Assembly: GCA_947623805.1 (NCBI GenBank)
Contig: CANQHZ010000017.1
Location: 1 to 50,020 of the forward strand
Source of the DNA: an uncultured Lachnospiraceae bacterium
GTDB lineage: Bacteria > Bacillota > Clostridia > Lachnospirales > Lachnospiraceae
Direction of reading: 5' to 3'
DNA length: 50,020 nucleotides
Program-made: the position numbers and the translations under genes
Part shown: one piece after another, positions 1 to 50,020 of the stretch
Layout of the letters: every line of letters begins with the position of its first letter
Position numbering within the stretch: the stretch's first letter is position 1
The notes under the pieces: generated by a model
Told to the model about the DNA's origin: nothing
The model's database searches: none
What the model saw: the letters and a program-made list of their open reading frames with translations, nothing else

Positions 1-1
1 T

Positions 2-361
2 GCAAATATTCTTGAAGCCGTGGAGAGAGGCGTTGACTTTTTTGACTGCGTTTACCCGTCAAGGAACGGGCGGCATGGACATCTTTACACTAATCACGGC
101 AAGATAAATTTATTTAATTCAAAATATGAGCTGGATGACCGTCCGATAGAGGAGGGCTGCCAGTGTCCTACCTGTAAAAGATATTCGCGCGCTTATATAC
201 GCCATCTTTTAAAGGCAAAGGAAATGCTTGGTATGAGGCTTTGCGTACTGCACAATCTCTATTTTTATAATACGATGATGACGGAAATACGAGATGCCTT
301 GGATGCGGGAGAATTTGCCGCATACAAAAAGCGAAAGCTTGACGGCATGAGCGGAGAATAA
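2..361 (+). CDS. tgt: Queuine tRNA-ribosyltransferase, C-terminal part
   Basis: Exchanges guanine 34 for a queuosine precursor in GUN-anticodon tRNAs. Only the last 119 residues are in the window; the reading frame is open to the left edge, so this is the 3' end of a longer gene. Visible family features are the FDCV-x-PSRNGRHGHLY stretch of the barrel and the structural zinc site CQCPTC followed about 35 residues later by the histidine in VLHNLYFY. The GTG at position 20 is an internal valine codon, not a start. yajC follows on the same strand, a common neighbour of tgt. Confidence 0.93.
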   Translation, partial: ANILEAVERGVDFFDCVYPSRNGRHGHLYTNHGKINLFNSKYELDDRPIEEGCQCPTCKRYSRAYIRHLLKAKEMLGMRLCVLHNLYFYNTMMTEIRDALDAGEFAAYKKRKLDGMSGE

Positions 362-487
362 CGCTTTTAGCGATATTTTGCAGTATTTAGAAATATTTTA
401 CTTGATGTATTTGGCTTTATTGTGTAAGATATATTTATGCGTTTTTGACAGATTTTTAAAGATTATCAGAATGGAGGATTTTATCTT

Positions 488-814
488 ATGAATTTATTAA
501 TGGCGGCAGCAGAATCAGGCGCTCAGGAGGGCGCTGCGGCGGCAGGTACATTGTCTATGGTTTTGATGATTGTTGTCTGGGGCGTTGTGATTTATTTCCT
601 TATTTTCCGCCCGCAGAAAAAGGAGCAGAAAAGGAAGCAGGCGACAATCAACTCTCTCGAAGTGGGCGCAAGCGTGCTTACTACAAGCGGTTTTTACGGG
701 GTTGTCATTGATGTCACTGACGAGGATGTTATCGTGGAGTTTGGCAACAACAAAAACTGCCGTATCCCTATGAAAAAGGCAGCGATAGAACAGGTGGAGC
801 TGCCTGAAAAATAA
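488..814 (+). CDS. yajC: Preprotein translocase accessory subunit YajC
   Basis: Small single-pass membrane protein associated with the SecDF-YajC part of the Sec translocon. The 108 residues show an alanine-rich N-terminus, one membrane segment at about residues 22-42, the hallmark IFRPQKKEQKR just after it, and a C-terminal domain containing VGASVLTTSGFYGVV. The ATG is preceded by GGAGG (positions 473-477) at a suitable distance. It lies 126 bases after tgt and ends at a clear hairpin terminator, so it is probably last in a tgt-yajC unit. Confidence 0.95.
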   Translation: MNLLMAAAESGAQEGAAAAGTLSMVLMIVVWGVVIYFLIFRPQKKEQKRKQATINSLEVGASVLTTSGFYGVVIDVTDEDVIVEFGNNKNCRIPMKKAAIEQVELPEK

Positions 815-826
815 ACAAATTCGCTT

Positions 827-854
827 AAAAGTGTCGCCATGGAGCGGCACTTTT
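827..854 (+). terminator. Rho-independent terminator after yajC
   Basis: AAAAGTGTCGC and GCGGCACTTTT form an 11-bp stem with one G-U pair and a 6-base loop, closing with the T-run. It starts 12 bases after the yajC stop and separates yajC from leuB. Confidence 0.75.
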
Positions 855-910
855 GAATTATATACAGCCATATATAGGTTAAAGAGGCAAAAAATAAATA
901 ATAAATAAGG

Positions 911-939
911 TTGAAATTTCTTGTCGAATGTAATATTAT
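911..939 (+). promoter_or_regulatory. Candidate leuB promoter
   Basis: TTGAAA (911-916) and TATTAT (934-939) are separated by exactly 17 bases, in the gap after the yajC terminator and about 65 bases before leuB. No T-box or other recognisable leader lies between them and the gene. Confidence 0.45.
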
Positions 940-1002
940 TTAATATGTGTAAATTTATTTAGTGGTTTAGCGTATTAAAAACATAAAAGGAGATAGTTGA
1001 CA

Positions 1003-2103
1003 ATGAACTTAAATATTGTATGCATACCGGGCGATGGCATTGGTCCTGAGATAGTAGCGGAAGCAAAAAAAGTTCTGGATAAAGTGGCAGGCAAGTTCGG
1101 TCATAGCATTTCATACAAGGATATTTTGATGGGAGGCGCGTCCATTGATGCTTGCGGAGTGCCGCTCACTGACGAGGCAATTGCGGATGCAAAGGCGGCT
1201 GATGCCGTGCTTATGGGTTCTATCGGCGGCAATACATCAACGTCGCCTTGGTATAAGCTGCCTCCTGAATTAAGGCCGGAGGCAGGACTTCTCAAACTTA
1301 GGAAATCGCTCAATCTTTTTGCAAATTTGAGACCCGCATATTTATATAAAGAGCTTAAAGAGGCTTGTCCGCTAAGAGATGACATCATTGGCGGCGGTTT
1401 TGATATGATGATTATGCGTGAGCTTACGGGCGGGCTTTATTTTGGTGAGCGCAGCACAAAAGAAATTGACGGCGTGATTACGGCAGTAGATACACTTACA
1501 TACAATGAAAATGAGATAAGGCGCATTGCAGTAAAGGGCTTTGATATAGCCATGAAACGCCGCAAAAAGGTGACAAGCGTGGACAAGGCGAATGTCCTTG
1601 ATTCATCAAGGCTATGGCGTAAGGTTGTCGAGGAAGTCGCAAAGGATTATCCCGAGGTGACATTGGAGCATATGCTTGTGGATAATTGTGCCATGCAGCT
1701 TGTAAAAGACCCGAAGCAGTTTGATGTTATTCTCACTGAAAATATGTTTGGCGATATTTTGTCAGATGAAGCGAGTATGGTGACAGGCTCAATCGGTATG
1801 CTTTCATCCGCCAGCTTAAATGATACAAAATTCGGTCTGTACGAGCCAAGCGGCGGTTCAGCTCCCGATATAGCGGGCAAAGGCATAGCAAATCCGATAG
1901 CTACTATATTAAGTGCGGCCATGATGCTAAGATATTCATTTGATTTGGACAAGGAGGCGGACGCAATCGAAAGTGCCGTTAAAAAAGTGCTTGAGGAGGG
2001 ATACCGGACGATTGACATTATGCCGCAGGAGGAGAGCAAACGCGCGGGAGTACAGCAGGTCGGCACTGTCAAAATGGGTGACTTAATAGCAGAACGCATT
2101 TAA
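1003..2103 (+). CDS. leuB: 3-isopropylmalate dehydrogenase
   Basis: Oxidises and decarboxylates 3-isopropylmalate to 2-oxoisocaproate in leucine synthesis (NAD and Mg dependent, cytoplasmic). The 366 residues fit the family. Signature stretches are [11 protein letters not shown] near the N-terminus, [13 protein letters not shown], and the metal and substrate region [16 protein letters not shown] start at ATG 1003 because AAGGAG at 987-992 is well spaced for it; a TTG at 997 lies too close. leuC and leuD are absent nearby, so leuB is separated from the usual leu genes and instead leads into ilvD and ilvB. Confidence 0.96.
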
Positions 2104-2148
2104 TAATTAGACAAATAATATTGATTAGATAGAATGGAGGACTTTACA

Positions 2149-3822
2149 ATGAAAAGTGATAATGTAAAAAAGGGAATGCAGCAGGCCCCGCACAGAAGTC
2201 TTTTCAATGCACTTGGTTTTACAGAGGAAGAAATGAACAAGCCGATGGTAGGCATTGTCAGCTCATATAATGAGATTGTTCCGGGACACATGAATCTTGA
2301 TAAGATAGTAAACGCAGTAAAGCTTGGAGTAGCGGAGGCAGGCGGCGTGCCTGTAGTATTCCCCGCGATTGCCGTATGCGACGGTATTGCTATGGGGCAT
2401 ATCGGTATGAAATATTCTCTTGTGACAAGAGATTTGATAGCGGATTCTACAGAGTGCATGGCACTTGCACACCAGTTTGATGCGCTTGTAATGGTTCCGA
2501 ATTGCGATAAAAATGTTCCGGGGCTTTTGATGGCGGCGGCGCGTATCAATGTGCCGACAGTGTTTGTGTCAGGCGGACCTATGCTTGCAGGCAAGGTTAA
2601 GGGACAGAAAAGAAGCCTCTCGTCAATGTTTGAGGCAGTCGGCGCATATGCGGCAGGCACTATGACTGAGGAAGAAGTATGCGAGTTTGAAAACAAGGTA
2701 TGTCCTACCTGCGGCTCATGCTCAGGAATGTACACGGCAAACTCGATGAACTGTCTTACAGAGGCGCTTGGAATGGGACTTAGGGGCAACGGCACAATCC
2801 CGGCAGTATATTCAGAGCGAATAAAGCTTGCAAAGCACGCAGGAATGGCGGTAATGGAGCTCCTCAAAAAGAATATACGCCCGCGTGACATTATGACGAA
2901 GGAGGCTATCCTGAACGCGCTCACCGTGGATATGGCTCTTGGCTGCTCGACAAACTCAATGCTTCATCTGCCAGCGATAGCGCATGAGATAGGCTTTGAT
3001 TTTGATATTTCCTTTGCAAATGAGATAAGCGAAAAGACGCCTAATCTTTGCCATTTGGCTCCTGCAGGTCCTACATATATGGAGGACTTAAATGAGGCAG
3101 GCGGCGTATATGCTGTAATGAATGAGCTTACAGAGCTTAATCTGATAAACACCGACTGTATGACAGTCACAGGCAAAACAATCGGCGAAAATATCAAGAA
3201 TGCCGAAAATAAAGATAAAAATGTAATAAGACCTCTCGACAATCCTTACAGCAAAACAGGCGGGCTTGCCGTGTTGAAGGGCAATCTTGCTCCTGACGGA
3301 AGCGTTGTAAAGCGTTCAGCCGTAGTCGAGGAGATGATGGTTCATGAAGGTCCTGCGCGCGTGTTTGAATGTGAGGAGGACGCTATCGCGGCTATAAAGG
3401 GCGGCAAGATTGTTGAGGGCGATGTCGTAGTTATCCGCTATGAAGGACCTAAGGGCGGTCCCGGTATGCGCGAGATGTTAAATCCTACATCGGCTATTGC
3501 AGGCATGGGGCTTGGCTCAACGGTGGCGCTTATTACGGACGGACGCTTTTCAGGCGCGTCGCGCGGTGCATCTATCGGGCATGTATCTCCGGAGGCTGCT
3601 GTCGGCGGACCTATCGCGCTTGTGCAGGAGGGCGACATAATTTCCATAAATATTCCTGAATGTACTTTAAATCTCCAGGTATCAGATGAGGAGCTTGAAA
3701 AACGCCGCCGCAACTGGACACCGAGAGAGCCAGAAGTTACGACAGGCTATCTTGCAAGGTACCGTGAGATGGTTACAAGCGGCAACAGAGGCGCAATACT
3801 TCAAAACACAAACAAGGCTTGA
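2149..3822 (+). CDS. ilvD: Dihydroxy-acid dehydratase
   Basis: Dehydrates the dihydroxy acids to the 2-oxo acids that precede valine and isoleucine, using an iron-sulfur cluster. The 557-residue product shows the cluster cysteine regions PNCDKNVPG and [18 protein letters not shown], and the C-terminal [10 protein letters not shown] motif. An upstream ATG at 2134 overlaps the ribosome binding site GGAGG (2136-2140), so ATG 2149 is preferred. The gene follows leuB by 45 bases and precedes ilvB by 67 bases, consistent with a leuB-ilvD-ilvB operon. Confidence 0.97.
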
Positions 3823-3832
3823 CATGATAAAA

Positions 3833-3884
3833 GGGGGAAAATTCCTCCATGGCTGATGAAAGGTAATATTAATAAAAAGGAGGA
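3833..3884 (+). promoter_or_regulatory. ilvB leader palindrome with possible alternative pairing to the ribosome binding site
   Basis: GGGGGAAAATTCCTCC (3833-3848) is a near-perfect palindrome 41 bases before the ilvB start. Its TCCTCC half (3843-3848) is exactly complementary to GGAGGA in the ilvB ribosome binding site (3879-3884). A nearly identical palindrome precedes ilvC in its leader. That the two pairings compete to control translation is inference. Confidence 0.4.
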
Positions 3885-3889
3885 CTATT

Positions 3890-5563
3890 ATGCTATTAAA
3901 TGGCTCACAAATAGTTATAGAATGCTTGAAGGAGCAGGGGGTAGACACGGTTTTTGGCTATCCTGGCGGAAGCATATTGAATATATATGACGAGCTGTAC
4001 AAACATACAGATGAGATTACGCATATCCTGACTTCGCACGAGCAGGGAGCTTCCCATGCGGCTGACGGCTATGCGCGCGCTACTGGAAAAGTAGGCGTAT
4101 GCCTTGCGACAAGCGGGCCTGGCGCGACTAATCTTGTCACAGGCATTGCTACGGCATATATGGATTCAGTACCGCTCGTAGCGATTACGGCAAACGTTAC
4201 GCTGCCGCTGCTTGGCAAGGATTCGTTTCAGGAGGTTGACATAGCAGGCGTCACGATGCCAATCACGAAACACGGTTATATCGTAAAAGATGTTACAAAG
4301 CTTGCGGACACGCTGAGAAAAGCTTTTAAAATCGCAAAATCAGGCAGGCCGGGACCTGTTCTTGTGGACATCACAAAAGACGTCACCGCAAATACCTGCG
4401 AGTTTGTACCCGCAAAACCTGAACCGCCTGAAATCAAGAACTCATATACGGAAAATGACATAAACACAGCGCTTGATTTAATCAGAAACGCAAAGAAGCC
4501 GTTTATATATCTTGGCGGCGGCGCAATTATTTCAGGGGCGTCGCGCGAGGTAAAGGAATTTGCTGAAAAGATAGATGCGCCCGTATGCGACACGCTTATG
4601 GCTAAAGGTGCGTTTGACGGAAAGAGCGAGCTTTATACAGGCATGGTGGGAATGCACGGCACAAAGACATCAAACTTCGGCGTAAGCCAGTGCGATTTGC
4701 TTATAGCACTCGGTGCGCGTTTTTCCGACAGAGTAATAGGCAACCCTAAGAAATTTGCTGAAAATGCAAAGATACTTCATATCGACATAGACGCCGCAGA
4801 GGTAAACAAAAACATAAAGACCGACGCGTCAGTAATAGGCGACTTAAAAACCGTGCTAAAGGAGCTTAACAGCAAGCTTACGCCCCAAAAGCATGAGGAA
4901 TGGCACAATACAATAAAGGAATTAAAGGAAAAATATCCGCTTAAATATGAGACGGATAAGCTTACCTGTCCTTATATAATTGAGGAACTTGACAGAGTGA
5001 CTGACGGCAAAGCTATCATCACCACAGATGTAGGACAGCATCAGATGTGGGCTGCGCAGTATTACAAATATACAGAGCCGCGCACGTTCCTTTCATCTGG
5101 CGGTCTTGGCACTATGGGCTACGGTCTCGGCGCCTGCATAGGCGCGAAGGTAGGCAGGCCTGACAAAATCTGCGTGAATATCGCGGGCGATGGCTGCTTT
5201 AGAATGAATATGAATGAGCTTGCCACAGCGAGCCGTTACAATATACCTATTATACAGATTATTATAAATAACCATGTACTTGGTATGGTAAGGCAGTGGC
5301 AGACCTTGTTCTATGAAAAGAGATATTCGCAGACAGTGCTTACCGACAAGGTTGACTTTGTAAAGGTTTCCGAGGGCTTGGGCTGCGAAGCAATTCGTGT
5401 CACAAAGAAAGAGGAGGTTGCGCCCGCGCTTGAGAAGGCTGTTGCTTTAAATAAGCCGGTAGTGATTGAATGCGTAATCGAGGAGGACGACAAGGTATTT
5501 CCTATGGTTCCCGCAGGCGCGCCCATAAGCGATGCGTTTGACGCAGATGATTTGGCAAAATAG
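3890..5563 (+). CDS. ilvB: Acetolactate synthase large subunit (plus-strand copy)
   Basis: Thiamine-diphosphate enzyme that condenses pyruvate with pyruvate or 2-oxobutyrate, first common step of valine and isoleucine synthesis. The 557 residues contain VFGYPGG, the cofactor-activating glutamate in SHEQGASHAADGYARATG, and the ThDP/Mg motif that begins GDGCFRMNMNELA and ends in NN. GGAGG sits 7 bases before the ATG. No small subunit is adjacent; the two small-subunit genes lie some 31 kb away beside a second large subunit, so this copy must act alone or borrow a partner. It diverges from the 37070 copy throughout (for example GYPGG here, GYPGV there). Confidence 0.95.
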   Translation: MLLNGSQIVIECLKEQGVDTVFGYPGGSILNIYDELYKHTDEITHILTSHEQGASHAADGYARATGKVGVCLATSGPGATNLVTGIATAYMDSVPLVAITANVTLPLLGKDSFQEVDIAGVTMPITKHGYIVKDVTKLADTLRKAFKIAKSGRPGPVLVDITKDVTANTCEFVPAKPEPPEIKNSYTENDINTALDLIRNAKKPFIYLGGGAIISGASREVKEFAEKIDAPVCDTLMAKGAFDGKSELYTGMVGMHGTKTSNFGVSQCDLLIALGARFSDRVIGNPKKFAENAKILHIDIDAAEVNKNIKTDASVIGDLKTVLKELNSKLTPQKHEEWHNTIKELKEKYPLKYETDKLTCPYIIEELDRVTDGKAIITTDVGQHQMWAAQYYKYTEPRTFLSSGGLGTMGYGLGACIGAKVGRPDKICVNIAGDGCFRMNMNELATASRYNIPIIQIIINNHVLGMVRQWQTLFYEKRYSQTVLTDKVDFVKVSEGLGCEAIRVTKKEEVAPALEKAVALNKPVVIECVIEEDDKVFPMVPAGAPISDAFDADDLAK

Positions 5564-5610
5564 CAAATTATCAAGTAAAATTTAAAGACTAGCATATACA
5601 TGTTAATATG

Positions 5611-5719
5611 TAGCTGTCCGGCACAAAAGCATAATAGCAGCAATGCGTTAGACGAGTTTTCACTAAGCCTGTTTTGGCGCATATCTGATGCTTTGCGGCT
5701 ATACCGCGCAGGACAGTTA
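5611..5719 (+). promoter_or_regulatory. Candidate structured RNA leader upstream of serC
   Basis: The gap between ilvB and serC folds on paper into a closed multi-branch structure. P1 is TAGCTGTCC (5611-5619) with GGACAGTTA (5711-5719), one G-U. P2 is AAAGCAT (5626-5632) with ATGCTTT (5688-5694). P3 inside P2 is ATGCG (5643-5647) with CGCAT (5678-5682). P4 is GCGG-ctata-CCGC (5695-5707), stacked directly on P2. No T-run follows, so it is not a simple terminator. I do not match it to a riboswitch class I know. Confidence 0.4.
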
Positions 5720-5756
5720 TGATGATATAATAAAAATGTTTAGGAGGAGTACTAAA

Positions 5757-6839
5757 TTGGCTAGAGTGTACAATTTTTCAGCAGGCCCCGCAGTTTTGCC
5801 TGAGGAAGTTCTTAAAGAAGCTGCAGATGAGATGTTGGATTACAAGGGAACAGGAATGTCCGTTATGGAGATGAGCCACCGCTCAAAGGCTTTTGAAACG
5901 ATTATCAAAGAAGCGGAAGCGGATTTAAGGGAGCTTATGAATATTCCTGACAATTATAAGGTTTTGTTCCTGCAGGGCGGCGCAAGCCAGCAGTTTGCGA
6001 TGATTCCCATGAACCTTATGAAGAACGGCGTGGCGGATTATATCGTTACGGGCCAGTGGGCTAAAAAGGCATATCAGGAGGCTTGCATTTACGGCAAGGC
6101 AAACAAGATTGCCTCAAGCGAGGATAAAACTTTCTCGTACATACCTGATTGCTCGGATTTGCCTATTTCTGAAGATGCGGATTATGTATATATCTGCGAG
6201 AACAATACGATTTACGGCACAAAGTTCAAGACACTTCCCAACACAAAGGGCAAGACACTTGTAGCGGATGTTTCATCATGCTTTCTTTCAGAACCCGTAG
6301 ATGTCACAAAGTACGGCGTTATCTATGGCGGAGTGCAGAAAAATATCGGTCCCGCGGGCGTTGTAATCGTTATTATCAGAGAGGATTTGATTACAGAGGA
6401 TGTACTTCCTGGCACGCCTACTATGCTGAAATACAAGACGCATGCTGACAACAATTCACTTTATAATACGCCGCCTGCATACGGCATTTATATCTGCGGC
6501 AAAGTATTTAAGTGGATTAAGAAGATGGGCGGACTTCAAAAGATGAAGGAAATTAACGAGAAGAAGGCGAAAATTCTCTATGATTTCCTTGACGAAAGCA
6601 AGCTTTTCAAGGGAACAGTAAGGAAAGAGGACCGCTCGCTTATGAATGTGCCGTTTGTTACGGGCAGCGAGGAGCTTGACGCCAAATTTGTCAAGGAGGC
6701 AAAGGAGGCAGGCTTTGAGAATCTCAAAGGCCACAGGACAGTAGGCGGTATGCGCGCAAGCATTTACAACGCTATGCCTATTGAGGGCGTAGAGGCGCTT
6801 GTTGAGTTTATGAAGAAATTTGAGGAGGCAAACGCATAA
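5757..6839 (+). CDS. serC: Phosphoserine aminotransferase
   Basis: PLP enzyme converting 3-phosphohydroxypyruvate and glutamate to phosphoserine in serine synthesis. The 360-residue length is typical when translation starts at TTG 5757, which has AGGAGG (5742-5747) at the right spacing and gives the expected N-terminus ARVYNFSAGPAVLPEEV. An ATG at 5688 would add 23 residues derived from the structured leader and is rejected. The PLP lysine is in YGGVQKNIGPAG. The stop overlaps the serA start (TAATG), so the two are translationally coupled. Confidence 0.96.
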   Translation: MARVYNFSAGPAVLPEEVLKEAADEMLDYKGTGMSVMEMSHRSKAFETIIKEAEADLRELMNIPDNYKVLFLQGGASQQFAMIPMNLMKNGVADYIVTGQWAKKAYQEACIYGKANKIASSEDKTFSYIPDCSDLPISEDADYVYICENNTIYGTKFKTLPNTKGKTLVADVSSCFLSEPVDVTKYGVIYGGVQKNIGPAGVVIVIIREDLITEDVLPGTPTMLKYKTHADNNSLYNTPPAYGIYICGKVFKWIKKMGGLQKMKEINEKKAKILYDFLDESKLFKGTVRKEDRSLMNVPFVTGSEELDAKFVKEAKEAGFENLKGHRTVGGMRASIYNAMPIEGVEALVEFMKKFEEANA

Positions 6840-8002
6840 TGTATCAGTATAATTGCTTAAATCCCATCTCAAAAATGGGACTGGATAAATTTACGGACAG
6901 CTATCAGAAAACAGACGATATCACGCAGGCTCAGGGCGTGCTTGTAAGGAGCGCAGCCATGCATGACATGGAGCTGCCCGACGGTCTTCTTGCTGTAGCA
7001 AGAGCCGGCGCAGGCGTAAACAATATTCCGCTTGACAAATGTGCGGATAAGGGTATTGTGGTATTCAACACGCCTGGCGCAAACGCAAACGGCGTAAAGG
7101 AGCTTGCTATCGCAGGCATGTTGCTTGCGTCAAGAGATATTGTGGGCGGCATAAAGTGGGTTGAGAATAATACTGGCGTTGAAACTATTGCAAAAGACGC
7201 TGAGAAGGAGAAGAAGAAATTTGCAGGCACTGAGATAGCGGGCAAAAAGCTTGGTATTATCGGTCTTGGCGCTATCGGTGGCAGAATTGCAAACGCGGCT
7301 GTAGCGCTTGGCATGGAGGTTTACGGCTATGACCCGTTCCTTTCTGTAGAGACGGCGCTTAAGCTTACGCGCGAGGTTAAGCATGTTGTCAATTTGGATG
7401 ATATTTATGCAAATTGCGATTTTATCACTATACATGTGCCTCTTATGGACAGTACAAAGGGCATGATTAACGCAGAGGCAATCAATAAGATGAAGGACGG
7501 CGTTATCGTGCTGAATTTTGCAAGAGATTTACTCGTAAATGAGGCTGATATGATTGCGGCGCTTGATTCGGGCAAGGTCAGGAAGTATGTTTCCGATTTC
7601 CCCAACACAACTACAGCAGGACACAAAAATTGTATAGTAATACCTCATCTTGGCGCGTCTACTGAGGAGTCAGAGGACAACTGCGCAATAATGGCTGTTG
7701 ACGAGCTCATGGATTATCTTGAAAACGGCAACATCAGAAACAGCGTTAATTATCCCGCATGTGATATGGGCGTATGCGCGACTGAAGGCAGAGTGGCAAT
7801 CCTGCATAAGAATATCGCAAATATGATTACACAGTTTACAGCCGCATTCGGCGATGCCGGAATAAACATTAGCGATATGACAAATAAGTCAAGAGGAGAG
7901 TACGCGTATACTCTTATGGATATTGAGAAGGCTGCCGATGACAAGATTATCGAAAAGCTTAACAGCATTGACGGTGTGTTTAGGGTTAGAGTGGTTAAGT
8001 AG
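6839..8002 (+). CDS. serA: D-3-phosphoglycerate dehydrogenase
   Basis: NAD-dependent first enzyme of serine synthesis. The 387 residues contain the substrate-side R in LVRSAAMHD, the Rossmann motif LGIIGLGAIGGRIAN, the catalytic histidine in IPHLGASTEESE, and a C-terminal ACT domain from about residue 315 (NISDMTNKSRGEYAYTLMDIE) that in this family can bind serine. It is the short form without the intervening domain of mycobacterial enzymes. The start codon overlaps the serC stop. Confidence 0.95.
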   Translation: MYQYNCLNPISKMGLDKFTDSYQKTDDITQAQGVLVRSAAMHDMELPDGLLAVARAGAGVNNIPLDKCADKGIVVFNTPGANANGVKELAIAGMLLASRDIVGGIKWVENNTGVETIAKDAEKEKKKFAGTEIAGKKLGIIGLGAIGGRIANAAVALGMEVYGYDPFLSVETALKLTREVKHVVNLDDIYANCDFITIHVPLMDSTKGMINAEAINKMKDGVIVLNFARDLLVNEADMIAALDSGKVRKYVSDFPNTTTAGHKNCIVIPHLGASTEESEDNCAIMAVDELMDYLENGNIRNSVNYPACDMGVCATEGRVAILHKNIANMITQFTAAFGDAGINISDMTNKSRGEYAYTLMDIEKAADDKIIEKLNSIDGVFRVRVVK

Positions 8003-8069
8003 TGTAGTATTAGTGTAAGGCATAAATGTAGTGGTTTACGTGGGTTTTCATAATTTATATATGATGTTT

Positions 8070-8144
8070 AAGTGAAATATACAAACTAAGGATTGGGATG
8101 TAAATATATATTATCCTTAGTTTTGTATATTTTGCCTTGTATTC
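8070..8144 (+). repeat. Intergenic hairpin repeat, copy 3 (divergent core)
   Basis: AAGTGAAATATACAAA-CTAAGGAT (from 8070) pairs with ATCCTTAG-TTTTGTATATTTTGCCTT (8113-8138), followed by GTATTCGGA. The outer arms match the copies at 35873 and 41423 (GTGAAATATACAAA and TTTGTATATTT, then an ATTCGGA tail), but the inner stem and loop are unrelated. It may also terminate serCA transcription. Confidence 0.55.
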
Positions 8145-8178
8145 GGAGATTTTGCTAATGAAAAATTCTTGAAATTTG

Positions 8179-8211
8179 TTGGAAAATTATTGGAAAATTA
8201 TTGGAAAATGA
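8179..8211 (+). repeat. Three 11-bp tandem repeats (phased A-tracts) upstream of the rplU promoter
   Basis: TTGGAAAATTA occurs at 8179, 8190 and, with one change, at 8201. The AAAA tracts recur every 11 bases, about one helical turn, and the array ends 11 bases before the -35 box, where an UP element or intrinsic bend would act. That role is inferred. Confidence 0.6.
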
Positions 8212-8222
8212 ATAATATTTGC

Positions 8223-8251
8223 TTGACTTTTCAAAATATGAATGCTAAACT
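8223..8251 (+). promoter_or_regulatory. rplU operon promoter
   Basis: TTGACT (8223-8228) and TAAACT (8246-8251) are separated by 17 bases. Transcription would start near 8258, giving an 85-base leader before rplU. Confidence 0.65.
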
Positions 8252-8255
8252 ATAT

Positions 8256-8336
8256 GAGTATGCCGCATAATGAGGTAAAAGTACGCATCAATATTAAATA
8301 TGCGTCACCGAAGTTAGCGAGTAATTATTTAGGAGG
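8256..8336 (+). promoter_or_regulatory. Candidate L21 leader (ribosomal protein autoregulation)
   Basis: Firmicute rplU-prp-rpmA operons commonly carry an L21 leader RNA in this position. The transcript contains the stem TACGCAT (8281-8287) with ATGCGTC (8299-8305) around an AT-rich loop, then GCGAGTAATT and the AGGAGGTG ribosome binding site. The assignment rests on position and a simple stem, not on a model search. Confidence 0.5.
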
Positions 8337-8342
8337 TGCAAT

Positions 8343-8648
8343 ATGTACGCAATTATTGCAACAGGTGGAAAGCAGTACAAGGTTTCCGAGGGCGATGTCA
8401 TCAATGTTGAGAAGCTTGATGCAGAGGCAGGAAGCACTGTAACTTTTGACAAGGTTATTGCTGTTAGCAATGATTCTCTTAAAGTGGGCGCAGACGTTGA
8501 AAATTCTACCGTCACAGCCACAGTTGTAGAGCATGGCAAGGATAAGAAGGTTATCGTCTACAAGTATAAGAGAAAGACAGGCTATCACAAGAAAAACGGT
8601 CATAGACAAGCATACACACAGGTTAAGATTGATAAGATTAACGCTTAA
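8343..8648 (+). CDS. rplU: 50S ribosomal protein L21
   Basis: Component of the large ribosomal subunit that binds 23S rRNA. The 101 residues begin [20 protein letters not shown] and contain [18 protein letters not shown], both typical of L21. AGGAGGTG precedes the ATG. First gene of the rplU-prp-rpmA operon, 3 bases before prp. Confidence 0.97.
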
Positions 8649-8651
8649 TAT

Positions 8652-8981
8652 ATGACTAAGGTTACAATTTTTAAATCCGGCAGTAACGGTTATAAACGTT
8701 TTATCTGCGAAGGACATTCAGGTTATGCAAAATCCGGCAGCGACATTGTTTGTGCGTCAATATCAGTCTTGGTTATCAATACAATAAATTCTCTTGAGGC
8801 TCTTGCCAATGAGCGGATGGATGTGGAAAGTAATGATGATACGGGATTTATTGACTGTCGCTTTTTAGATGATATAGGCAATGATTCGAAGCTTTTGATG
8901 GATTCTATGGTGTTGGGTTTGCAGACTATTGAAGAACAATACGGTAGTAAGTATTTAAGACTTAAAATCAAGGAGGTGTAA
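8652..8981 (+). CDS. prp: Ribosomal-processing cysteine protease Prp
   Basis: Removes the N-terminal extension of ribosomal protein L27. The 109 residues keep the catalytic pair His22 (CEGHSGYA) and Cys34 (DIVCASIS). It sits between L21 and L27, and the downstream L27 indeed carries the extension with the expected cleavage site, so enzyme and substrate are both present. Formerly known as YsxB. Confidence 0.93.
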
Positions 8982-8985
8982 AACC

Positions 8986-9273
8986 ATGATGAAGTTAAAC
9001 CTTCAGTTTTTTGCTCATAAAAAAGGTGTTGGTTCTACTAAGAACGGTAGAGATTCAGAATCAAAAAGATTAGGCGCCAAGAGAGCGGACGGTCAGTTTG
9101 TAAAGGCAGGCAATATCTTATACAGACAGCGTGGTACAAAGATTCACCCGGGCATTAATGTCGGCAAGGGCGGCGATGATACGCTGTTTGCAAAGGTAGA
9201 CGGCATACTCAGGTTTGAGAGAAAGGGCAGAGACAAGAAACAGGCTTCTGTCTATCCTGTAGAGGAGAACTAA
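8986..9273 (+). CDS. rpmA: 50S ribosomal protein L27 with Prp-cleaved extension
   Basis: Large-subunit protein whose N-terminus reaches the peptidyl transferase centre. The protein starts [21 protein letters not shown]; in Firmicutes Prp cuts after LQFFA, leaving HKKGVGS as the mature N-terminus. Two consecutive ATGs (8986 and 8989) could serve; AGGAGGTG upstream fits either. A strong terminator follows. Confidence 0.97.
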
Positions 9274-9293
9274 GACATAAATTACGAACTAAT

Positions 9294-9327
9294 AAAAGGC
9301 TTCAGGCTTTCTTGTCTGAAGCCTTTT
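9294..9327 (+). terminator. Terminator after rpmA
   Basis: AAAAGGCTTCAG and CTGAAGCCTTTT form a perfect 12-bp stem with a 10-base loop, ending the rplU-prp-rpmA transcript before obgE. Confidence 0.85.
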
Positions 9328-9391
9328 GATTAAAAGCTTTGTTAAAATATCAGGAGCCTTTTGCTTAATTTATAGAAAGGTTGGTTAATCG

Positions 9392-10684
9392 ATGTTTGCG
9401 GATAGAGCAAAAATATACATTAGAAGCGGCAAGGGCGGCGATGGTCATGTTTCATTTAGACGTGAGAAATATGTTCCTAACGGGGGCCCGGACGGCGGTG
9501 ACGGTGGAAATGGCGGAAGCGTTATTTTTGTGGTTGATAAGGGCTTAAACACACTCGTAGATTTTCGCCATATCAGAAAATATTGTGCTCAGGACGGTGA
9601 AAACGGCGGCACCAAAAACTGCCGCGGTAAAAATGGTGAAGATATAATCATAAAAGTACCTGAAGGAACTGTCATAAAGGAGCTTGAATCCGGCAAAATT
9701 ATTGCGGATATGTCAGGTGGTAATGAACGTCAGGTGATACTAAAAGGCGGTAAGGGCGGAAATGGCAATCAGCATTATGCTACAGCGACTATGCAGGCAC
9801 CCAGATATGCACAGCCTGGACAGCCAGCAAAGGAGCTTAATCTATTCCTTGAATTGAAAGTAATCGCAGATGTAGGTCTTGTCGGGTTTCCGAATGTAGG
9901 TAAATCCACATTGCTCTCACATGTCACAAACGCTAAGCCGAAGATAGCCAACTATCATTTTACGACACTTAATCCCAATCTTGGTGTGGTGGATTTGGAT
10001 AATGGTAAGGGTTTTGTGATGGCTGACATTCCGGGACTTATAGAAGGAGCTTCCGAAGGCGTAGGACTTGGTCATGAATTTTTGCGACATATAGAGAGGA
10101 CCAAGGTTTTGATACATCTGGTTGATGCCGCATCTACAGAGGGCAGAAATCCGATAGAAGATATATATGCCATAAACAAAGAGCTCGAGGCATACAATGC
10201 AGGGCTTGCGCATAGACCTCAAGTAATCGCTGCAAATAAGATAGATGCTATTTATTCAGAAACAAATGAAGACCCCGTACAAAAAATCCGCGATGAGTTT
10301 GAGCCAAAGGGCGTAAAGGTATTTCCGATTTCAGCTGTTTCGGGACAAGGCTTAAATGAACTGCTCTATTATGTAAGCGACCTTTTATCACAGATTAATG
10401 AACCGCCCACGGTATTTAAACCGGAATTTAATCCGGAAGTGGATATAGTGACCGGTACAGAACCATTCACGGTAGAATATGACAAAGTGAAAAATGAATA
10501 CGTAGTAGAGGGACCTCGTATCGAAAAAATGCTCAGCTATACTAACATCGATTCTGAAAAGGGATTTATGTTTTTTCAAAACTTCCTTAAAGACAATGGC
10601 ATATTGGATGAATTGGAAGCACTGAATATCCATGAGGGTGATACAGTCCGTATGTATGGACTTTCTTTTGATTATTACAAGTAA
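9392..10684 (+). CDS. obgE: GTPase Obg
   Basis: Essential GTPase that acts in 50S subunit assembly and stress signalling. The 430 residues have the glycine-rich Obg fold (about 1-158, with repeated GGxGG runs), the G domain with P-loop GFPNVGKST, switch motif TTLNPNLGVV, DIPGL and NKID, and the C-terminal OCT domain (about 345-425) found in Firmicute members. AAAGG lies upstream of the ATG. It heads the obgE-yhbY-nadD-yqeK-rsfS run. Confidence 0.97.
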   Translation: MFADRAKIYIRSGKGGDGHVSFRREKYVPNGGPDGGDGGNGGSVIFVVDKGLNTLVDFRHIRKYCAQDGENGGTKNCRGKNGEDIIIKVPEGTVIKELESGKIIADMSGGNERQVILKGGKGGNGNQHYATATMQAPRYAQPGQPAKELNLFLELKVIADVGLVGFPNVGKSTLLSHVTNAKPKIANYHFTTLNPNLGVVDLDNGKGFVMADIPGLIEGASEGVGLGHEFLRHIERTKVLIHLVDAASTEGRNPIEDIYAINKELEAYNAGLAHRPQVIAANKIDAIYSETNEDPVQKIRDEFEPKGVKVFPISAVSGQGLNELLYYVSDLLSQINEPPTVFKPEFNPEVDIVTGTEPFTVEYDKVKNEYVVEGPRIEKMLSYTNIDSEKGFMFFQNFLKDNGILDELEALNIHEGDTVRMYGLSFDYYK

Positions 10685-10740
10685 ACTCATAAACTGGGGT
10701 GAAAAATTTCAGCCGCATGATGTGGCAGAAAGGGGAAAAG

Positions 10741-11031
10741 ATGACAAGCAAACAGAGGGCATATTTAAAGAGCTTAGCGATGAACATAGAGCCTGTATTC
10801 CAGATAGGAAAGGCATCTGTAACGCCTGAAAATGTAGCGGCGGTTTCGGAGGCTTTTAATACGCATGAGCTGATAAAAATAGGTATATTAAAAAACTGCG
10901 CTGATGACCCAAATGAAATTGCAAATACTATAGCTGAGAGGACACATTCACAGGTAGTACAGGTTATCGGCAAAAAATTTGTGCTTTACAAGCCGTTTAA
11001 GGACAAACCTAAGATAATTTTGCCTAAATAA
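10741..11031 (+). CDS. yhbY: CRM-domain RNA-binding protein YhbY
   Basis: Small RNA-binding protein associated with 50S precursor assembly. The 96 residues start MTSKQRAYLKSLAMNIEPVFQIGK, followed by the GKASVTPE segment of the CRM fold. I chose ATG 10741, preceded by AAAGGGG, over an in-frame ATG at 10699 that would add a non-family N-terminus. Follows obgE by 56 bases. Confidence 0.9.
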   Translation: MTSKQRAYLKSLAMNIEPVFQIGKASVTPENVAAVSEAFNTHELIKIGILKNCADDPNEIANTIAERTHSQVVQVIGKKFVLYKPFKDKPKIILPK

Positions 11032-11060
11032 ACTGCCTATAGCTGTAAATTAAATCAAGA

Positions 11061-11108
11061 ATAAAATCGCAAATAAAATCGGGGATAAATTCGGAGATAA
11101 AATCGGAG
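11061..11108 (+). repeat. Four 12-bp tandem repeats in the nadD leader
   Basis: Units ATAAAATCGCAA, ATAAAATCGGGG, ATAAATTCGGAG and ATAAAATCGGAG run head to tail from 11061 to 11108. The last unit supplies the GGAG ribosome binding site of nadD; the two before it carry GGGG and GGAG, so the leader holds several ribosome-binding-site-like sequences in tandem. Confidence 0.75.
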
Positions 11109-11116
11109 ATTTGAAA

Positions 11117-11710
11117 ATGATTGGTATAATGGGAGGTACGTTCAATCCTATTCATAACGGACATATATGGCTGGCTGAGCAGGCATATGAGCTGCTTAAT
11201 CTGGAAAAGGTAATTTTCATACCAAGTGGCAAATCGTATATGAAGCAAAACGTACTGGATGCCCGAAAACGTGCAGCAATGGTAGAGCTTGCCATTTCCG
11301 ATTTTCCACATTTTGAACTTTCGCTCTTAGAGGTAGAGCGTGAAGGAAACACATATACATATGAAACTTTGAAAGAATTAAAAATTCAAAATCCTGATGC
11401 TGAGTATGGTCTGCTGATGGGAGCAGATACTCTTTTTAATATAGAAACGTGGTACAAGCCTGAAAAAATTTTTGAACTTTCAACGCTTGTTTGCACTGTT
11501 CGAGATGATTATGATATAATATCAATACGCAAAAAGGGTGATGAGCTGTCGAGGCTTGGGGCAAATATCATTTATCTGGACGTTCCGCAATATGACATTT
11601 CTTCTACAGATATAAGAAATATGGTTAGAGACAATCTTTCGATAGATGAATTTGTTCCAAAGAAGGTAGCCGATTATATTGCTTGCAAAAAGTTATATAA
11701 AAATTTTTAA
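11117..11710 (+). CDS. nadD: Nicotinate-nucleotide adenylyltransferase
   Basis: Adenylates nicotinate mononucleotide in NAD synthesis. The 197 residues contain the nucleotidyltransferase motif GGTFNPIHNGH at the N-terminus and the C-terminal ISSTDIR motif. ATG 11117 is chosen because GGAG at 11105-11108 is well spaced; a TTG at 11111 is too close. Preceded by a tandem repeat leader and followed by yqeK, the usual partner. Confidence 0.94.
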   Translation: MIGIMGGTFNPIHNGHIWLAEQAYELLNLEKVIFIPSGKSYMKQNVLDARKRAAMVELAISDFPHFELSLLEVEREGNTYTYETLKELKIQNPDAEYGLLMGADTLFNIETWYKPEKIFELSTLVCTVRDDYDIISIRKKGDELSRLGANIIYLDVPQYDISSTDIRNMVRDNLSIDEFVPKKVADYIACKKLYKNF

Positions 11711-11758
11711 ATATTTTGTTTTATGTGCCTGCCAAAAAAGGCAGATGGGGGAATTGTT

Positions 11759-12355
11759 GTGGAAATTAATTTGAAAAAAGTAAAAAAGTATTTAAAAAAG
11801 CATCTTACAAAAGAAAGGTATCAACACACTCTTGGAGTAGCGTATACGGCAATGTCAATGGCTATGCGGTATAATCCTGATACTTCCAATGATGATTTCG
11901 TCAAAAAGGCTGAAATAGCAGGAATGCTGCATGATTGTGCGAAAAGCATGGATAACGACAAAAAAATAAAAATATGTAAAAAACATTCGATACCATACAG
12001 CACATTTGAAGAAAACCATCCATATCTTTTGCATGGAAAAGCCGGAGCGTATATCGCCAAATCCAAATTTGGCGTTTGCGATGAGGATATATTAAAAGCG
12101 ATAACATGGCATACAACTGGCAGACCCAATATGTCTATGCTTGAAAAAATAATTTTTATAGCCGACTATATAGAGCCATCGCGTAAACCCATTCCTGAAC
12201 TTGATGTTATACGAAAGCTTGCTTTTGAGGATATAGACAAGGCGATGGAAAAGATATTAGGAAATACCTTAAGATTTTTGGAAGAAAAGCACAATCCCAT
12301 TGACAACATGACGAGAGTAACCTATAACAGCTATAGGCATACACGGGCACAATAA
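11759..12355 (+). CDS. yqeK: HD-domain hydrolase YqeK
   Basis: Member of the family that hydrolyses diadenosine tetraphosphate symmetrically. Metal ligands are seen in RYQHTLGVA, MLHDCAKSM, PYLLHGKAGA and the later IADYIEP, giving the H...HD...H...D set. The start is uncertain: GTG 11759 follows GGGGG with good spacing and gives 198 residues; ATG 11723 lacks a ribosome binding site. It lies between nadD and rsfS. Confidence 0.88.
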   Translation: MEINLKKVKKYLKKHLTKERYQHTLGVAYTAMSMAMRYNPDTSNDDFVKKAEIAGMLHDCAKSMDNDKKIKICKKHSIPYSTFEENHPYLLHGKAGAYIAKSKFGVCDEDILKAITWHTTGRPNMSMLEKIIFIADYIEPSRKPIPELDVIRKLAFEDIDKAMEKILGNTLRFLEEKHNPIDNMTRVTYNSYRHTRAQ

Positions 12356-12374
12356 AAAATAGAACGGAGGATAT

Positions 12375-12728
12375 ATGAATAATACAGAAAACTTAAGCAA
12401 AGTAAAGACTATTGTAAGCGCACTTGAAGATAAAAAAGCAGAGGATATAAAAATCATTGATATAAGCGAAATATCTGTACTGGCGGATTATTTTGTAATT
12501 ACTAACGGTACAAATAAAAGCCAGACACAAGCACTCTCTGACAATGTTGAGGAAAAGCTTGCGCAAATCGGAGTATATCCCAATCACATAGAAGGATATA
12601 ACAACGCAGACTGGATTTTATTTGACTATTCTGATATTCTTGTTCATATCTTTAACGGCAGAGAAAATCGCGATTATTACGATTTGGAGAGAATATGGCG
12701 TGACGGAAAAAGTGTAGCGATTAAGTAA
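12375..12728 (+). CDS. rsfS: Ribosomal silencing factor RsfS
   Basis: Binds L14 and blocks subunit joining when nutrients are scarce. The 117 residues show the family stretch IDISEISVLADYFVITNGTNKSQTQA (read in two parts), the segment DWILFDYSDILVHIF, and a terminal YYDLERIWRDG. ACGGAGG precedes the ATG. Last gene of the obgE run. Confidence 0.94.
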   Translation: MNNTENLSKVKTIVSALEDKKAEDIKIIDISEISVLADYFVITNGTNKSQTQALSDNVEEKLAQIGVYPNHIEGYNNADWILFDYSDILVHIFNGRENRDYYDLERIWRDGKSVAIK

Positions 12729-12749
12729 ATTAAATTCGCTTGTAAGTAC

Positions 12750-12784
12750 ATTCCAAGGCACCAATAAAACTGGTGTCTTGGAAT
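12750..12784. terminator. Bidirectional terminator between rsfS and lexA
   Basis: ATTCCAAGGCACCA and TGGTGTCTTGGAAT form a 14-bp stem (one G-T) with a 7-base loop between two converging genes. The T-runs are weak, so efficiency is uncertain. Confidence 0.6.
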
Positions 12785-12792
12785 ATTACTTA

Positions 12793-13413
12793 TTAATTCT
12801 TTATAAGGCGAAATACACCATAGACCTTTCCAAGTATCTCAACATTATCAAGGATAATCGGCTCCATAGTATCATTTTCGGGCTGGAGTCTAAAATGCCC
12901 ATTTTCCTTATAAAATGTCTTGACGGTAGCAGAGTCATCAACAAGTGCTACAACGGTATCACCGTTTTGAGCGGTATTGCAAGAATTGACAAATATCTGG
13001 TCGCCGTTATATATTCCCGCATTTATCATGCTGTCACCCTTGACTTTTAATACAAAAGACTCGCCCTTAGGAACCATTTCTGTAGGGATGGGAAAGTAGC
13101 CTTCAATATTTTGCTCCGCCAAAATAGGAAGTCCGGCGGCAACTGTTCCAACTATTGGAATACTAACCATCTCATGCCTTACCATCTGAAAACTGTCGTC
13201 CATTATCTCAATTGCACGCGGCTTGGTCGGGTCCCTCCTGATATATCCATTTTTTTCCAGTGTTTCCAGATGAGAGTGTACGGAAGATGTCGATTTTAAA
13301 TGTACTGCCTCGCAGATTTCCCTGACTGCCGGCGGATATCCTTTCTTTAAAATCTCAGATTTAATGTACTCAAGTATTTCACGTTGTTTTGATGTAATCT
13401 TACCATATGCCAT
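12793..13413 (-). CDS. lexA: LexA repressor
   Basis: SOS repressor that self-cleaves when RecA filaments form. The 206 residues hold an N-terminal winged helix (GYPPAVREICEAVHLKSTSSVHSHLETL), the scissile Ala93-Gly94 in TVAAGLP, catalytic Ser128 in KGDSM and Lys165 in ATVKT. All catalytic parts are intact. It is divergent from the YneA-like gene, and the shared intergenic region holds LexA-like boxes, including one at its own -35. Confidence 0.97.
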   Translation of the reverse strand: MAYGKITSKQREILEYIKSEILKKGYPPAVREICEAVHLKSTSSVHSHLETLEKNGYIRRDPTKPRAIEIMDDSFQMVRHEMVSIPIVGTVAAGLPILAEQNIEGYFPIPTEMVPKGESFVLKVKGDSMINAGIYNGDQIFVNSCNTAQNGDTVVALVDDSATVKTFYKENGHFRLQPENDTMEPIILDNVEILGKVYGVFRLIKN

Positions 13414-13460
13414 AAAGACTTTACCTCATTTCTATGTTGTTATATTTGCTATATGAAAAT

Positions 13461-13512
13461 ATCATAGCACATCTTTTTCAAAAATGCAAACATATATTCC
13501 AAAAATTTGTTC
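13461..13512 (-). promoter_or_regulatory. lexA promoter with overlapping LexA-like boxes
   Basis: On the minus strand TTGCAT (13484-13489) and TATGAT (13461-13466) are 17 bases apart. Box-like sequences AAAC-ATAT-ATTC (13488-13499) and AAAA-ATTT-GTTC (13501-13512) lie on and upstream of the -35, fitting GAAC-N4-GTTC with two mismatches each, which is consistent with autoregulation. Confidence 0.5.
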
Positions 13513-13532
13513 GTAAAATTTAAAAAAATCCA

Positions 13533-13606
13533 TTGACACGCAAACGATTGTTCTGTATAATACATTACAAACGAATGTTCAGAAAACTTGTTTGGAAAAC
13601 ATGTTC
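13533..13606 (+). promoter_or_regulatory. SOS promoter of the YneA-like gene with four LexA-like boxes
   Basis: TTGACA (13533-13538) and TATAAT (13556-13561) are a consensus promoter with a 17-base spacer. AAAC-GATT-GTTC (13542-13553) lies inside the spacer. Three more, AAAC-GAAT-GTTC (13569-13580), GAAA-ACTT-GTTT (13582-13593) and GAAA-ACAT-GTTC (13595-13606), follow at 13-base intervals. The known Firmicute box is GAAC-N4-GTTC, so each has one or two mismatches. Confidence 0.7.
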
Positions 13607-13660
13607 GAAAAAAAACGAAACTGTAAATTGTTATTAGATAAAAATAAAGGAGAGATTATT

Positions 13661-14074
13661 ATGGAAAATATTAAAAAGAGTAATACGAATTATATCAGAG
13701 AGGCAAGAAGAATGAGAGCAAAGCGTCGACATCAAATCCGGATACGACGCAGAATTGCATTATTAAGCCTTTTTTCAATATTTACATTGATAATATCTGT
13801 TTTTTGTGTTTCAACACAGTCTCAGGCTGAAAATATAGATATGGTTCAATCCAGTAAATATTTTAAGAGCATTATGATAGAAAAAGGAGACACGCTTTGG
13901 TCCATAGCAAATGAAAATATAGATGCAGAACATTACAACAATACGTCAGAATATATTAAAGAAGTCAAATCCATAAATTCACTTGCCACAGACAAAATCA
14001 CAGCGGGCAATTATATTATAGTGCCATATTATTCTGAAGAAATATATGCCAATGCGGTTAATGCAGATTATTGA
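13661..14074 (+). CDS. YneA-like SOS cell-division suppressor with LysM domain
   Basis: The 137 residues have a basic cytoplasmic N-terminus, one membrane segment (about residues 32-52), and an extracytoplasmic LysM domain (about 70-117, IEKGDTLWSIANENI to AGNYIIVPYY). This architecture, divergent from lexA under a LexA-box promoter, matches B. subtilis YneA, which delays division during SOS. ATG 13661 has AAAGGAGA upstream; an ATG at 13592 lies within the operator array and is rejected. Sequence identity to YneA cannot be judged here, so the role is inferred from context. Confidence 0.75.
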   Translation: MENIKKSNTNYIREARRMRAKRRHQIRIRRRIALLSLFSIFTLIISVFCVSTQSQAENIDMVQSSKYFKSIMIEKGDTLWSIANENIDAEHYNNTSEYIKEVKSINSLATDKITAGNYIIVPYYSEEIYANAVNADY

Positions 14075-14077
14075 CAG

Positions 14078-15157
14078 CTAATCGTTTTTTTCACGCAAAG
14101 TGACAGCCTTTGCCGCCATACGCCGTCTGTCTTCCTCTAAGGCTGCGTAGTGCTTTCTGGTAGTATTTACATCTTTGTGCCCCAATACGTCGGCTACAAG
14201 GTATATGTCACCTGTTTCTTTATAAAGAGAGGTGCCGTATGTGCTTCTTAATTTATGGGGGGTTATCTTTTTTAAATTTGTCACGAGAGATGAATATTTT
14301 TTAACAAGATTTTCAACTGCTCTGACAGTTATGCGCTTGTTTTGCATTGACAGAAACAATGCATTTTCATGACCGTCCACAGGTATAATATGTTCGCGTT
14401 GCTCAAGGTAATCAAGCAAAGCGGTTTCAACCTCGCTGCCGAAATATATTACCGCTTCATAGCCGCCTTTTCTGCGTATTTTTATACCGTTGTTATTAAA
14501 ATCAATATCTTGAATATCAATGCCTACACATTCTGACACACGTATACCTGTTCCCAACAGTAATGTCAGTAGGGCTATGTCACGTATTTTCGTCTTTTCA
14601 TGATATTGGAGCTGTTTTTTTGTGAGTTTGTCACCATTTTCAACAGTATCAAGCAATATGGCGACCTCGTCAGGGTCAAGACGCACGATTTCTTTTTCAT
14701 GCAGCTTTGGCATAGGAACGAGTGCCGCAGGATTTTTTTCTATCATTTCATTGCGATAAAAGTAATTATAAAAGCTCCTAAGCGATGCGAGCTTTCTTGA
14801 TTTACCGCGTTCGTCATTCATATATTCTTTTCCGTCTTTAGTGTAATATGTGCAATGTTCCAGATATTCTTCTATATCAAGACGCGTAATTTGGTCAAGT
14901 ATCTCCAAAGGATATTCCTTGATAGGAGTTTTCTTAAATATTGGATTGCTGTCATGAAGATACTCAAAAAAAACACGTATATCATAAGCATAGGCTATTC
15001 GTGTCCTAGATGATATATATTCCTGCATTCCTCTGAAATATTGTCCACAGAATGGTGGCAGGGTATCAAGAAGTTCACGCAGATGCATTATATTTTTTTT
15101 GTTGAGCTCATCGTGGTAACTCATACTGTTTTTGTTTTCCGAAATTTTATTTTCCAA
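14078..15157 (-). CDS. Tyrosine recombinase / integrase family protein
   Basis: The 359 residues have a SAM-like N-terminal domain (about 35-145) and a catalytic domain with all expected residues: Arg206 (GTGIRVSE), Lys230 (IRRKGG), His301 and Arg304 (HKLRS), His327 (GHKDVNTT) and Tyr337 (KHYAAL). It looks active. No phage or plasmid genes flank it, so a chromosomal Xer-like or orphan role is as likely as mobile-element integration. The start is uncertain: TTG 15157 has AAAGGAAAA upstream, while 15199 and ATG 15124 are alternatives. It converges on the LysM gene with only 3 bases between their ends. Confidence 0.85.
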   Translation of the reverse strand: MENKISENKNSMSYHDELNKKNIMHLRELLDTLPPFCGQYFRGMQEYISSRTRIAYAYDIRVFFEYLHDSNPIFKKTPIKEYPLEILDQITRLDIEEYLEHCTYYTKDGKEYMNDERGKSRKLASLRSFYNYFYRNEMIEKNPAALVPMPKLHEKEIVRLDPDEVAILLDTVENGDKLTKKQLQYHEKTKIRDIALLTLLLGTGIRVSECVGIDIQDIDFNNNGIKIRRKGGYEAVIYFGSEVETALLDYLEQREHIIPVDGHENALFLSMQNKRITVRAVENLVKKYSSLVTNLKKITPHKLRSTYGTSLYKETGDIYLVADVLGHKDVNTTRKHYAALEEDRRRMAAKAVTLREKND

Positions 15158-15191
15158 AGCAAATTTTCCTTTCCAAAAATATACAATTAAG

Positions 15192-15221
15192 TTGTTCAAT
15201 TATTTAACATTATGATATAAT
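15192..15221 (+). promoter_or_regulatory. Candidate promoter of the AI-2E family gene
   Basis: TTGTTC (15192-15197) and TATAAT (15216-15221) with an 18-base spacer. Transcription would begin about 15229, at the edge of the 28-bp palindrome that follows. Confidence 0.45.
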
Positions 15222-15229
15222 AGCTGTAA

Positions 15230-15257
15230 CGAACACAAATAAATTAATTTGCGTTCG
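15230..15257. promoter_or_regulatory. 28-bp 11-6-11 palindrome between recombinase and transporter genes
   Basis: CGAACACAAAT, then AAATTA, then ATTTGCGTTCG: two 11-base arms matching at 10 of 11 positions around a 6-base centre. This is the geometry of Xer dif sites and lies just upstream of a tyrosine recombinase gene. It also lies at +1 of a candidate promoter, so an operator is the main alternative. Confidence 0.5.
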
Positions 15258-15324
15258 ATGCCATTTATATTTTATAACAAAATATAAAATATTCCAAGAT
15301 GATAGGAGTGTAGTTTTTTAAATT

Positions 15325-16683
15325 ATGAAAAATAATAAGGATTATGTCAGGTGGGGAGTTACAATTTTTTTGGTCTTTCTGGGTGGATTATTGAGCTATT
15401 ATCTTATGTTTCATCTTGAAAATGTTTCATCGGCATTAAATGGTTTGATTACGATTTTGATGCCGATAATCGACGGTTTCATATTGGCATATATATTAAG
15501 CCCTATTGTAAATGCTATTGAACGCCGTATTTTAAAGCCGTTTTTTAAACTGTCTAAAATAAAAATCAAGAAAAATCATCAGCGTATGATTGCAATTATA
15601 TTAACAGATTTTGTGGCTATTACTTGCATTTATTTGTTTTTCTCAATTGTCATTCCTCAGATTTTCAACAGTATCAAATCCATTATTGAACAGTTTCCGA
15701 GTTATATAGAAGTATTGACTGTACGTGTGTCTGAGTTGTTGGAAAATAATCCTGTAATAGAGCAGAATGTCACCAACATAATAAATGAGTCATCTATCGA
15801 CATCGAGCAGTTTATTCAAAATAGGATTTTACCGCAATTAAATAATGTGCTGGCTACAGTATCGGTAATTTCGACGAGCATATTTTCTGTATTAAAAGGG
15901 CTTTGGAATTTGATAATCGGATTTATAATTTCCATATATTTGCTTGCAAGTAAGGAATTATTTGCCGCACAGGCCAAAAAAATTGTGTATGCCTTTTTCT
16001 CACTTGAAACGTCTAATCGATTTATAAGTAATGTGCGTTTTGCAAATAAGACTTTTGGCGGATTCTTTGTGGGAAAAATTTTGGATTCAATAATAATTGG
16101 CGCAATTTGCTTTGCGGTCACAAGCTTTTTGGGTACGCCGTTTTACGTCTTGATTAGCGTTATAATTGGCGTGACGAATATAATACCGTTTTTTGGACCA
16201 TTTTTAGGTGCAATTCCTTCGGCAGTGTTGATTTTGCTTGTTAATCCTATTCAGGCATTCTATTTTGTCATATTTGTCATTATTTTGCAACAGGTCGACG
16301 GAAATATCATAGGACCTAAAATCCTTGGCAGTTCTACAGGATTATCAAGTTTTTGGGTAATTTTTTCAATAACGTTGTTTGGCGGTATTTTCGGTATTAT
16401 GGGTATGATATTTGGCGTCCCTGTTTTTGCGATAATTTTTGCGTTCTTTAAATCGCTTGTGGAATCAAAGCTTAAAAACAAACAACTTCCTGCAGATACT
16501 GGCAAATATTTAAAGCTGTTGTATATAAATGTTGACAACTGCGAACTCGTAAATTTTTCCGAAGACGAGTCCAAGCCATTTGGTCATATAAATAAGATAC
16601 TGATTAAAGAAAGAAATAAAAATGTCAAAAAGCTTTTTGATACAAAATCACAACAACAAAATACAGATGACGATTTAAAGTAA
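15325..16683 (+). CDS. AI-2E family transporter (PerM/YtvI-like membrane protein)
   Basis: A 452-residue multi-pass membrane protein with the family arrangement: two N-terminal membrane segments, a third at about 92-115, a soluble region rich in I/E/N (115-195), then a C-terminal set of segments including the signature GVTNIIPFFGPFLGAIP and the later QQVDGNIIGPKILGSSTG. Members export small molecules or ions, and the substrate here cannot be told. The C-terminal 60 residues are cytoplasmic and charged. Monocistronic between the palindrome and a strong hairpin. Confidence 0.85.
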   Translation: MKNNKDYVRWGVTIFLVFLGGLLSYYLMFHLENVSSALNGLITILMPIIDGFILAYILSPIVNAIERRILKPFFKLSKIKIKKNHQRMIAIILTDFVAITCIYLFFSIVIPQIFNSIKSIIEQFPSYIEVLTVRVSELLENNPVIEQNVTNIINESSIDIEQFIQNRILPQLNNVLATVSVISTSIFSVLKGLWNLIIGFIISIYLLASKELFAAQAKKIVYAFFSLETSNRFISNVRFANKTFGGFFVGKILDSIIIGAICFAVTSFLGTPFYVLISVIIGVTNIIPFFGPFLGAIPSAVLILLVNPIQAFYFVIFVIILQQVDGNIIGPKILGSSTGLSSFWVIFSITLFGGIFGIMGMIFGVPVFAIIFAFFKSLVESKLKNKQLPADTGKYLKLLYINVDNCELVNFSEDESKPFGHINKILIKERNKNVKKLFDTKSQQQNTDDDLK

Positions 16684-16814
16684 AATCTTAATTATAAAGC
16701 TTACAGCACGCGAATAATAGCAACTATTTGTTAAAGTTGTCTTTTGCGAATAGTTGGATGTCTCACAACAAGCACTTCACTCATTCTAAAACCAAGAATA
16801 TGCTCAAAAAAAAA

Positions 16815-16869
16815 TTGCATTTTTCAAGGATAATTTTTGGTGTCACAACCTTATCCTTGAAAAATGCAA
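16815..16869. terminator. Bidirectional hairpin with perfect 19-bp arms
   Basis: TTGCATTTTTCAAGGATAA (16815-16833) and its exact complement (16851-16869) enclose a 17-base loop between the converging AI-2E and degV genes. A-runs flank the left arm, so T-runs appear in the minus-strand transcript. The rest of the 236-base gap shows no convincing gene. Confidence 0.7.
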
Positions 16870-16919
16870 AACAACTTGTAATATCAAAAACAATCACAAA
16901 TTTTAAATTCATACAGTTA

Positions 16920-17789
16920 TCAAATTAACTTTTTACAACATGCAATCGCAAGTGCTCCGGGACCTATGTGGCATGATACGCTTAGTGAAAGCGCGTCAAC
17001 AAAAATAATAGGATAATCAGGCAACTGTTCGTGCAGCTCATCTTTAAGAATATTTGCCGCTTCCTCGTTTTGAGTATGCGCAATCGCAAGATATATCTGA
17101 TTATCAGGCGATATGCCGCCAAAACGCTTTTCAATATCACTTTTAATCGCGTTAATCATAATAGATTTCGCCTGATTGACTGTCCTTGCTTTGGCGAACG
17201 CGTCCAGTTTTTCACCCTGTATCTGCAACACGGGTTTTAATTTCAGCAATGTGCCAAGCGCTGCCGCAGCCGGTGTTATCCTACCGCCTTTTTTCAGATA
17301 ATACAGGGTATCTATCATGATATAGATACTTGAATTAAATTTATCCGCTTCCAATATATCCTTTATCTCGCTGCCGTTTTTTCCCGCCTTTACAAGCTCC
17401 AGCGCATCCATAACAGACCGCCTCTGGGTCACTGAAATGCGCTGATTGTTTACCACGTGAACTTTGCCGTCATAATCCTGCGCAAGCATAGACGCTGTCT
17501 GACAGGAACCGCTAAGACCGCTTGACATAGGGATATGCACTATTTCATCATATTCTTTCAAAAGCTCGTCCCATATATTCAAAACAGATTCGGGCGAAGG
17601 TTGTGACGTTGATATGTCTGCGTTGCTTTTCAGTTTCTCATAAAATTCACTTTGACTAAGTGTGATTTCTTCGTAATATGTTTCACCATCAATCATAAAA
17701 GGCATCGGCAGAACTCTAATCCCTAATTCCCTTGCATGTGTTTGAGTAATGCCGCTATTGCTGTCAGTAACTATTGCTATTTTCGCCAT
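16920..17789 (-). CDS. DegV family fatty-acid-binding protein (FakB-type)
   Basis: DegV proteins hold a fatty acid and, as FakB, present it to the kinase FakA for phosphorylation and entry into phospholipids. The 289 residues begin MAKIAIVTDSNSGIT and contain STSQPSPESV, PMSSGLSGSCQTA and the YYLKKGGRI motif, all typical. The fakA gene lies 2.2 kb upstream on the same strand with recG between, so the two parts of a fatty-acid kinase are probably encoded in one neighbourhood. Ligand preference cannot be predicted. Confidence 0.9.
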   Translation of the reverse strand: MAKIAIVTDSNSGITQTHARELGIRVLPMPFMIDGETYYEEITLSQSEFYEKLKSNADISTSQPSPESVLNIWDELLKEYDEIVHIPMSSGLSGSCQTASMLAQDYDGKVHVVNNQRISVTQRRSVMDALELVKAGKNGSEIKDILEADKFNSSIYIMIDTLYYLKKGGRITPAAAALGTLLKLKPVLQIQGEKLDAFAKARTVNQAKSIMINAIKSDIEKRFGGISPDNQIYLAIAHTQNEEAANILKDELHEQLPDYPIIFVDALSLSVSCHIGPGALAIACCKKLI

Positions 17790-17858
17790 ATAAATCTCCC
17801 AATATTTTTCTCATATTTTTACTATTGAAACAAATTGTCATTTAATATGATTTTAACG

Positions 17859-19946
17859 TCAGATATTAATAAAGTCAACACCGGAAGATATATTATCTTC
17901 ATAGTAACGCCAAAATCTTTCATATTTGTCAGGAGGCTGCCTGTCATTTTCGATATATGCACCATAAAGCTCTGCCGCGCATTTTTGAGCATTTTGCAAA
18001 ATATCAGCATCCTGATATATATCACCAATACTGAAATGAAACTGTCCGCTCTGCCTTATGCCAAACAAATCCCCGGGTCCCCTAAGACGCATATCTTCTG
18101 ATGAAATAAAAAATCCGTCATTTGATTTGTTTAACACTTCAAGGCGCTCTGTAGCGTTTTCCTGACTTGAGCAGTTGATGAATATACAATACGACTGATA
18201 ATCTCCGCGCCCGACACGTCCTCTCAGCTGATGCAGCTGCGCCAACCCAAAACGTTCGGCATTTTCGATAAGCATAACCGTCGCATTTGGCACATTTATA
18301 CCAACCTCTATAACCGTAGTAGACACAAGCACGTCTATATTGTGCGCCGCAAAATCTTCGATAATGCTGTTTTTTAGTGCGGATTTCATCTGTCCGTGCA
18401 GTGCTTCGATACGCAATTTTGGAAGTAATGCTTTTAATTTTTTTGTATAGTCTATTACGTTTTCAAGAATGGACTCTCCTGCTATCTCATCGTCAGCTGC
18501 CTCGACCATCGGGCATATGACATAAGCCTGCCTGCCTGCGTTTACCTCTTTTTCAATAAACTTATACGCATTTTTCCTGTAGGCTGTATTTACGACACAA
18601 GTTCGGATAGGCAATCTATTTGATGGCATCTCTTTTATTACTGATATGTCCAAGTCTCCGTATAATATAAGCGCAAGTGTCCTCGGTATCGGCGTAGCGC
18701 TCATAACAAGGATATGCGGCTGTATGCCTTTTTGGGTGAAAGTTTCACGTTGCTTTACTCCAAAACGATGCTGTTCATCTGTAATTACAAGCCTTAGATT
18801 ATAAAAATCCACATCATTCTGCAAAATCGCTTGAGTGCCTATTATGACATTTACCGTCCCAAGGCTTATGCTCTCTTTTAATCTGCGTTTCTGCTTTGCA
18901 TTCAGTGCGCTTGTCAAAAGTACAGGCTTAAATGGCAGGCCGTATTTTTCAGTAAGCTCAAGAACGGATGCATAATGCTGATTAGCCAAAACTTCGGTAG
19001 GCGCCATAAATGCTGCCTGATAATGGTTCATCACACACATTAGCATTGAAAGAATCGCAAGGATTGTCTTGCCCGAACCAACATCACCCTGTACCAGACG
19101 GTTCATAAGACGCGTAGAGCACATATCATCTTCTATCTGCGCCCACACGCTTTTTTGCGCATCCGTGAGTTTATATGGGAGCTTGGAAATCAGCTCATTA
19201 CAAGCGTCAACGCGCATCATGGGACTGTCGTTTACATCACGGACAGCCATCTCCTTTAGCACCATGACAGACACGATAAAGAACAAAAATTCCTCAAATA
19301 CAAGCCGCTGCCTTGCCGCAATCATTTCATCACGGCTGCCCGGGAAATGTATTCCCGTAAGTGCGGATTTGTAGTCCATAAGATTATATTTTTTGCGTAT
19401 ATCCTCTGCAAAATAATCTTCATCAAAAGAAACGGCATTTATCACCGCACGCATTGCTTTTGATATTGCATTTATTGATAAGCCCTTTGTCGTGGGATAT
19501 ATCGGCGCAAGCCTATGTACTTTCTGCTCAAATTCCTCTTGACTTACAAGCTTTGGATTTTCCATTGCCATTTTATTGTTTTTTAAATAAACGCGTCCGC
19601 GAAAAATGTACTGTTTTCCCAATTGAATATTATTCTTCATATAGGGCATATTAAAATAAACAATATCACATACTTCGCTCTCGTCTCTTACTTTGAATGA
19701 AGTCATGCTCATATTTCGCCTATTTCTCGCGTATGAAGTCGCGGGATTGCTGATAACAGTCGCCTTAATCGTATTTATCTGTTGAGCTTTCAACTCGCCA
19801 ATGCCCACAATATCCTGCCATTCATCGTATCCACGTGGATAATGGGTTATAAGGTCACGTATGGTATGTATATTTAATTTCGCATAAAGAGCCGCCGTTT
19901 TTTCGCCAATGCCGTTAAGCTCTGTAATCGAATCAGTTAATTTCAT
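17859..19946 (-). CDS. recG: ATP-dependent DNA helicase RecG
   Basis: Remodels stalled replication forks and Holliday junctions. The 695 residues have the N-terminal wedge with OB fold (to about 240), helicase motif I GDVGSGKT, motif II DEQH in ITDEQHRFGVKQRE, motif III MSATPIPRT, motif VI HQLRGRVGRG, and the C-terminal GPGDLFGIRQSG. ATG 19946 is preceded by GAGG; a TTG at 19958 overlaps that site. Located between fakA and degV as in many Firmicutes. Confidence 0.96.
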   Translation of the reverse strand: MKLTDSITELNGIGEKTAALYAKLNIHTIRDLITHYPRGYDEWQDIVGIGELKAQQINTIKATVISNPATSYARNRRNMSMTSFKVRDESEVCDIVYFNMPYMKNNIQLGKQYIFRGRVYLKNNKMAMENPKLVSQEEFEQKVHRLAPIYPTTKGLSINAISKAMRAVINAVSFDEDYFAEDIRKKYNLMDYKSALTGIHFPGSRDEMIAARQRLVFEEFLFFIVSVMVLKEMAVRDVNDSPMMRVDACNELISKLPYKLTDAQKSVWAQIEDDMCSTRLMNRLVQGDVGSGKTILAILSMLMCVMNHYQAAFMAPTEVLANQHYASVLELTEKYGLPFKPVLLTSALNAKQKRRLKESISLGTVNVIIGTQAILQNDVDFYNLRLVITDEQHRFGVKQRETFTQKGIQPHILVMSATPIPRTLALILYGDLDISVIKEMPSNRLPIRTCVVNTAYRKNAYKFIEKEVNAGRQAYVICPMVEAADDEIAGESILENVIDYTKKLKALLPKLRIEALHGQMKSALKNSIIEDFAAHNIDVLVSTTVIEVGINVPNATVMLIENAERFGLAQLHQLRGRVGRGDYQSYCIFINCSSQENATERLEVLNKSNDGFFISSEDMRLRGPGDLFGIRQSGQFHFSIGDIYQDADILQNAQKCAAELYGAYIENDRQPPDKYERFWRYYEDNISSGVDFINI

Positions 19947-19963
19947 AAAATTCCTCAAGTATA

Positions 19964-19997
19964 AAGTCTAAGGCGACGCTTTTGCCGCCTTAGACTT
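19964..19997. terminator. Hairpin between fakA and recG
   Basis: AAGTCTAAGGCG and CGCCTTAGACTT form a perfect 12-bp stem with a 10-base loop. It lies between two minus-strand genes; the stronger T-run is on the plus strand, so partial termination or RNA processing of the fakA-recG transcript is possible. Confidence 0.6.
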
Positions 19998-20007
19998 TTT
20001 TATGCGT

Positions 20008-21714
20008 TTATTCGGCGGAAACAATATAAGAATAAATCGGCTGACCGCCGTACTGCAGCTCTACGTCACATCCCTCAAAGTTTGTCCTTATACGCTCAGC
20101 GAGCTCGTTTGCCTGCGCCTCATCAATATCATCGCCATAGTATACGCTGATTAATTCATAATTGTCATTCATCATTTCAGCGACCATCTCATATGCGACA
20201 TCCTGCAAATCTTCGCCGACTGACAATATTCCCTTATCTCCTATGCCCATAAAATCACCGGAATGAATTTCTTTATCATCAATCATGGTCTCACGCACGG
20301 CATAAGTCACCTGACCGGTCGCCACGCTTGCGGCCTCCTGGGTCATTACAGCCTCGTTTTCTTCCACGGATACGTCGGGCACATAATTGATAATCGCGGT
20401 AATGCCTTGCGGCACTGTTTTTGTAGGAATTACGATTATGTTTTTGTCTTTTGTAAGCTGCTTTGCCTGATTAGCGGCAAGGATAATATTTTTATTGTTA
20501 GGAAAGATAAAAATATTATCGGCATTTATTTTTTCTATTGCGTTCAGCATATCCTCCGTGCTTGGATTCATAGTCTGACCGCCCTCAATAATATAATCCA
20601 CGCCCAAAGAACGGAATATCTCATTCATTCCGTCACCAATGGATACGGCGATAAAGCCGGTTTCCTTATGTTCGGCGGCGGGCAGAGGTGATGCGCCTGC
20701 GGATGGTTTGACGGGCATCTCTGTATTTTGCATCTGCTTTTCCATCATATCGGAAACTTTCTCATCGCGCTCAAGACGCATATTTTCGATTATAATAGTC
20801 GTAAGCGAGCCATAGAGAAGTGCCTTTTGCATAGCAAGACCGGGGTCATTTGTATGCACATGCACTTTTACTATATCATCATCGGCAACTACGACTATTG
20901 AATCGCCTATTGATGAAAGATACTCTTTAAAATCAAGCTCATGCTTTATGTTGAAAGGCTTGTTGAGCATAATGAGAAACTGCGTGCAATAACAAAATTT
21001 TATCTCTGCATTTGCTTGTGCCTCGATATTGGGTGAAAGCCCATCCTTTTTTACGGAAGTCTTAGGCGCCGCTTCTATGCTTAGGTCAATCTCCTTTCCC
21101 ATAAACATATCATAACCGCCCTTTAATACCTCGACAAGTCCTTGACCGCCGGAGTCAACAACCCCCGCCTGTTTTAATACAGGGAGCATTTCCGGTGTCT
21201 GCGCAAGGACTGCCTCTGCCTCCTTGATAATTTCTTTGATAAATACTTCTAAGTCTTTTTCACCCGCAGCGGCAAGGTCACACGCCCTCTTTGCTGCCCC
21301 CTTTGCTACAGTGAGGATTGTTCCCTCTTTTGGCTTCATAACCGCCTTGTAGGCCGTCTCTACAGCCTTTTCGCATGCAGATGCAAGTATTGCCACATTT
21401 AATTCATCATACTCTCTTATGACCTTTGTAAAGCCTCTAAAAAGCTGGGAAAGTATAACGCCCGAGTTGCCCCTTGCTCCCCTGAGAGAGCCGGAAGACA
21501 TTGCCTTTGCCAGCGATACCATATCAGGATTTTCAAGCGCTGCGACTTCCTTTGCCGCGGACATAATAGTCATAGACATGTTTGTGCCGGTATCGCCGTC
21601 TGGTACCGGAAAAACATTCAGCTCGTTTATCCATTCCTTTTTGTTTTCAAGATTTTTAGCTCCTGCAAGAAACATCTTGGCAAGCATATTGGCATCTATT
21701 ACATTTAAACCCAC
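20008..21714 (-). CDS. fakA: Fatty acid kinase subunit FakA (YloV, DAK2 domain)
   Basis: ATP-binding subunit that phosphorylates fatty acids held by FakB proteins. The N-terminal DAK2 domain shows the nucleotide/Mg motif VPDGDTGTNM (about 36-45) and GSLRGARGNSGVILSQ; the C-terminal half (about 330-568) matches the DegV-like FakA C-terminal region. Length 568 is typical. It follows the asp23-like gene by 14 bases and precedes recG, the standard rpmB / asp23-fakA-recG arrangement. Confidence 0.93.
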   Translation of the reverse strand: MGLNVIDANMLAKMFLAGAKNLENKKEWINELNVFPVPDGDTGTNMSMTIMSAAKEVAALENPDMVSLAKAMSSGSLRGARGNSGVILSQLFRGFTKVIREYDELNVAILASACEKAVETAYKAVMKPKEGTILTVAKGAAKRACDLAAAGEKDLEVFIKEIIKEAEAVLAQTPEMLPVLKQAGVVDSGGQGLVEVLKGGYDMFMGKEIDLSIEAAPKTSVKKDGLSPNIEAQANAEIKFCYCTQFLIMLNKPFNIKHELDFKEYLSSIGDSIVVVADDDIVKVHVHTNDPGLAMQKALLYGSLTTIIIENMRLERDEKVSDMMEKQMQNTEMPVKPSAGASPLPAAEHKETGFIAVSIGDGMNEIFRSLGVDYIIEGGQTMNPSTEDMLNAIEKINADNIFIFPNNKNIILAANQAKQLTKDKNIIVIPTKTVPQGITAIINYVPDVSVEENEAVMTQEAASVATGQVTYAVRETMIDDKEIHSGDFMGIGDKGILSVGEDLQDVAYEMVAEMMNDNYELISVYYGDDIDEAQANELAERIRTNFEGCDVELQYGGQPIYSYIVSAE

Positions 21715-21728
21715 TTCAAAAGTCCTCC

Positions 21729-22085
21729 TTAATCAATCACTCGAACACCCTCGACGAAGATGTTGATTTTTTCGATTTCAAGTCCCGTAAAATTTTCTAC
21801 CTTGTACTTTACATTGTTAATCAGGTTGTCGCATACCGTGACTATGCTGACACCATATGATATTATTACATGAAACTCAAGAAATAATTTATTATTAACA
21901 ATCTCAACCGATATTCCGTGAGTAATGCTCTCCTTCATCAAAAGCTTGACAAGACCGTCTCTTACGTTGACAGACGCCATTCCTACGACACCGAAACACT
22001 CTACAGCGACGCTGCCGGCATACTGCGCAATAACTTCAGGGTCAACATATATGTTGCCAAGATGAGTATTCATTGAACCTTTCAT
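21729..22085 (-). CDS. Asp23/Gls24 family envelope stress protein (YloU-like)
   Basis: A 118-residue soluble Asp23-fold protein, probably peripheral at the membrane. The core is IYVDPEVIAQYAGSVAVECFGVVGMASVNVRDG and a C-terminal VEGVRVID. ATG 22085 is chosen for its GGAGGG ribosome binding site; an ATG at 22112 includes that site. Start of the asp23-fakA-recG-degV run and divergent from rpmB. Confidence 0.88.
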   Translation of the reverse strand: MKGSMNTHLGNIYVDPEVIAQYAGSVAVECFGVVGMASVNVRDGLVKLLMKESITHGISVEIVNNKLFLEFHVIISYGVSIVTVCDNLINNVKYKVENFTGLEIEKINIFVEGVRVID

Positions 22086-22233
22086 ATAAAAATCCCTCCA
22101 TTCTTCAAACACTATCGCTACTATTATAACCGTTTTTTGGGAAAAAAGGAATATGTATTTGCACGGAAATTTTGATGATTATAGACTTTTTATGTTCTTT
22201 TTATGATTTTTATTAAATTTTGTGAAAAATTAC

Positions 22234-22262
22234 TTGCAAAACGGCGTTTTTTTTGGTAAGAT
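22234..22262 (+). promoter_or_regulatory. rpmB promoter
   Basis: TTGCAA (22234-22239) and TAAGAT (22257-22262) with a 17-base spacer, 48 bases before the rpmB start. Confidence 0.6.
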
Positions 22263-22310
22263 ACTAATGTTGTGAATGAGTAACTTTAATTAATTGAGGA
22301 GGTGCTAATT

Positions 22311-22496
22311 ATGGCAAAGTGTGATATTTGTGGCAAGGGCGTTCATTTTGGAAATAACGTAAGCCATTCTCATAGAAAAACCAACGCAATGTGGAAACCC
22401 AATATAAAGAGCGTAAGATGCAAGGTAAACGGCGCTACTAAGAGAATGAACGTATGCACAAGATGCTTTCGTTCCGGCTTAGTTGAAAGAGTTTAA
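22311..22496 (+). CDS. rpmB: 50S ribosomal protein L28, zinc-ribbon type
   Basis: Large-subunit protein of 61 residues. It keeps two CxxC pairs, CDICGK near the N-terminus and CTRC near the C-terminus, marking the zinc-binding form rather than the zinc-free paralogue. GAGGAGGTG precedes ATG 22311. Own promoter and own terminator; divergent from the asp23 gene. Confidence 0.95.
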   Translation: MAKCDICGKGVHFGNNVSHSHRKTNAMWKPNIKSVRCKVNGATKRMNVCTRCFRSGLVERV

Positions 22497-22520
22497 TCAA
22501 CTATCAAAAATAAGTTATAA

Positions 22521-22551
22521 AAAAGAACACTCCGGTAAGTGTTCTTTTTTT
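22521..22551 (+). terminator. rpmB terminator
   Basis: AGAACACT and AGTGTTCT stem with a 6-base loop followed by seven Ts. Confidence 0.85.
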
Positions 22552-22577
22552 ATGGCTTTTACAAAGAAATTATAAAT

Positions 22578-23153
22578 CTATGCCTCATAATATTGTTTCT
22601 TAATACTCTCATACTCTGCCTGTATGCGTATCAGGGTTTTTGTGTCACCGCACTTGTTGTCGGGATGGAATATTTTTAAAAGCTCCTTGTAGCGTTTGCG
22701 CAAAGCCAGCTCATTGTCCACGCCTCTGAAAAAGCTTGTACCATCTAAAGCGCCTGCCTCATACTGTTGGTATGTATTGGCGTTGTTTCGCATATCAGAC
22801 ATCTTTTGACGCCTATATTTGCCCTTTTCATGTTCAAAGTTAAGACGTTCGCATTCCAGCGCTTTTCTGTCCAATGCTAACTGCTGATATGCGTCCTCGA
22901 TTATTTTCTTTTTCCTAGCGATAAACAGTTCGTTGTCATCATAGCGCTTTTTTAGATTTTTTTCTCTGATTTCAAGTATGCTTTTTTCTCTGTCAAGCGA
23001 ACGTTTTAAATCCTGCAGTTCACGTTTCATATCCTGGAGCTCATCACTTTGAGCCTGTATCCTTACCTGCTCCTGAAACAGCCATATTTTAATTTTTTTG
23101 ATGTTCTCCTCCGGTGCATCTGTGTTTAATAGCTCCTCGTCAAACTCTACCAT
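22578..23153 (-). CDS. Coiled-coil protein with C-terminal J domain
   Basis: Unnamed 191-residue protein. Residues about 20-115 form one long heptad-rich coiled coil full of E, K, R and Q. The C-terminal 45 residues (LRKRYKELLKIFHPDNKCGDTKT) are a J-domain helix pair with the diagnostic HPD, which would stimulate an Hsp70 partner. J domains are usually N-terminal, so the order is reversed here and no zinc-finger or G/F region is present. GGAGG precedes ATG 23153. The target brought by the coiled coil is unknown. Confidence 0.75.
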   Translation of the reverse strand: MVEFDEELLNTDAPEENIKKIKIWLFQEQVRIQAQSDELQDMKRELQDLKRSLDREKSILEIREKNLKKRYDDNELFIARKKKIIEDAYQQLALDRKALECERLNFEHEKGKYRRQKMSDMRNNANTYQQYEAGALDGTSFFRGVDNELALRKRYKELLKIFHPDNKCGDTKTLIRIQAEYESIKKQYYEA

Positions 23154-23196
23154 AATATCCTCCATACCGCTCTAGCGGCTCAAAGCACTTGCCTTA

Positions 23197-23409
23197 TTAA
23201 TCACTGCATTGAAAAAGATTATAACCAATAATCATAAAAAGCGCGATAAGAATTAAGCCAATCCATACACTGTTTAGCACAAGCATAAACAACATTCCCA
23301 AAGCAAACCAGAATAAAGTATAACCTATAAGCCTTTTCATGACAGACACCGTAAAAGCTGCGTTGTTATAATATATGCGTCCTGACTTTATTTTAACTTG
23401 CTTTTGCAA
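23197..23409 (-). CDS. Small hydrophobic membrane protein
   Basis: No family recognised. Up to 70 residues with two closely spaced hydrophobic segments (LIGYTLFWFALGMLFMLVL and WIGLILIALFMIIGYNL). The start is unclear: TTG 23409 begins a few bases after the gerW stop but has no good ribosome binding site; ATG 23340 would give a 47-residue protein with the same two segments. It probably shares the gerW transcript. Confidence 0.5.
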   Translation of the reverse strand: MQKQVKIKSGRIYYNNAAFTVSVMKRLIGYTLFWFALGMLFMLVLNSVWIGLILIALFMIIGYNLFQCSD

Positions 23410-23414
23410 AAAAA

Positions 23415-23810
23415 TTAATTTTCTGCCTTTTCAGGAAAAGCCGTCGATATTGCATCCTCATCGCTCGGCATATCACCCTTTTTTGAGTTAAATCTGTCTA
23501 TAATATCCGGCACCATATCGACAATCTTATTTATTGTGTCTTGATTTTTGATGTTTACAAGACGTACCTGACCGTTCTTGATGACAAGTACCGCACTTGG
23601 CGACATTTTACCGGACATACCACCCGCGCCGCCGTTTTTCTTGTCCTGCGAAGATGCGCCCGCGCCTACTCCAAAGGTAACGTCAACCAGCGGAATAATG
23701 ATAGTATCTCCTATCTGTGTAGGCTCGCCCACAACAGTCTTAGATGAGAGAAAGCTCTCCATTCCCCGCATCATCGTGCTTACCACTTCATTAAAGCTAT
23801 TGTCCGCCAT
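23415..23810 (-). CDS. gerW: GerW family sporulation protein (YtfJ)
   Basis: In B. subtilis this protein is forespore-made and needed for efficient spore germination. The 131 residues contain the family core PTQIGDTIIIPLVDVTFGVGAG, a glycine-rich segment GGAGGMSGKMSPSA, and VLVIKNGQVRLVNI. GGAGG lies before ATG 23810. The DUF2953 gene directly upstream is its usual neighbour (ytfI-ytfJ in Bacillus), supporting the call and a spore-forming host. Confidence 0.92.
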   Translation of the reverse strand: MADNSFNEVVSTMMRGMESFLSSKTVVGEPTQIGDTIIIPLVDVTFGVGAGASSQDKKNGGAGGMSGKMSPSAVLVIKNGQVRLVNIKNQDTINKIVDMVPDIIDRFNSKKGDMPSDEDAISTAFPEKAEN

Positions 23811-23839
23811 AATCCAACCTCCATTTATAGAAATATAAC

Positions 23840-24781
23840 TTATCTTTTAAACTGTTTAAACAGGTTTCGTATATTTTTGTCAAAAAATATGACAACCGCC
23901 GTGCGTACAAATATAAACAGGCTTATACGTCCTTTAAGCGAAAAATCACCTTCAATAATCGACTTCTCAAATTCAGGCAAAATATTGATTTTACCCTGAT
24001 GAAAAGGATAAAGTATACCCCACACTGCCATAATATCACCAAGCGTTGCGGGATTGTCAAAGCCTAAGTGAAGATTGACCTGAAACTTTTTCGGCGCAAG
24101 GCTCTTAAAAACTCTAAGAAGATTGTCCCTGCATTTAAAAAACGCTTTTTTGGTGCTGTCCTGACGCAGCAGGTCAAGGTAATATTCTATATTAGACCCT
24201 ATGCTTGCTATTGTATCACATATCTTCTGAAATGTGTACTTCATATTTTGCACAAAATCAATCAATTTTTTTAGGGTTTTCCTTATCTTTTGAATAATGC
24301 CCTTGTCACTTGCGGTTTCATCTTCAGCCAGCGTCTCAAAGTCTGTATCTGTATCGTGATTGTCGTCGGCCTGTACATCCTTTGCGTCGAAGTTTGTTTC
24401 GGCAGGGTTTAAATCTTCTAACTGTGTTTCAGCAGCCTGTATTTCATCATTATAGCCCTCTTTTTCTTTTTTGCTTTTAGTTTTTGCTTTTTTCGTCTTT
24501 TTATTCTTTGACGTGCTCACTGCCAGATTATCAAAAAGTGTGAAAAACAAGAGCTTTACTGTGATATGCGGCTGTCCTTTGCCGTCATATCCGATTTTGG
24601 CTGATACAATGTGCATAAGCCACGTGGCATGCATCAAGACGTTCACTGAACTTTCACTGTATGCCCCTTTGGCTCTGTATCGTACCGGTACAAATAACAC
24701 AATACAGATTAATAAAAAAATTATACCTAAAATAATCAGCAATGTAATGCCGATTATCTTCAGTATAGTCAGTATTAACAC
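23840..24781 (-). CDS. DUF2953 domain protein (YtfI-like)
   Basis: Membrane-anchored protein of unknown biochemical role, usually paired with gerW. One N-terminal membrane segment (about 5-32), a conserved beta-rich part (VPVRYRAKGAYSES), a low-complexity insert rich in K, E and D (about 92-165), and the conserved C-terminal half with LHLGFDNPATLGDIMAVWG. It overlaps the upstream 109-residue gene by 7 bases and precedes gerW by 29, so the three are probably cotranscribed. Confidence 0.82.
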   Translation of the reverse strand: MLILTILKIIGITLLIILGIIFLLICIVLFVPVRYRAKGAYSESSVNVLMHATWLMHIVSAKIGYDGKGQPHITVKLLFFTLFDNLAVSTSKNKKTKKAKTKSKKEKEGYNDEIQAAETQLEDLNPAETNFDAKDVQADDNHDTDTDFETLAEDETASDKGIIQKIRKTLKKLIDFVQNMKYTFQKICDTIASIGSNIEYYLDLLRQDSTKKAFFKCRDNLLRVFKSLAPKKFQVNLHLGFDNPATLGDIMAVWGILYPFHQGKINILPEFEKSIIEGDFSLKGRISLFIFVRTAVVIFFDKNIRNLFKQFKR

Positions 24782-25104
24782 GATATTCCCCCATTCTTTC
24801 CAAAAAAGGTTTTTACATCATAGCTATCTGTCGCTTTCCATACGTCAGTAAGCATATCTATCACCAATTCTACCGCTCCTTTATATCCCCCTGCCACACC
24901 TACTATGTATGGAGAGTTTTCCCTGCGGCGAAAATAATGTTGCTTTAGCATGGCGCTGTGATATATTTCAAATAAATCGCTGTTTTTGGCAAGAGCTATC
25001 ACATATATAGTCGGCTGAGGCCTGCCGGTCTTGAGTTTCCAGATTATCTGCCGGCGTTTGTTTTTTATTGATGGACTCATATACAACTCTTTATAAAAAC
25101 GCAT
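24775..25104 (-). CDS. Conserved-looking hypothetical protein, 109 residues
   Basis: I do not recognise a family. The protein is basic at the N-terminus (SIKNKRRQIIWKLKTGR), with a central IYVIALAKNSDLFEIYHSAML and a glycine-rich turn IVGVAGGYKGAVELVIDML; no signal peptide or membrane segment. It reads like a compact soluble domain. Overlap with the DUF2953 start indicates translational coupling. An alternative start at ATG 25080 has AAAGAG upstream. Confidence 0.6.
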   Translation of the reverse strand: MRFYKELYMSPSIKNKRRQIIWKLKTGRPQPTIYVIALAKNSDLFEIYHSAMLKQHYFRRRENSPYIVGVAGGYKGAVELVIDMLTDVWKATDSYDVKTFFGKNGGISC

Positions 25105-25201
25105 AAAATAACCAGCCCCTAAAATACATTATATAACAAAATCTATTCTATCATATTGGAATGATATTTACAAACGCTATTTTTACCAAAAAAACACATA
25201 A

Positions 25202-25228
25202 AAATCGCCGCTGATTCGGCGGCGATTT
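25202..25228 (-). terminator. Terminator after the Nudix gene
   Basis: AAATCGCCG and CGGCGATTT pair around a 9-base loop immediately after the minus-strand Nudix stop, with a T-run on each side. Confidence 0.8.
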
Positions 25229-25675
25229 TTAGAGCGGTTTTACCCATTGCTTATTTTTTTTCAAATTGATATATTCTTGATAGGCTTGCTCAAGAATTTG
25301 TTTTTCGTTGGCAAATTTAAGCAGGTGATATGCTTCGTGATACTTATAATAGCCCGAATCCACAAAAAATTCTTCACGCTGAGGCTTGCTGTAATAACTG
25401 TCTGCCATCATCAGATACCAGTGTACCTCTTTTTCCACCACGTCCTGCGGTACATTAAAAGAATATTCACTCTTGCCAATATATTTCATTACAGTTGCCT
25501 TAACGCCAGACTCCTCAAAAACCTCACGAAGTGCTGTCTCAACGTGCTTTTCGCCACTTTCAACAGTTCCCTTTGGGAGCACCCACCCTTCATATCTGTT
25601 TTTAAAGTTTTTATACAGGAGCAGGATTTTCCCCCTAAAGATAACCACGCCTCCGCAGCTTGTAGCTTCAATCAT
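25229..25675 (-). CDS. Nudix hydrolase
   Basis: Hydrolyses a nucleoside-diphosphate-linked compound; the substrate cannot be named. The 148 residues contain a full Nudix box beginning GTVESGEKHVETALRE and ending VFEESGV, with the metal-binding REVFEE. The N-terminus SCGGVVIFRGKILLLYKN is the usual first strand. The protein ends at a strong terminator. It lies downstream of cheY with a 30-base gap, so it may be on the same transcript. Confidence 0.88.
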   Translation of the reverse strand: MIEATSCGGVVIFRGKILLLYKNFKNRYEGWVLPKGTVESGEKHVETALREVFEESGVKATVMKYIGKSEYSFNVPQDVVEKEVHWYLMMADSYYSKPQREEFFVDSGYYKYHEAYHLLKFANEKQILEQAYQEYINLKKNKQWVKPL

Positions 25676-25705
25676 GGCGTTTCCTCCTATATGGTGCGTA
25701 TCTGC

Positions 25706-26062
25706 TTATTTTATGCTCTCCATTATATTGATTATTTGATTTGTTTCAAAAGGCTTTGTGACAAATTCCGATGCGCCAAGCTTGATAGCATCAAGCATCT
25801 TACCCTTCTGTCCTGCTGCTGTTACCATTATAACCTTTGCGTTGGCGTCATATTCTTTAATTTTGACAAGTGTTTCGATACCGTCCATAACAGGCATCGT
25901 AATATCAAGCGTCACAAAATCAGGATTAAACTCGCAATATTTTTCGTACCCCTCCTGGCCGTTTTCAGCTTCAGCCACTACTTCGTAGCCGTGCTCTGTC
26001 AATATATTCCTCAACATTGACCTTGAAGTCTTTGAATCGTCAACTATCATAACTGTGCTCAT
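25706..26062 (-). CDS. CheY-like single-domain response regulator
   Basis: Stand-alone receiver domain of 118 residues. Acidic pocket VDDS near residue 8, phospho-acceptor Asp in FVTLDITMPVMDG (about 52), signalling Thr in MVTAAG and Lys in VTKPF. No output domain. The CheX-like gene directly upstream on the same strand probably encodes its phosphatase, suggesting a small phospho-signalling pair whose histidine kinase is elsewhere. Confidence 0.93.
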   Translation of the reverse strand: MSTVMIVDDSKTSRSMLRNILTEHGYEVVAEAENGQEGYEKYCEFNPDFVTLDITMPVMDGIETLVKIKEYDANAKVIMVTAAGQKGKMLDAIKLGASEFVTKPFETNQIINIMESIK

Positions 26063-26114
26063 ATTTTACCCTCCATATTAATTAGCTGTTTGAATTAATG
26101 TAATTGTTATCAGC

Positions 26115-26987
26115 TTATTCGTACACCTCAAAAACAGCTCTAAAGCTATAGCCGTGAGCATGAATGGGAATTACGAAAAGCTTTTCGTTGCTAAGAAACG
26201 GTCCCTCCTGCGAAAATTCAGGTGAATTCATATCTATGGATACATCATCATAGCTTAAATTAGTCGCAAATAAGCCATTTATGCAGTTGATAAACTCCCC
26301 TACATTGTCAAGTGCATCATCTGTCACTGTTGAATATGTATCACCCGTAAAATGATTAGCTATGGCAAGCAGTCCGTCACCCGGCGCGCTCATGTATACT
26401 TTGATGTGAAAATCGCCTATTATAGACTGGCATGCGTACTTGTCCAGCTGTAACGAGCGCGCCGTGTATGCCTTTTCAAGATAAACGTCGGCGTCGATAA
26501 GCCGTCTGAGCGTCTGCACCATAGTAAGCGCAAGCTCTTTTAACTGCTGTGATTTGAGAGGAACAAAAATATTTACGCACTGTGCCAAATCATCATGCAC
26601 CAGCGCACTCATCTGCTCATCGGAAAATTCATTTTCCTCCTGGAAACTATCCAGCATTGGATTTATCTTTTCCAATGTGAGATAACCGTTATTCAGAACA
26701 AGCTGAATAAATTTCATAAAAGAATTGGACTGATACGTCAGTATCTGTTCAAGCTTCTCGTCATCAATACAGCCTGCCTCAATAGCAGCATCTCCAAACC
26801 GTGTTTTGCTTTTGTCAATGCTATCCAGCAGCTCCTGAGCCGTGGACGGTATAAGCACCTTGGTAATGACGGCTATGGTTTCAACTTCGGCATTAAAGTC
26901 CTTGGCTACCGGGAGTAAATCATCTAACTGCTGCGCAGTCAGAATATTCTTATCCACCAAGTAATTACCAAATAAGCGGTTAAGCAT
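26115..26987 (-). CDS. CheX-like phosphatase-family protein with N-terminal MshEN-like repeats
   Basis: The C-terminal half (about 145-290) resembles CheX, which dephosphorylates CheY-P; the active motif E-x2-N is visible in NVGEFINCINGLFA. The N-terminal half contains helix-turn units of the kind seen in GspE/MshEN N-domains: RLFGNYLVDKNILTAQQLDD and RFGDAAIEAGCIDDEKLEQI, with a third degenerate unit after. Some MshEN domains bind cyclic di-GMP. GGAGG precedes ATG 26987. Adjacent cheY supports the phosphatase role. Confidence 0.7.
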   Translation of the reverse strand: MLNRLFGNYLVDKNILTAQQLDDLLPVAKDFNAEVETIAVITKVLIPSTAQELLDSIDKSKTRFGDAAIEAGCIDDEKLEQILTYQSNSFMKFIQLVLNNGYLTLEKINPMLDSFQEENEFSDEQMSALVHDDLAQCVNIFVPLKSQQLKELALTMVQTLRRLIDADVYLEKAYTARSLQLDKYACQSIIGDFHIKVYMSAPGDGLLAIANHFTGDTYSTVTDDALDNVGEFINCINGLFATNLSYDDVSIDMNSPEFSQEGPFLSNEKLFVIPIHAHGYSFRAVFEVYE

Positions 26988-27136
26988 ATACAAACTACCT
27001 CCTAAATTTTTGTTACAGTGCAAATGATACTATGCCAAATGCACACCCTAATAATAATATACACCTTTTTTACAAAAATTACAAAGAATAATTGCATTTT
27101 TTTATAAAAAATATATAATGCATGGATAGCTTGCAA

Positions 27137-30007
27137 TTATTTATCGGAATAATACTCATCAAGCACACGTCTTGCGACTGGAACGGCATACTCTCCGCCT
27201 GACCCTGCCCCTTCCATGATAACTGTAATCTGCACTGGATAATCCGTGCCGTACGTATATCCGGTAAACCAAGCATGAGAGTCTGAGTTGGTATTGTATT
27301 CGGCAGAGCCTGTCTTGCCTGCAGCACCGTATTCAAGCCCCTTTAATCGAGTGCCTGTGCCTTCTTCAACTACCGCTTTCATAAGACTGTCAAGCGCCGC
27401 CGCCTCGTCTGAAGTGATGGGCATGCCAAGTTTTGCCGGCTCAAACTGCTTTATAAGCTCTCCGTTTGCATTTTCCACGCGGTCTATCATGTACGGCTTC
27501 ATCATTGTGCCGCCATTGGCTATCGCTGACGTAATCATAGCTAAGTGGAGCGGCGTTATCTGAGTTTTGCCCTGGCCTATCACTGTCTGTATCATGCTGC
27601 TGTCATTGTCTTCGATATCATCTGCCACTGCGCTCTTGTTTGCAATCATATCCACGGGAAGTTCTGTGTTAAAGTACAGATGTCCGAGTGTCTGTAAAAA
27701 GCTTGCTCTGTCGAGGCTTAAACCGATATTCGCAAAAGACGAATTGCATGATTTGGCAAATGACACTGTGAAATCAATATTGCCATGTGTAGCTCCATGA
27801 TAACATTTTATGGTATTATCGCCGCTTGTGAATTGTCCTGTGCAATTAAAGCTATACGACATATACGTAGACGGATTTTCGCGGATATATTCAAGTGCTG
27901 TCAGTATCTTAAAGGTAGAGCCGGGCGGATACAGACCTTGCGTCACTCTGTTTACCAGCACTGAGCTTTCTGTGTCATTGATTAGGCTGTCCCATATATT
28001 GTCTATCTCGTTTGGATTAAAATCAGGCTTTGACACCATAGCAAGTATTTTTCCCGTGGACGGTTCTGTCACGATAACTGCTCCGTCATACGCTCCGAGA
28101 GCGTTGTATGCCGCTTTTTGCAAGTCAGTATCAAGAGTGGTAATTACGGTATTTCCCATATATTTTTCATCGGAAAGAGCATCTTGCAGCTTGTCATTGA
28201 GTGAGATATTGGACGATACAAGATAAATATTCGCGCTTTGCTCTACGCCCATTCTGCCATTGTCCGCATAGCCTACCGCATGAGCAAAAATATTTTCATA
28301 CGGATAAAATCTCTCGTCCGAGCCGACAAGCGTTGTCGCAAGCACATCACCATCGGCAGACATGATATCACCGCGAATTGTCTGTGCAGCGAGAATATCC
28401 TGACGTTTTGCATTGTATGAATTGTTTATCACCTGTGGGCTGTCATAGTGGACAAAATGTGCCAGATATATGCTTATTGCCACAAACAAAAGGCTGAATA
28501 TGCATGCCACCACATTTATTTGCGGTTCAGGCTCGTAATAAGTCATGTTTGGCTCATAATCATCATCGTATATTTCAAAAGTTTCCGCATAATCCTGCTG
28601 CAAAGCTTCATTATCATTGTATTGGTATTGAGCATCATTGTCGTAAGCGCTATTGTCATATTGCTGCTCATATCCGTCATAGTCATAATACTCGTCATAA
28701 AATTCAGAAACATAGTCTTTATTTATATAAAAGCCCTGTATCACTGCGAACATAATCAAAGTTGCAAGTACGGAACTTCCGCCATAGCTTATCAGCGGCA
28801 GCGTTACGCCGGTAAGCGGGACAAATTTGCTGTTGCCGCCGATAGTCAGGAAAAGCTGTACTATGTATACTATTCCAAGTCCATAAACAGAATACTTGAT
28901 AAATGGTTCAAAACTTGTCTTTGCTATGTGGACTATTTCAAGGAAAAGATTTACACATATGGCAATGAGGCATATACCAAAAATAACGCCGTATTCCTCG
29001 CATATAGCAGAAAAAATAAAGTCTTGCTCTACATACGGTATGGAGCTTGGCATACCGGAGTCAATACCCATGCCAAACCAACCGCCTGTGCCAATTCCAA
29101 AAAGCGATTGCGCAATCTGGTATCCCTTGGCGTTTATATCCGTCCATGGGTTAAGCCATGCCTGAACGCGCACCCTGACATGCGCAAACATAAAATATGC
29201 CGCAACCGATGCCGCACTTCCTCCAATAATCCCCAGAAACATATAGCGAAACTGCCTTGTAGCGACAAAAAGCAATACAATGTAAACCGAGAAATATATG
29301 AGCGCGCTGCCTAAATCTTTTGAAAATACAAGTATAAGTACATGTATGGCCGCCAATGCCGCTGACAATGCAATATGGCCGAAATTTCGGGCTCTTGAAA
29401 GCATTCCCGCTATAAAAAGTACATAGATTATCTTTACAAATTCAGAGGGTTGAAAAGACACTCCCATTATTGAAAAAGTAAGTTTTGAGCCGTTGCTTAT
29501 ACTGCCGCTTACAAGCACTGCGCCCAAAATGGCAATGCCTGTTATGACATAAATTAATTCACATTTTTTGATAAACTCAATATATTTTATAAAATACGGT
29601 ATAATAAGCGCCACGACCATAGAGATTGCAATTATAACAAACTGGCGTATCGAGCGCGTAACGGAAAGGCGAGTTAAAATAACAAAGCTTATAGACAAAA
29701 GCATTGCGGTATGATTTAACACGAGCCTGTTTGAACGCGGATATACGACACGCATCAGTACAATAAAAGCGAAAACCACAATTATCTGGAAAAGCGGCAG
29801 GAACAGAAAGGTCATATCTTTCCTTGACGAGAGCAAGACAAGACTGCCTATCATATGATTGGCAAAGATAATTATATCCTGAATGACAAGCATGGCTGAA
29901 TGACGTCTGCTGTCATCACGCCGCAAAACTATAAAGCTTAGTAGAGTATATAAAAAAATATTAAATACCAATATATACTTGGATAATTCAATTACTGCTT
30001 TTAACAT
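27137..30007 (-). CDS. Fused SEDS peptidoglycan polymerase and class B penicillin-binding protein
   Basis: One 956-residue open frame joins two proteins that normally act as a separate pair in cell-wall synthesis. Residues 1-430 are a SEDS (RodA/FtsW/SpoVE) glycosyltransferase with about ten membrane segments, GVSFQPSEFVK (182-192), KDLGSALIYFS and EQDFIF (327-332, the loop aspartate region). Residues 430-497 are a linker rich in Y, D, E, N and Q. A further membrane segment (499-517) leads to a class B PBP with IRGDIMSADG and transpeptidase motifs STFK (697-700), SCN (753-755) and KTG (898-900). All catalytic motifs are present. Whether it serves elongation, division or sporulation is not clear. 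Confidence 0.92.
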   Translation of the reverse strand: MLKAVIELSKYILVFNIFLYTLLSFIVLRRDDSRRHSAMLVIQDIIIFANHMIGSLVLLSSRKDMTFLFLPLFQIIVVFAFIVLMRVVYPRSNRLVLNHTAMLLSISFVILTRLSVTRSIRQFVIIAISMVVALIIPYFIKYIEFIKKCELIYVITGIAILGAVLVSGSISNGSKLTFSIMGVSFQPSEFVKIIYVLFIAGMLSRARNFGHIALSAALAAIHVLILVFSKDLGSALIYFSVYIVLLFVATRQFRYMFLGIIGGSAASVAAYFMFAHVRVRVQAWLNPWTDINAKGYQIAQSLFGIGTGGWFGMGIDSGMPSSIPYVEQDFIFSAICEEYGVIFGICLIAICVNLFLEIVHIAKTSFEPFIKYSVYGLGIVYIVQLFLTIGGNSKFVPLTGVTLPLISYGGSSVLATLIMFAVIQGFYINKDYVSEFYDEYYDYDGYEQQYDNSAYDNDAQYQYNDNEALQQDYAETFEIYDDDYEPNMTYYEPEPQINVVACIFSLLFVAISIYLAHFVHYDSPQVINNSYNAKRQDILAAQTIRGDIMSADGDVLATTLVGSDERFYPYENIFAHAVGYADNGRMGVEQSANIYLVSSNISLNDKLQDALSDEKYMGNTVITTLDTDLQKAAYNALGAYDGAVIVTEPSTGKILAMVSKPDFNPNEIDNIWDSLINDTESSVLVNRVTQGLYPPGSTFKILTALEYIRENPSTYMSYSFNCTGQFTSGDNTIKCYHGATHGNIDFTVSFAKSCNSSFANIGLSLDRASFLQTLGHLYFNTELPVDMIANKSAVADDIEDNDSSMIQTVIGQGKTQITPLHLAMITSAIANGGTMMKPYMIDRVENANGELIKQFEPAKLGMPITSDEAAALDSLMKAVVEEGTGTRLKGLEYGAAGKTGSAEYNTNSDSHAWFTGYTYGTDYPVQITVIMEGAGSGGEYAVPVARRVLDEYYSDK

Positions 30008-30034
30008 TTATGTCCTCATTTCCTGCAATAATAT

Positions 30035-32266
30035 TTATTCTACGCCGCGCTTAAAATGTCCGTTGGTAAAATCCTTTATCGTTAGCTTGCTTCCATTAAT
30101 ATAGTAATCCAATATTTTTTGGGTTTCATAAGCATTTTCAATAGTAAAATCAAGGCGCAAAGCCCCGAACCCCATATTTTTAATATTGTTTAACTGCCCA
30201 TGCAGTGATAAAGGCACTGTGTTGTACAAAATATTATAACAATGATTGCACTGCTGCGCTATCGGGAAAATATTGCCGTATCTATCTGTGAGCCTGTAAA
30301 TTTCCTGCGTGCCTAAAGATGCGCCGTTCTTTACGCATTTGTCAACAGTATTTCTGATACAGTTGGCAGAGTACATAAGCGGCATATGTCCATATATAAG
30401 GAGTTCTCGCCGCGATTGTCCGCCTAGCGCAGACAATTCTCCGCGGTTGAGCTCTAGCGGCGCTGTAGTACAATCCACATAAGCTTTCAGCACATTATCT
30501 GCCTCTGTATTCCATACATATAAGGTATGGTCCGAAATTATCTGCTTATCATAGCCTATTTCAATAAGCCATTGCAATTCTTCAAAATTTCTCACAAGAG
30601 TGCCGTCAAAGCTGTCTTTTTCAAGGAGTTTTTGATACTGCGACAGATATTTATAGGAACGCTTGCGCAAAATATACGGCAGCGAAAGGTATATTTGCAT
30701 ATCACAAGTCTTTTTTAAAGACGCTGCATATTCATAAAGTCCGGTATCAGCGCATAAAATATCTGCATCCACATAAAGCTTTTTGATATCCGGAAAATCT
30801 GACAATGCTTTTAGTTGCTGTGCTGTTGATACTGATACGGCAAACAAATTTGTGCTGTCAGTATTTTGGCATGTACAAGCTTTTTTTTCGCTGAAACTGT
30901 CGCAAACATCTGCATTATCTGTCGCCGTTTTGCTTTGTCTTTTGTCAAAATCAAGGACGCTGTCAGTTGTGTTATGCTTTGATGTATTTCCTGATATTAT
31001 TGCGGTCGCAAGCTTATCGCAGGCAAGGCGGCGTATTTCATTCATAGTTTTTACAGGAATAAAGGCATGTTCATCAGTGTCAACGGTAATATTCTCCATG
31101 TTAAAATACGTATCGCCAAGTTTGCTAAAACGCTCTGCTATTTCCTGCTTCAAAAGCGGTCTGTTCTTGGCAGGGCTTGCAGCCTCGCTCTCAACAGAAA
31201 CGGAAATATTTTTATATGACAATATAAAGCTTACGGGCTTTCCTACAATGACTACGACATGGCCTTTTACATCAAGCAGCGGCTTTTGGTTTAAATATTT
31301 ACGCCGTATGTTATCTAGGACTTCGTCGGAGCTCCCCTGATATCCTGCCTCACTCATTGTCAGCATTGTCTTTGAATTGTGCTGTTTATAATATCCGCCG
31401 CATATATCTTTACGTATGTAAAGTCCCTTTATAAGCTCCTCGTCCTTTTTGTCAACGTGGTATTCCTTGGACTGTTCAGAGATGTATTTATCTATATATC
31501 TTCTATATATAGAAGTAACTCCCGCCACATACTCGGGGCCTTTCATTCTGCCCTCTATTTTAAAAGAGTATATACCTGCCTCAATCAGTTCAGGTATTAA
31601 CGGCAACGTGTACATGTCCTTTAGGCTGAGCGGATATGATGTCTTGCCGCCCTCATCCGTATACGGAAGTCTGCACGGACCGGCGCAACGTCCCCTGTTT
31701 CCGCTCCTGCCGCCGATTATAGAGCTTAAAAGGCATTGCCCCGAATATGAATAACACATAGAACCGTGTATGAAACATTCTATTTCAAGTCCTGTTTTTT
31801 CCCTTATCGCTCTTATCTCGTCAAGCGAAAGCTCGCGCGCGGGTACGATACGGCATACTCCCATATTTTTTAGAAACATAGCCCCATATGCGCCTGTAAT
31901 TGTCATCTGCGTGCTTGCGTGCAATTTCAAATCGGGGAAATGTCTGTGCAACAGGCTTAATACACCTATATCCTGAACAATAACGCCGTCAAGCCCCGCC
32001 TGATACAAAGGTTCTATATAAGGAATAAGTTCGTCAAGTTCTTTTGATTTTACCAGCGTATTGACTGTGAGATATATCTTTTTATTGAAAAGATGAGCGA
32101 CATTTAATGCCTCTATCAGTTCGGTATCCGTGAAATTATTTGCGTATGCCCTCGCCCCAAATTTCGGGCCGCCAAGATATACGGCATCCGCTCCCGAATT
32201 TATAGCCGCCATCAGACATGAAAAATCGCCGGCGGGCGCAAGCAGTTCAACTCTGCCGTCAATCAT
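30035..32266 (-). CDS. U32 family peptidase
   Basis: A 743-residue member of the U32 family. Some relatives take part in 5-hydroxyuridine formation on tRNA or RNA hydroxylation; collagenase activity has been claimed for others, so the substrate is left open. The N-terminus ELLAPAGDFSCLMAAINSGA, the signature ECFIHGSMCYSYSGQCLLSS, and the cysteine cluster NRGRCAGPCR are all present, followed by the long C-terminal extension (from about 380). It starts 27 bases upstream of nothing but the SEDS-PBP gene and follows the zapA terminator. Confidence 0.88.
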   Translation of the reverse strand: MIDGRVELLAPAGDFSCLMAAINSGADAVYLGGPKFGARAYANNFTDTELIEALNVAHLFNKKIYLTVNTLVKSKELDELIPYIEPLYQAGLDGVIVQDIGVLSLLHRHFPDLKLHASTQMTITGAYGAMFLKNMGVCRIVPARELSLDEIRAIREKTGLEIECFIHGSMCYSYSGQCLLSSIIGGRSGNRGRCAGPCRLPYTDEGGKTSYPLSLKDMYTLPLIPELIEAGIYSFKIEGRMKGPEYVAGVTSIYRRYIDKYISEQSKEYHVDKKDEELIKGLYIRKDICGGYYKQHNSKTMLTMSEAGYQGSSDEVLDNIRRKYLNQKPLLDVKGHVVVIVGKPVSFILSYKNISVSVESEAASPAKNRPLLKQEIAERFSKLGDTYFNMENITVDTDEHAFIPVKTMNEIRRLACDKLATAIISGNTSKHNTTDSVLDFDKRQSKTATDNADVCDSFSEKKACTCQNTDSTNLFAVSVSTAQQLKALSDFPDIKKLYVDADILCADTGLYEYAASLKKTCDMQIYLSLPYILRKRSYKYLSQYQKLLEKDSFDGTLVRNFEELQWLIEIGYDKQIISDHTLYVWNTEADNVLKAYVDCTTAPLELNRGELSALGGQSRRELLIYGHMPLMYSANCIRNTVDKCVKNGASLGTQEIYRLTDRYGNIFPIAQQCNHCYNILYNTVPLSLHGQLNNIKNMGFGALRLDFTIENAYETQKILDYYINGSKLTIKDFTNGHFKRGVE

Positions 32267-32301
32267 AACTTACCCCCATTCAGTATCTAAGAGGTTCATG
32301 C

Positions 32302-32332
32302 AAAAACAGACTGTCAAGCGATTGACAGTCTG
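32302..32332 (-). terminator. Terminator after zapA
   Basis: CAGACTGTCAA and TTGACAGTCTG form a perfect 11-bp stem with a 4-base loop; on the minus strand a TTTTT run follows (complement of 32302-32306). Confidence 0.8.
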
Positions 32333-32338
32333 CGTATA

Positions 32339-32746
32339 TCACTTTTTGTTTTCTTTGAGCTCTGTTTCAAGCCGTATAATCTGTTTGGAATTTTCATTTA
32401 ATTCGTCTTGAAGTTCCTTGACAGATTTACTCGTCTGGTCAAGTTTCATCTGAGATGCAATAAGCTGATGCTTTAAATCATAAATCTCATTTTCTTTAGC
32501 CTTTATATCTTGCTCTAAGAGCTCTATCTGGTTTTTAGCTTTAAAATAGTCATCGGCCATATTTAACTGTATAAGCAGGCTTTGCTTTTCCGCTGACTGA
32601 CGCTTATAATCATCTATTTTGCTGTATTCATTAATCTTGTTATTTATGTACGCGGCCACTTTTTGAAGATATTCAACGCTCTCATTACCGCTGACAGTCA
32701 AAACCTTGCCGTCGATTACAACCTCTGTATCTGTTTTTGCTGACAT
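32339..32746 (-). CDS. zapA: Cell division protein ZapA
   Basis: FtsZ-associated protein that helps bundle filaments. The 135 residues start with the ZapA fold (TEVVIDGKVLTVSGNESVEYLQKVAAYINNKI read as two parts) and continue into a long coiled coil (about 55-135), longer than in E. coli ZapA. ATG 32746 has GGGG upstream; an alternative start at 32758 includes that site. Its place between ruvAB and U32 peptidase is common in Clostridia. Confidence 0.85.
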   Translation of the reverse strand: MSAKTDTEVVIDGKVLTVSGNESVEYLQKVAAYINNKINEYSKIDDYKRQSAEKQSLLIQLNMADDYFKAKNQIELLEQDIKAKENEIYDLKHQLIASQMKLDQTSKSVKELQDELNENSKQIIRLETELKENKK

Positions 32747-32830
32747 AATTTTCCCCATTTCTTTAATACAATTTTGCTAAAGTAATATAAAACTGCAAGT
32801 TTATTATTCATTCTTTTCAATTATACCAAA

Positions 32831-33829
32831 TCAATCTGGAATTTCAAGCCCTAAATGGCGATAAGCAAGTTCGGTCACAATTCTTCCTCTTGGGGTGCGT
32901 ATAATCAGCCCGTTTTTTATAAGATATGGTTCATATACGTCCTCAACTGTACCACTGTCTTCACCGATTGCCGCAGAAAGCGTATCTAAGCCTACAGGAC
33001 CGCCATTAAATTTTTCTATCATAGTTATAAGTAGCATACGGTCTGTCTGGTCCAGGCCAAGCTTGTCTACATCAAGCATATCCAGCGCAGTATTGGCAGC
33101 TTCCAAAGTAATACGTCCGTCGTACCTTACCTGAGCAAAGTCCCTTACGCGTTTGAGCATACGATTGGCAAGCCTCGGTGTGCCGCGGCTCCTGCGCGCA
33201 AGCTCTTTAGCCCCGCTTTCGTCAATCTCAACATTTAATATTCTTGCCGAATGCTGTATAATCATGACTAATTCATCGACAGAGTAAAATTCCAAATGCT
33301 GTATCACTCCGAAACGGTCTCTTAACGGCGCTGTGAGAAGTCCTGCCCTCGTTGTGGCGCCTATCAGTGTAAAGCGCGGAAGGTCAAGCCGCACTGAACG
33401 GGCCGTTGCTCCTTTACCAATCATGATGTCAATGGCAAAATCCTCCATCGCGGGATACAATACCTCCTCGACCTGTCTGTTGAGACGGTGTATTTCATCA
33501 ATGAATAAAATATCTCCCTCAGATAAACCATTTAAAATAGCAGCCATCTCTCCGGGCTTTTCTATGGCGGGACCGCTTGTTACTTTGATATTTACGCCCA
33601 TTTCGTTTGCGATAATCCCTGCAAGCGTAGTCTTACCAAGTCCCGGCGGACCATAAAAAAGAACGTGGTCTAACGAATCATTTCGCTGTTTTGCCGCCTC
33701 TATGTAAATACCAAGTATATCCTTTATTTTTTGCTGTCCTATATATTCTTTCAGTTTTTGTGGACGAAGACTGCCTTCAAGCTTGACATCTTCCTCCAGC
33801 AGCTTTGTTTCAATAACTCTGCCAGCCAT
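32831..33829 (-). CDS. ruvB: Holliday junction branch migration ATPase RuvB
   Basis: Hexameric motor that drives branch migration with RuvA. The 332 residues have Walker [13 protein letters not shown], Walker B LFIDEIHR, sensor GATTRAG and the winged-helix C-terminus with [19 protein letters not shown] 33829 is used; a TTG at 33835 is in frame but a less likely start. The gene follows ruvA by 15 bases. No ruvC is nearby, as usual in Firmicutes. Confidence 0.97.
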
Positions 33830-33844
33830 ACACAACTCACTTTC

Positions 33845-34447
33845 CTATAAAGCCTTTAATGCGAGCTTTAAAATACTTCCCGAATCCATATCATCAGTAA
33901 TTGGCGACGCGTTTATAGCCTTTAGTGCTTCGACCGGCGTATAGCCTAACGCCACCATAGCTTCAATTGCCTCATTTTTGGCATCTGTATCAATAGGATT
34001 ACTGCTGACTATGGCTGTATTGTCATCGTCAGGAACAGATATGCGCAGAGCAACCTTGTCACGCAGCTCTAATATAATGCGCTCTGCTGATTTACTGCCG
34101 ATGCCGGGCGCTTTTGAGATAGCCTTGGCATCGCCTGAAACTATCGCATACCGCAAGTCGTCCGCACTCATGGTTGACAGTATGCTGAGCGCTCCCTTGG
34201 GACCTACGCCGTTTACCAGTATAAGCTTTTTATAAATCTCCAAATCGTCCTTTGATAAAAAACCAAAAAGATTGAAAGCGTCCTCTCTTACGCTTGTATA
34301 TGTATAAATCTTGACCGTAGTGCCTATAGACGGCAGACGCTGTATCACGCTTAGCGGCACTCTGATGTTGTAGCCGATATTGCCGCACTCAAGCACGATA
34401 TTGTCCTCGGAAATGTCTACGAGTTCACCTTTGATATAAGCGTACAT
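33845..34447 (-). CDS. ruvA: Holliday junction protein RuvA
   Basis: Binds the four-way junction and loads RuvB. The 200 residues begin MYAYIKGELVDI, contain the helix-hairpin-helix regions LILVNGVGPKGALSIL and ISKAPGIGSKSAERIILEL, and end in the RuvB-binding three-helix domain (AIEAMVALGYTPVEA). CAGGG lies before ATG 34447; an in-frame start at 34468 would add a non-family stretch. Confidence 0.96.
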   Translation of the reverse strand: MYAYIKGELVDISEDNIVLECGNIGYNIRVPLSVIQRLPSIGTTVKIYTYTSVREDAFNLFGFLSKDDLEIYKKLILVNGVGPKGALSILSTMSADDLRYAIVSGDAKAISKAPGIGSKSAERIILELRDKVALRISVPDDDNTAIVSSNPIDTDAKNEAIEAMVALGYTPVEALKAINASPITDDMDSGSILKLALKAL

Positions 34448-34489
34448 TAAAATCCCTGCTTTCTGCAATTTTACCTGTAATATTTTCTA

Positions 34490-34545
34490 AACTGTCCGAA
34501 TTTTGGATGTTTTTTAATGTCTGGTATAAAATATATAAATTGTGT
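34490..34545 (-). repeat. Degenerate fragment of the intergenic hairpin repeat (copy 4)
   Basis: Read on the minus strand, AAAATTCGGACAGTTTAGAA matches the flank of the 35873 copy (AAATTCGGACTGTTTAGAA), and a TTTATATATTTTAT stretch lies upstream as in the 41423 copy. The opposite arm is not recognisable. Confidence 0.35.
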
Positions 34546-34600
34546 GTCGAAACATCTTGTTTTCTTTATATCGTATTATATCACACATTGGCAAAAAAGA

Positions 34601-34647
34601 AAAGAGAAAAATAAAACATATGTTCACATTGCTTTATTTTTCTCTTT
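34601..34647 (-). terminator. A/T-rich hairpin between ilvC and ruvA
   Basis: AAAGAGAAAAATAAA and TTTATTTTTCTCTTT are perfect 15-base complements around a 17-base loop, 85 bases after the ilvC stop. A second hairpin, CACATCATAT with ATATGATGTG (34674-34707), lies between them. Together they probably end the ilv transcript; the 284-base gap holds no gene. Confidence 0.55.
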
Positions 34648-34731
34648 CTAATTATCTAACTCATTGAACCGCACACATCATATTTCGCAAATAAATGATA
34701 TGATGTGCGTAGAAAGCTGCTCAGACAATGA

Positions 34732-35826
<1,095 letters not shown>

Positions 35827-35872
35827 TTAATATAAAATAATATAAAAAGCACAAATTTTTTTCAATAACATA

Positions 35873-35950
35873 GAATTTGGGTGAAATATACAAAATAAGC
35901 GACGTCTTGCGGAGCACCTAGTCGCGTTTTTGTATATTTCGCACAAATTC
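35873..35950 (+). repeat. Intergenic hairpin repeat, copy 1 (78 bp)
   Basis: A 78-bp near-palindrome from GAATTTG to CAAATTC. Its outer arms are AAATATACAAAA and TTTTTGTATATTT, the inner stem is GCGAC with GTCGC, and the loop contains TCTTGCGGAGCACCTA. The copy at 41423 (opposite strand) has the same length and loop, with paired substitutions in both arms. Located between the ilvN-like gene and ilvC. Confidence 0.8.
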
Positions 35951-35975
35951 GGACTGTTTAGAACACATTTACCAA

Positions 35976-36476
35976 TTAATCAAGAAAAATAACATCTTCT
36001 GTACCGCGTCCCAATCCTACTATGCCAGTCCTTGCAACCTCAAGAATTTCATAATCCTGCAAAAGTCCGATAAATGCCTCAATCTTTGTCTGATTGCCTG
36101 TAATTTCTACAATAAGACTGTCTACATTTACATCAATAATCTTAGCCCTAAATATATCTGCCACTGCTATAACGCCCTGACGCTTTTCAGGCGTAGAGCG
36201 AACCTTTACTAGACATAGCTCTCTGTATACACTCTTTTCGGGCTTTAGCTCGCGGACGTCCCTCACATCGACAAGCTTTGCAACCTGCTTTTCTATCTGG
36301 TCAAGTATATCCTCCTCGCCAGATGTGACTATCGTGATGCGTGTGTATTTCGGATCCGCCGTCACGCCTGCTGTGATGCTTTCAATATTGTATCCACGCC
36401 TTGAGAAAAGCCCTGTAATACGGCTCAAAACGCCTGCATTATTATCAACCAAAAGCTGAAAAACCCTATTCTGCAT
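35976..36476 (-). CDS. ilvN: Acetolactate synthase small subunit, second of two
   Basis: Regulatory subunit that activates and gives valine feedback to the large subunit. The 166 residues hold an N-terminal ACT domain (VFQLLVDNNAGVLSRITGLF, SRRGYNIESI) and a C-terminal ACT-like half ending LEVARTGIVGLGRG. ATG 36476 has AGGTG upstream; the open frame extends to 36596 but that part is poor coding and overlaps the preceding gene's end. It differs clearly from the adjacent paralogue, so the pair is an old duplication or two distinct subfamilies. Confidence 0.93.
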   Translation of the reverse strand: MQNRVFQLLVDNNAGVLSRITGLFSRRGYNIESITAGVTADPKYTRITIVTSGEEDILDQIEKQVAKLVDVRDVRELKPEKSVYRELCLVKVRSTPEKRQGVIAVADIFRAKIIDVNVDSLIVEITGNQTKIEAFIGLLQDYEILEVARTGIVGLGRGTEDVIFLD

Positions 36477-36567
36477 ATTTTCACCTATCCTTATATGGTT
36501 CTCTGTAGCTGTATGCCAAAATCTGCATTTTATATTTTTACCGCATATTATTTTAGCAACTCTTATG

Positions 36568-37050
36568 TTAATTGTCAACACATTTTGGCAAAGCAAGAGT
36601 GCCTGTCCTTGCGACTTCCACTATACTGATTGATTTCAGCATATCAAGCATTACCTTTATGCGCTCGGGCATGTCGCAAATCTGGATTATCATCATAGTG
36701 TTTGACATGTCCACTATGTCAGCCTTCATAATCTCGCATATTTCCATAATGTCGCGGCGCGTGCCTCGGTTGTACTTTACCTTTATTAGCATCAGCTCGC
36801 GGCTTATGCTGTCTTTTTCCTCAAATGTTTTTACTTTAATTACGTCGATTTTTTTGTTGAGCTGCTTTTCTATCTGCTCGATTGTGCGCTGATTGCCTGA
36901 GCTTACGATAGTCATGCAGGAAACCGCCGGATCTTCCGTCTCGCCGACCGCAAGACTGTCGATATTAAAGCAGCGTCTTGAAAAAAGCCCCGATACCTTG
37001 CAGAGCACGCCTGCCCTGTTCTCTACCAATACTGAATATATTCTTTTCAT
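36568..37050 (-). CDS. ilvN: Acetolactate synthase small subunit, first of two
   Basis: Second member of the small-subunit family, 160 residues, directly after the large subunit. ACT domain YSVLVENRAGVLCKVSGLF then SRRCFNIDSLAVGETEDP; the C-terminal half ends VEVARTGTLALPKC. Compared with its neighbour, SRRGYN is SRRCFN, so the usual glycine of this loop is cysteine. GGAGG precedes the ATG at the long spacing of about 12. The ilvB stop lies 19 bases upstream, so the ilvB-ilvN-ilvN' genes are probably one transcript. Confidence 0.9.
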   Translation of the reverse strand: MKRIYSVLVENRAGVLCKVSGLFSRRCFNIDSLAVGETEDPAVSCMTIVSSGNQRTIEQIEKQLNKKIDVIKVKTFEEKDSISRELMLIKVKYNRGTRRDIMEICEIMKADIVDMSNTMMIIQICDMPERIKVMLDMLKSISIVEVARTGTLALPKCVDN

Positions 37051-37069
37051 AACAAGCGCAAACCTCCTC

Positions 37070-38695
37070 TTATACTAAGTCCATAGGATCGACAATGCAC
37101 TCCATAAGCATTGTGTTGTCTTCCTTGAGGAACTCCTTGATTTTTTCCTGAGCATGCGACATATTTTCAACCCTTATGTAAGGAATGTCGTAGGCGGCGG
37201 CAAGCTTTTCAAGGTTTGGAGTGCCGTCTTTTATGTCTACTACGGAATAGTTGTCCTTGTAATTAAAATGCTGGAACTGGCGCACCATTCCGAGGTAATT
37301 GTTCTTTATTACGATTATCTTTACTGGAATGTGGTGCTGCATTATGGTGGCAAGCTCCATCATTGACATCTGGAATGAGCCGTCGCCGCATACCGCCACT
37401 ACCTGCTTGCTCATATCGCCGCGCTTTACGCCCATTGCGGCAGGGATAGAGTACCCCATTGTGCCCATGCCGCCTGATGTCAGGAAACGCCCGTTTTTGA
37501 CAATGTGATAATTGCATGACCAGATTTGGTTCTGCCCTACATCAGCTACATATACGGCGTCGTCCTTCATTTCCTCTGATAGCATTGTGATGAATGCCGC
37601 GGGATCTACATAGTTTGGATTGGGCTTTCTGACCTTTACCATTTCCTCGCGGTAGGTTTCGAGCGTCTTTATCCACTCCTCATGCTCACATTCAAACTCC
37701 TGATTTGAGAAGTCGTTGAAAATGTGCTTAGCATCGCCTACGAGCGGGATTGTCGGTCCCACGTTTTTGCCTATCTCGGCGGGATCTACGTCTATGTGTA
37801 CAAGTATTTTGTTGGTGATGATTAGGTCGGGCTGGCTTATCGCGCGGTCCGCCACTCTTGCGCCTACCATTATGATAAGGTCAGCCTCGTTCATGGCGCG
37901 GTTTGCGTATGCCTTGCCGTTGTTGCCTACCATGCCGAAATACATCGGATCGTCCGTGCGCATGACGCCTATGCCCATCATAGTGTTGACTACGGGTATT
38001 CTGTATTTGTGGGCAAATTCCCTAAGCTCTGGTACGGCATTGCTCAAATGTACGCCGCCGCCAGCGCATATGATGGGGCGTTTTGCCTTTTCAAGCTCTT
38101 TGATTACCTTTTTAATCTGTACGGCATGTCCCTTGATTGTGGGCTTGTATGTGCGAATATTCACTTCCTCGGGATATTTAAAGCTTTTTATTGTCGCCTC
38201 TTGAATATCCTGCGGCACGTCTATAAGTACGGGACCTTTTCTGCCCGAGTTGGCAATATAAAACGCTTCCTTAAATATGCGCGGAATGTCCTCGACATCT
38301 TTTACCAGATAGCTGTATTTTACAAACGACTCTACCGCGCCTGTGATGTCCGCCTCCTGAAATACGTCGCTGCCAAGGAGCTCGCTCTTTACCTGTCCCG
38401 ATATGCAGACCATCGGAATACTGTCGGCAAAGGCTGTGGCTATGCCTGTGATAAGGTTTGTAGCGCCTGGACCGCTTGTGACGGCGCATACTCCGACATT
38501 GCCTGTGACTCGCGCCTCTCCGCTTGCCGCGTGGGCGGCATTCTGCTCTGTCCTAACCAAAATCGTCTTGATGCCTGATGATATTATGCTGTTGTAAAAT
38601 GGGCAGATTGCCACGCCGGGATAGCCGTAGACTGTAGTAACCCCCTCATTTTCAAGACATTTAACCATTGCGTCAGCGCCAACCATAATGTTCAC
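37070..38695 (-). CDS. ilvB: Acetolactate synthase large subunit (minus-strand copy)
   Basis: ThDP enzyme of the AHAS family with its small-subunit genes directly downstream, so probably the main biosynthetic enzyme. The 541 residues contain VYGYPG, the activating glutamate in RTEQNAAHAASGEARVTG, SGPGATNLITGIATA, and the ThDP motif GDGSFQMSMMELA to KNN. It differs from the 3890 copy throughout. The start is uncertain: GTG 38695 has AAAGG at good spacing; ATG 38701 and ATG 38686 are alternatives. Catabolic acetolactate synthases lack a small subunit, which argues against a catabolic role here. Confidence 0.94.
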   Translation of the reverse strand: MNIMVGADAMVKCLENEGVTTVYGYPGVAICPFYNSIISSGIKTILVRTEQNAAHAASGEARVTGNVGVCAVTSGPGATNLITGIATAFADSIPMVCISGQVKSELLGSDVFQEADITGAVESFVKYSYLVKDVEDIPRIFKEAFYIANSGRKGPVLIDVPQDIQEATIKSFKYPEEVNIRTYKPTIKGHAVQIKKVIKELEKAKRPIICAGGGVHLSNAVPELREFAHKYRIPVVNTMMGIGVMRTDDPMYFGMVGNNGKAYANRAMNEADLIIMVGARVADRAISQPDLIITNKILVHIDVDPAEIGKNVGPTIPLVGDAKHIFNDFSNQEFECEHEEWIKTLETYREEMVKVRKPNPNYVDPAAFITMLSEEMKDDAVYVADVGQNQIWSCNYHIVKNGRFLTSGGMGTMGYSIPAAMGVKRGDMSKQVVAVCGDGSFQMSMMELATIMQHHIPVKIIVIKNNYLGMVRQFQHFNYKDNYSVVDIKDGTPNLEKLAAAYDIPYIRVENMSHAQEKIKEFLKEDNTMLMECIVDPMDLV

Positions 38696-38701
38696 TCTCA
38701 T

Positions 38702-39119
38702 CCTTTCAAAATATTGTATAATTAATTTTAATAAGTAAATTGCAAAACGTTTTTCAAGCTATGTGAATAGAGTTTCGCAAATGTCTAAATCGCATAACTA
38801 AATTACTTTTAATCACAAAACATATTTAATTATACAAAATATTCTGCTTTTAGTAAACCTTTATTTTAATATATTTTTTGGCATGGAATATTTTTGGATT
38901 GAGCCGATTGCTTGTTAATTGCTTTTTTTGAATTGATTTTGCGCTCATATTATGATAAAGTTATAGTTGTTAATTTTACTTAGATTGAAATATATTGAAA
39001 ATAGTGTGAAAACAAAGTTTTAATGTGTACGAAGTGAGAACAGCTTAAAATGGCTTGAATGAAATACTATATGTAAGTTTGTCATTATTTGAGCAGATGT
39101 GTACAGAATGGGGATTAAG
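38702..39119. other. AT-rich divergent intergenic region, no gene seen
   Basis: About 418 bases between ilvB (minus) and the acidic lipoprotein gene (plus). I see no convincing open frame, T-box or riboswitch motif. TTGCAA with TATACAAT downstream on the minus strand could be a weak ilvB promoter. It presumably carries the promoters of both genes. Confidence 0.5.
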
Positions 39120-39713
39120 ATGAATAAAAATAAATTAAAAATACTTTTGCTTGCTATAAGCGCTGCGGCGGGGATTTCAGGCTGCGGGAAAAATAGTGAG
39201 GAAGAAAAGGCACTGGCGGATTTTTCGCAGTCGATGTCTGATTTTTCGGTTGCGATACGTGAGGCGGACGAGAAGATAAATAGTCTTGATGTATCGAGTG
39301 ATACTTCTGTGGACGAGCTTTTGCAGATACTTGATGATTTGGATGCGGAATTTACGAAACTTGCGGAAATCGAGGTGCCTCCGCAGTATGCGGGGATTGA
39401 GCCGCTTGCTGACCAGGCCGGCGAGAATATGTCTGAGGCTGTGTCTTACTATCATTCGGCATTTGAGGCGGAAAGCTTCAATCAAAATGACGCCGACGTC
39501 GCTTATCAGTATTATGAGCGAGCCATGCAACGCGTGGAATATATCGGGTACATACTTTCGGGGGATGAAATTCCGGAGGACGAGAATGTCACTGTTTATG
39601 AGGAAGACAATGACAGTATGATTTTAGATAAGTGGCTGAATGATGATGATGATGATGAAAATGAAAACGAAAATATTGAAGATGCCGATGTTGGCGAAAG
39701 CAGTGTTGAGTAG
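39120..39713 (+). CDS. Acidic lipoprotein of unknown function
   Basis: Unrecognised 197-residue protein. A lipoprotein signal peptide is clear: KLKILLLAISAAAGISGCGKN, with lipobox ISGC (read in two parts). The mature part is helical and strongly acidic (residues about 25-160, many D/E, a possible helical bundle), ending in a D/E/N-rich tail with DDDDDENENEN. ATG 39120 has GGGG upstream; ATG 39099 would include it. A terminator follows. Function unknown; it sits at the start of the accessory envelope region. Confidence 0.65.
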   Translation: MNKNKLKILLLAISAAAGISGCGKNSEEEKALADFSQSMSDFSVAIREADEKINSLDVSSDTSVDELLQILDDLDAEFTKLAEIEVPPQYAGIEPLADQAGENMSEAVSYYHSAFEAESFNQNDADVAYQYYERAMQRVEYIGYILSGDEIPEDENVTVYEEDNDSMILDKWLNDDDDDENENENIEDADVGESSVE

Positions 39714-39714
39714 C

Positions 39715-39758
39715 AAAAAAACAGTTTCCCATGATTGATATGCGGAAACTGTTTTTTT
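39715..39758. terminator. Bidirectional terminator
   Basis: AAAAAACAGTTTCC and GGAAACTGTTTTTTT pair around a 14-base loop between the lipoprotein gene and the converging serpin gene, with long A and T runs on both sides. Confidence 0.85.
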
Positions 39759-39869
39759 GATGCTAAATCTGTTGAGATGACAATTCTGCTGAATAATGAT
39801 GTTTTGCATTATTTCAATTTATCTTTATGCCTGAAAATATATTATACTATTTTCATGAAGTATACCTTC

Positions 39870-41351
39870 TTAGTTTGTGGGGTTATCCATTATGCCAATA
39901 AACAGCGGCACTTGGGTGTCCATGTCCATTATCATATAAACAAATGGACGGTTAAAATATAGCTCTATTGGCTGTTGCGGATCTTCGGCTGCGCCGCACT
40001 CCATTATTGCTTCTGTTGCCGCGGCTGCTTCTGTGCCTTGTTCATCTACTATTATCTTTGCTTTTTGACGCACTAATGATATGAAGATGTTTTGTCCGTC
40101 TTTGTCTGCGCCTATGTTGCTGAAATCGGCAAGCCCTGCGTCAAATGCGTTTTTTATGCCCATATTTTCGAGGCTGTCGTTGAGAATTTTGTCAAAGGTT
40201 ATTTCAAATTTGGGTAGTTTTAGATTGACTGTTTCGGTCGAGGCGTTGGATATCAAATCGTTGATGACTTCTGTGGTCAATTTGTTGTATACGTCCTCTC
40301 TTATGCCGTTGCTTATCATATCCGCCGTGCTATACATGTCGTCAGCGGGGATATCATAAAGGTTATAGTCACCGGCATCCGCTAATGCATAGTTACGCTG
40401 TTTGAGCGCTACGAAAGCAAGGCTGCATTGTGCTGTACTTTCGTCTGACGATGGGCTTTTGTATGGAAGTATTACGCCCTCTGCAAAGTCGTTGGCTATG
40501 TATTGGCAAGGTTCGTAGTATTTGTTCATCATCTCCGCTTCTACTTTTCCTTTATCTTCTTCAAGCGTAAATTCTTCTGTTCTTGTGTCGTTTGCGTCAA
40601 ATGGTTCCTGCCAGTCGGCTTTGAAGTATACTGTGTTGATTAGAGCAAGTCTTGCCTCGTCGCTTAGTGGTTCCGTGAGCAGCTTATCTATAAGTCCGTT
40701 GGTGTTTGTGTTTGTCCAGTCGTTTATTGCGTCCATTGTGGCTGTGTCTGAGAGTTGTGCCTGAAATATGTCGGCGTCCATCAGCGACTTGACTGTGCCG
40801 AGCCACTGCGTGTTTACATCGAGGTTGTGGTCAAGCCATGCGGAATTATTTATGGAAAGCTTTATTTCTTTGCTTTCTGCGTGCAAATTGTTCATTATGC
40901 TGTCTGAATATACGAGCATATTGTCCTCGCCTCCGCCGAGTGCGTCAATAAATTCCTTTTCGGTATCGCCTGATGCGCCTTCTGCTGCCATGGATAGGGC
41001 GAGGTATGCTGATATTGGGGAAAGTACGGGGTTTTCAGAGTCGATATTTTCATTAAAGAGCCTGTAGCTAAAATCCTGAACGGGGGTGTAATTGTCTATT
41101 TCGTAATCTATACAGACTTCTATGCCTAAGTCATCAGTAAGATTTTTAACAGAGGTGTTGTCAGTTGCTTTGGTTGTGTTGTTTTCGTGACTTTTATTTG
41201 TTGTTTTAATTATGTTGTTTTCAAGGCTTATGTCTGTCTGTGCGGGCTGACTGGCAGGAGGCTGGTCTGCCTGCTGTAAGGTACAGGCGCATATGCCTGT
41301 GATGCTGACTGCTGAGCTTAATAAAAGGGCTGTGATGCTTTTTCTTTTCAT
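39870..41351 (-). CDS. Lipoprotein serpin (inhibitory type)
   Basis: Serpins trap serine or cysteine proteases by a suicide conformational change. The 493 residues begin with a signal peptide ending in ICAC (Cys23 as lipid site), then a T/N/Q-rich linker to about 85, then a full serpin fold with LINTVYFKADWQEPF, an LPKFEI strand and the C-terminal signature FNRPFVYMIMD to PLFIGIM. The reactive-loop hinge DEQGTEAAAATEA (436-448) has small residues at every position needed for insertion, the mark of an inhibitor. The loop is about 5 residues longer than usual, so P1 lies within about 453-458 and the target protease cannot be predicted. AAAGGA precedes the ATG. Confidence 0.93.
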   Translation of the reverse strand: MKRKSITALLLSSAVSITGICACTLQQADQPPASQPAQTDISLENNIIKTTNKSHENNTTKATDNTSVKNLTDDLGIEVCIDYEIDNYTPVQDFSYRLFNENIDSENPVLSPISAYLALSMAAEGASGDTEKEFIDALGGGEDNMLVYSDSIMNNLHAESKEIKLSINNSAWLDHNLDVNTQWLGTVKSLMDADIFQAQLSDTATMDAINDWTNTNTNGLIDKLLTEPLSDEARLALINTVYFKADWQEPFDANDTRTEEFTLEEDKGKVEAEMMNKYYEPCQYIANDFAEGVILPYKSPSSDESTAQCSLAFVALKQRNYALADAGDYNLYDIPADDMYSTADMISNGIREDVYNKLTTEVINDLISNASTETVNLKLPKFEITFDKILNDSLENMGIKNAFDAGLADFSNIGADKDGQNIFISLVRQKAKIIVDEQGTEAAAATEAIMECGAAEDPQQPIELYFNRPFVYMIMDMDTQVPLFIGIMDNPTN

Positions 41352-41422
41352 GATTGGATTTGTTCCTTTCTTTTTTTAATTATAGTTTTGTTGGTAATTA
41401 TGAAGTATGTTTAAGACTGTCC

Positions 41423-41500
41423 GAATTTAGGCAAAATATATAAAAACGCGGCTAGGTGCTGCGCAAGACGCCGCTTATTTTATATATTTTGACTAAATTC
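41423..41500 (-). repeat. Intergenic hairpin repeat, copy 2 (78 bp)
   Basis: Read on the minus strand it runs GAATTTAG to CTAAATTC with outer arms AAATATATAAAA and TTTTTATATATTT, inner stem GCGGC with GCCGC and a loop containing TCTTGCGCAGCACCTA. Against copy 1 (35873) the stem changes are compensatory (A-T to G-C, C-G to T-A), and the length is identical. Located between the Ig-like lipoprotein gene and the serpin gene. Confidence 0.8.
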
Positions 41501-41566
41501 TATATTGTTGAATAAACTTTTGCTGTTTTTTATATACTGTTTTAGGCAAAATTTATGTTGTGGTGG

Positions 41567-42418
41567 TTATTTGATTGTAAACTCTGCGTGATAGGTATAT
41601 TGGTCATAATCGCCTGTGGCTCGGAAATCAACAATGGTTTTTGCAACCCGGTAGCTGCCTGGAGCAAGTTCTCCGTAAAACCAGGAATAGTCTATTTCCA
41701 GTTCTAGTGGTTTATCTTTTGGAACGATATAGGCTATTGCGTTGAAAGCGGCGTTGTCTATGATGAGGCCAAGGTCTTCCCAGCTTTGGTTGGTTTCATT
41801 GAAGTATTCTAAGCGATAGTCGTCGCCTGTTTCGATTTCTTTGTCTGTGTTGTTGGTGATTGTGACTGTGATTGTGCCGTTTTCAAGGTATGCGGCTTCC
41901 ATTGTCACGCCTTCTATTACTGTCGGCATCATTTCGCTGTGGGACTGTTTGGTATTTCCAGAGGGATTGATTTCGCTGTGGGAGCGCGGGTGCGATTTTT
42001 CAAATATTATCCATTTGTTTTCGTCTTCACTGCCTCCCTCTGGCATATAGACTTCTATTGTGTTTTCAGTTCCGTATTGGTATCCATAGCCTGTGCCGAA
42101 GTTTGACTGGTTATCCTGTGTCGGAAATTCTGAACCGTCGACAGATGAGGTAATCTGTCCATCCATCGTTCCGCACCGTATGTCTGTCTCGCTCTCATTG
42201 CCTGTGCTGTAGTACAGCTCGTCTTTTACCATTATGGCGGGGATTTTGTCTGATATTTCGGCTTGGATTGGCGTTTGCGTTTCTGTGGGAAATGTTATGC
42301 TGACTTTTTCTGGCGTGTTTTTGCCGCAGGCGGCTGACACGGTCAAAGTAAATGGTATCAAAGCCAATGCTGTTATGTGTGATTTTAAACGTTTTAAATG
42401 AATTTTATTTGTTTTCAT
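41567..42418 (-). CDS. Lipoprotein with C-terminal bacterial Ig-like domain
   Basis: 283-residue secreted lipoprotein: signal peptide ALALIPFTLTVSAAC with lipobox SAAC, a low-complexity S/T/Q/N-rich spacer (about 35-165, with repeated SHSE segments), and a C-terminal Ig-like domain (about 170-283) containing NGTITVTITNNTDKEIETGD and GELAPGSYRVAKTIVDF, a bacterial Ig-like domain often found in Clostridia. GGGGG lies before the ATG. It follows the anti-sigma gene by 27 bases, so it is probably the last gene of that operon and a surface output of the sigma factor. Confidence 0.75.
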   Translation of the reverse strand: MKTNKIHLKRLKSHITALALIPFTLTVSAACGKNTPEKVSITFPTETQTPIQAEISDKIPAIMVKDELYYSTGNESETDIRCGTMDGQITSSVDGSEFPTQDNQSNFGTGYGYQYGTENTIEVYMPEGGSEDENKWIIFEKSHPRSHSEINPSGNTKQSHSEMMPTVIEGVTMEAAYLENGTITVTITNNTDKEIETGDDYRLEYFNETNQSWEDLGLIIDNAAFNAIAYIVPKDKPLELEIDYSWFYGELAPGSYRVAKTIVDFRATGDYDQYTYHAEFTIK

Positions 42419-42445
42419 AGTCTCTGTACCCCCTTTTTTACTATA

Positions 42446-43366
42446 TCAATCTTCATCTTCAAAGCTAAATGCATAACCGTATTCGGGCTGAGGCTTGAAA
42501 TTATCAAGCTGCTCTTTGGTAAAAATGCCTGTGATGTAATAATATTCGTCTGTGTCAGTGAGACTTACGTCATAGCCGTTTTCAAGCAGGCGTTCGTATT
42601 CGGCTTTTAGTTTTTGGTGACCGTCTTCGCTTTGGTTTAGCGTACTGTACTGTGTTTCACCGTTGTCATTTATGATGTCGCCAAAGATTGTTATTTTGGC
42701 TTTGTAGGCGTATTCTGTCGCGTTGTTTTGGGCTGGTGAATTGGTCTCGTAGCTTTTTATGGCGGCGTCAAGGTAATGATGCAGGAAGTATTCGCCTTTT
42801 TCGGGTGCTGCATAACAGTATGCGGCGTAGGGCTGTTCTGTGACTGATTTTCTGCTGTCTATTATGGTGTATGTGTCGCTTCGGCTTTTTTCTATTTCTG
42901 TATCCGCTGGAATTGTTTCGGATAAATCTGATATTTCTTCCGATGCGGCATTGTCTGCTTCTGATTTGTTTGACGTAGGCTGGTCTGTTGATGAGTTTTT
43001 TTCCGGCTGCGCTCCTAAGTCTGTGGCAGAGCTGTCCGCCGCCATGCCTACGGATTGTGAATTTCCTGCAGTCTGTAAATCTCCTGTGTCTTCTGTGATT
43101 TCTGTAGCTTCAGCGACTTCCGCGGCGGACGTATCTGCTGTCTGTACTCCACTTTCACCCGACATTTCAGCATTTTTTGAGGGTGCGAAAACGGAGTATG
43201 CAAATGCGGACATTCCTAATATTACAGCAAAAGCTGCCGCTGTGTACATATATTTTTTGTATGATTGCCGCAAACGTGAGGTGTTGTTGACTGTGTTGGA
43301 CAATGCCTCCTCGATGAGCTCGTCATCGATATATTCCATAGCTTCTAGCAGGTCTTTTCCTCTCAT
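42446..43366 (-). CDS. Membrane anti-sigma-like protein of the 43363 ECF pair
   Basis: 306 residues: a cytoplasmic N-terminus of about 40 residues (YIDDELIEEALSN), one membrane segment (about 43-63), an extended S/T/E/A-rich extracytoplasmic linker (65-170), and a C-terminal domain (about 175-306, AAYCYAAPEKGEYFLHHYL). The start overlaps the sigma-gene stop (ATGA). This order and topology are those of anti-sigma partners of ECF factors, but there is no zinc-finger motif, so the cytoplasmic part would bind the sigma by another fold. Function inferred from position. Confidence 0.6.
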   Translation of the reverse strand: MRGKDLLEAMEYIDDELIEEALSNTVNNTSRLRQSYKKYMYTAAAFAVILGMSAFAYSVFAPSKNAEMSGESGVQTADTSAAEVAEATEITEDTGDLQTAGNSQSVGMAADSSATDLGAQPEKNSSTDQPTSNKSEADNAASEEISDLSETIPADTEIEKSRSDTYTIIDSRKSVTEQPYAAYCYAAPEKGEYFLHHYLDAAIKSYETNSPAQNNATEYAYKAKITIFGDIINDNGETQYSTLNQSEDGHQKLKAEYERLLENGYDVSLTDTDEYYYITGIFTKEQLDNFKPQPEYGYAFSFEDED

Positions 43367-43920
43367 AGCTCTACTCCCTCCTTTTCAAAGTGTTCACGTA
43401 GCTTGCCTCGCATACGGAAAAGCATTGATTTTACTTTGCTTTCGCTAATGCCGCAGGCTTCGGAAATGGTCTGGATTGAGTCGAGATACCAGTATCGGCG
43501 CACGAATACGCGTCGCATTTCGGGGCTTTGGCTATGTAAAAATTCACTTACTATGCGCCCGATTTCCTTGCTTTCCATTTTCTGTTCGAGGTCATTTGGC
43601 GCGGGTATGCAGTTTTCAAGCTCGTCGCTTAATTCTACTACTGTCGCGCCGCGTTTTTGGGCGTGGTAATAATCGTATCTGCTAAAAGAGAAATTGCGCG
43701 TGAGTTTGGCAAGGTATGCGAAGAAAAAGCTTGGTCTCTGCGGGGGCAGGGTGTTCCAAGCGGCGTGGTATGTGTCGTTTACGCATTCTTCGGCGTCTTC
43801 TCTGCTGTGCAGTATGTTCATCGACAGGCTGTGGAGCTTGCCGCCGTATTTTGTGGCTGTTTCGCTTATCGCGTTTTGCGAACGCTGCCAGTACAGCTCG
43901 ATTATGGCGTTATCTTCCAT
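43363..43920 (-). CDS. ECF-type RNA polymerase sigma factor
   Basis: 185 residues with sigma region 2 (SREDAEECVNDTYHAAWNTLPP, then FFAYLAKLTRN) and region 4 (SPEMRRVFVRRYWYLDSIQTISEACGISESKVKSML read in parts). GAGG precedes ATG 43920. Its stop overlaps the anti-sigma gene. It heads the sigma, anti-sigma, Ig-like lipoprotein string, which the serpin gene also follows on the same strand. Confidence 0.88.
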   Translation of the reverse strand: MEDNAIIELYWQRSQNAISETATKYGGKLHSLSMNILHSREDAEECVNDTYHAAWNTLPPQRPSFFFAYLAKLTRNFSFSRYDYYHAQKRGATVVELSDELENCIPAPNDLEQKMESKEIGRIVSEFLHSQSPEMRRVFVRRYWYLDSIQTISEACGISESKVKSMLFRMRGKLREHFEKEGVEL

Positions 43921-44104
43921 AGTGTTACCTCGTTTTGATGATTTTTGAGCACTTATAAGTGGTATGGCTGAATTTTATGTTACTTGGTATATTTTTGTAA
44001 ATGCTTATGTTTTTGATTTTTGGCTTGTTATTTGCTGTTACTATTATAGACGGAAAATTTCTGTCGCGGTTGCATTTTTTATGAAAAAATTTTTTGACTT
44101 AAAA

Positions 44105-44136
44105 AACGCCATACTGTATTTGGGTGGTATGGCGTT
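44105..44136 (-). terminator. Terminator of the second sigma operon
   Basis: AACGCCATAC and GTATGGCGTT form a perfect 10-bp stem with a 12-base loop, followed on the minus strand by TTTTTT. It lies after the zinc-finger anti-sigma gene. The rest of the 251-base gap carries no believable gene. Confidence 0.85.
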
Positions 44137-44171
44137 CTTTGTTTGGTTGTTTGCTGTGTTTATTGTAGCAT

Positions 44172-44975
44172 CTAAATGTGAAAAAATCTACTGGTAATTA
44201 GCTTTATTAAGTCAATTATGACTGCTGTCGCGATGCCCTCCGCAAAAAGTGAAGAAAGGCTTGCTGATACATTGCGGGCGTAATTTTCGGGTGTTGTCAT
44301 ATGGTAAAGCATTGTAATATATGCAAGGGATATACTTATGCCTGTGAGCGTAAATGCGTAAATTTCGCGTTTTATCTGATAGTCCCTGTATTTTTGGATT
44401 ACTGATATTATAAGTATGGCGGTTTGGGCTATGGCGAGTGCTGCAAGGCATTTTGTCATAAATGGCCCAAGCTTATTAACCGGCATATTAAACGGAGTGT
44501 GACCGCTGTTTATCCAGTTAAGGCTTTGTGGCAGCAGCGATATTGTGGCGGCTGTCACAAACAGGCTCAATATTATAAATACTGCTGACTGCTTTGTCTT
44601 TTTCTGCGTAAAGCTGTCCTTTGGCAGAAACGCGTATGCAGCGACTATGAAAACAGGCAGGATTATGTTGTACATTCTTATGGGTATTCTGCCAATCCTT
44701 GTGATGACTGCGACTGTTCCGACAGTGCATATAAATAAAAATATCCCAATTGCAAATATGTTTAGTTGGTAATGGCGTTTTACCTTTTTCATGTATTGAA
44801 GTTGTTTGGGTTCGTTTTCTTCGGCTGTGAGTTCTTTTTTCATTGTTTCCAGGTATGCTTTGCAGGTTTGGCAGGTCGAGATATGCTCGTCTACCGCGTG
44901 TCTGCTTTCGTCTGAGCAGATTTGGTCTATATACGATGGCAGCAGGTCTTTTATTATGTTACAGCTTATATTCAT
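44172..44975 (-). CDS. Zinc-finger anti-sigma factor, multi-pass membrane protein
   Basis: 267 residues. The N-terminus carries a zf-HC2-type motif: a leading Cys (MNISCNI), then HAVDEHISTCQTC giving H-x3-C-x2-C. After a charged linker there are about six membrane segments (roughly 70-265), so it is not the usual single-pass anti-sigma. ATG 44975 has GGAGG upstream. It is downstream of the 45106 sigma gene on the same strand, supporting the pairing; the signal it senses is unknown. Confidence 0.8.
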   Translation of the reverse strand: MNISCNIIKDLLPSYIDQICSDESRHAVDEHISTCQTCKAYLETMKKELTAEENEPKQLQYMKKVKRHYQLNIFAIGIFLFICTVGTVAVITRIGRIPIRMYNIILPVFIVAAYAFLPKDSFTQKKTKQSAVFIILSLFVTAATISLLPQSLNWINSGHTPFNMPVNKLGPFMTKCLAALAIAQTAILIISVIQKYRDYQIKREIYAFTLTGISISLAYITMLYHMTTPENYARNVSASLSSLFAEGIATAVIIDLIKLITSRFFHI

Positions 44976-45105
44976 ATTTTCCTCCATTTCTGCGCTGTCA
45001 TTTGACGTGGGGTAAGGGGTGTGTGGGCTTGAGGCAGGCAGCGCGCACACTGCCACAAGCTTTTGCATTTTTTTAATTGTTTTTGCGGTACGCAAGGCAT
45101 ATTTT

Positions 45106-45588
45106 CTATTGTATAAAGGTTGACAGTAACCGTTCCTTGCCGCGGTAAAAGTTCACGCGCGCCCAGTTTTCACTTTTTCCCATTATTTCGCCTATTTCTC
45201 TGAATGAAAGATTTCCTGTCACACGAAGATATATGACCTCGCGCATCTGTGGCGGGAGCTTTTGCATTTCTTTTAGGACGTCGAAAAGTTCACATTTTGC
45301 GATTGCCGCATTTTCAGCACTTGAGGCGTTTGAAAGCCTGTCCGTAAAGGCAGTTTCCTCTGTGGGGATTTCGCGTCCTGATTTTTCAAGGTATCTGTAA
45401 TACAGGTGCTTTGCGATTTGGCATAGCCACACGGAAATTTTGCAGCTGCCGTCAAAGCGCTCAAGCGATTTGTACGCCTGTAGGAAAGTTTCTTGTGTCA
45501 GGTCCTCGGCTAATGCCGCATCGTGACAGCGTGAATAGAGGAAATGGTATACAATTTTTGAATTTTCGCTGTATAGTTCTTCTTCCAT
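45106..45588 (-). CDS. ECF-type RNA polymerase sigma factor
   Basis: 160 residues with region 2 (ALAEDLTQETFLQAYKSLERF) and region 4 (LPPQMREVIYLRVTGNLSFREIGEIMGKSENWARV, read in parts). ATG 45588 has GAGG at 6 bases; the frame is open to 45666 but without a better start. Followed by the zinc-finger anti-sigma gene. It is unrelated in detail to the 43363 sigma. The M56 peptidase gene lies upstream on the same strand with a 117-base gap. Confidence 0.9.
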   Translation of the reverse strand: MEEELYSENSKIVYHFLYSRCHDAALAEDLTQETFLQAYKSLERFDGSCKISVWLCQIAKHLYYRYLEKSGREIPTEETAFTDRLSNASSAENAAIAKCELFDVLKEMQKLPPQMREVIYLRVTGNLSFREIGEIMGKSENWARVNFYRGKERLLSTFIQ

Positions 45589-45705
45589 ATTATTCCTCAT
45601 CTCCTGCCAAAATAAGGCGTAAATAGACGGTTTCTGTCTTCTGCTATATATATCCGATTTACGCAAAATTTGTTACAGAGATTTTTGTTAAAAATAATGA
45701 TTGCT

Positions 45706-48165
45706 CTATTTTTCTAAGCCGTATCCGCTTATTTTCCACTCGCCGTTTTCATTTATGAAAGTTGCACAAAGATATGTCCATGTATCCTCGTTTGACGTGA
45801 TAAACGGCTTGGAGAGCGTATATTTCTCGGAAACGTGCAAAGTGCTGATGCCATCTAAGCCTTTTATATCCTGCATATCCGTTATTTTGGTCTGCTGCGG
45901 ATTTTCGTATACTTCTATGTCCTGACTGAATGCGGACGCCAAATAATCCTTTACCAATTCGCCGTTGCCGCTGAAATATGCGTTAGAGAAGTCCTCCATT
46001 TTCTGTTTCAAATTTTGCACTTCCGCCATTTCTGTTTCCCAGACTTGGACAGTTTCCCATATTCCTATGTTTCCAATCCGATTTATCTGCTCCGCCTTAT
46101 ATGGTTTGAGCATGAAATTCAGGTGGCGTCTTTCGCCGTCCACTAAGACTTGACAACTTCCCTGCACTTCGGTCGTGGAAAGTGTTGTTATGCCTATGCT
46201 TTCTACCTGTACGGTCTTTGCGGGTGATTTTTCATATTGAAAATGAGTGCCTGCTGAATTGTCAAAGCCTTGCATATAATAATCCTGAGCCTCATATAGC
46301 AATTTATCATTCAGTTCGTTGTGAAAAACTTCTGCATTGCCCAGCGCAAAGTTTCCGCCGTCGCTATATTTGACCTCCGCGCGTATGCTACTGCCGTTGT
46401 AATCCGCAATCACGCTTTCATCTGTAATAAATTCTATCTCCGCGCTGACGCTTAATTTTCCGTCGCCTGCCGAATTAACGTCCGTCCAAAACCTAATCTG
46501 GTCTCCAATAAGTATATCGTCATACAGCTTTCCGCTTTCGTCAGCAAGCAGCGCAAATCCTGCCTCCTCGCCGTCCACATACGGCTGTGTACCCGCCTCG
46601 GTTTCAGCAAATGAGAGATGTCTTCGCAATTCTTCCAGATAATCGTCGTCCAAATATTGATATACATAAAGCTCTCCGTCGGCGTTTTGGTCTGCCACAA
46701 AGAATGTGTCAATAGAAACTCCCGTCCCATGCATCAGATTTAAAATAATCGAAAGCTCCGTTTCTTTGTCGCCATCATAGTCAGCCTCGCATATTTCGGG
46801 AAGATATCCCCAGTTGCTCATATACTCACATGAAATCAGCGCATAGCTGCCATTCTTTTCAAGCAGCATGGTCTGAAAATCGCCTTTTCCGTACAGTCGA
46901 AAATCATCAGTCTGCGCCAGCAGATATGTATAATTTTCTGTCCCCGCCTCCGGCTCATAGCCTAGACTGCTAAAGCCGCCACGGAGGTCTCGCACATCGC
47001 TCATATTCCACCCTGTTTCTGTCGGTTCGCAAGGCATGCCTATAACTGCCATATCGTAGAACTCGAGCGGCTTTTCATCGGCAGCGTTTTCTTTTTTAGA
47101 AACATCTGTTGAGGCGGCAACGGCGATATCTGACACATCCTCATGCTCGCTTCTGTCCACGGGGCGAAGCATAAGTCCCAGTGATATTATGATTACTACC
47201 GCGACTGCTATGAATGTAAATACAACGCTTTTCTTTTTTTCTTTTAATACGTTTTTGATACGGCTTTCCAGCGCGGGCTTGCCGAAATTAAGCGCTGTAA
47301 ACGTAAATCCGCTTTGTGCCGCCGCAAACTTCAACAGGCTTTCCGCATACTGCCTGCGTATTTTTCCGCCGCTGTCCGACATCACCCTTTCATCGCACGA
47401 TACCTCCATGTCCTGACAAAACAGCAGATATGCTATCCATGCAAAGGGATTGAACCAGTGTACCGCCGTAATACATAGCGCGGCAGGTTTTAACAGATAA
47501 TCCTTTCTTTTCTTGTGATAAAGTTCATGTGCAAGGACGTATGCGCGCTCCTCCTGCGACAATCCGTGTGGCAGATATATTATCGGGCGGAATAACCCGA
47601 GTAAAAATGCGCCGCCGTCAATGTCTATTTCGCAGATACGCTGTATAGAGTCAAAGTAAATATTTTCAGCGCGCATAATCTGCTTTTTCAGGCGCAGATA
47701 TTCTGCCAAATTCACGCCTATGATTGCAAACACTCCCAACAGCCATATGATTTCTGCCGCTTTAAAAATGATGCCTGTTCCTCCGTTGCCGTTTGTACTT
47801 TTGGCATTGCTTTTTGCCTGATATTGTGCCAACACATCAGAGTTTTCTGATACGTCTGAACTGTCATTTCGGTTTACAGCCTGACTTTTATTTGCCTGAC
47901 TGTATATCATGTCGTCGTTTAATTGGCTATCCGATAACAATTTTTCTTCCCTCATCACGGAAAACTCCGCTACACGTTTTGGGATAAGGCTGAAATGGCT
48001 ATGTATTGAGAACGGAATACACAAATTTAAAAATACTATTATCCATAAACAATAAGAATATTTTCTCTCGCATTTCCAAAGAAGTCTTCTGATGAACATT
48101 ACAACAAGTGTGCTATAGCAGCCTACTATGCTCATTTCCAACACTTTTGTAAAAATACTATCCAT
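45706..48165 (-). CDS. BlaR1-like M56 family membrane metallopeptidase with a long non-PBP ectodomain
   Basis: 819 residues. The N-terminal part has membrane segments (about 8-30, 38-58, 138-156) around the M56 zinc peptidase domain with HELYH (213-217) and the downstream glutamate in DMEVSCDE. After a further membrane segment (about 315-335) comes a roughly 480-residue extracytoplasmic part without SxxK, SxN or KTG motifs, so it is not a beta-lactam sensor. It is rich in acidic residues and contains paired YD..E segments. ATG 48165 has GGTGGGG upstream. The BlaI-like gene lies directly upstream, so it is the sensor-protease half of a two-gene switch. Confidence 0.88.
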   Translation of the reverse strand: MDSIFTKVLEMSIVGCYSTLVVMFIRRLLWKCERKYSYCLWIIVFLNLCIPFSIHSHFSLIPKRVAEFSVMREEKLLSDSQLNDDMIYSQANKSQAVNRNDSSDVSENSDVLAQYQAKSNAKSTNGNGGTGIIFKAAEIIWLLGVFAIIGVNLAEYLRLKKQIMRAENIYFDSIQRICEIDIDGGAFLLGLFRPIIYLPHGLSQEERAYVLAHELYHKKRKDYLLKPAALCITAVHWFNPFAWIAYLLFCQDMEVSCDERVMSDSGGKIRRQYAESLLKFAAAQSGFTFTALNFGKPALESRIKNVLKEKKKSVVFTFIAVAVVIIISLGLMLRPVDRSEHEDVSDIAVAASTDVSKKENAADEKPLEFYDMAVIGMPCEPTETGWNMSDVRDLRGGFSSLGYEPEAGTENYTYLLAQTDDFRLYGKGDFQTMLLEKNGSYALISCEYMSNWGYLPEICEADYDGDKETELSIILNLMHGTGVSIDTFFVADQNADGELYVYQYLDDDYLEELRRHLSFAETEAGTQPYVDGEEAGFALLADESGKLYDDILIGDQIRFWTDVNSAGDGKLSVSAEIEFITDESVIADYNGSSIRAEVKYSDGGNFALGNAEVFHNELNDKLLYEAQDYYMQGFDNSAGTHFQYEKSPAKTVQVESIGITTLSTTEVQGSCQVLVDGERRHLNFMLKPYKAEQINRIGNIGIWETVQVWETEMAEVQNLKQKMEDFSNAYFSGNGELVKDYLASAFSQDIEVYENPQQTKITDMQDIKGLDGISTLHVSEKYTLSKPFITSNEDTWTYLCATFINENGEWKISGYGLEK

Positions 48166-48201
48166 AATTTTCCCCACCTGTCACATTGAAATACATAGCG
48201 C

Positions 48202-48567
48202 TTATAAATCTTTGCCATATTCGCTGATTAGTTGTTCAAGTTCTTCAAGCTCCTTGCGGTTGAGCTTTTTATGCTGCAGGAATGACGCGACAAACTTCGG
48301 AAGCGAACCGTTATAGTTTTCTTCAAGATAGTTTTCGCCCTTTCTTCCGGCGTATTCCTCCCTGCTCATCAAAGAAGTCACTATTGTGTCTTCGTTTTTG
48401 AAAATTCCGTTTTCGCAGATTTTGCGAAGTACTGTATATGTAGTGGACTTCTTCCAGCCAAGACGCTGTGACGCGAGTTTTACGAGCTGCCCACTCTGCA
48501 CTGGTTCAGTCTCCCAGATAATCTGTGCAAGCTCGTTTTCGGCTTGTGTCATTATATAGGTAATCAT
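48202..48567 (-). CDS. BlaI/MecI/CopY family repressor
   Basis: 121-residue winged-helix repressor, cleaved in its family by the partner M56 protease. Helix-turn-helix region SGQLVKLASQRLGWKKSTTYTVLRKICENGIF (read in parts) and C-terminal dimer helices FVASFLQHKKLNRKELEELEQLI. AGGAGG precedes the ATG. Directly upstream of the M56 gene, divergent from the HAD gene, and flanked by palindromic candidate operators. Confidence 0.92.
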   Translation of the reverse strand: MITYIMTQAENELAQIIWETEPVQSGQLVKLASQRLGWKKSTTYTVLRKICENGIFKNEDTIVTSLMSREEYAGRKGENYLEENYNGSLPKFVASFLQHKKLNRKELEELEQLISEYGKDL

Positions 48568-48600
48568 GTGGTATTGCCTCCTGTGATTTGTTTTAGTTTA

Positions 48601-48655
48601 TGGTTTATGCTTTATAAACCAATATTAGTTTAAAACTTTTAAACCAATTTGTCAA
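48601..48655 (-). promoter_or_regulatory. blaI promoter with two candidate operators
   Basis: On the minus strand TTGACA (48655-48650) and TAAACT (48632-48627) are 17 bases apart. GTTTAAAACTTTTAAAC (48628-48644), a 17-bp palindrome, lies across the spacer and -10. TGGTTTAT-N5-ATAAACCA (48601-48621) lies downstream of the -10. The recurring TAAACCAA half suggests autoregulation. Confidence 0.6.
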
Positions 48656-48688
48656 TAATTTTTATAGGATTTTTGCATCATCTTTAAT

Positions 48689-48744
48689 TTTACATCTGTA
48701 TAATATATGATATAATGATGTTGTATTTGGTTCTTTAAACCAAA
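48689..48744 (+). promoter_or_regulatory. HAD gene promoter with a third operator-like site
   Basis: TTTACA (48689-48694) and TATAAT (48711-48716), 16 bases apart. TTTGGTTCTTTAAACCAAA (48726-48744) follows at about the transcription start. It shares the TTTAAACCAA half with the two blaI-side sites, so the BlaI-like repressor may also control this gene. Confidence 0.55.
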
Positions 48745-48775
48745 CGCAAATAGACAACAAGGGGGGAAAATCAGC

Positions 48776-49594
48776 GTGAAAACTCTTTATGTTTCGGATT
48801 TAGATGGTACTCTGCTGCGGCGCGACGTGAGGATTTCGCCGTACAGCTGCGGAGTGATAAATTCTCTCATTGAAAAGGGACTTATGTTTTCGTATGCGAC
48901 CGCGCGCTCTATATACACCTCTGAAACAGCCGCACAGGGTTTAAATGTGAAGCTTCCCGTAATAACAAACAACGGCGCGTCTATCATTGATACAGTCACA
49001 AAGGAAAGATATGTTACCAACTGCTTTACCGATGATGAAGCGGCACAAATATATGATATATTGATGAGTTTCGGCATATTTCCGCGCATTGACTCTATTA
49101 TTGACGGAAAAGAAAAATTTTTGTATGACAGGAACAATATAAATCCAGCACTTGCTGAATTTATCGCATCAAGGAAAAATGACATGCGTGACACCCCATT
49201 AAATGACACAAGTTCCATATTGGATGGCGATGTATTTTATTTTACCTGTATCGGTGAAGAAGAAAAACTTTTATCAGCCTATGATGTGTTGAAAAAAATG
49301 GAAGACAAATATACCAGTTTCTTTCAATATGACATTTATTCAGGTGAGCCGTGGCTTGAGATACTGCCGCTTACAGCGACAAAGGCAAATGCCGTCCGCC
49401 AGTTAAAGCAGATGTGTGATTGTGACACTATTGTCGTTTTTGGCGACGGCATAAATGACATTCCTATGTTTAAAAGTGCCGACCACTGCTATGCCGTGGC
49501 AAACGCCGTAGACGAGCTAAAAGCAATCGCAACCGATGTCATAAAAAGCAACGAGGACGACGGCGTAGCGCTGTGGCTTTTGGAAAATTTTTGA
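48776..49594 (+). CDS. HAD superfamily Cof-type phosphatase
   Basis: 272-residue phosphatase of the Cof/YbjI type acting on phosphorylated sugars or cofactors; substrate unknown. Motif I SDLDGTLL (nucleophile and acid aspartates), motif II in YATARS, and motif IV FGDGINDIPMF are intact, with a large cap between (about 85-190). GTG start at 48776 with GGGGGG upstream. Its operator-like leader links it to the divergent BlaI/BlaR1-like pair. Confidence 0.92.
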   Translation: MKTLYVSDLDGTLLRRDVRISPYSCGVINSLIEKGLMFSYATARSIYTSETAAQGLNVKLPVITNNGASIIDTVTKERYVTNCFTDDEAAQIYDILMSFGIFPRIDSIIDGKEKFLYDRNNINPALAEFIASRKNDMRDTPLNDTSSILDGDVFYFTCIGEEEKLLSAYDVLKKMEDKYTSFFQYDIYSGEPWLEILPLTATKANAVRQLKQMCDCDTIVVFGDGINDIPMFKSADHCYAVANAVDELKAIATDVIKSNEDDGVALWLLENF

Positions 49595-49609
49595 CGCAAT
49601 ATTATACAA

Positions 49610-49956
49610 TTACAAAAGTGAAATCGGGCAATACCAGACTGTACGTTTATATGGGATAAGCTCGTCGCACATACACAAAATCAGCCCTGGCGCAATTTCT
49701 GTATTGAATTTATCAGAATGGACGGAACACGCTGAAACTCATCAATAAGCAGCGGATAGCCGTATGTTTCAAAGAACAGCGCGGGGTCATTTTCGGCAAG
49801 CCGTCTGGCATTGATATCATCAAATGTCACATAACGGCACTCTGGCTCTTTTATATGGTTTAACATAGTGGACTTTCCTACCTGCCTTTGACCGCAAACC
49901 ATTACCACGGGATAAAACCGAGATAAATTTAAAATCTGCTGCTCTGTTGCAACTTG
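49610..49956 (-). pseudogene. Remnant of an AAA+ ATPase gene (AAA_14/DUF4143 type)
   Basis: The open frame gives the N-terminal part of an ATPase: NLSRFYPVVMVCGQRQVGKST with a Walker A, then VTFDDINARRLAENDPALF and LLIDEFQRVPSIL with Walker B. It then meets a stop at 49681 after a junk tail, while a second frame over the same region (ending 49610) reads EIAPGLILCMCDELIPYKR, resembling the family C-terminus. Full members have about 400 residues, so most of the centre is deleted and the ends are out of frame. No start codon or ribosome binding site is seen upstream of the fragment. Confidence 0.7.
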
Positions 49957-50018
49957 TCAAGTACATATTCATCATTTTTCATCACTTTTTCTTGAATTTC
50001 CCTTGTTTTCCATGCTTC
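49929..50018 (-). CDS. C-terminal end of an unrecognised gene entering from the right edge
   Basis: The minus-strand frame is open from the window edge and reads EAWKTREIQEKVMKNDEYVL then DKLQQSSRF, stopping at 49929. It overlaps the start of the ATPase remnant in another frame. The charged composition is coding-like, but the fragment is too short to assign. Confidence 0.35.
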   Translation of the reverse strand, partial: EAWKTREIQEKVMKNDEYVLDKLQQSSRF

Positions 50019-50020
50019 AA

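What the first reader, a model, noticed from the sequence alone, without database searches (positions are those of the whole stretch)
39870..41351. Lipoprotein-anchored inhibitory serpin in a likely gut-type Firmicute
A full serpin fold follows a lipobox and a spacer, and the hinge GTEAAAATEA has the small residues required for inhibitory insertion. The reactive loop is about 5 residues longer than usual. Serpins in some gut bacteria inhibit host or microbial proteases; a surface-anchored one beside an ECF sigma operon suggests regulated protease defence.
Basis: partly seen in the sequence, partly recalled or inferred. Interest (0 to 1): 0.7.

Follow-up and report, generated by a model that had tools for sequence, protein, structure and literature searches.

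The report
Surface serpin wired to stress switch
A gut bacterium carries a membrane-anchored protease inhibitor of the serpin family inside the operon of an envelope-stress sigma factor, and in some related bacteria the serpin is even fused to what looks like the sigma factor's membrane inhibitor, which suggests that these bacteria sense protease attack and answer it with serpins.

Summary
The serpin is real: 493 aa, PF00079 at 5e-80, lipobox, insertable-type hinge, the only serpin found in this genome. The serpin is the last gene of an operon: ECF sigma, anti-sigma, Big_14 lipoprotein, serpin. It is headed by a motif, GCAAC-N14-TCCNTCT, that occurs once in the 3.96 Mb genome, at this operon. 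Among 48 of 53 genus matches opened, 21 lie before sigma, serpin or a Big_14 lipoprotein gene; the other 27 lie inside ORFs or near no gene. Sigma and serpin are neighbours in 18 of 24 distinct genus loci. Outside the genus, 14 of 100 loci have a same-strand sigma within 1.5 kb of the serpin, about 1.4 expected. Five serpins of those 100 loci match an anti-sigma-domain model at their N-terminus; four of the five sit in sigma operons. Best reading: an autoregulated, probably protease-responsive surface-defence module; in the fusions the serpin is the likely sensor, a protease counterpart of the lysozyme receptor RsiV. Inhibition, signal and target are untested. I found no report of this coupling in the library searched.

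The parts
44048..44073 (-). putative ECF-type promoter GCAACCGCGACAGAAATTTTCCGTCT heading the operon, 128 bp upstream of the sigma ATG
   Evidence: only match of GCAACN{11,15}TCCNTCT in the window and of GCAAC-N14-TCCNTCT in the own genome; same motif upstream of serpin operons in the genus
43363..43920 (-). ECF sigma factor, 185 aa
   Evidence: Pfam Sigma70_r4_2 2.5e-6, Sigma70_r2 1.7e-4 just below its cut-off; TIGR02937 sigma70-ECF 1.9e-15
42446..43366 (-). anti-sigma factor (inferred), 306 aa: cytoplasmic helices, one TM helix (36-60), disordered linker 61-161, folded C-terminal domain from about 165; overlaps the sigma gene by 4 nt
   Evidence: position and overlap; AlphaFold2 model from 5 sequences; no Pfam match
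41567..42418 (-). lipoprotein with Big_14 Ig-like domain, 283 aa; a related domain ends the anti-sigma in L003 and L005, and relatives elsewhere in the genus follow the same promoter motif
   Evidence: Big_14 2.3e-20; fusions; promoter sites
41415..41518 (-). 104-bp palindromic repeat element between the Big_14 gene and the serpin gene, about 41 copies found in the genome
   Evidence: 215-nt intergenic stretch folds at -39.3 kcal/mol, z -5.1; 82 alignments, of which about half are the palindromic partner of another, from 40 scored of 108 candidates
39870..41351 (-). lipoprotein serpin, 493 aa
41283..41294 (-). lipobox I-C-A-C, lipidated Cys expected at residue 23
   Evidence: sequence; relatives
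39942..40037 (-). hinge and reactive-centre loop, residues 439-470; canonical P1-P1' would be Gly453-Ala454
   Evidence: sequence and genus table; cleavage site inferred from spacing
40308..40391 (-). insertion of about 28 residues (321-348) in the serpin body, seen only in the window and L003-L005 among 12 aligned serpins; it lies where the Pfam match is split

Best explanation
The gene encodes a lipid-anchored surface serpin of inhibitory type, made as an output of an autoregulated ECF sigma / anti-sigma operon. The sigma factor recognises the GCAAC-N14-TCCNTCT promoter at the head of its own operon and so raises sigma, anti-sigma, a Big_14 lipoprotein and the serpin together. The most likely signal is extracellular proteolysis (or a protease bound at the surface) acting on the anti-sigma ectodomain, whose disordered linker of about 100 residues is a natural cleavage site, followed by intramembrane proteolysis. 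The serpin then traps the attacking protease, closing a negative feedback loop. In relatives where anti-sigma and serpin are one protein, the serpin domain is probably the sensor. Shown by sequence: serpin, lipobox, hinge, gene order, conserved motif, recurrence, fusions. Inferred: that the sigma uses this promoter, that the membrane protein is its anti-sigma, that proteases are the signal, that the serpin inhibits, and which protease.
For: Serpin with conserved insertable hinge. Sigma and anti-sigma genes overlap and precede the serpin; sigma adjacent in 18 of 24 distinct genus loci. Motif once in the own genome, at this operon. Of 53 genus matches 48 were opened: 10 before sigma, 10 before a Big_14 lipoprotein, 1 before a serpin, 24 inside ORFs, 3 with no gene near, none labelled as before another gene within 300 bp. 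One genus locus has the order motif-serpin-sigma-anti-sigma. L112, from another genus, has an exact motif match before its sigma-anti-sigma-serpin operon. 14 of 100 outside loci have a same-strand sigma within 1.5 kb, 1.4 expected, Poisson 3e-10. Fusions. One M50 site-2 protease candidate in the genome. Precedents: protease-inducible serpin in B. breve (PMC8012564, passages); RsiV both senses and inhibits lysozyme (PMC5014341, passages).
Against: No expression or biochemical data. In the window a strong palindromic repeat lies between the Big_14 gene and the serpin and could weaken read-through. 6 of 24 genus loci have a serpin without the sigma gene, and 86 of 100 outside loci have no same-strand sigma within 1.5 kb. 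On a quick tree the sigma link is hardly more clustered than shuffled labels (20 changes, shuffled mean 22.1), so it is not a stable trait of one serpin lineage outside the genus. Canonical P1 is Gly here, unusual as far as I recall; the true cleavage site may differ. The anti-sigma C-terminal domain matches no solved fold, so its ligand is unknown. The motif was derived from sigma upstream regions, so those matches are partly circular, and the reversed control pattern matches 29 times in the genus and once in the own genome.
Confidence: 0.6

Rival explanations
1. The sigma operon answers a general envelope signal (peptides, cell-wall stress) and the serpin is one protective output, with no protease sensing.
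For: The anti-sigma C-terminal domain and the Big_14 domain are not protease-binding folds known to me; ECF systems often sense envelope stress (recalled); the C-terminal domain had no PDB match.
Against: The exact motif in the genus points only to the serpin operon and Big_14 lipoproteins, narrow for a general stress response, though weaker sites were not sought; serpin domains stand in the place of the anti-sigma ectodomain in relatives.
Confidence: 0.25
2. The serpin guards the cell against its own secreted subtilisin-like proteases.
For: The genome has 7 matched Peptidase_S8 stretches on 5 contigs; cellulosomal serpins were suggested to inhibit subtilisin-like proteases (PMC12484212, passage).
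Against: None of the 7 lies on the serpin contig; secretion of these S8 proteins was not checked; surface anchoring and sigma control fit an outside threat equally or better.
Confidence: 0.2
3. The serpin is non-inhibitory (chaperone-like or structural) and the sigma link is incidental in this genome.
For: P1 Gly is unusual (recalled); inhibition untested; one sigma-linked serpin elsewhere (L147) lacks a normal hinge.
Against: The hinge is among the slowest-changing stretches in 41 genus serpins, and the residue at the canonical P1' is small (A, G, C, S or T) in 40 of 41; the sigma link recurs.
Confidence: 0.1

Closest known systems
Siropins of Eubacterium siraeum
   Same: Serpins of a gut Firmicute; inhibit human neutrophil elastase and proteinase 3 (PMC5127057, abstract and first of three parts of section 4)
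   Different: Predicted intracellular (Siropin 1) or extracellular (Siropin 2); no lipoprotein anchor or sigma operon mentioned in the part read; sequences not compared here
Bifidobacterium breve serpin with protease-inducible two-component system
   Different: Two-component system, not ECF sigma and anti-sigma; the primary paper was not held
RsiV / sigma V of Bacillus subtilis
   Same: Anti-sigma ectodomain both senses an attacking enzyme and inhibits it; released sigma raises its own operon (PMC5014341, passages)
   Different: Lysozyme rather than protease; RsiV was not compared with serpins here; in the window the inhibitor is a separate lipoprotein
Miropin of Tannerella forsythia
   Same: Inhibitory bacterial serpin of a host-associated species (named in passages of PMC10090351, and in the Fig. 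1 legend of PMC5127057); lipoprotein status recalled
   Different: Gram-negative (recalled); no sigma coupling known to me
RsgI anti-sigma factors of cellulolytic clostridia
   Same: Modular anti-sigma factors with exchangeable extracellular sensor domains (PMC3413522, passages)
   Different: Sigma-I type with carbohydrate-binding sensors; in the passages seen serpins appear only among other domains of dockerin-containing proteins

Membership tests
Serpin superfamily (PF00079) | full-length serpin fold by profile | tested here: met
   5e-80; profile positions 4-218 and 235-370 of 370; PDB serpins by sequence
Inhibitory serpin | hinge P15-P8 of small residues, Thr at P14 | tested here: met
   GTEAAAAT; kept in 41 genus serpins, none dropped for the hinge
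Inhibitory serpin | covalent SDS-stable complex with a protease | not testable with these tools
   needs purified protein
Inhibitory serpin | exposed loop and insertable sheet A in a model | tested here: inconclusive
   AlphaFold2 with 12 sequences gave mean pLDDT 38.5
Bacterial lipoprotein | signal peptide with lipobox and +1 Cys | tested here: met
   I-C-A-C with Cys23, by pattern and eye only; 34 of 39 serpin ORFs by pattern
ECF sigma factor operon | sigma70-ECF profile plus adjacent single-TM anti-sigma | tested here: met
   the anti-sigma role is by position and topology
ECF sigma factor operon | autoregulated promoter | tested here: inconclusive
   conserved motif with positional evidence; transcription not measured
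RsiV-type enzyme-sensing anti-sigma | inhibitor domain as anti-sigma ectodomain | tested here: not met
   in the window serpin and anti-sigma are separate proteins; serpin domain behind an anti-sigma-like N-terminus and TM in L132, L146, L210, L211
Siropin family | sequence kinship to E. siraeum serpins | not tested
   sequences not at hand

The most novel reading that the evidence does not exclude
Serpins are a recurrent sensor-effector module of ECF sigma signalling in gut Clostridia: protease attack on a serpin, either fused to the anti-sigma factor or anchored beside it as in the window, triggers the serpin conformational change, which sets off destruction of the anti-sigma and switches on more serpin. 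This would make the serpin trap itself a transmembrane protease receptor.
Probability: 0.35. Interest if true: 0.88.

Novelty: new variant of a known kind. Interest (0 to 1): 0.72.

Why it matters
How bacteria control serpins, and why gut commensals keep them, is little known. A sigma/anti-sigma/serpin module gives a concrete, testable circuit for sensing host or microbial proteases, a sequence signature (GCAAC-N14-TCCNTCT plus serpin) for finding it in this genus, and naturally fused serpin-anti-sigma proteins in which the conformational trap of serpins may act as a receptor.

Tried and rejected
Hypervariable reactive loop: rejected as a headline. Mean site rate of 14 loop sites is 1.38 against 0.83 for 339 body sites, but other surface stretches are faster. 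The canonical P1 does vary: G 21, R 8, A 7, M 3, S 2 of 41.

Structure of the serpin: the AlphaFold2 model was unusable, so no fold search was run on it. Fold of the anti-sigma model: no PDB match at E 0.001 or better, best 0.13.

Sigma density as chance: rejected, with limits. TIGR02937 gives 403 matches in 20 genomes, together about 59.8 Mb (my script used 59.3, a slip without effect). 14 of the 20 are the genomes with a linked locus. From this, 1.4 same-strand neighbours within 1.5 kb are expected in 100 loci against 14 seen, and 4.8 sigma genes anywhere in the loci against 19 seen. The neighbours were found with an HMM trained on these loci themselves, which may be more sensitive than TIGR02937, so the expectation may be somewhat low. 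The 100 loci were taken from the upper part of the lists of best matches, not at random. PF04542 gave 308 matches in a partly different set of 20 genomes.

Weak fusions: L217 (E 0.09) and L095 (E 1.0) do not pass the anti-sigma HMM test; L095 has a TM before its serpin and overlaps a sigma gene, L217 has no sigma near. With the cytoplasmic part of the domain alone only L146 (1.1e-4), L132 (1.8e-3) and L211 (3.8e-3) beat 1510 shuffles (best 0.059); L148 and L210 do not. Of four presumed anti-sigma proteins used as positive controls, two score better than 0.01, one scores 0.94 and one is not listed, so that short model is insensitive and the support for L148 and L210 rests partly on the TM region.

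Papers: searched serpin with siraeum, miropin and lipoprotein, B. breve and two-component, ECF sigma and anti-sigma, anti-sigma, prokaryotic serpins, and sigma factor with operon. Of the 12 papers listed, three were opened by term search and treat serpins and anti-sigma factors separately in the passages shown; PMC10059941 on B. longum and the others were not opened. Term searches inside the serpin phylogeny PMC8233489 (no 'sigma', 'lipoprotein' or 'operon') and the chloropin paper PMC10090351 (no 'sigma factor', 'operon' or 'lipoprotein') found nothing, nor did a search of the review PMC8201313 for lipoprotein or anchored.

Full report
What is there. The ORF at 39870-41351 on the minus strand encodes 493 aa and is a serpin by Pfam at 5e-80 and by sequence against solved structures, best tengpin at 6.4e-44. 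It is the only serpin found in the 3.96 Mb, 95.7% complete genome (two matched stretches of this one gene). Residues 20-23 form a lipobox, ICAC. The hinge reads GTEAAAAT. An insertion near residues 321-348 occurs only in the window and its three closest relatives among 12 aligned serpins.

Whose genome. Searching named genomes with the protein gave 8 loci, 7 titled Lachnospiraceae and one Clostridia; the three closest, at 93, 86 and 80% identity, carry isolate names Lapin-023, Lapin-012 and Lapin-024. In the genus, 33 of 38 genomes hold a serpin, and so do 18 of the 18 that are at least 90% complete and at most 5% contaminated (the own genome is counted).

The operon. Upstream on the same strand lie a Big_14 lipoprotein (41567-42418), a 306-aa membrane protein (42446-43366) and an ECF sigma factor (43363-43920), the last two overlapping by 4 nt. 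The membrane protein has the anatomy of an anti-sigma factor. An AlphaFold2 model from 5 sequences (mean pLDDT 58.4) gives cytoplasmic helices, one transmembrane helix, a linker 61-161 of very low confidence and a folded C-terminal domain, mostly above 85 from residue 221 on. The model has no PDB match at E<=0.001.

Conservation in the genus. Leaving out the repeats and L009, which is from another group, and adding the window and L031, there are 24 distinct genus loci from 23 genomes. In 18 of them the sigma and anti-sigma genes lie next to the serpin or serpins; in 6 (L040, L041, L042, L043, L054, L055) they do not. In one of the 18 (L010, repeated as L057) the called anti-sigma ORF lacks its N-terminal part. 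Flanks were not opened for the other 10 genus genomes with a serpin, nor for second loci. Serpins occur singly or as tandem runs of two or three with different loops. In L003 and L005 the anti-sigma ends in a Big_14-like domain, whereas the window keeps two genes. The distant L009 serpin (32% identity) also follows a sigma gene and a membrane protein.

The promoter. Comparing 17 sigma upstream regions, the pair TGCA-N15-TTCC recurs in 10 of 17; the best pair in any of 20 base shuffles recurs in 7. Reading the regions gave GCAAC-N14-TCCNTCT. In the window a slightly looser form, GCAACN{11,15}TCCNTCT, matches once, at 44048-44073 on the minus strand with 14 between, 128 bp before the sigma ATG; 10 of 100 shuffled windows hold at least one match. 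Among the 218 loci then held, 20 had a match of that form, 17 of them at genus loci and one, L112, before the sigma gene of a sigma-anti-sigma-serpin operon in another genus; the matches in L131 and L213 I take as chance. In the whole own genome the N14 form matches once, the same site; the reversed control pattern also matches once. In 38 genus genomes there are 53 matches against 29 for the reversed control (my sums). I opened 48 of the 53: 10 before sigma, 10 before a Big_14 lipoprotein, 1 before a serpin, 24 inside ORFs, 3 with no gene near; none was labelled as standing before any other gene within 300 bp. One of the 24, L224, is in fact a sigma operon whose start codon was called too far upstream. 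The 5 not opened lie by coordinates and strand at serpin operons. The Big_14 proteins were recognised with an HMM made from six of them, the window's and L004's; four of the ten were checked with Pfam. The Big_14 result was not built into the motif and agrees with the Big_14 gene in the window operon, the only match that such a relative finds in the own genome. In L031 the motif stands 41 bp before the serpin, followed by sigma and anti-sigma. Weaker sites were not sought.

Beyond the genus. In the family 105 of 299 genomes have a serpin (two of them, the own genome and G016, are of the genus) and in the order 84 of 245. I took one region each from 60 family and 40 other order genomes, from the upper part of the lists; some regions are cut by contig ends. 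In 14 of the 100 a sigma gene lies on the same strand within 1.5 kb of a serpin: L095, L097, L104, L107, L108, L112, L121, L122, L132, L146, L147, L183, L210, L211. From the sigma density (403 matches in about 59.8 Mb) 1.4 are expected, Poisson 3e-10 (limits are under Tried and rejected). On a quick tree of 122 serpins the sigma-linked or fused state needs 20 changes and well-supported branches force at least 12; shuffled labels need 22.1 on average, and 58 of 500 shuffles are as low. So the link was gained or lost many times and is hardly clustered outside the genus. The tree is a short search with 42 of 119 inner branches poorly supported.

Fusions. In some of these loci the serpin is one protein with an N-terminal cytoplasmic segment and a TM helix. 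An HMM made from the first 70 residues of 15 genus anti-sigma proteins was run on the first 140 residues of 151 serpins (112 from the 100 loci, 39): L211 1.2e-8, L148 3.8e-7, L146 4.3e-7, L132 2.5e-5, L210 1.3e-3; the best of 755 shuffled sequences reached 0.017. A model of the cytoplasmic part alone keeps L146, L132 and L211 only. NCBIfam's anti-sigma model also touches L211 and L210 at E 3.5e-4 and 6.5e-4, far below its cut-off score. Full serpin domains were confirmed by Pfam in L132, L146, L210 and L211. In L211 the fusion start overlaps the sigma stop codon just as in the window, and a second serpin with a lipobox follows; in L146 the fusion starts about 21 nt after the sigma stop codon; in L210 it overlaps the sigma gene as called; in L132 the order is sigma, serpin, fusion. 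L095 overlaps its sigma gene and has a TM before its serpin, but its N-terminus fails the HMM. L148 and L217 have no sigma beside them. With these seven labelled as fusions the tree needs 6 changes, all forced by supported branches (shuffled mean 6.9).

How it works. Most likely the sigma drives its own operon and the serpin is the output that protects the surface. The link to protease sensing is inferred from three things: the protease-inhibitor output of a very small regulon, the long unstructured anti-sigma linker, and the fusions, in which the serpin takes the place of the anti-sigma sensor domain. The genome has one M50 site-2 protease candidate, as such a cascade needs. RsiV in B. subtilis shows that an anti-sigma ectodomain can both sense and inhibit an enzyme (PMC5014341, passages), and B. 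breve shows a protease-inducible serpin under a two-component system (PMC8012564, passages).

What speaks against. A 104-bp palindromic repeat, one of about 41 copies found in the genome, sits between the Big_14 gene and the serpin and may uncouple them in part; L005 has only 27 bp there. Gly at the canonical P1 is unusual as far as I recall, although 21 of 41 genus serpins share it and the next residue is small in 40 of 41. 86 of the 100 outside loci have no same-strand sigma within 1.5 kb. Genes were called by a simple ORF rule, most genomes are draft assemblies, and no expression data exist.

Novelty. A lipoprotein serpin in a gut Firmicute would be a new member of a known kind. The coupling to ECF sigma factors, the conserved motif and the serpin-anti-sigma fusions were not found described in the library searches; most subscription papers are not in that library. 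I rate it a new variant of a known kind.

Noticed in passing
window 41415-41518 and 35887-35917: 104-bp palindromic MITE-like repeat; 82 alignments (forward and palindromic partners, about 41 copies) from 40 scored of 108 candidates in the own genome; a relative with 3 mismatches in 31 bases lies upstream of the ilvC-like gene in the window.
   Followed up: partly
window 39099-39713 (+): Small lipoprotein without Pfam match, convergent to the serpin; relatives in 10 of the 29 sources compared, in several between the serpin and the ilv genes.
   Followed up: no
window 44172-48177: A second ECF sigma (45106-45666), a zf-HC2 protein, probably its anti-sigma (44172-45095), and a BlaR1-type M56 protein with a long C-terminus (45706-48177) lie just upstream of the serpin operon.
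   Followed up: no
L006, L007, L050, L058 (tandem serpins): Tandem serpins have distinct loops that recur by position in several species (for example ..ARDGGGMLSEP in copy 1..MACGAA in copy 2), which suggests different target proteases.
   Followed up: partly
L095:3358-5514: Serpin with a TM segment before it and a leucine-rich-repeat-like region behind it (weak NCBIfam matches), directly behind an ECF sigma gene.
   Followed up: no
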